Source: a bacterium (lineage in GTDB: Bacteria; CG2-30-53-67; CG2-30-70-394). From it: DNA of 28,796 nt. Each line of letters begins with the position of its first letter. Position 1 is the stretch's first letter. The notes under the pieces are model-generated. The model saw only the letters and a list, made by a program, of their open reading frames with translations, ran no database searches and was not told the origin of the DNA. Of the stretch, positions 1 through 28,796 are shown one piece after another. The stretch covers positions 1 to 28,796 of the forward strand of contig JAJRSX010000046.1 of assembly GCA_024278555.1 (NCBI GenBank), written 5' to 3'. The position numbers were made by a program, and so were the translations under genes.

Positions 1-2
1 GG

Positions 3-2051
<2,049 letters not shown>

Positions 2052-2062
2052 CTCAGAATACG

Positions 2063-2078
2063 CCTATTCCCTTAGCTC
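2063..2078. repeat. Dispersed short repeat, copy 1 (CCTATTCCCTTAGCTC)
   Basis: This 16-nt sequence lies just after the hybrid kinase stop codon. It recurs with one base change at 20936, in inverted orientation at 21341-21356, and at 22146. The two nearest matches share longer flanks (ATACGCCTAT here and at 20931). The interval 2052-2183 holds nothing else recognised. Confidence 0.6.
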
Positions 2079-2183
2079 GGGTGGATGGCCCGATGGAAAC
2101 ACGTCGAGCACGAAATCGGTGAAGCCAACGCCGCAGAAGGGCCCGAATCGACAGCCGAATGCCAAAGACCGACAGGCTCCTGG

Positions 2184-2714
2184 TCAGAGCTGGATCAGCG
2201 TGTGGACCGAGTGGGGGGTGAGGCGGTCGCGACCGTTGAGGAAGGTCAACTCGGCCAGGGCGGCGATCTCCACCACCTCCGCCTCGAGCCGCTCCACCAG
2301 CTTGACCGTCGCCGCCAGGGTGCCGCCGGTGGCGATGACGTCGTCGAGGATGACCACCCGGTCACCGGCGCCGAGAGCGTCGGTGTGGATCTCCAGGGTG
2401 TCGGTGCCGTACTCCAAATCGTAGCTCTCCTGGTGGGTGTCGGCGGGGAGCTTGCCCGGCTTGCGCACCAGGGCGACGCCGCAGCCGAGAGCGTAGGCGA
2501 GCGGGGTGCCGAAGAGAAAGCCGCGCGACTCCACCACCACCACCCGGTCGATCGCCCGGTCGCGGTAACGCTCGGCAAAGGTATTGATGGCCAGGGCGAA
2601 GGTGGCCCCGTCGCCGAGCAGGGGGGTGATGTCTTTGAAGACGATCCCCGGCTTGGGAAAGTCGGGGACGTCGCGGAGGGAGGCGAGGAGGCGCTCGGGC
2701 ACGGTGGAGTCCAT
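2184..2714 (-). CDS. apt: Adenine phosphoribosyltransferase
   Basis: Purine salvage enzyme: adenine plus PRPP gives AMP and pyrophosphate in the cytoplasm. The 176-residue product has the usual family length. The N terminus (DFPKPGIVFKDITPLL) and the PRPP-binding loop VVILDDVIATGGT (about residues 119-131) are diagnostic, as is ESRGFLFG in the middle of the protein. The ATG at 2712-2714 is the only start giving a standard N terminus. It has no strong Shine-Dalgarno sequence and is immediately preceded by a GCTGA-type repeat. It stands alone, with 323 bases to the sigma factor gene upstream. Confidence 0.97.
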   Translation of the reverse strand: MDSTVPERLLASLRDVPDFPKPGIVFKDITPLLGDGATFALAINTFAERYRDRAIDRVVVVESRGFLFGTPLAYALGCGVALVRKPGKLPADTHQESYDLEYGTDTLEIHTDALGAGDRVVILDDVIATGGTLAATVKLVERLEAEVVEIAALAELTFLNGRDRLTPHSVHTLIQL

Positions 2715-2716
2715 GG

Positions 2717-2760
2717 CAATCAGCTTTCAGCTTGCAGCGACCGGCAGTCGGCTATGAGTG
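2717..2760. repeat. GCTGA-rich degenerate repeat upstream of apt
   Basis: Read on the minus strand this is a run of degenerate GCTGA/GCTGC units (CAAGCTGAAAGCTGATTGCC next to the apt ATG). Similar runs lie directly upstream of the CvpA gene (8321-8354) and near the start of the TsaC-like gene (14502-14532). Similar runs are common in environmental bacterial genomes, from general knowledge. Their position here touches the translation start. Confidence 0.5.
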
Positions 2761-2865
2761 GTCAGGGGAGTAGTGGGGCACTGCCGCAAAAAAAGCGGAG
2801 CGACATCGTATCACCATGGGGAGACGGGCGGCGCGGGAGGGGCGGCAGCAGAGGCCGGGAGGGCG

Positions 2866-2883
2866 GTAGGAGTGGGCTCCTAC
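2866..2883. repeat. Small hairpin GTAGGAG-TGGG-CTCCTAC
   Basis: A perfect 7-bp stem with a 4-nt loop lies in the 323-bp spacer between apt and the sigma factor gene (2715-3037). It shares the GTAGGA...TCCTAC ends of the larger palindromic elements at 6012-6095 and 25879-25965, so it is probably a minimal member of that family. No coding sequence is supported in the spacer. Confidence 0.5.
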
Positions 2884-2943
2884 CCCAAACGGCCCGCCGG
2901 CGTCGCTCCGCAGACACCCCGCCTCTCGCATCCCAACGCGAGC

Positions 2944-3037
2944 CGTAGGGTGCGCCAAGCGCAGCGCGGCGCACCATGGAGCTCCGTGGTGATGCCCGAC
3001 CTTTCGGTGCGCCGCCCTGCGCTTGGCGCACCCTACG
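2944..3037. repeat. 32-bp near-perfect inverted repeat (GTAGGGTGCGCC type) after the sigma factor gene
   Basis: The arms at 2944-2975 and 3006-3037 are reverse complements with one mismatch in 32, separated by 30 nt. The right arm ends directly at the sigma factor stop codon (3038-3040). A transcript of the minus-strand gene would form a strong GC stem, without a clear U-tract, so it may act as an mRNA 3'-end stem. Repeats beginning GTAGGGTGCGCC are a known dispersed palindrome type in proteobacteria. Confidence 0.75.
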
Positions 3038-3958
3038 TCAATCGAGGAGAAACTCCTCGAGGACGGCGCCGTAGTCGCGGACGATGCGCCTGAGCTTCTT
3101 CAGGGCCTGCCCCTCAATCTGGCGGATGCGCTCGCGGGTGACCCCGAACTCCTTGCCGATCGACTGGAGGGTCTTGCCCTCGCCGTTGTCGTCGAAGCCG
3201 AAGCGCAGCTCGATCACCCGCCGCTCGGTCTCGGAAAGGGCGGCGAGCCACTGGTCGATGAGCTCGTGGCGCTTGAAGATCTCGATCACGTAGCTTGGAG
3301 AGAGCGCCCCCTGGTCCTCCACCAGATCGCCGAGGGTGGTGCCCGAGTCATCGGCCACCGGCACATCCAACGACTGGGCATCGCGCACCAGCCCCATGAG
3401 CCGCCGCACCTCCTCCACGGTGGTGTCCATGAGCTCCGCGAGCTCCTCGTTCGAGGGGCGCTCACCGTACTGCTGGGTCGCCTTGGCCAGGGTCCGCAGG
3501 AGGCGCGACAGGCGGTCATCGATGTGGACCGGCAGGCGGATGGTGCGGAGCTGGTTGACGAAGGCGCGCTCGATCGACTGCTTGATCCACCACGAGGCGT
3601 AGGTGGAGAGCTTGAAGCCGCGCCGCCAGTCGAACTTCTCCACCGCCCGGATCAACCCCAGGTTGCCCTCCTCGATGATGTCGAGGAAGGGGAGGCCGCG
3701 GTTGCGGTACCGCTTGCCGATGTTCACCACCAGCCGCAGATTCGCCTCGATCATGTGGGACCGCGCCGCCATGTCGCCCTTCTCGATCCGCTTGGAGAGC
3801 TCCACCTCCTCCTCGCGGGTGAGGAGCGGCACCTTACAGATCTCCTGGAAGTAGATCTTCAGGGTGTCGAGGGTCTTGCCCTCCTCACGCTGCGCCGGCT
3901 CCGGCCTCCCCTCCGGCGGCTCCGCGGGGTCATCCTGTTTCGGGGGGACACGGCTCAT
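3038..3958 (-). CDS. rpoS: RNA polymerase sigma-70 family factor, group 2 (RpoS-like)
   Basis: The 306-residue protein directs RNA polymerase to promoters. It has region 1.2 (about 30-62), region 2 (about 65-135, with EEGNLGLIRAVEKFD and the -10 recognition segment around STYASWWIKQSIERA), region 3 (about 145-222) and region 4 (about 232-300), with the -35 helix-turn-helix in GVTRERIRQIEGQALKKLR. It lacks the long region 1.1 and non-conserved insert of RpoD, which points to a general-stress RpoS-like factor. The start is fixed by GGAGGAG placed 9 nt before the ATG at 3956-3958. The frame runs on upstream to 4072 but with no ribosome site there. Assignment to rpoS rather than another group 2 sigma is an inference from size and domains. 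Confidence 0.85.
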   Translation of the reverse strand: MSRVPPKQDDPAEPPEGRPEPAQREEGKTLDTLKIYFQEICKVPLLTREEEVELSKRIEKGDMAARSHMIEANLRLVVNIGKRYRNRGLPFLDIIEEGNLGLIRAVEKFDWRRGFKLSTYASWWIKQSIERAFVNQLRTIRLPVHIDDRLSRLLRTLAKATQQYGERPSNEELAELMDTTVEEVRRLMGLVRDAQSLDVPVADDSGTTLGDLVEDQGALSPSYVIEIFKRHELIDQWLAALSETERRVIELRFGFDDNGEGKTLQSIGKEFGVTRERIRQIEGQALKKLRRIVRDYGAVLEEFLLD

Positions 3959-4078
3959 CGCGTTATGCTCCTCCGCAACGACACAGCAGGCGTCGGCACG
4001 AACAATGAGTGTGGGGGGGGCGTGAGAGGTGGTCAACGGGGAGCGGGGTACGAGATTAGCGGGTACTCTCACCCTCCG

Positions 4079-5131
4079 ATGGATACGGACGGTCTGCTGA
4101 TTTCACCGCTGGAGGGAGAGCCGCACCCGCGGGGGAGACGCGACATCCTCCTCCTGCTCCTCCTCTCCCTCCTCCTCCACCTCGTCCTCGCCCTCCTGCT
4201 CACCACCACCCTGCGCGACTGGTGGCGACCGCCACCGCCACCGCCGGTGCGCTGGATCGAGGTCGTCGAGCCGCCGCCGGAGCCCGCGCCGCCGAGACGC
4301 ACCCTGCCGATCGTGGAGACCCCGGAGATCGAAGAGAGCCCACCGCCAAAGCGGCCGGAGGCGCGGGCCGAGCGGACTCTGCGCAAGCAGGGAACGAACA
4401 GGGAGGCGGCGGCGCCGGAGGAGGGGACGATCCGCCAGATCCCCATGGCCCCGCCGCCACCGGCGAAGGCGAGGCCAACCCCGAAGGTGGCCCCAAAGCC
4501 GGCCGCGCCGCCGCAACCCCGCCCGCGGCCACCGGCGAAGGCGGCGCGGGCCAAGCCCCCGGCCACGCCGGAGATCCCCGAGGGCGACCTCCTCCCGGCG
4601 CCGACCCTGGAGACGCCGTCCACCGCACCCCCACGGCCGGAGGAGGTGATGCCACCACCGTCGCCGCCGAGCGCCCCGGCGACCCCACCGCGCCGTGGGG
4701 TCGAGCTGGTGCCGTCGTGGGCCAGCCCGGTCTACCAGCCGTACATGGCGCCGCGCCCCGGCGCCCGGGCGCAGGCGCCGGACCCCGGCCACCGGGTGAT
4801 CCCCCTGGAGACCCAGGACGACCGCTTCGTCTCCTACTTTCTGAAGATCAAGCGGCAGATCGAGTTCATCTGGAGCTACCCGCGCGAGGCGGCGATGCGC
4901 GGTGAGTCCGGGAGCTGCGTGATCCAGTTCACCATCCTCAAGGACGGCCGCCTCGCCGGCCCGCCGCAGCTCCTGCGCTCCTCACGCTTCACCGCCCTCG
5001 ACCGCGAGGCCCTCGGGGCGGTGGCCGACGGCGCCCCCTACCCGCCGATCCCCGAGCGGCTGGCGACCGAGTCGCTGACGGTGACGGGGCAGTTCCAGTA
5101 CATCCTCCACACCAACCCCTTCATCCGCTAG
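4079..5131 (+). CDS. TonB-family energy transducer
   Basis: The 350-residue protein has the TonB plan: a short cytoplasmic N terminus, one membrane segment (about 22-44, Leu-rich), a long Pro/Ala-rich periplasmic spacer (about 50-245, with PPPPPP and repeated PKP/PAP stretches) and a TonB C-terminal domain (about 248-350). Such proteins pass proton-motive energy from ExbB-ExbD to outer-membrane receptors; no exbB or exbD is adjacent. It is divergent from the sigma factor gene, with 120 nt between the starts. The ATG at 4079 begins the recognisable protein; no good Shine-Dalgarno sequence precedes it. The btuB-type receptor at 22710 is a possible client, but this is only inferred. Confidence 0.88.
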   Translation: MDTDGLLISPLEGEPHPRGRRDILLLLLLSLLLHLVLALLLTTTLRDWWRPPPPPPVRWIEVVEPPPEPAPPRRTLPIVETPEIEESPPPKRPEARAERTLRKQGTNREAAAPEEGTIRQIPMAPPPPAKARPTPKVAPKPAAPPQPRPRPPAKAARAKPPATPEIPEGDLLPAPTLETPSTAPPRPEEVMPPPSPPSAPATPPRRGVELVPSWASPVYQPYMAPRPGARAQAPDPGHRVIPLETQDDRFVSYFLKIKRQIEFIWSYPREAAMRGESGSCVIQFTILKDGRLAGPPQLLRSSRFTALDREALGAVADGAPYPPIPERLATESLTVTGQFQYILHTNPFIR

Positions 5132-5156
5132 GCGACAGGCGCGCCATGCACCCCCT

Positions 5157-5182
5157 CTTTTCTCGCCCAGCGAAAAAAGATC
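5157..5182. terminator. Candidate bidirectional terminator between convergent genes
   Basis: TCTTTTCTCG is separated by CCAG-type loop bases from CGAAAAAAGA, giving a stem of about 10 bp with one mismatch and T-rich or A-rich sides. It lies between the tonB-like stop (5131) and the DUF481 stop (5181), so it could end transcripts from both sides. Confidence 0.5.
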
Positions 5183-5909
5183 AGTAGGTCACCACCAGGG
5201 CGGTGGCGGTGTAGATGTCGGTGGTCTTCTTCCCCTCCGTGGGCACGGCGTCGTAGTTCATCGTCACCGAGGTCTTCAGGGAGAGGTGGGCGGAGAGAGA
5301 GACCTCCAGGGCGGTGAGGGTGTTCACCCGCAGATCCTCGGTGTCCGAGAGGTTCTCCAGGACCTCGGCGTCCTGGGTGAAGACGAGCCCCTCGCGGAAG
5401 GTGTGGAGCCACTTGCCGTAGAGGCGGGCGGCCGGGAAGTCCTCCGCCTCCGGCTCCTTCTCCTCGTAGACGTAGTCAAGGCCGGCCTCACCGTCGAGCC
5501 GGTCGGTCTCCGTTCTGATGAACTGGTGGCCGGCGCCGACCCGGCCGGTGATCCGGTAATCGAAACCGGCGAAGGCGTCGCGCTCCAAGAGCAACGAATA
5601 GAGGGAGTAGGTCTCCTCGCTGTGAAAATAGTCGTATTGGCCGCTGGCGCTCTCCTGCTCGGCGGTGTCGGCGCCGTCGCTACGCGCGTACACGGCCCCC
5701 GCCTTGAGGGTGATCCGGTCGTGGGCGGCCCGCTCGCGCGCCGCCTCCAGCTTGACGCTGCCGGACTGGGTGGAGCTGTTGCCCGAGGCGGTGAGCACGG
5801 CCAGGGCGGCGCTGCCGCCCCACTTGCCGTCGTCGGCGGCCAGGGCCGGGGCGGCGAGGCAGGCGGTGAGGGTGAGGACGAGGGTGGTGCGCAGTGCGGT
5901 GTAGACCAT
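5181..5909 (-). CDS. DUF481 (YdiY-like) outer-membrane beta-barrel protein
   Basis: The 242-residue precursor has a signal peptide (about 1-24, cleaved after APALA) and a mature part that starts ADDGKWGGSAALAVLTASGN, typical of DUF481 proteins. The rest alternates polar and aromatic or hydrophobic residues, as in barrel strands, and ends in VVTY with a C-terminal aromatic residue as expected for outer-membrane insertion. The start is set by GGGAGGAG just before the ATG at 5907-5909. DUF481 proteins have no agreed function; some are salt-induced. It is on the same strand as the diguanylate cyclase upstream, but a 224-bp gap with a large palindromic element separates them. Confidence 0.85.
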   Translation of the reverse strand: MVYTALRTTLVLTLTACLAAPALAADDGKWGGSAALAVLTASGNSSTQSGSVKLEAARERAAHDRITLKAGAVYARSDGADTAEQESASGQYDYFHSEETYSLYSLLLERDAFAGFDYRITGRVGAGHQFIRTETDRLDGEAGLDYVYEEKEPEAEDFPAARLYGKWLHTFREGLVFTQDAEVLENLSDTEDLRVNTLTALEVSLSAHLSLKTSVTMNYDAVPTEGKKTTDIYTATALVVTY

Positions 5910-6011
5910 GGGTCTCCTCCCGGATTGTGGATAATGGATATGGTCGCGACGGCGGCGGACGATACGCGAAAGAACCCCTCTGGCCCAAGTACCCGAAGCG
6001 GCGGTGCTTCG

Positions 6012-6095
6012 GCAGGAGGGGGTTGCACCCCCGACCCAGGCCCTTCGGGCCTGCCGCGGCCAGAGGCCGCGGATCGCGGGTACAACCGCTCCTAC
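6012..6095. repeat. Composite palindromic element (REP-like, outer stem with two inner hairpins)
   Basis: An imperfect outer inverted repeat (GCAGGAGGGGGTTGCACC at the left; GGTACAACCGCTCCTAC at the right) encloses two perfect inner hairpins: CAGGCCC-TTC-GGGCCTG (6037-6053) and CCGCGGCC-AGA-GGCCGCGG (6054-6072). The fold is a cloverleaf-like cruciform. The same architecture recurs at 25879-25965. It fills the spacer between the DUF481 and diguanylate cyclase genes (5910-6133), which holds no gene. Confidence 0.75.
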
Positions 6096-6133
6096 CCCTC
6101 TCGAAGCATCGCCCCTGACGGCGGCAACGCCTC

Positions 6134-7702
6134 CTACGCCAACAGCTCGACGAGCTGGGTCAGGAGGAGCTGGGCGCGGGCCGCCGGCGGCGCCTCCCTG
6201 GCGGCGGGGATCTCGTCGGTGTCGGTGGAGCCGGCGCGCAGGGGGGCGCCGGCGGCGGCCGCCTCCAGGCGGCGGATCGCCTCGGCGCCGTCGACCCCCT
6301 CGACGAGGAGGAAGCGCTGGTCGCCGTCGTCGGCGCTGGGGCCGGGGAAGGCGTCGTCGAGGCGACTCACCACCGCCGCCCGCCCATCGCCCTTTACCTC
6401 CACCGCGACCATGGCGAAGGGCTCCTCGCACAGGAGGCGGTGGCGCACTTCGGCGACGAAGCTCTCCGGGAGCTGCCGCGGGGAGGGATCGATGAACGCC
6501 TCCTCGGTGAAGGTGACGGTGCGGTTTCGCCCCTCCTCCTTCGCCCGGTAGAGGGCCTGGTCGGCGCAGTGGACGATCGCCGGACCGCTGGTGAGGGCGT
6601 CGCAGAGGCCGACGGAGACGGTCACCTCGACCACCCCACCGGCGGGGAGCTCCACCTGCAGGTCGGTGATCTGGTCACGGAGGATCTCGGCGACGTTCCA
6701 GCCGCCGGTGGCCGGGGTCCGCGGCAGGATGCAGACGAACTCCTCACCGCCGAAGCGGTAGGCGCGGTCCATGCCGCGGCGCAGGGTACGCAGCCGCTCC
6801 CCCACCGCCGCCAGGACCCGGTCGCCGGCGGGGTGGCCGTGGATGTCGTTGATCCGCTTGAAGTGGTCGATGTCGAGGAAGAGGAGGGTGTAGTTCTCCG
6901 CCTCGCCCCGCCCGTCGCGCACGGCGGTGCGGAAGCCGTCGATGCGTTCGGCGATCGCCTCGTTGAAGGTGCCGCGCGACGCCAGGCCGGTGAGGGCGTC
7001 GAGGCCGGCGGTGGCGGCCTGCGCCGCCAGACGACGGACCGCGGCGGCGAGGGGAAAGGGGGAGTCGTCCGCCCCCTCCGCCGTCAGATCACCGAGCTCG
7101 GCGCGCACCGCCTCCAGCTCGCCGGTGAGGGCCGCCACCTGCGCCTCCAGGGCGGTGGTGGCGTCCCGGTGGAGCCGCTGTTCCAGCTCGCTGTTGAGCT
7201 GTTGCTCCAGCTCGGCGATATCGGTGAGACGGGCGCGGGACTCCCCCTCCCGCTGTGCCAGGGTGGCCTCCCGCTCGCCAAGGCTCACACGGTGCTCATC
7301 GAGCCGCTCGGAGAGCTCCTGGTAGGCGGTGGAGACGGCGCCGCTCACCTGGTGAAGCTCCTGCTGGACCTCCTTGCGGAGCCCCTCCTCCTCTCGCCGT
7401 CGTAGCTGCTCCTCCTGGTAACGGGCGGAGAGGGCGGCGAGATCGGCGGCAATTTTTGCCTCCTGAACGGCATCGAGAGGCCCCTTCTCGCGCAGGCCGA
7501 AGGCGGCGCACACCATCTGATCGAGGCGCTCGGCAGAATGGCTCTCCTTCGGTGTGACGCGCAGGAAGCAGTCGTAGACGGCGACGAAACGGTCCTGGTT
7601 CTCCGCCGTGGTCGGCAGGTCGTGGGCCGACAGGTAGTGGTCGGTAAGACGCCGCACCTGCGCGTCCTGCCGACGACGAAGCCGGGAAGGTGGCTCACCC
7701 AT
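6134..7702 (-). CDS. Diguanylate cyclase (GGDEF) with long N-terminal coiled coil
   Basis: Makes cyclic di-GMP from two GTP. In the 522-residue protein the GGDEF domain spans about 232-398: LDALTGL entry motif, LDIDHFKRIND metal and substrate segment, and active-site GGEEF at 318-322. RGMD (309-312), five residues before GGEEF, matches the RxxD product-inhibition I-site. Residues about 75-205 are Glu/Gln/Leu/Arg-rich and predicted to be coiled coil, likely for dimerisation. The first 75 residues and the last 120 or so match no family I recognise. There is no signal peptide or membrane segment, so it should be cytoplasmic. GGAGGAGAGG before the ATG at 7700-7702 fixes the start. Confidence 0.93.
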   Translation of the reverse strand: MGEPPSRLRRRQDAQVRRLTDHYLSAHDLPTTAENQDRFVAVYDCFLRVTPKESHSAERLDQMVCAAFGLREKGPLDAVQEAKIAADLAALSARYQEEQLRRREEEGLRKEVQQELHQVSGAVSTAYQELSERLDEHRVSLGEREATLAQREGESRARLTDIAELEQQLNSELEQRLHRDATTALEAQVAALTGELEAVRAELGDLTAEGADDSPFPLAAAVRRLAAQAATAGLDALTGLASRGTFNEAIAERIDGFRTAVRDGRGEAENYTLLFLDIDHFKRINDIHGHPAGDRVLAAVGERLRTLRRGMDRAYRFGGEEFVCILPRTPATGGWNVAEILRDQITDLQVELPAGGVVEVTVSVGLCDALTSGPAIVHCADQALYRAKEEGRNRTVTFTEEAFIDPSPRQLPESFVAEVRHRLLCEEPFAMVAVEVKGDGRAAVVSRLDDAFPGPSADDGDQRFLLVEGVDGAEAIRRLEAAAAGAPLRAGSTDTDEIPAAREAPPAARAQLLLTQLVELLA

Positions 7703-7783
7703 GGCCTGCCTCTCCTCCAAGGGGTTGGTTGGATCAAAACCCAATCAGTCACCCATAGTAGAGCAGTCCGTTGTCCTGACGAT

Positions 7784-8314
7784 TCATTTTTGTTGTGCCC
7801 GCCACGCCGCCGCGAGCTTGTCCCGCTCGCGCGCCACCCGACCGCGCACCGACTCGGGGGCGGCGCTCGCCAGCCAGCCGCCGACCCGGACGACCGGCTC
7901 GGCGAGGTGCGAACGGGTAAAGAGCGGCGCGTCCCCCCCCAGCAGGGCGGCGGTGGCGAGGACCAGACCGGCGCCGAGGAGGAGACCGAGGACCACGCCG
8001 GCGGCGGCGCCGGCGAGGCGGTTGACCCAGCCGAGGGCCGCCGCCGCCAGGGTGCGGGTGGCGAGCCAGCCGGCGACCGCGAAGAGCCCCACCACCACCG
8101 CGAAGACCGCCGCGTAGGCGACGATCCCCGCCACCCCCACGCCCACCCCGTTGGCGGTGAGCAGTTGACCCGCCGCCGGCGCGAACCGGTGCGCCGCCCA
8201 GGCCGCGACCAGCAGCCCGGCAAGGCCGGCGACGATCCGCGCCGCCCCCTTGAGTGCCCCGAGGAGGGCGGCGAGGGCGAGGAGGCCGGTAAGGGCGATA
8301 TCGAGGAGGTTCAT
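7784..8314 (-). CDS. CvpA family membrane protein
   Basis: The 176-residue protein opens with MNLLDIALTGLLALAALLGA, the characteristic CvpA start. It has about four hydrophobic segments (roughly 5-25, 28-45, 60-85 and 100-125) and a polar C-terminal tail (about 130-176). CvpA is an inner-membrane protein named for its need in colicin V production in E. coli; its general role is unclear, though it is linked to envelope stress and purF context in enterics. Here there is no purF. The gene lies 81 bp upstream of the diguanylate cyclase on the same strand. The ATG at 8312-8314 has a weak ribosome site and is next to a GCTGA-type repeat. Confidence 0.85.
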   Translation of the reverse strand: MNLLDIALTGLLALAALLGALKGAARIVAGLAGLLVAAWAAHRFAPAAGQLLTANGVGVGVAGIVAYAAVFAVVVGLFAVAGWLATRTLAAAALGWVNRLAGAAAGVVLGLLLGAGLVLATAALLGGDAPLFTRSHLAEPVVRVGGWLASAAPESVRGRVARERDKLAAAWRAQQK

Positions 8315-8320
8315 GGGGGG

Positions 8321-8354
8321 AAGCTTTCAGCCGTCAGCGATCAGCTCTCAGTGG
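8321..8354. repeat. GCTGA-rich degenerate repeat upstream of the CvpA gene
   Basis: On the minus strand this reads as a run of GAGAGCTGATCGCTGACGGC-type units ending about 6 nt before the CvpA start codon. It is related to 2717-2760 and 14502-14532. Confidence 0.5.
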
Positions 8355-8423
8355 CCGACCCTCACCGGCACGGGTGAGCTTACAGGGTTGACGGACCAGG
8401 TGCGCCCCTCAGGCCCCTCCGGG

Positions 8424-8607
8424 TCGTTTGGGGTCACGGGTCGTTTGCACATCGTTTGGGGTCCACCGTTTGGGGTCAGGTCTTGTCTTGCCACATCGTT
8501 TGGGGTCACACACCGTTTGGGGTCAGGTCTTGTCTTGCCACATTTTTTGAAAAAATGTGGCAAGACAAGACCTGACCCCAAACGGTGCAAACGATGACCC
8601 CAAACGA
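8424..8607. repeat. GTTTGGGGTCA repeat cluster with a 38-bp perfect palindrome
   Basis: The 367-bp spacer before gyrA holds several copies of CGTTTGGGGTCA in direct orientation (8424, 8452, 8467, 8497, 8514). Two share a longer unit running into GTCAGGTCTTGTCTTGCC: 8464-8496 is identical to 8511-8543. The second copy is the left arm of a perfect palindrome, arms 8511-8548 and 8550-8587 around a single G at 8549, with a T6/A6 tip. An inverted TGACCCCAAACGA follows at 8595-8607. GGGGTCAGGTCTTG units occur in REP palindromes linked to RAYT (TnpA-REP) transposases; no transposase is here. Confidence 0.8.
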
Positions 8608-8681
8608 CGGGCACCATTCTCTCCCCCTCTCCCCCGCGTGCTACCCTGCGTCGCCCTATTTCTCACCCGGAGCCACCCCCC

Positions 8682-11114
<2,433 letters not shown>

Positions 11115-11150
11115 GGAAGAGGGACCGGAAGAGACGACGGAGGAATAGGG

Positions 11151-11290
11151 GTAGGAGGGGGCCATGCCCCCGATCCATGACGGCACGCGGGCGTCGGTCG
11201 GGGGGCCCCTTCTACCGGCTCCGAGGAGGACGAGGAGCGATAGCGGAATCGTCGGGCTCGGCGTCTATCGGGGGCGTGGCCCCCACCTAC
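11151..11290. repeat. Inverted repeat (GTAGGAGGGGGCC type) between gyrA and the lipoprotein gene
   Basis: The arms 11151-11174 and 11267-11290 are reverse complements at 22 of 24 positions, about 92 nt apart. The right arm covers the lipoprotein stop codon (11287-11289). The element fills the space between two convergent genes, so transcripts from either side would carry it. Its GTAGG...CCTAC ends match the other palindromes of the window. Confidence 0.7.
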
Positions 11291-11823
11291 TCCACTGCGG
11301 CGTAGGTGGCGGCAGTGGCGGGGCCGGCGTCGGCGCCCACCGGGAGGAGGAGAAAGTCCACCGCCCGGCCGGCGACAAGCCGTTGCTGCTGGGTCGACAG
11401 GGTCCCCGGCGTCGCCGCCGCCAGGGTGGTCGTGCGGGGCAGTGCCCCCTTGCGCACCCTCAAGTGTTCGAGGCGAAGGAGGTAGAGGGTACGGCCGGCG
11501 AGCTGCGGGTGGGCATCCGTAAGACGGGCGCGCTCGGTCGCACTGGCCACCGCGAAGGGGAGAAAGACGGAGGGCGTGCCCCCACGACTCACCTCCAGGC
11601 GGTGACCGGTGCGCAGGAAGAGGCGCAGGGTGCGGGTGGTGAGACCGTCGATCACCTCGGCACCATCCACCGCCGCCACCACCACCGTGTCGTGGGTCGA
11701 CTCCTCCAGAGAGACCGGGTAATAGACCGCCGGCTCCTCCCCGAGGGAGAGGCCGAGGAAATCGTTAAAGCCGGCGCAAGCGGTGAGGAGGCAGGCGAGG
11801 CAGAGAAGGGAGAGGTGGCGCAT
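11287..11823 (-). CDS. Putative lipoprotein of unknown function
   Basis: The 178-residue precursor has a short basic N terminus, a hydrophobic stretch and the lipobox LTAC with Cys at residue 16, so it should be cleaved and lipidated; the residue after Cys is Ala, which fits outer-membrane sorting. The mature part (HDTVVVAAVDGAEVIDGL, then a sheet-rich sequence) matches no family I can name. It follows the pilT/pilU-like gene by 90 bp on the same strand and may be co-transcribed. A frame extends upstream to 11889, but the ATG at 11821-11823 is chosen because it places the signal peptide at the N terminus. The ribosome site is weak. Confidence 0.7.
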   Translation of the reverse strand: MRHLSLLCLACLLTACAGFNDFLGLSLGEEPAVYYPVSLEESTHDTVVVAAVDGAEVIDGLTTRTLRLFLRTGHRLEVSRGGTPSVFLPFAVASATERARLTDAHPQLAGRTLYLLRLEHLRVRKGALPRTTTLAAATPGTLSTQQQRLVAGRAVDFLLLPVGADAGPATAATYAAVE

Positions 11824-11913
11824 GGCAGGACCGTCGTCAGGGAGATCCGCCGTCGGGGACCGACGCGGGTTACTCCCGATTTCGGCCACAATCCGCCACT
11901 AGGTGAGAGGCGT

Positions 11914-13044
11914 TCAACGCCGATGGCGGTCGTTGGGCCGCTGCACGGGGGGACCGTGCTCCACCTCCTCGCCGCCGGCGACGATGCCGCGGTAGCGCAG
12001 CGCGAAGTCCGCCGGGCGGGTGGCGTGGGCGAGGGCCTCCTCGAAGGTGACCGCGCCGGCGGCAAGGAGGTCGGCGAGGGCCTGGTCGAAGGTCTGCATC
12101 CCATACGGGGTGCGACCGCCGGCGATCGCGTCGGGGATCTCGTGCAGCCGGTCACGGCGGATCAGGTCACGGACCCGGTCGGTGACCACCATCACCTCGC
12201 ACGCCGGCACCCGCCCGTCACCCTCCGCCCGCGGCACCAGACGCTGGCTCACCACCGCCCGCAGGCAGGCGGCGAGCTGCACCCGGGCGGCATCGCGGCC
12301 GTCGTCAGGGAAGGTGACGAGGATCCGGTGGACCGTCTCCGCCGCCTCCTTGGTGTGCAGGGTGGTGAGGACCAGGTGGCCGGTCTCGGCGGCGAGCATG
12401 GCGGTGGCGATCGTCTCCCGGTCGCGGAGCTCGCCGATGAGGATCACGTCCGGATCCTGGCGCAGGGCCTCCACCACCCCGGTGGCGAAGGAGGCGGCGT
12501 CCAGCCCGATCTCCCGCTGGGTGATGTGGCTGCGCTCGTCCCGGTGGAGGATCTCCACCGGATCCTCCAGGGTGGTGATGGTCAGCGGGTAGGCGCGGTT
12601 GATGTAGTCCACCATCGCCGCCAGGGTGGTCGACTTGCCGGCGCCGGTAGCGCCGGTGATGACCACCAGGCCGGCGCGCGGCACGCACAGGGATTCCACC
12701 ACCTCCGGCAGGTCGAGCTCGGCGAGCGACGGCGCCCTGGCGAGGACATGGCGGAAGACGAACGCCGGGGTGCCGGCCTGGCGGAAGCAGGCGAGGCGGA
12801 ACCGTTCACCGGCGGGGTCGGTGTAGGCGAGGTCCACCGCCCGCAGGGAGTTGAGGCGCGCCTCCTCTACTTCCGTAAGCAGCCCCGCCACCCAACGATC
12901 GACCGTTGCCTCGGTCAGCGGCGGGGCGTCGCTGGCACGGACCGTCCCGTCGACCCGGACAAGCGGCGGCGCCCCCACCTTCAGGTGGAGGTCCGAGGCC
13001 CCCGCCGCCACCATCTCCGCCAACAGACGGTGAAGCCCCTCCAT
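11914..13044 (-). CDS. Type IV pilus retraction ATPase, PilT/PilU family
   Basis: Hexameric ATPases of this family power pilus retraction and twitching motility. The 376-residue protein shows the N-terminal ASDLHLKVGAPPLVRVDG segment, Walker A GATGAGKS (131-138), the Asp box ITTLEDPVEILH, the Walker B region DPDVILIGELRDRET and the His box GHLVLTTLHT. The C-terminal GMQTFDQALADL segment is followed by an EEAL-type stretch that resembles PilU more than PilT, but I would not separate them by eye. It begins 9 nt after the recA stop, so recA and this gene are probably one transcript. No other pilus gene is in the window. The last 25 or so residues are a basic, Pro-rich tail. Confidence 0.92.
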   Translation of the reverse strand: MEGLHRLLAEMVAAGASDLHLKVGAPPLVRVDGTVRASDAPPLTEATVDRWVAGLLTEVEEARLNSLRAVDLAYTDPAGERFRLACFRQAGTPAFVFRHVLARAPSLAELDLPEVVESLCVPRAGLVVITGATGAGKSTTLAAMVDYINRAYPLTITTLEDPVEILHRDERSHITQREIGLDAASFATGVVEALRQDPDVILIGELRDRETIATAMLAAETGHLVLTTLHTKEAAETVHRILVTFPDDGRDAARVQLAACLRAVVSQRLVPRAEGDGRVPACEVMVVTDRVRDLIRRDRLHEIPDAIAGGRTPYGMQTFDQALADLLAAGAVTFEEALAHATRPADFALRYRGIVAGGEEVEHGPPVQRPNDRHRR

Positions 13045-13053
13045 CCCCGTGGC

Positions 13054-14076
<1,023 letters not shown>

Positions 14077-14261
14077 CGTCTGCTCCATCGTAAGGTAAGA
14101 ATTTGGACCGCCGCGACTCTACCACGGCCTCGGGGGGCCGGGAACGGGGGCCCCACACCCACCATCGTCGGTTGGATCCTCTCTGCGTTAATACCCCCCA
14201 CTCGGCACGCCCCCCCCGGCCCATTTTCTTCATGCTCTTTTATGGCAAAAAACGAATCACA

Positions 14262-14315
14262 TTTTTCCGATGCCGTTCTCTGTGTCCTCTGTGTCCTCTG
14301 TGTCTCGGTGGTGAA
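14262..14315. repeat. Dispersed repeat with tandem TCCTCTGTG units (TTCTCTGTGTC...GGTGGTGAAA)
   Basis: This sequence matches the right arm of the inverted repeat at 21162-21194, including the flanking TTTTCCGATG. The CTCTGTGTC unit occurs in tandem here. Its reverse complement is the widespread TTCACCACNGAGACAC repeat of environmental bacterial genomes. It lies in the 469-bp space between recA and the TsaC-like gene (14077-14545). The rest of that space contains a short hairpin with CAATGGGC/GCCCATC sides near 14400-14440 and no gene. Confidence 0.65.
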
Positions 14316-14501
14316 ATCAGCCTTCCAGGCTCGCACCGTGATCACCCGGTGACTCCCTCGACCCGGTTGCCCCCCCGGAAATGCTGCCCTCTTTTCGATT
14401 GCCCATCGTCAGTCATGAGCTGGGGGCAATGGGCATTTCTTGTGATGACGGCGTCGGTCGGCTGAAGCCGGCCCTACGGTCTGGTCACCCCATCTTGTTT
14501 C

Positions 14502-14532
14502 CGTTGAGCCGCTGAGTGCTGACAGCCGATTG
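14502..14532. repeat. GCTGA-rich degenerate repeat upstream of the TsaC-like gene
   Basis: GTTGAGCCGCTGAGTGCTGA followed by CAGCCGATTGCC: degenerate GCTGA units 14 nt before the start codon, related to the repeats before apt and the CvpA gene. Confidence 0.4.
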
Positions 14533-14545
14533 CCCGCCGTGAACA

Positions 14546-15151
14546 ATGGACGCCATGGAAGACTTTGATTTCAGCGACGCCCTTGCCCACCTGCGCGGCG
14601 GCGGGATCGTTGTCTACCCCACCGGCTCGGTCCTCGCCGCCGGGGTGCTGGCCACCGATACCGCCGCGATGGCCCGCCTCGCCGCCCTTGTGGCGCGGCC
14701 GGCGAGCAAGCCGTTCGGGGTGATCGTCGCCGACCTCGACGCCCTCGCCCCCCTCCACCTCACCCTCGGTCCGGTGGAGCTGCGCCTCGCCCACCACTTC
14801 TGGCCCGGCGCCCTGAGCCTCATCCTCACGGTCCCGCCGGACAGCCCCCTGGCCGCCACCTACCCCGGGGCCACGGTGGCGGTACGCATCCCGCCCCACG
14901 CCCTTGCCCGCGGCCTCGCCCGCGCCGCCGGTGGGGCGATCACCGCGACCAGCGCGAACCGATCCGGCCACCCGCCGGTGACCACCGCCGAGGGGCTCGG
15001 CCCGTGGTGGCGGGAGGCCGGCGCCCACATCCTTTCCGGCGAGGCCGGCGGCCTCGCCCCCTCCACCGTCGCCGACTGCCGCACCGGCGAGATCGAGATC
15101 GTCCGCCCGGGCCGCCTGCCGCGCGAGGTCTTGGTCGCGGCGCTGGGGTAG
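14546..15151 (+). CDS. TsaC/Sua5/YrdC-domain protein (threonylcarbamoyl-AMP synthase-like)
   Basis: The family makes threonylcarbamoyl-AMP from Thr, bicarbonate and ATP for tRNA t6A37. The 201-residue protein covers one YrdC domain: GGIVVYPTGSV near 17-27, the ARPASKPFGVIV segment near 51-62, WPGALSLIL near 90, VAVRIP near 111 and TSANRSG near 133. Canonical PTE(T/A)V(Y/F)GLG is altered to PTGSVLAAG, and the first Lys of the KxR substrate motif reads Val (VAR), so activity on the standard substrate is uncertain. ATG at 14546 is used; a second ATG follows 9 nt on. No good ribosome site. It converges on chrA, sharing a palindrome at the stops. Confidence 0.8.
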   Translation: MDAMEDFDFSDALAHLRGGGIVVYPTGSVLAAGVLATDTAAMARLAALVARPASKPFGVIVADLDALAPLHLTLGPVELRLAHHFWPGALSLILTVPPDSPLAATYPGATVAVRIPPHALARGLARAAGGAITATSANRSGHPPVTTAEGLGPWWREAGAHILSGEAGGLAPSTVADCRTGEIEIVRPGRLPREVLVAALG

Positions 15152-15172
15152 GGCGCGCGCGGCGCGCCCTAC
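15148..15172. terminator. Perfect palindrome holding both stop codons of convergent genes
   Basis: GTAGGGCGCGC at 15148-15158 and GCGCGCCCTAC at 15162-15172 form an 11-bp perfect stem with a 3-nt loop. The TsaC-like stop TAG (15149-15151) and the chrA stop TAG (15169-15171, minus strand) lie at mirror positions in the two arms. It could act as a 3'-end stem on either transcript; no U-tract follows. Confidence 0.7.
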
Positions 15173-16356
15173 AGCAGCCACGCCGCGACCGCAGCGCCGC
15201 CGGCCACCACCCACAGGAGGTCGACGCCGCGCCACAGGGCGACCAGGGCCGCCACCGCCACCGCCGCGGCCACCGGCGACCACGGGGTGGTCTGGAGGAA
15301 GTGGAGCAGGACCGCCGCCAGGAGGCCGACGAAGGTGGCCAGGACCCCGCGCAGGGCCCGCTGCACCCAGACGCTGCCGCGCAACCGGTCGAGGTGGGAG
15401 GCGGCGGCGAGGAGGACGACCAGCGACGGGGTGAGCATCGCCACCGTCGCCACCACCGCCCCACCGATCCCGGCGACGAGCTGGCCGACAAAGGTGGCGG
15501 TGATGACGATCGGCCCCGGGGTCACCTGCCCCAGGGCGATGCCGTCCATGAAGGTGGCCAAATCGAGCCAGTGGCGCACCTCCACCACCTCGTGGAGGAG
15601 CAGCGGCAGCGAGGCGTAGCCGCCGCCAAAGGCGAAGAGGTCGACGCGCACCATCAGGGCGGCGAGGTGGAAGAGGGAGGGGGCGAGGAAGTAGAGGAGG
15701 GTGAGGAGGAGGGCGAGGCCGGTGGCGAGGGCCACGGCGGTGCGGGTGGCGCCTGAGGTCGGCGCCGCCGCGTTCACGGGTGGCTCGGTGGGTGTCACTC
15801 CACGGAAGAGGGAGAGGCCGAGGAGCGCGGCGACCGCGATGGCGACGATGGGCGAGCCGCCGGCGGCGAGAAATCCACCGGCGGCGACCGCCAGGGAGAG
15901 GTCACGCGGGTCGTGGACCACCTTGCGGCCGAAGGAGAGGGTGGCGTGGGCGACGATGGCGCAGACGATCGCCTTCAGGCCGATGAAGGCGGCGGCCACC
16001 GCGGCCAGGTCGTGGGCCCCTTCGTAGAGGTGGGCGAAGAGGACCATGATGGCGAAGGCGGGGAGGCCGAAGCCGAGGTAGGCGGCGAGCGCCCCGCGCG
16101 CACCGCCGGCGCGCAGCCCGGCATAGGCCGCGGCCTGCATCGCAGTCGCCCCCGGAATGGTCTGGCACAGGGCGACGCCGTCGGAGAATGCGTCCTCTGC
16201 CACCCAGCGCCGCCGTACCACCACCGCCTCGCGGATGTAGGCGACCATCGCCGGTCCGCCAAAGGCGGTGAGGCCGAGGCGCAGGAAGAGGCGAAAGAGG
16301 GCCCATACTGGGACCGGGGCGGGGACCGGCGTCGTGGTTGGCGTCTGCCGCTCCAT
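15169..16356 (-). CDS. chrA: Chromate transporter, long-chain ChrA (CHR family)
   Basis: Inner-membrane chromate efflux protein of the two-domain type. The 395-residue protein is a tandem of two homologous CHR halves: the first with FLRLGLTAFGGPAMVAYIRE (about 25-45) and CQTIPGATAMQ, the second with FAFGGGYASLPLL and ALGQVTPGPIVITATFVG. There are roughly ten to twelve hydrophobic segments, and a linker near residue 200-215 joins the halves. An in-frame GTG at 16380 could add 8 residues; I use the ATG at 16354-16356. Neither has a clear ribosome site. No chrB regulator is adjacent. Family members may carry other anions, so chromate is inferred from homology. Confidence 0.92.
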   Translation of the reverse strand: MERQTPTTTPVPAPVPVWALFRLFLRLGLTAFGGPAMVAYIREAVVVRRRWVAEDAFSDGVALCQTIPGATAMQAAAYAGLRAGGARGALAAYLGFGLPAFAIMVLFAHLYEGAHDLAAVAAAFIGLKAIVCAIVAHATLSFGRKVVHDPRDLSLAVAAGGFLAAGGSPIVAIAVAALLGLSLFRGVTPTEPPVNAAAPTSGATRTAVALATGLALLLTLLYFLAPSLFHLAALMVRVDLFAFGGGYASLPLLLHEVVEVRHWLDLATFMDGIALGQVTPGPIVITATFVGQLVAGIGGAVVATVAMLTPSLVVLLAAASHLDRLRGSVWVQRALRGVLATFVGLLAAVLLHFLQTTPWSPVAAAVAVAALVALWRGVDLLWVVAGGAAVAAWLL

Positions 16357-16434
16357 GGTCGGGGAGGGTAGCCCGATCACCGGGGTGATGCGCCCGGAAT
16401 CATCGGCCCTGCCGGCGGCGGCATCGGGGCCGCG

Positions 16435-17100
16435 TCAAAAGTCCTCCCACTCGTCTCTCCCACCGGTGCGGCTGACAGGAGGGGAGCGGCGTGCGGCCTG
16501 CGGCGAGGCGACCGGCGTCACCGGCGGCGCCGGAACCTGGTCCCCTTCGTTCGCCGCCGGGCGGAGGCGTTCGTAGACCTTCACCTTGGCGGCGAGGGCG
16601 GTGGTGAGCTCCTGACTCCGGGCGAGGAGCCCGAGGTTGGTGTGGTCCACCACCTCAATGGCAGGGCCAAGGGCATCACCCCCGGCGATCGCCCTGTTCA
16701 CCGCCGCGTGAAACGGGGTCCACACCGCACGGACCGCCACCGCTCGCTGTGCAATGGCGCCCCCCATCTGCTCGAAGTGGGCGACCGTTTTCTCGAACGC
16801 GGTCGCGGTCTGGCGCAGGTCCTCCACCGCGGCCTTCGCCGCCGCCTTGTCGGTATCGGTGGCCATGATCAGGCCTCCCACCGTCTTGGCCATCTTCTGG
16901 CTGTACATCCCTTGCCGGCCCGCGGAATCCAACGCCGCGCCGAGGTTTCCAAGAAGGATGGTGAGGATGAGGGTGATCGCGGCGAGACCACTGATCGCCC
17001 CGACCCCGAGGATTGCGGAGCGGTTGAAACGGGGAAGCCGCTCGAGGACTGCGCGCAGGCGGGCGTCGGTGGCCTGGGAGGGGAATGCAGTCATGGTCAT
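16435..17100 (-). CDS. Membrane protein with PilJ-N (type IV pilus chemoreceptor sensor) domain and C-terminal EWEDF
   Basis: The 221-residue protein has one N-terminal membrane segment (about 30-52) and then a PilJ/NarX-type sensor helix bundle; AGRQGMYSQKMAKT (about 59-72) matches its AGRQRMLSQRMAK signature. No HAMP domain, second membrane segment, kinase or methyl-accepting hairpin follows. After about residue 175 comes a Pro/Ala-rich linker ending in EWEDF, which fits the xWxxF CheR-docking pentapeptide at chemoreceptor C termini. With one N-terminal segment, that tail should be periplasmic, which argues against CheR binding. The start at 17098-17100 is chosen; an upstream ATG at 17157 lacks a ribosome site. 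It is divergent from the ANTAR regulator. Confidence 0.75.
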   Translation of the reverse strand: MTMTAFPSQATDARLRAVLERLPRFNRSAILGVGAISGLAAITLILTILLGNLGAALDSAGRQGMYSQKMAKTVGGLIMATDTDKAAAKAAVEDLRQTATAFEKTVAHFEQMGGAIAQRAVAVRAVWTPFHAAVNRAIAGGDALGPAIEVVDHTNLGLLARSQELTTALAAKVKVYERLRPAANEGDQVPAPPVTPVASPQAARRSPPVSRTGGRDEWEDF

Positions 17101-17219
17101 GGCTCGCTCGCGATGGGATGATGACGTGGGGAGCCCCGTCTTGGCCGAGATGCACATGTGGAACAGGTGCGACGTGGGGGGGGCCGCAGACCTCTTGAAC
17201 GCGCTGTCCTATGCCTAAC

Positions 17220-17304
17220 GTGGCCAGGCGGCTTCTCGGCCTGAAGACCGGCATCGCCACGGTCCGGGGTGGCGACTGCGTCGTCGAGGCGGCGATTGGG
17301 CCTC
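17220..17304 (+). repeat. Paired-hairpin repeat, copy A (upstream of the ANTAR regulator gene)
   Basis: This 85-nt sequence is similar along its length to 20092-20183. It contains hairpin CAGGC-(9 nt)-GCCTG at 17225-17243 and hairpin GAGGC-(9 nt)-GCCTC at 17286-17304; between them is CGCCAC/GTGGCG, able to form a third stem. It lies 135 nt before the ANTAR gene in its leader region. The rest of the 339-bp interval 17101-17439 shows no supported gene; a 75-codon frame (17211-17438) covers it but has no ribosome site. Confidence 0.55.
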
Positions 17305-17439
17305 AGACCTCTACCCTTTCGGCGGGGTGGGTACATGGACTTGAGCGATTTTGTTGCGCTCTGCAGCGGACTCTCTCATCGTTGCCCACTTGGGTGGAAT
17401 CAGGGCCGGGAGGCCTGCGAGCAATGAGGAGGAGATGAC

Positions 17440-18042
17440 ATGGAGAGACGGAAGATCCTGGTGGCCGAGGACGACCGCCTCGTCCTCGCCACCCTGGTGG
17501 AGGGGATCGAGCGTGCGGGCTTCGAGGTCGAGGCGGTGGACAACGGGCGTGAGGCGGTGGCCCGCGCCGAGGGCGCCCACTTCGATCTGGCGATCCTCGA
17601 CGTGCGCATGCCCGAGATGTCCGGCCTGGAGGTCGCCCACCGGCTCCGTGAGCACTGCCCGGTGATCATCCTCTCCGCCTACTCGGATGCGGAGGTAGTG
17701 GAGGCGGCTATCCGTGAGGGGGCGGTGGGCTACCTGGTGAAGCCGGTGGATGTCACGCAGCTCATCCCGGCGGTGGAGACGGCCCTGGCGCGGAGCGCCG
17801 ACCTACGGCGCCTGGCGGCGGTCGAGCACCACCTGAACCACGCCCTGAGCCAGGGGCGGGAGATCAGCGTCGCCGTCGGGCTGGTGATGGAGCGCCACGC
17901 GGTGAGCCAGAAGGAGGCCTTCGAGGCGATGCGCTGCCGCGCGCGCTCGTGCCGGATGAAGCTGGCGGAGGTGGCGCAGCAGATGGTGGCCGCGGCGGAG
18001 ACGGTGAACGCCTTCGGCTGCAAGGAGACGGCGAAGCCGTAG
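17440..18042 (+). CDS. Response regulator with ANTAR RNA-binding output domain
   Basis: The 200-residue protein has a receiver domain (about 5-118) with acidic pair EDD (10-12), acceptor Asp54 (AILDVRMPEMSG) and Lys101 (LVKPVD). An ANTAR helical domain follows (about 130-185: ISVAVGLVMERHAVSQKEAFEAM, then RARS and LAEVAQQMV), as in AmiR, NasR and EutV. Such proteins bind paired RNA hairpins and prevent transcription termination when phosphorylated. GGAGGAG 5 nt before the ATG fixes the start. The GAF hybrid kinase 227 bp downstream on the same strand is the likely partner. The hairpin repeats on each side are candidate RNA targets, by inference only. Confidence 0.93.
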   Translation: MERRKILVAEDDRLVLATLVEGIERAGFEVEAVDNGREAVARAEGAHFDLAILDVRMPEMSGLEVAHRLREHCPVIILSAYSDAEVVEAAIREGAVGYLVKPVDVTQLIPAVETALARSADLRRLAAVEHHLNHALSQGREISVAVGLVMERHAVSQKEAFEAMRCRARSCRMKLAEVAQQMVAAAETVNAFGCKETAKP

Positions 18043-18124
18043 TACGGGGTTGGGTCGCTTCCTCGGACATCATCCGAAGGTAGACCCCGGAGACCTCAAG
18101 TCGCTCGATGACGGGACGATGAGG

Positions 18125-18152
18125 GGCGGGACGAGCCGGCTCAAATCCCGCC
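18125..18152 (+). repeat. Nested hairpin between regulator and kinase genes
   Basis: GGCGGGA (18125-18131) pairs with TCCCGCC (18146-18152) around an inner self-complementary GAGCCGGCTC (18133-18142). It lies in the 227-bp gap 18043-18269. A small stem TCGGA-CATCA-TCCGA also occurs near 18062-18076, just after the regulator stop. These could attenuate readthrough into the kinase gene. Confidence 0.4.
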
Positions 18153-18269
18153 GGATCGCCGTCCGCGCCACCCCGACCTCCCGGGTGGCACCCCTCTTCA
18201 GGCCGCAGACCCGCCTTGGATGGATCCACCGGTGGCGTGCGCCAGCCCCGGTCCACGCAGGCGGTTCCG

Positions 18270-20117
18270 ATGGCGACGACTCCGAAGCCCCTCCCTCTAC
18301 CCAACTCTCTTGCGGCCCAGCAGGCGGTCCTCAACGGCCTCCTGCGTCTCGGCGTCGAGCCGATGCCCTTGAAGGATCTCCTCGTCCGCGCCCTCGACGA
18401 GATCCTCGCCATCCCGTGGCTCCCCCTCAGCCCCACCGCCGCCCTCTTCCTCACCGGCGCAGAGCCGGAGGTCCTGGAGCTGGCGGCGGAGCGCAACCTG
18501 CCACCGGAGCTGTGCCGTCAGTGCCGCCGCGTCCCCTTCGGCCGCTGCCTCTGCGGCCGCGCCGCGGCGACCCGGACCACGCAGTTCGCCGCCTGTCTCG
18601 ACGAGCGCCACGAGACCACCTATGCCGGGATCGCGCCCCACGGCCACTACAGCCTGCCCCTCCGCCACGGGGCGGCGCTCCTCGGCATCCTCACCCTCTA
18701 CCTCCCCGACGGGCACACCCCGGCGGAGGGAGAGCTCCTCTTCCTGGAGGCGGTGGCCAACGCCCTGGCGAAGCTCATCGCCCACGTTCGCGTTGAGGAG
18801 GAGCTCGTCGAGGCGATGGAACGGGCACAGGATGCCAGCCGCATGAAGAGCGCCTTCCTGGCGGTGATGGGCCACGAGATCCGTACCCCACTCAATGGTG
18901 TCCTGGGGATGGTCGATCTCCTCCTACACACCGCGCTTACGGAGGAGCAGGAGGGGTACGCCCGCACCGCGCAGACCTCCGCCACCACCCTCCTGGCGCT
19001 GCTCAATGACTGTCTCGACCTATCGAAGGTCGAGGCCGGCGACCTGGTGCTGGAACAACGAGAGCTCGATCCCCTCGCGGTGGTCGCAACCGCCCTCGAC
19101 GTGGTCGCACCGCTGGCGATGGAGAAGGGGGTGGAGCTGGCCGCCCTCGCCGAGGCCGACCTCCCGGCCACGGTGGTGGGAGATGAGACGCGCCTGCGCC
19201 AGGTCCTCATCAACCTCCTCGGCAACGCGGTGAAGTTCACCGACACCGGCGGCGAGGTCGTGGTAGAGGTGGGGAGCAGGCGGCAGGAGGAGGGCACCCT
19301 CCTCTACGCGGCGGTGCGCGATACGGGGATCGGGGTGGCGTCCGAGGTCGTGGATCACCTCTTCGAAGACTTTGTCCAGGCGGACCCGTCCTCCACACGC
19401 CGCCATGGTGGCGGCGGCCTGGGGCTTACCATCTCGCGGAAGCTCGTGGAGCTCATGGGCGGAGAGATCCATGTGGAGTCCGCCCCCGGGGAGGGCTCCA
19501 CCTTCTGCTTCACCGCCCGTGTCACCGACCCGTCACCGCCCCATCCGCTGCCCGCCGGGCTCGCCGCGAGGCAGATCCTCCTCACCCCTCCGGGGAGCAC
19601 CACCACGACGGCGGCGGCGGAGCAGCTCCGCCGGTGGGGGGGCACGGTGGTGTGGGCGGCGGGCCCCGAACGGGTGGGGTCGGTGGTGGAGCAGGGAGCC
19701 CGGATCGGCCGGCCCACCGACGTGCTGATCGTCGATCGCGACCACACGCCGCGACTCGCGGAGCTCTACCGGCGGCTCGCGGCCATGTCTGCCACCGTAG
19801 CCCCGGCGATCCTCGAGGTCGGCTGGGGGGGGATGGAGGCAACGTTGGGTGGTGCCACCGCCGGCCTCACCCTCCACCGCCTCCCACAGCCACTCCATCC
19901 GGCCGCCCTGCGCGCGGCCCTCACCACCCTCCCATGGGGACCTCCTCCACGGAGGGCGGACCGCAACCCCGCCGGACCCCGCACCATCGGCCGTTCGAAC
20001 AGACCCCCGGCGCGGACCGCCCCGGCGACATCGGAATCCCCCCGGCGCTCTCTTCTCGATCGGTTAGACCCTCTACGTGCGCCTCGGCTGAGTGGACCAG
20101 GCGACTTCTGGGCCTGA
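18270..20117 (+). CDS. GAF-domain hybrid histidine kinase with degenerate receiver
   Basis: The 615-residue protein has no membrane segment. A GAF-like domain (about 30-175) carries a cysteine cluster: Cys82, 85, 93, 95 and 109 (LCRQCRRVPFGRCLCGRAA), followed by RHE and HGHY. A HisKA domain follows with His202 (VMGHEIRTPLNG), then a HATPase with DTGIGV and GGGLGLTISR. A last domain (about 434-555) resembles a receiver, but its usual acidic pair is replaced by Thr/Pro residues; Asp489 (VLIVDRD) remains, so it is probably a pseudo-receiver. The tail is basic and low-complexity. The ATG at 18270 gives a natural N terminus; an in-frame TTG at 18216 is less likely. Its probable partner is the ANTAR regulator. 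Confidence 0.88.
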   Translation: MATTPKPLPLPNSLAAQQAVLNGLLRLGVEPMPLKDLLVRALDEILAIPWLPLSPTAALFLTGAEPEVLELAAERNLPPELCRQCRRVPFGRCLCGRAAATRTTQFAACLDERHETTYAGIAPHGHYSLPLRHGAALLGILTLYLPDGHTPAEGELLFLEAVANALAKLIAHVRVEEELVEAMERAQDASRMKSAFLAVMGHEIRTPLNGVLGMVDLLLHTALTEEQEGYARTAQTSATTLLALLNDCLDLSKVEAGDLVLEQRELDPLAVVATALDVVAPLAMEKGVELAALAEADLPATVVGDETRLRQVLINLLGNAVKFTDTGGEVVVEVGSRRQEEGTLLYAAVRDTGIGVASEVVDHLFEDFVQADPSSTRRHGGGGLGLTISRKLVELMGGEIHVESAPGEGSTFCFTARVTDPSPPHPLPAGLAARQILLTPPGSTTTTAAAEQLRRWGGTVVWAAGPERVGSVVEQGARIGRPTDVLIVDRDHTPRLAELYRRLAAMSATVAPAILEVGWGGMEATLGGATAGLTLHRLPQPLHPAALRAALTTLPWGPPPRRADRNPAGPRTIGRSNRPPARTAPATSESPRRSLLDRLDPLRAPRLSGPGDFWA

Positions 20118-20183
20118 AAAACAGCACCACCAGAAGGCAAGTTGGCGACTGGTGTGCGGTTGAGGAGGCGAGCGTTGGGCCTC
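20092..20183 (+). repeat. Paired-hairpin repeat, copy B (overlapping the kinase 3' end)
   Basis: This is similar to 17220-17304. Hairpin CAGGC-(9 nt)-GCCTG is at 20098-20116 and hairpin GAGGC-(9 nt)-GCCTC at 20165-20183. The kinase stop codon (20115-20117) lies inside the first stem, so the last residues GDFWA are encoded by the repeat. The middle part can form CACCA/TGGTG. No plus-strand gene follows until 22710. The gap 20118-20242 holds nothing else seen. Confidence 0.55.
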
Positions 20184-20242
20184 CATGGCTCCCCTTATCG
20201 GAGAGTAATCCGGTATTCCTCTACACTATCTCGTGTTTGGGC

Positions 20243-20899
20243 TCAACCTGACGGCAGCGCCGAGATGAAGCGGTCCGCCTCCACCTCGTAGGCGGTCAGC
20301 GGCCCGCCGTAGCAGGCGCCGGTGTCGATCCCGATGCGCTGCGTCTCGCGAAACGGGGTCACCATGGGGGAGTGGCCGAAGACCACCGTGCGGTTGAGCT
20401 CCACCGGGACGGTGAAGAAGGGCTCGCGGATCCACAGGAGGTCCTCCTCCCGCTGCGCCTCCAGGGGGACGCCCGGCCTGAGGCCGGCGTGGACGAAGAC
20501 GTGGGTGGGGGTCACGTGCAGGAGCGGCAGGGCGCGGAGGAAGGCGACGTGGTCGTCCGGGAGCTCGGCGCGGCCGGTGAGCCGCTGCCACCGGTGGCTG
20601 CGCCGCTTGTAACTCGCCAGGGTCTGGCGGCCGCCGTTGGCGAGGAAGGGCTCCGGGTGGCGGCCGTCGAGGAAGTCGAGGAACATCCGCTCGTGGTTGC
20701 CCATCAGGCAGACCACCTGCGGGCTCGCCGCACGGAGCTCCAGGAGGCGGTCCACCACCCCGGCCGAGTCGGGGCCACGGTCGACGTAGTCGCCGAGGAA
20801 GATCAGCCGGTCGGCCCCCGGCCGGTAGCCGATGCGTACCAGGAGTGCCTCCAGGTGGCCGAGGCAGCCGTGGATGTCACCAATGGCAAAGGTACGCAT
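20243..20899 (-). CDS. Metallophosphatase, PPP-family serine/threonine phosphatase 1-like or ApaH-like
   Basis: The 218-residue protein has all metal-site motifs of the PPP family: GDIHG at about 7-11, GDYVDRG near 36, GNHE near 67, HAGLRPG near 136 and GHSP near 175, plus GIDTGACYGG at the C-terminal end. It is shorter than ApaH (about 280) and closer in size and pattern to PrpA/PphA-type bacterial phosphatases. The substrate (phosphoprotein or dinucleoside polyphosphate) cannot be read from the sequence. It is isolated: paired-hairpin repeat B is downstream and an inverted-repeat element is upstream. Confidence 0.9.
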   Translation of the reverse strand: MRTFAIGDIHGCLGHLEALLVRIGYRPGADRLIFLGDYVDRGPDSAGVVDRLLELRAASPQVVCLMGNHERMFLDFLDGRHPEPFLANGGRQTLASYKRRSHRWQRLTGRAELPDDHVAFLRALPLLHVTPTHVFVHAGLRPGVPLEAQREEDLLWIREPFFTVPVELNRTVVFGHSPMVTPFRETQRIGIDTGACYGGPLTAYEVEADRFISALPSG

Positions 20900-20934
20900 G
20901 GGGGCTCGCTTCGCTCGCCGGGATTGGGGGATAC

Positions 20935-21357
20935 GCCTATCCCCTTAGCTCATGACTGGAGAAGGGAAATCGGAAGACAGCAAGGGCTCAGGGGGAAAGG
21001 GGATCCACACCATCAGGATCAAAGGAATCACCAGGTGGTCACGGTGCCAGCCTTGAAGGCCATTTCACCACGGAGACACGGAGGGCACAGAGAACTGCAA
21101 TGGATCGTCAAGAAGGGACGACAACCGCGGACGCTGCAAACATCATGCTGTTTTCCGATGGAGTTCTCTGTGCCCTCCGTGTCTCCGTGGTGAATTTCCC
21201 CTTCGAGGGGTTATCCATTTCCCGATTGAGGAAGAGTGAGATGTCGTACTTGAAAACGCCTCCCCCCTACTGTGGATGGATGCCATGTCACTCGCCATGC
21301 TCAACCTGGCGTTCTCAGAAGGAAGTACGCCGTCCGTCATGAGCTAAGGGGATAGGC
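20935..21357. mobile_element. Candidate MITE-like element, 22-bp perfect terminal inverted repeats
   Basis: The ends 20935-20956 and 21336-21357 are perfect reverse complements (GCCTATCCCCTTAGCTCATG core), spanning 423 bp in the 579-bp gap between the phosphatase and SDR genes (20900-21478). Inside is a second perfect inverted repeat (21064-21194). There is no transposase or plausible gene within. Target-site duplication is not evident: flanks are G-rich on both sides. Single copies of the end sequence lie at 2063 and 22146. Confidence 0.55.
21064..21194. repeat. 33-bp perfect inverted repeat (TTCACCACGGAGACACGGAG type)
   Basis: The arms 21064-21096 and 21162-21194 are perfect reverse complements, 65 nt apart, nested in the 423-bp element. 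The right arm with its TTTTCCGATG flank is related to 14262-14315. This is a widespread dispersed repeat type, and its translation gives spurious TQRHGGH-like peptides. Confidence 0.75.
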
Positions 21358-21478
21358 AGTTTGGGGGATGGGGGATGGTATCGACCTTCGGCCGACGATG
21401 ATCCTATTGAAGATTTCTACCAGAATGCTTCCTGGCCCGAAGGGCCGTCCTCTCCCCTCATCCCCCACCCCTCTCCCC

Positions 21479-22030
21479 TCATCCCCCGGCGCGCAGCGCG
21501 CGCCGCACCCCCTCCTCGATCGACCGCGGGACCACCGAGCTGAAGCGGCGGTACCCCTCATCGTCCGTGGTGCCGTCCACCGCCATCATCCGGAGCTGGT
21601 CGGCGGTGACCGGCAGGAGCGGCGCCACCGGGGCGAGCAGCCGGGCGGCGAGGCGCAGGGGGGCGGTGGGGATCGGCACGGCCATGGGGCTGCGACCGAG
21701 GGCGGAGGCGTAGGCGAAGCGGGGAACGCGGCGGTCGCAGCACGCCTCGATCACGTTGTGGCTGCCGGCCACGACCACCCGATCGAAGGTGGTGCGCCAC
21801 CCCTCACGCAAGAGCCCCACCAGGTGGACCACCGTGTCGCAGCCGTCGCACGCCAGGGCGAGGGAGGCAGGGCGCAGGACGTCGCCCTCCACCACCTCGA
21901 CACCGAGCTTCACCAGGGGCGTGGCGTGGCGGCGGTGGTGGACCAGGCCGCGGACCGCCACCCCACGGCGCACAAGCTCTGTGGCCAGGTGGCGGCCCAC
22001 GTAGCCGCTGGTACCGGTGAGAAGGACCAT
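21479..22030 (-). CDS. NAD(P)-binding SDR (NmrA/NDUFA9-like) protein, internally shortened
   Basis: The 183-residue protein starts with a Rossmann motif (VLLTGTSGYVGRHL, about 2-15) and GDVLRPASL near 49, as in extended SDRs related to the complex I subunit NDUFA9. The family is usually about 290-320 residues. Here YASALGRSP near 107 is followed almost at once by a C-terminal-type segment (LLPVTADQLRMM near 138), so the usual Tyr-x-x-x-Lys, cofactor and substrate parts of the middle are missing, roughly 100 residues, in frame. It may be a remnant or a cofactor-binding regulator. The start at 22028-22030 has no strong ribosome site. No complex I gene is near. Confidence 0.75.
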   Translation of the reverse strand: MVLLTGTSGYVGRHLATELVRRGVAVRGLVHHRRHATPLVKLGVEVVEGDVLRPASLALACDGCDTVVHLVGLLREGWRTTFDRVVVAGSHNVIEACCDRRVPRFAYASALGRSPMAVPIPTAPLRLAARLLAPVAPLLPVTADQLRMMAVDGTTDDEGYRRFSSVVPRSIEEGVRRALRAGG

Positions 22031-22145
22031 GGGATGGCCTCGCTGCCCACGAAGCTACTACGGCCCCAGGCGGTGGGGTAGGCGGCGAGTGAGCCCCATC
22101 ATCGTCGGAGAGGACCTCGCGTCATGCTCTCCATGGTGAGAACTG

Positions 22146-22162
22146 CCTATCCCCTTAGCTCA
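22146..22162. repeat. Dispersed short repeat, copy 4 (CCTATCCCCTTAGCTCA)
   Basis: It shares AACTGCCTAT at its left with the right end of the element at 21336-21357 (read on the minus strand). A CTCACC/GGTGAG hairpin follows at about 22168-22188. Confidence 0.6.
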
Positions 22163-22218
22163 GCAAACTCACCGCCTTTGGTGGTGAGTCCACAGCAGGT
22201 TCCCTTCTGGCAGAGGGC

Positions 22219-22381
22219 TTACCACGGGGGACACGGGGAAGGCTGGGGGGCAGAGAAGGGCGGTGGTCCTTTACACGCCCCCGCGAAGGGCGGCTTCGCG
22301 GCCTTACGACGGAGCCGCCAAGAAGTCAGCTAGCTGCCGGACGTGGCTTGCCCCATAAGCCCCCCGTGTCCCCCCTGGTAA
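22219..22381. repeat. Inverted repeat TTACCACGGGGGACACGGGG
   Basis: The arms 22219-22238 and 22362-22381 are reverse complements at 19 of 20 positions, 123 nt apart. The sequence is related in style to the CACCACGGAGACACGGAG repeat at 21064. It occupies most of the space between the SDR gene and the cobalamin riboswitch (22031-22447), where no gene is seen. Confidence 0.6.
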
Positions 22382-22447
22382 ATACCGGAGAGCCGACGAC
22401 GAGGGTGAACCGTCACCGCCTTGACCGCCTCCACCATCGCCCCTAGT

Positions 22448-22615
22448 CTGCCGCTCCCCTCGCTGGGGTGACGGGAAGGGGGTGTGAATCCTCCACGGAC
22501 CCGCCGCTGTGTTTGGTGAGGCGGTCGCAGTTGCCATTGGCCCTCGGGTCGAGAAGGCGCGGCCGCCGCGGAGCTTCGGCTCTACGCCATGAGTCAGAAG
22601 ACCGTCCCCGGCGTT
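22448..22615 (+). promoter_or_regulatory. Cobalamin riboswitch
   Basis: The conserved landmarks occur in order: GACGGGAAGGGGGTGTGAAT (about 22470), TCCACGGACCCGCCGCTGT (to 22510), GCCATTG (about 22533), GGGTCGAGAAGGCG (about 22545) and the B12 box GAGTCAGAAGACCGTCC (22591-22607). This is the layout of adenosylcobalamin-type riboswitches. Further stems lie between it and the btuB start (TCGAACCCTGCT/AGCGGGTCGA near 22618-22650, CCGG-TGGA-CCGG, GGGG/CCCC), which could be the expression platform. It should repress the downstream corrinoid operon when cobalamin is plentiful. Exact 5' boundary is approximate. Confidence 0.92.
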
Positions 22616-22709
22616 TGATCGAACCCTGCTTCGCGGAGTGAGCGGGTCGAGCCGGTGGACCGGGGTTGGATACCCCTGCCCTCTGCCCGACGCCTCTCCG
22701 CGCCGGGCC

Positions 22710-24677
22710 ATGAGCCACCGACACATCCTCCCCCTGGCGCTCGCCGCGACCCTGGTCGCCGCCCCCGCCGCCCCCCTCGACCTGGCGCCGTTGGCGGTGG
22801 AGGCGCCGCCGTGGCCGGCGGAGGACGCCACCGCCGCCGCCACGGTGCTTGCGCCGCAGGGGGAGCGGGCGCGGGCGCGCGACCTCCCCGACCTCCTGGA
22901 GGAGTCGGCCGGGGTGAGCGTGCGCCGCTTCGGCGGGGTCGGCTCCTTCGCCACCGTGTCGTTGCGCGGCACCGGCGCCAACCAGGTGGCCCTCTTCCTC
23001 GACGGGATCCCCCTGCGCGCCGCCGAGTCCGGCACCGTCGACCTCTCCACTTTGCCGCTCGCGGCCCTGGCGCGGGTCGAGGTCTACCGCGGCACCTCGC
23101 CGGTGGGGCTCGGCGGCCAGGGGATCGGCGGGGTGGTGAACCTGGTCACGGTGAGCCCCACCCGGCCGCGCACCACCGTCGCCGCCAGCGGCGGCAGCTT
23201 CACCACCCTCCGGGCCGCCCTCACCCACGCCCGCCCCGCCGGCCGCCTCCACCTCCTCGCCCACCTCGACCTCCTGCACACCGCCGGCGACTTCCCCTTC
23301 GACGACGACCACGGCACGCCCCTGAACGGCGCCGACGATGGCCGCCACCGGCGGGCCAACAACCGCCAGGAGCAGGCGAGCCTCCTGCTGAAGGTGGACG
23401 GCCCGGCCCCGGGCGGCCGCTGGCGCGCCACCACGCTTACCTTTGCCCGCGCCGCCGGGGTCCCCGGCCTCGCCCCCCTCACCTCCAGCGAGGCCCACCT
23501 GAGCCAGGGGCGGGAGATCACCGCGCTCACCTGGGAGGGCGAGGGGGGGCGTCTCGCCGGCCTCACCGCCCGCCTCTTCGGCGAGGTGGAGCGGCTCCGC
23601 TTCATTGACCGCCTCGGGGAGGTGGGGGTGGGTCGGCAGGCGAACGATGAGACCACCACCTCGGTCGGGACGACGGTGAAGGGGGTGCGGCAGGTCGGGG
23701 GCCACCGGCTCACCCTCCTCGGCCAGGGGCTCGCCGAGCGGTACCGCTCCACCAACCGCCTGGTCGCGGCCGCCGACACGCCCCCCCAGTCGCGGCAGGT
23801 GGTGACCGTCGCCGCCGAGGATCGGATCGCCCTGGTGGGCGGCCGCCTCACCGTCGCCCCATTGGTGCGCTACGAGCGGTACCGGTACGACTTCGCCGGC
23901 ACAGTCACCTTCGCGGGGCTGCCGCGAGAGGTCGGCGCGCGGCCCGACGTGGGCCACCTCACCGGCAAGCTCGGCCTGCGCTGGGAGGCGGCCGACTCCC
24001 TGTCGGTGCGCGCCAACGGGGGCCGCTACGTGCGCGAGCCGAGCTTCTCCGAGCTCTTCGGCGACCGCGGCGCCCTCCTCGGCAACCCGGATCTCCGGAC
24101 GGAGCGGGGGACCACCTGGGACGTGGGCGGGGAGTGGGAGGGCGACGTGGGGCCGGTGGCGGTGCGCCTCGCCTACACCTACTTCCACCTCAATCTCCAC
24201 GACCTGATCCAGCTCGTCCAGACGAGCCAGCGGGTGGCGCGGCCGGAGAACGCCAGCGGCGCCGCGGTCCGCGGCCACGAGGTGGAGGCACAGGCGCACC
24301 TCGGCCGCCTCGCCCTCACCGTGACCTGGACCCACCAGACGAGCGAGGACCGCTCCGGCGACGCCTTCGCCGACGGCAACCCCCTGCCCGGCCGGCCCGC
24401 CGACGAGGTGGCGGCGCGGGCGACCTGGGAGGGGGGGCGGCTCGCCCCCTTCTACGGGCTCCACTACCAGGGGGAGCGCCCGCTGGACCGGGCCAACCTG
24501 GCCGTGGTCGCCGGCCGCACCCTGCACGACATGGGCCTCCGCTGGCGCCCCCGCGGCCAGGCCGGCCCCACGGTGACCGTGGAGATCGACAACCTCACCA
24601 ACGACGCCACCGCCGACGTCGCCGGCTTTCCCCTCCCCGGGCGGAGCGCGCGCGCCGGGGTGGTGTGGAATTTCTGA
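22710..24677 (+). CDS. btuB: TonB-dependent outer-membrane receptor, BtuB-type (corrinoid uptake)
   Basis: The 655-residue precursor has a signal peptide (about 1-22) and a plug domain (about 55-150: DLPDLLEESAGVSVRRFGGV, ATVSLRGTGANQVALFLDG, VEVYRGTSPVGLGGQGIGG). A long beta-barrel follows, with a receptor-type segment near 430 (YVREPSFSELFGD, NPDLRTERGTTWDVG) and a final GVVWNF ending in the C-terminal Phe. The cobalamin riboswitch upstream and cob genes downstream support a corrinoid substrate; the sequence alone only shows the family. The ATG at 22710 gives the signal peptide; no strong Shine-Dalgarno sequence is seen, consistent with riboswitch control of initiation. The TonB-like protein at 4079 may energise it. 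Confidence 0.93.
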   Translation: MSHRHILPLALAATLVAAPAAPLDLAPLAVEAPPWPAEDATAAATVLAPQGERARARDLPDLLEESAGVSVRRFGGVGSFATVSLRGTGANQVALFLDGIPLRAAESGTVDLSTLPLAALARVEVYRGTSPVGLGGQGIGGVVNLVTVSPTRPRTTVAASGGSFTTLRAALTHARPAGRLHLLAHLDLLHTAGDFPFDDDHGTPLNGADDGRHRRANNRQEQASLLLKVDGPAPGGRWRATTLTFARAAGVPGLAPLTSSEAHLSQGREITALTWEGEGGRLAGLTARLFGEVERLRFIDRLGEVGVGRQANDETTTSVGTTVKGVRQVGGHRLTLLGQGLAERYRSTNRLVAAADTPPQSRQVVTVAAEDRIALVGGRLTVAPLVRYERYRYDFAGTVTFAGLPREVGARPDVGHLTGKLGLRWEAADSLSVRANGGRYVREPSFSELFGDRGALLGNPDLRTERGTTWDVGGEWEGDVGPVAVRLAYTYFHLNLHDLIQLVQTSQRVARPENASGAAVRGHEVEAQAHLGRLALTVTWTHQTSEDRSGDAFADGNPLPGRPADEVAARATWEGGRLAPFYGLHYQGERPLDRANLAVVAGRTLHDMGLRWRPRGQAGPTVTVEIDNLTNDATADVAGFPLPGRSARAGVVWNF

Positions 24678-24710
24678 CCCGACCCCCCCCCCACCGAAAG
24701 GACACCCCCT

Positions 24711-25832
24711 ATGAGAGCCACCCTCCGCACCCTCGCCACGACCCTGCTGCTTGCCGCCCTCGCCGCCTGCGGGAGCTCGGGGGGCGACAGCCACCTGCGC
24801 TTCTCCGTCGGCGACGTGACCTTCGACAGCAACACCCTGGTGGTCGCCGCCGCCGAGTACAGCGGTACCGAGGGGCGGGTCTTCGCCTCGACCTCGGAGG
24901 CGAACCCCACCGTGGCCACCGCCCCCGACCCGGTCTCCACCGACGTGGTGGTGCGCACCGCCGGGAGCTTGGTCTACATCCTCAACCGCACCGCCGGCAG
25001 CCTCCAGCCCCTCGACCCGGCCCAGGGGCTCGCCACCACCTACCAGGTCTCCACCGGCAGCGGCTCCAACCCCCACGACCTCGTCCTGGTGGACGGCCGC
25101 CTCTACATCACCCGCTACGGGGACGCCGCCCTCCTGGTGGCCGACCCCGCCGACGGGAGCGAGCTCGCCACCATCGACCTGGCCCGGTTTGCCGACGCGG
25201 ATGGGATCCCGGAGATGGACCGGATCGCCCTGTGGCGCGGCTCCCTCCTCGTCACCCTCCAGCGCCTCGACGAGGACAACTTCTTCACCCCCACCGACCG
25301 GTCCACCGTGGCGGTGATCGACCCGGCCACCAACCAGGTGACGACCTCCTTCGACCTGGTCGGGGTGAACCCGAACTCCCGCTTCGCCACCGACGGCGAC
25401 CACCTCTTCGTGGCCACCACCGGCAGCTGGGGGGTGGCGGACGGCGGCATCGAGCGGCTCGCCGACGACCTCACCGCCTCCACCACCGTGGTCTCGGGCA
25501 ACGACCTCGGGGGCGACCCGGGCGAGCTGGTGATCGTCTCCCCCACCAAGGGGTACGTGGTGGTGAGCGGCCTCGATTGGGCGAACCCGGACAACCGGGT
25601 GGTCGCCTTCAACCCCGCCACCGGCGATATCGGGACCACGGTCTATGAGACCACCGCCTACCTGCCGGAGATCACCGCCTCCCCGGACGGGAGCCTCCTG
25701 GCGATCGCCGACCAGTCTCCTGCCGACCCCGGCGTGGTGTTGATCGACACCACCACTGACCAGCCCGTGGCCACCGCACCGATCAACGACGCCAACCACC
25801 TGCCGCCGTCGTCGATGGTCTTTCTCCCCTGA
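24711..25832 (+). CDS. Beta-propeller (YncE-like) lipoprotein in the corrinoid uptake operon, BtuG-like candidate
   Basis: The 373-residue lipoprotein precursor has lipobox LAAC with Cys20 followed by Gly, predicting lipidation and outer-membrane location. The mature part has repeated blade-like units, for example VYILNRTAGSLQPLDP, PHDLVLVDGRLYITRYGD, VAVIDPATNQVTTSFDL, RVVAFNPATGDIGTTVYE and GVVLIDTTTDQPV, as in YncE-type seven-bladed propellers. It follows btuB by 33 bp with AAAGGA before the ATG, and precedes btuF by 4 bp. In Bacteroides, BtuG is a propeller lipoprotein that pairs with BtuB and binds B12 very tightly. A similar role here is inferred from fold, location and context, not from shared sequence that I can show. 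Confidence 0.8.
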   Translation: MRATLRTLATTLLLAALAACGSSGGDSHLRFSVGDVTFDSNTLVVAAAEYSGTEGRVFASTSEANPTVATAPDPVSTDVVVRTAGSLVYILNRTAGSLQPLDPAQGLATTYQVSTGSGSNPHDLVLVDGRLYITRYGDAALLVADPADGSELATIDLARFADADGIPEMDRIALWRGSLLVTLQRLDEDNFFTPTDRSTVAVIDPATNQVTTSFDLVGVNPNSRFATDGDHLFVATTGSWGVADGGIERLADDLTASTTVVSGNDLGGDPGELVIVSPTKGYVVVSGLDWANPDNRVVAFNPATGDIGTTVYETTAYLPEITASPDGSLLAIADQSPADPGVVLIDTTTDQPVATAPINDANHLPPSSMVFLP

Positions 25833-25836
25833 CCCC

Positions 25837-27000
25837 ATGGTGCGACACGACACCCCGCCCGGCCGGCGGTCGCTCTCGGGAGGAGCGAGCTCCTGCTCGC
25901 GACCCCGGCCCGCAGGGCCGGCGGGGCCTCCGGCCCTGGATCGCGGGCGACAGCCCGCTCCTACCCACGGTCCGGCGGGTGGCCTCGGCATTGCGAGCCC
26001 GGCGGTAGGAGGGGGGGGGACCCTTGATTCCGGCCCCAGGGGCCTCCCCCTCCGCCCCTGCCGCCGCCTCCTCCTCGCCCTCTGTTTTGTTGCGCTGGTG
26101 GGGGTGGGGGGGGCGGCGTCCGCCCCCCCCACCCCCACCAGCGCAACAAAACAGCGCATCGTCTCCCTGGCCCCGTCGATCACCGAGATCCTCTTCGCCC
26201 TCGGGGTGGGCGGGTCGGTGGTGGGGGTGAGCGACTACTGCGCCGGGCCGCCCGCGGCCCTCCGGCTGCCGCGGGTGGGGGGCTACTTCGTCAACCCGAA
26301 CGCTGAGCGGATCGTCTCCCTCCACCCGACCCTCCTGCTCACCGCCGGGGCGGGTGAGCGGCTGCGGCGGCTGGCGGGGGCGGAGGGGATCCCCTTCCAC
26401 GCCCTGACCATGGACTCGCTGACGCAGGTAGACGCGGCGATCGTCGAGGTGGGCCGGTGGGTGGGAAGGGGGGCGGCGGCGAGACGCCTTGCCGCCCGCC
26501 TCGATCGAGGGCTCGCTGCGGTGCGCCGCCGCTACGCGGCCACCCCTACCCTCCCCACCCTCCTCTCTCTCTCTCGGCCGCCGGGGCGGCTGGCGGGGTT
26601 GATGACCTGCAACCGCGCCAGCTTCCTCTCGGAGCTCCTGGAGATCGCCGGTGGGCGCAACTGCTTCGCCGACGCCCCGTACCGCTACCTCACCCCGGGG
26701 TTGGAGCGGATCGTGGCGGCGGCCCCGGCGGTAATCCTCGAGCTCGCCCCCGACACCCGCACGTGGGCGGGGAAGGCCCACGGCCGGCCGGTGACCGATC
26801 TGCTGCGCCGCCGCCTGATCGCGGACTGGGCCCCCCTCCCTACCATCCCGGCGGTCGCCCACCACCGCATCCACGTCCTCACCCACCCCGACCTCCTGGT
26901 CCCCTCGATCCACCTCCCGGAGGTCGCCGAGGCCATGGCGCGGGCCCTCCACCCGCAAGCGGCGGCCGGTGGAGCCGCCCCCTCGGAGGCGGGCCGGTGA
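25837..27000 (+). CDS. btuF: Cobalamin/corrinoid ABC transporter substrate-binding protein, BtuF-like
   Basis: From RIVSLAPSITEILFALG (nt about 26158 on) the protein is a clear periplasmic binding protein of the BtuF/FepB class, with IVSLHPTLLL, MTCNRASFLSELLEIAGG and a C-terminal DLLVPSIHLPEVAEAMARAL. A signal peptide (RRLLLALCFVALVGVGGAASA) precedes it. The only standard in-frame starts before it are ATG 25837 and GTG 25840; using them adds about 70 Pro/Gly-rich residues encoded by a palindromic repeat, which is unlikely as a protein N terminus. The real start may be a non-standard codon, or a frame error may exist near the G9 tract at about 26011. Its stop overlaps the cobU start. No btuC or btuD follows. 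Confidence 0.8.
   Translation: MVRHDTPPGRRSLSGGASSCSRPRPAGPAGPPALDRGRQPAPTHGPAGGLGIASPAVGGGGTLDSGPRGLPLRPCRRLLLALCFVALVGVGGAASAPPTPTSATKQRIVSLAPSITEILFALGVGGSVVGVSDYCAGPPAALRLPRVGGYFVNPNAERIVSLHPTLLLTAGAGERLRRLAGAEGIPFHALTMDSLTQVDAAIVEVGRWVGRGAAARRLAARLDRGLAAVRRRYAATPTLPTLLSLSRPPGRLAGLMTCNRASFLSELLEIAGGRNCFADAPYRYLTPGLERIVAAAPAVILELAPDTRTWAGKAHGRPVTDLLRRRLIADWAPLPTIPAVAHHRIHVLTHPDLLVPSIHLPEVAEAMARALHPQAAAGGAAPSEAGR
25879..25965. repeat. Composite palindromic element (REP-like), second copy
   Basis: An outer inverted repeat (GGAGCGAGCTCCTGCTCGCG at the left; TCGCGGGCGACAGCCCGCTC then CTAC at the right) encloses two inner hairpins, GGCCC-GCA-GGGCC and GGGGCC-TCC-GGCCC. The plan is that of 6012-6095. 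It lies within the open frame upstream of btuF, between the propeller gene and the recognisable btuF protein. Confidence 0.75.
26083..26153. repeat. 33-bp perfect hairpin within the btuF signal-sequence region
   Basis: The arms 26083-26115 and 26121-26153 are perfect reverse complements with a 5-nt loop GCGTC (26116-26120) and include G8/C8 tracts. They encode the end of the signal peptide and the first mature residues. Both strands translate to nearly the same peptide, CFVALVGVGGA then APPTPTSATKQ. Such a stem in mRNA would be extremely stable. Confidence 0.85.
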
Positions 27001-27521
27001 GCCTCACCCTCATCCTCGGGGGGGCGCGTTCGGGAAAGAGCCGGCGGGCGGAGGCCCTCGCCGCGGTCCACACGGGGGAGGTGGTCTACCTGGCCACCGC
27101 GCCGGCGCTGCCGGGCGACGCCGAGTGGGCCGCACGCATCGCCGCCCACCGGGCGCGGCGGCCGGCCGCCTGGCGCGCGGTGGAGGAGGAGGTCGCCCTG
27201 GTCGCCACCCTCGAGGGCGAGGCGACCCCCGGCCGGCTGGTGCTCGTGGAGTGCGCCACCACCTGGCTGGGGAACCTCCTCCACCGGGGGCTCGACGCAG
27301 AGGGGGAGATGGAGCGACTGGCCGCCCTCCTGCCGGAGCTTCCCGGCGCGATCGTCGTGGTGGCCAACGAGGTGGGGGCGGGGATCGTTCCCGAGTCACC
27401 CCTTTCCCGCCGCTTCCGCGACCTCGCCGGTCTGTTGAACCAGCGCCTCGCCGCCGCCGCCGATCGGGTGGAGTGGCTGGTGGCGGGCATCCCCGTGACC
27501 GTGAAAGGAGAGAGACCATGA
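26997..27521 (+). CDS. cobU: Adenosylcobinamide kinase / adenosylcobinamide-phosphate guanylyltransferase
   Basis: Phosphorylates adenosylcobinamide and then transfers GMP to give adenosyl-GDP-cobinamide, the activated precursor for the nucleotide loop. The 174-residue protein has P-loop GGARSGKS (8-15), the guanylylated His region ARIAAHRARRP with His51, and CATTWLGNLL and ANEVGAGIVPESPLSRRFRD motifs typical of CobU/CobP. It starts at GTG 26997, overlapping the btuF stop (GTGA), with GGAGGCGGG upstream. Its own stop overlaps cobT (ATGA). These overlaps support translational coupling. Confidence 0.95.
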   Translation: MSLTLILGGARSGKSRRAEALAAVHTGEVVYLATAPALPGDAEWAARIAAHRARRPAAWRAVEEEVALVATLEGEATPGRLVLVECATTWLGNLLHRGLDAEGEMERLAALLPELPGAIVVVANEVGAGIVPESPLSRRFRDLAGLLNQRLAAAADRVEWLVAGIPVTVKGERP

Positions 27522-28543
27522 CCATCGCCCCTATCCACGAGCAGGCCGCTGCCGCGGCACGCGCCCGCCAGGACCGTCTCACCAAGCCCACCGGCGCCCT
27601 CGGCCGCCTGGAGGCGATCGCCTGCTGGTTCGCCGGTCGTCAAGGGGTGGCGATCCCCGCCCCCCTCGTCCCCCACTGCCTCCTCTTCGCCGGCGACCAC
27701 GGGGTCGCGGTGGAGGGGGTCTCTGCCTACCCGCCGGCGGTGACCGCGGAGATGGTGCGCAACTTCGCCCGCGGCGGGGCGGCGATCAATGTTCTCGCCC
27801 GGGCGATCGGCGCCGAGGTGACGGTGGTGGACGTGGGGGTGGCCGCCGACCTGAGCGACCTCACCGCCATCGTCCACGCCAAGGTGCGCCCCGGCAGCCG
27901 CAACCTCGCCCGCGAGGCGGCCCTGACCCCCGAGGAGTGGGAGCGGGCGGTGGCGGTGGGGCGGCGGGCCGCGGCCGCGGCGATCGAGCGTGGCGCCACC
28001 CTGCTCCTGCCCGGGGAGATGGGGATCGCCAATACCACCCCGGCGGCGGCCCTGATCTGCCACCTCACCGGTGCCCCTGCTGCCAAGGTGGTGGGCTACG
28101 GCACCGGCGTGGACGAGGAGGCGCGGGGCCACAAGCAGGCGATCGTGGCCGCGGCGGTGGCCCGCGCCGCCCCTCTCTCTGGGGAGGCTGCCCTCGCCGC
28201 CCTCGGGGGGCTGGAGATCGCCGCCCTGGCCGGCGCCTTCCTGGAGGCGGGGGCGCGGGGGGTGCCGGCGGTGGTGGACGGCTTTATCGCCGCCGCCGGG
28301 GCCCTGGCGGCACGGGCGGTGGCGCCGGGGGTGGAGGAGTGGCTCGTGGCCTCCCACTGCTCCGCGGAGCAGGGCCACCGGCTCGCCCTGGAGGGGCTCG
28401 GGCTCTCCCCCCTCTTCGACCTCGGCCTCAGGCTCGGGGAGGGGAGCGGCGCGGCGCTCGCCGTCCCGCTCCTACAGGCGGCCCTCGCCCTCCACCGGGA
28501 GATGGCGACCTTCGAGGAGGCGGGCGTCTCGGAGGGGGTGTAG
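27518..28543 (+). CDS. cobT: Nicotinate-nucleotide--dimethylbenzimidazole phosphoribosyltransferase
   Basis: Makes alpha-ribazole phosphate from dimethylbenzimidazole (or another lower-ligand base) and nicotinate mononucleotide. In the 341-residue protein, TKPTGALGRLE (about 22-32), FAGDHGVAVEGVSAYP (about 57-72), GEMGIANTTPAAA (166-178) and the C-terminal LRLGEGSGAALA carrying the catalytic Glu (Glu308) are all present. AAAGGAGAG precedes the ATG at 27518, which overlaps the cobU stop. Lower-ligand preference cannot be read from the sequence. No bza or bluB gene is in the window, so the base source is not seen. Confidence 0.97.
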   Translation: MTIAPIHEQAAAAARARQDRLTKPTGALGRLEAIACWFAGRQGVAIPAPLVPHCLLFAGDHGVAVEGVSAYPPAVTAEMVRNFARGGAAINVLARAIGAEVTVVDVGVAADLSDLTAIVHAKVRPGSRNLAREAALTPEEWERAVAVGRRAAAAAIERGATLLLPGEMGIANTTPAAALICHLTGAPAAKVVGYGTGVDEEARGHKQAIVAAAVARAAPLSGEAALAALGGLEIAALAGAFLEAGARGVPAVVDGFIAAAGALAARAVAPGVEEWLVASHCSAEQGHRLALEGLGLSPLFDLGLRLGEGSGAALAVPLLQAALALHREMATFEEAGVSEGV

Positions 28544-28548
28544 TCGCC

Positions 28549-28796
28549 ATGGTGGAGAGACTCCTGGAGGCCCTCTCGTGGCTCACCGTGCTCCCGGTGC
28601 GGGTGGCCCGGCCGCGCGGTCTGGGCGCCTGCGCCCCCGCCTTCCCGGCGGTGGGGCTGGTGGTCGGGGGCTTCGCGGCCCTGGCCGGCGACCTCGCCGG
28701 GGGGCGCACTCCCCTGGTGGGTGGCGTGGCCGCGGCGGGGGTGTGGATCGGCCTCACCGGCGCGATGCACCTGGACGGCGTCGCCGACCTCACCGA
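28549..28796 (+). CDS. cobS: Adenosylcobinamide-GDP ribazoletransferase, 3' truncated by window edge
   Basis: The visible 82 codons give MVERLLEALSWLTVLPVRVA, FPAVGLVVGG and MHLDGVADL, matching the CobS N terminus, its first membrane segments and its HLDG(V/L)AD active-site motif. CobS joins adenosyl-GDP-cobinamide to alpha-ribazole (phosphate) at the inner membrane. The ATG lies 5 nt after the cobT stop, so it belongs to the same operon. The rest of the gene is outside the window. Confidence 0.92.
   Translation, partial: MVERLLEALSWLTVLPVRVARPRGLGACAPAFPAVGLVVGGFAALAGDLAGGRTPLVGGVAAAGVWIGLTGAMHLDGVADLT

Follow-up and report, generated by a model that had tools for sequence, protein, structure and literature searches.

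The DNA analysed here (the window) is a stretch of 28,796 nt that constitutes one whole contig. From position 22449 to its end it carries, on one strand and in the order listed, a cobalamin riboswitch followed by genes for corrinoid uptake and salvage, among them one for a propeller lipoprotein:

22449-22624, plus strand: cobalamin riboswitch aptamer RF00174 (cmscan E 5.3e-17; 75 bits, where the gathering score is 31.5)
22710-24677, plus strand: btuB-type TonB-dependent receptor (alternative GTG start at 22638)
24711-25832, plus strand: BtuG-like seven-bladed beta-propeller lipoprotein, 373 aa (fold model, profile, Foldseek, VIA-align)
24711-24770, plus strand: signal peptide of the propeller protein with lipobox LAAC and lipidated Cys20 (codon 24768-24770), read from the translation
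25837-27000, plus strand: ORF of the btuF-type periplasmic corrinoid-binding protein (Pfam Peripla_BP_2 4.9e-19; NCBIfam BtuF PRK03379 2.7e-21)
27006-27521, start approximate, plus strand: cobU, cobinamide kinase / guanylyltransferase of salvage (Pfam CobU 3.1e-54 within ORF 26457-27521)
27515-28543, start approximate, plus strand: cobT, DMB phosphoribosyltransferase (NCBIfam PRK00105 2.7e-125)
28549-28796, plus strand: first part of a putative cobS-like gene that runs off the contig (MHLDGVADL motif, recognised by eye)

The preliminary description of this DNA had named a riboswitch, a BtuB-type receptor and, 33 bp past the end of btuB, a lipoprotein acylated at Cys20, and these three features were recovered. 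The aptamer is the only cobalamin riboswitch found in a search of the whole 3.06 Mb genome. The receptor contains barrel and plug domains (Pfam TonB_dep_Rec_b-barrel 1.6e-38, Plug 3.9e-18) and its best NCBIfam model was TonB-B12 with E 1.7e-37, a match under the full-length cut-off of that model. A search of the PDB with a profile of 40 partner receptors placed BtuB1 from the BtuB1G1 complex of Bacteroides thetaiotaomicron (9.3e-53) and BtuB of E. coli (1.3e-52) first. The btuF gene was stated to follow the propeller gene after 4 bp; an ORF does open there, but its first approximately 70 residues appear non-coding and the true start, together with the signal peptide, probably lies about 200 bp further inside. 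For cobT, the profile match covers residues 183-522 of ORF 26969-28543.

The propeller gene had also been credited with YncE-like repeats. Its sequence alone yielded a weak YVTN-repeat match, and that it encodes a propeller was settled by fold prediction. An AlphaFold2 model calculated from 77 sequences reached a mean pLDDT of 91.6 and a pTM of 0.87, and by our own reading of the DSSP string its strands fit seven blades, the last of which is closed by N-terminal strands. The first six matches of this model in a Foldseek search of the PDB were BtuG, and so were the first nine found by VIA-align, which gave BtuG a Z of 32.2 at an rmsd of 2.7 for 308 residues, an archaeal YVTN propeller a Z of 30.8 and YncE a Z of 27.1. 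Propeller families are thus barely separated by structure alone, so that sequence weighs more in a judgement on kinship. Readings of the protein as gluconolactonase, nitrous oxide reductase or AztD were rejected, as their similarity was confined to structure at lower scores and the gene context was wrong.

A PDB search with the single propeller sequence returned WD-repeat noise only and profiles were needed. Profiles were built from 4, 19 and 77 relatives, none of them knowingly from Bacteroidota, and each of them ranked BtuG above every other PDB entry (E 5e-6, 9e-9 and 3.5e-12, respectively). With the 77-member profile, ten BtuG sequences led the PDB at E-values from 3.5e-12 to 2e-4, and the next protein was WDR5 at 0.024. 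Profile-profile comparison by hhalign gave a probability of 98.7% (E 2e-16, 297 columns) against a BtuG profile composed of six BtuG-type proteins, five of which came from Bacteroidota records, and 96% (E 3e-9) against one BtuG sequence, compared to 6.9% against E. coli YncE. The YncE equivalog model scored the window propeller with 11 bits at a cut-off of 400, and Pfam DUF5074 (PF16819), the model used for BtuG relatives, did not match even with an E-value limit of 1. In the opposite direction, a BtuG3 query, with its sequence assembled from PDB output, retrieved dozens of the relatives; for comparison within Bacteroides, BtuG1 and BtuG3 matched each other with E 5e-9 in a single-sequence search. 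Loop motifs, among them SPRY / NPxD and LGDWPSE / LGGDPGE, align with BtuG. In a tree, Bacteroidota BtuG formed one clade apart from the remaining rows, with YncE and several rows on long branches and with rooting and the exact placement of the window protein unsure.

As BtuG tops the sequence profile, the profile-profile and the structure comparisons and is far ahead by sequence, we favour descent over convergence as the origin of its relationship to the window propeller. The proposal that this propeller is a counterpart of BtuG is therefore upheld, and of the two origins left open in it the former is preferred. Two observations that the preliminary description had named as counting against the proposal, a fold other than a propeller and homologues situated mainly away from corrinoid genes, were not made.

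The epithet "proteobacterial", which had been attached to this counterpart, finds no support and is wrong or at best loose. The nearest relative, with 67% identity of the propeller, comes from the same genus and is labelled "Nitrospirae bacterium CG2_30_70_394". Among 337 genomes spread over the domain, 47 contained a propeller homologue, and a scan of 84,980 species yielded 172 relatives, the best 80 of which were kept; these 80, the nearest relatives of the window protein, were picked by a peptide pattern from a 7-row alignment and not by their neighbours. Relatives occur in the NCBI phyla Nitrospirota, Spirochaetota, Myxococcota, Binatota, Thermodesulfobacteriota, Krumholzibacteriota, Latescibacterota, Eiseniibacteriota, Gemmatimonadota, Handelsmaniibacteriota and Effluviviacota. 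The named records are all metagenome-assembled genomes, in which single contigs may be misbinned. A tblastn search of plasmids with the window propeller gave no match.

In the overwhelming majority of cases these homologues accompany btuB and a cobalamin riboswitch. At unique loci, a BtuB-like receptor was directly adjacent in 97 of 116 cases and a cobalamin riboswitch, called in the relatives with our own covariance model built from Rfam-positive sites, stood upstream on the same strand in 94 of 116. Where named loci extended at least 3.5 kb upstream, the receptor was present in 54/55, the riboswitch in 53/55 and at least one of them in 55/55; the corresponding values for the other genomes were 24/32, 30/32 and 31/32. 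Frequent further neighbours were pduO, cobU, cobT and btuF. The pair of btuB and a BtuG-related propeller gene is widely distributed in ten or more phyla besides Bacteroidota, and the preliminary interpretation, although largely right, had thus assigned it too narrow a range.

Within the pair, the receptor model found its best structural match in 8blw_A (Z 39.9), with PqqU (38.6) and E. coli BtuB (37.8) close to it. Together with BtuG as the top match of the propeller, the two partners thereby match two chains of one solved complex. Distance matrices of BtuB and propeller correlated with r 0.86 over 78 loci, compared to a maximum of 0.13 in 1000 permutations, which indicates that both were inherited together and is a measure of inheritance rather than of physical contact. 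Since both genes share a reading frame, they could be folded as one read-through chain (1041 residues; alignment of 16 paired plus 59 unpaired rows). Both parts were well folded (pLDDT 88.6), but at a pTM of 0.68 their relative placement is not confident, and the model speaks neither for nor against a lid.

Export signals vary across the family. The window propeller has the lipobox LAAC and its genus-mate LTAC, and a lipobox is likewise found in many relatives from Myxococcota and Deltaproteobacteria. The lipidated cysteine of BtuG2 is followed by the surface-export motif (LES) MKWD (PMC6143338); behind Cys20 of the window protein, where the sequence reads GSSGGDS, no LES motif is present. In Latescibacterota, Eiseniibacteriota, Krumholzibacteriota and Gemmatimonadota, most relatives instead end in a tail some 105 aa long, which matched the T9SS type A sorting model in 45 of 60 cases and a dockerin model in 8 of 60; in T9SS-bearing lineages, the T9SS sorting tail takes the place of the lipid anchor. 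Some relatives have neither lipobox nor tail. The T9SS protein SprA exceeded its cut-off in 11/11 tail-bearing genomes tested and in 1/7 tail-less ones, a count that left out one truncated case (Fisher one-sided p approximately 4e-4, calculated by hand for related and hence not independent genomes). In the genome of the window, SprA was not found over the cut-off. T9SS tails and SprA in the relatives point to the cell surface as the working place, reached by a route that differs by lineage. The propeller family would accordingly work outside the cell, and the window protein may lie on this side of the membrane too.

BtuG2 binds corrinoid on a negatively charged face (PMC10404256). The window propeller has a net charge of -31 and a pI of 4.05; the family median is 4.2, with 89% of relatives below 5, as compared to 4.5 for a BtuG and 8.8 for YncE. 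Conservation is higher in the top-face loops than in the bottom-face loops (p 4e-4), and of the near-invariant motifs NPxD, ADxDGxPE, NP, DGG and LGG several align with BtuG loops. The pocket aromatics Trp194, Trp272, Tyr316 and Tyr335 of BtuG2 have no aromatic counterparts in the hhalign alignment, which at about 15% identity is locally uncertain. This suggests that the pocket differs from that of BtuG2. BtuG proteins bind corrinoids with reported affinities in the sub-picomolar to femtomolar range, and judged by its pocket residues the window protein, for which corrinoid binding is predicted, may differ from BtuG2 in affinity or preference. Since LES motif, DUF5074 match and pocket aromatics were not found, we classify the protein as a BtuG-related variant and not as BtuG.

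Among known systems, BtuG1-3 of B. thetaiotaomicron (Wexler 2018, PMC6143338; Abellon-Ruiz 2023, PMC10404256) share with the window protein the seven-bladed acidic propeller, the lipoprotein nature, the adjacent btuB and the cobalamin riboswitch, whereas the window protein comes from outside Bacteroidota, has 11-16% identity to them and differs in surface-export motif and pocket as described above. Gene order differs as well: the window propeller gene follows btuB, while btuG of B. finegoldii precedes it. E. coli PqqU-YncE also combines a TonB-dependent receptor gene with an adjoining gene for a propeller of the same general fold, but serves another cofactor, and YncE is basic and shows almost no sequence-profile relation to the window protein. 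The Bacteroides xenosiderophore system XusA-XusB again joins a receptor and a propeller lipoprotein; XusB was among the top Foldseek matches of the propeller and XusA among those of the receptor profile, but its ligand is a siderophore and the match is weaker than that of BtuG/BtuB. BtuK1 of B. thetaiotaomicron (PDB 9s6c), a B12-binding lipoprotein, has a similar fold (Z 26.1), with a match much weaker than that of BtuG.

We therefore interpret the locus, with a probability of roughly 0.7, as a corrinoid-scavenging operon with a two-protein outer-membrane step consisting of a BtuB-type receptor and a BtuG-related propeller lipoprotein. By the known role of this riboswitch family, scarcity of corrinoid would permit expression of the operon. 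The very acidic propeller, anchored at the outer membrane through its lipid, would use its conserved top face to catch corrinoid and would hand this over for import to the BtuB-type receptor, with which it may form a lid-like complex. BtuF would then take the imported corrinoid, and CobU, CobT and CobS would finish it. With somewhat less assurance, though still as the better bet, we regard propeller-assisted BtuB uptake as an old and widespread mode of corrinoid capture in diderms of at least ten non-Bacteroidota phyla, with interchangeable display by lipid anchor, T9SS tail or dockerin-like tail and with pocket residues unlike those of BtuG.

Three other explanations have to be weighed against this scheme. 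The lipoprotein might remain at the outer membrane's inner leaflet, where it would relay corrinoid from BtuB to BtuF without any capture outside. A lipobox without LES motif or T9SS in the lineage of the window would fit such a relay, as would the position of E. coli yncE next to the PQQ receptor gene pqqU; we nevertheless consider it unlikely, because the sorting tails, accompanied by SprA in every tail-bearing genome tested, imply surface export and BtuG serves as a lid on the cell surface (PMC10404256). Still less probable is that a generic YVTN or YncE-type propeller joined btuB independently of BtuG. Other propellers do occur near TonB receptors, as in PqqU-YncE and XusA-XusB, the identity to BtuG is low and the archaeal YVTN propeller comes near to BtuG in Z-score, but BtuG, and not YncE, heads all sequence-profile comparisons by many orders of magnitude, and the two pairs of loop motifs align with it.

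The least credible explanation, to which we give very little weight, concerns the ligand: receptor and propeller might import a different tetrapyrrole or a metal complex, with B12 serving for control only. It could draw on the missing pocket aromatics and on the receptor score under the TonB-B12 full-length cut-off. The operon, however, contains btuF, cobU and cobT, homologues in many phyla adjoin pduO, cobU and cobT, and BtuB proteins are the nearest solved receptors, all of which argues against a ligand other than a corrinoid.

In 313 gut genomes searched by BlastP, Wexler (2018) obtained no BtuG match beyond Bacteroidetes (PMC6143338). Absence of BtuG outside this group, or restriction of lipoprotein-capped TonB transporters to it, is stated in PMC6143338, PMC10404256 and PMC12751083, two of which relate the system to competitive life in a crowded gut. 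The occurrence of the pair in at least ten other phyla contradicts this published confinement. In the open-access journal literature searched, no report on the btuB-propeller pair in these phyla was found. A paper of 2026 described B12-binders of the DUF4465 type from eight clades, frequently with PF16819 propellers and TonB receptors as neighbours, which shows that the field is moving in this direction. If our interpretation is true, a gut specialty becomes a general strategy of corrinoid capture, exerted by a riboswitch-controlled pair in uncultured lineages, and a function emerges for a large group of YVTN-like propellers. Natural variants of pocket and anchor would then be at hand for testing how the lid passes B12 to BtuB.

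The gene content of the organism agrees with a need for external corrinoid. No match to CbiC, just one among the markers for de novo synthesis, was obtained in the genome of the window (100% complete), and two B12-binding domains exceeded their cut-off. On these grounds the organism probably depends on corrinoid salvage and is a scavenger. One FecCD permease is encoded elsewhere in the same genome.

Dockerin/EF-hand models were matched by the C-terminal tails of 8 homologues of the propeller lipoprotein, and for the homologue at locus L106 this match was seen directly. The remaining tails of this type were guessed, from a tail length of 56-61 aa, to be those encoded at loci L131, L133, L138, L141, L149, L152 and L154. 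Dockerin/EF-hand tails possibly represent a third mode of attachment for the propeller homologues.

A single btuB gene is adjoined by a tandem pair of propeller genes at loci L061, L063 and L059. At the Thermodesulfobacteriota loci L089 and L121 btuB lies downstream of the propeller gene and two cobalamin riboswitches occur inside 13 kb. At locus L053 (genome G157), a btuB-btuF-cobU-cobT cluster is followed, approximately 1 kb further on, by a propeller gene and a second btuF.

A further gene pair encoding a TonB receptor and a propeller is pqqU-yncE of E. coli K-12 (locus L169). Propeller genes adjoining TonB receptor genes may constitute a broader theme.

Elsewhere in the window, two regions were noted:

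3023-5131, + strand, ORF of 702 aa with a TonB C-terminal domain (PF03544, 9e-12) at its C-terminal end

15169-20117, adjoining genes encoding a chromate transporter, a PilJ-domain protein, an ANTAR response regulator and a GAF histidine kinase

The former is unusually long for a TonB protein.
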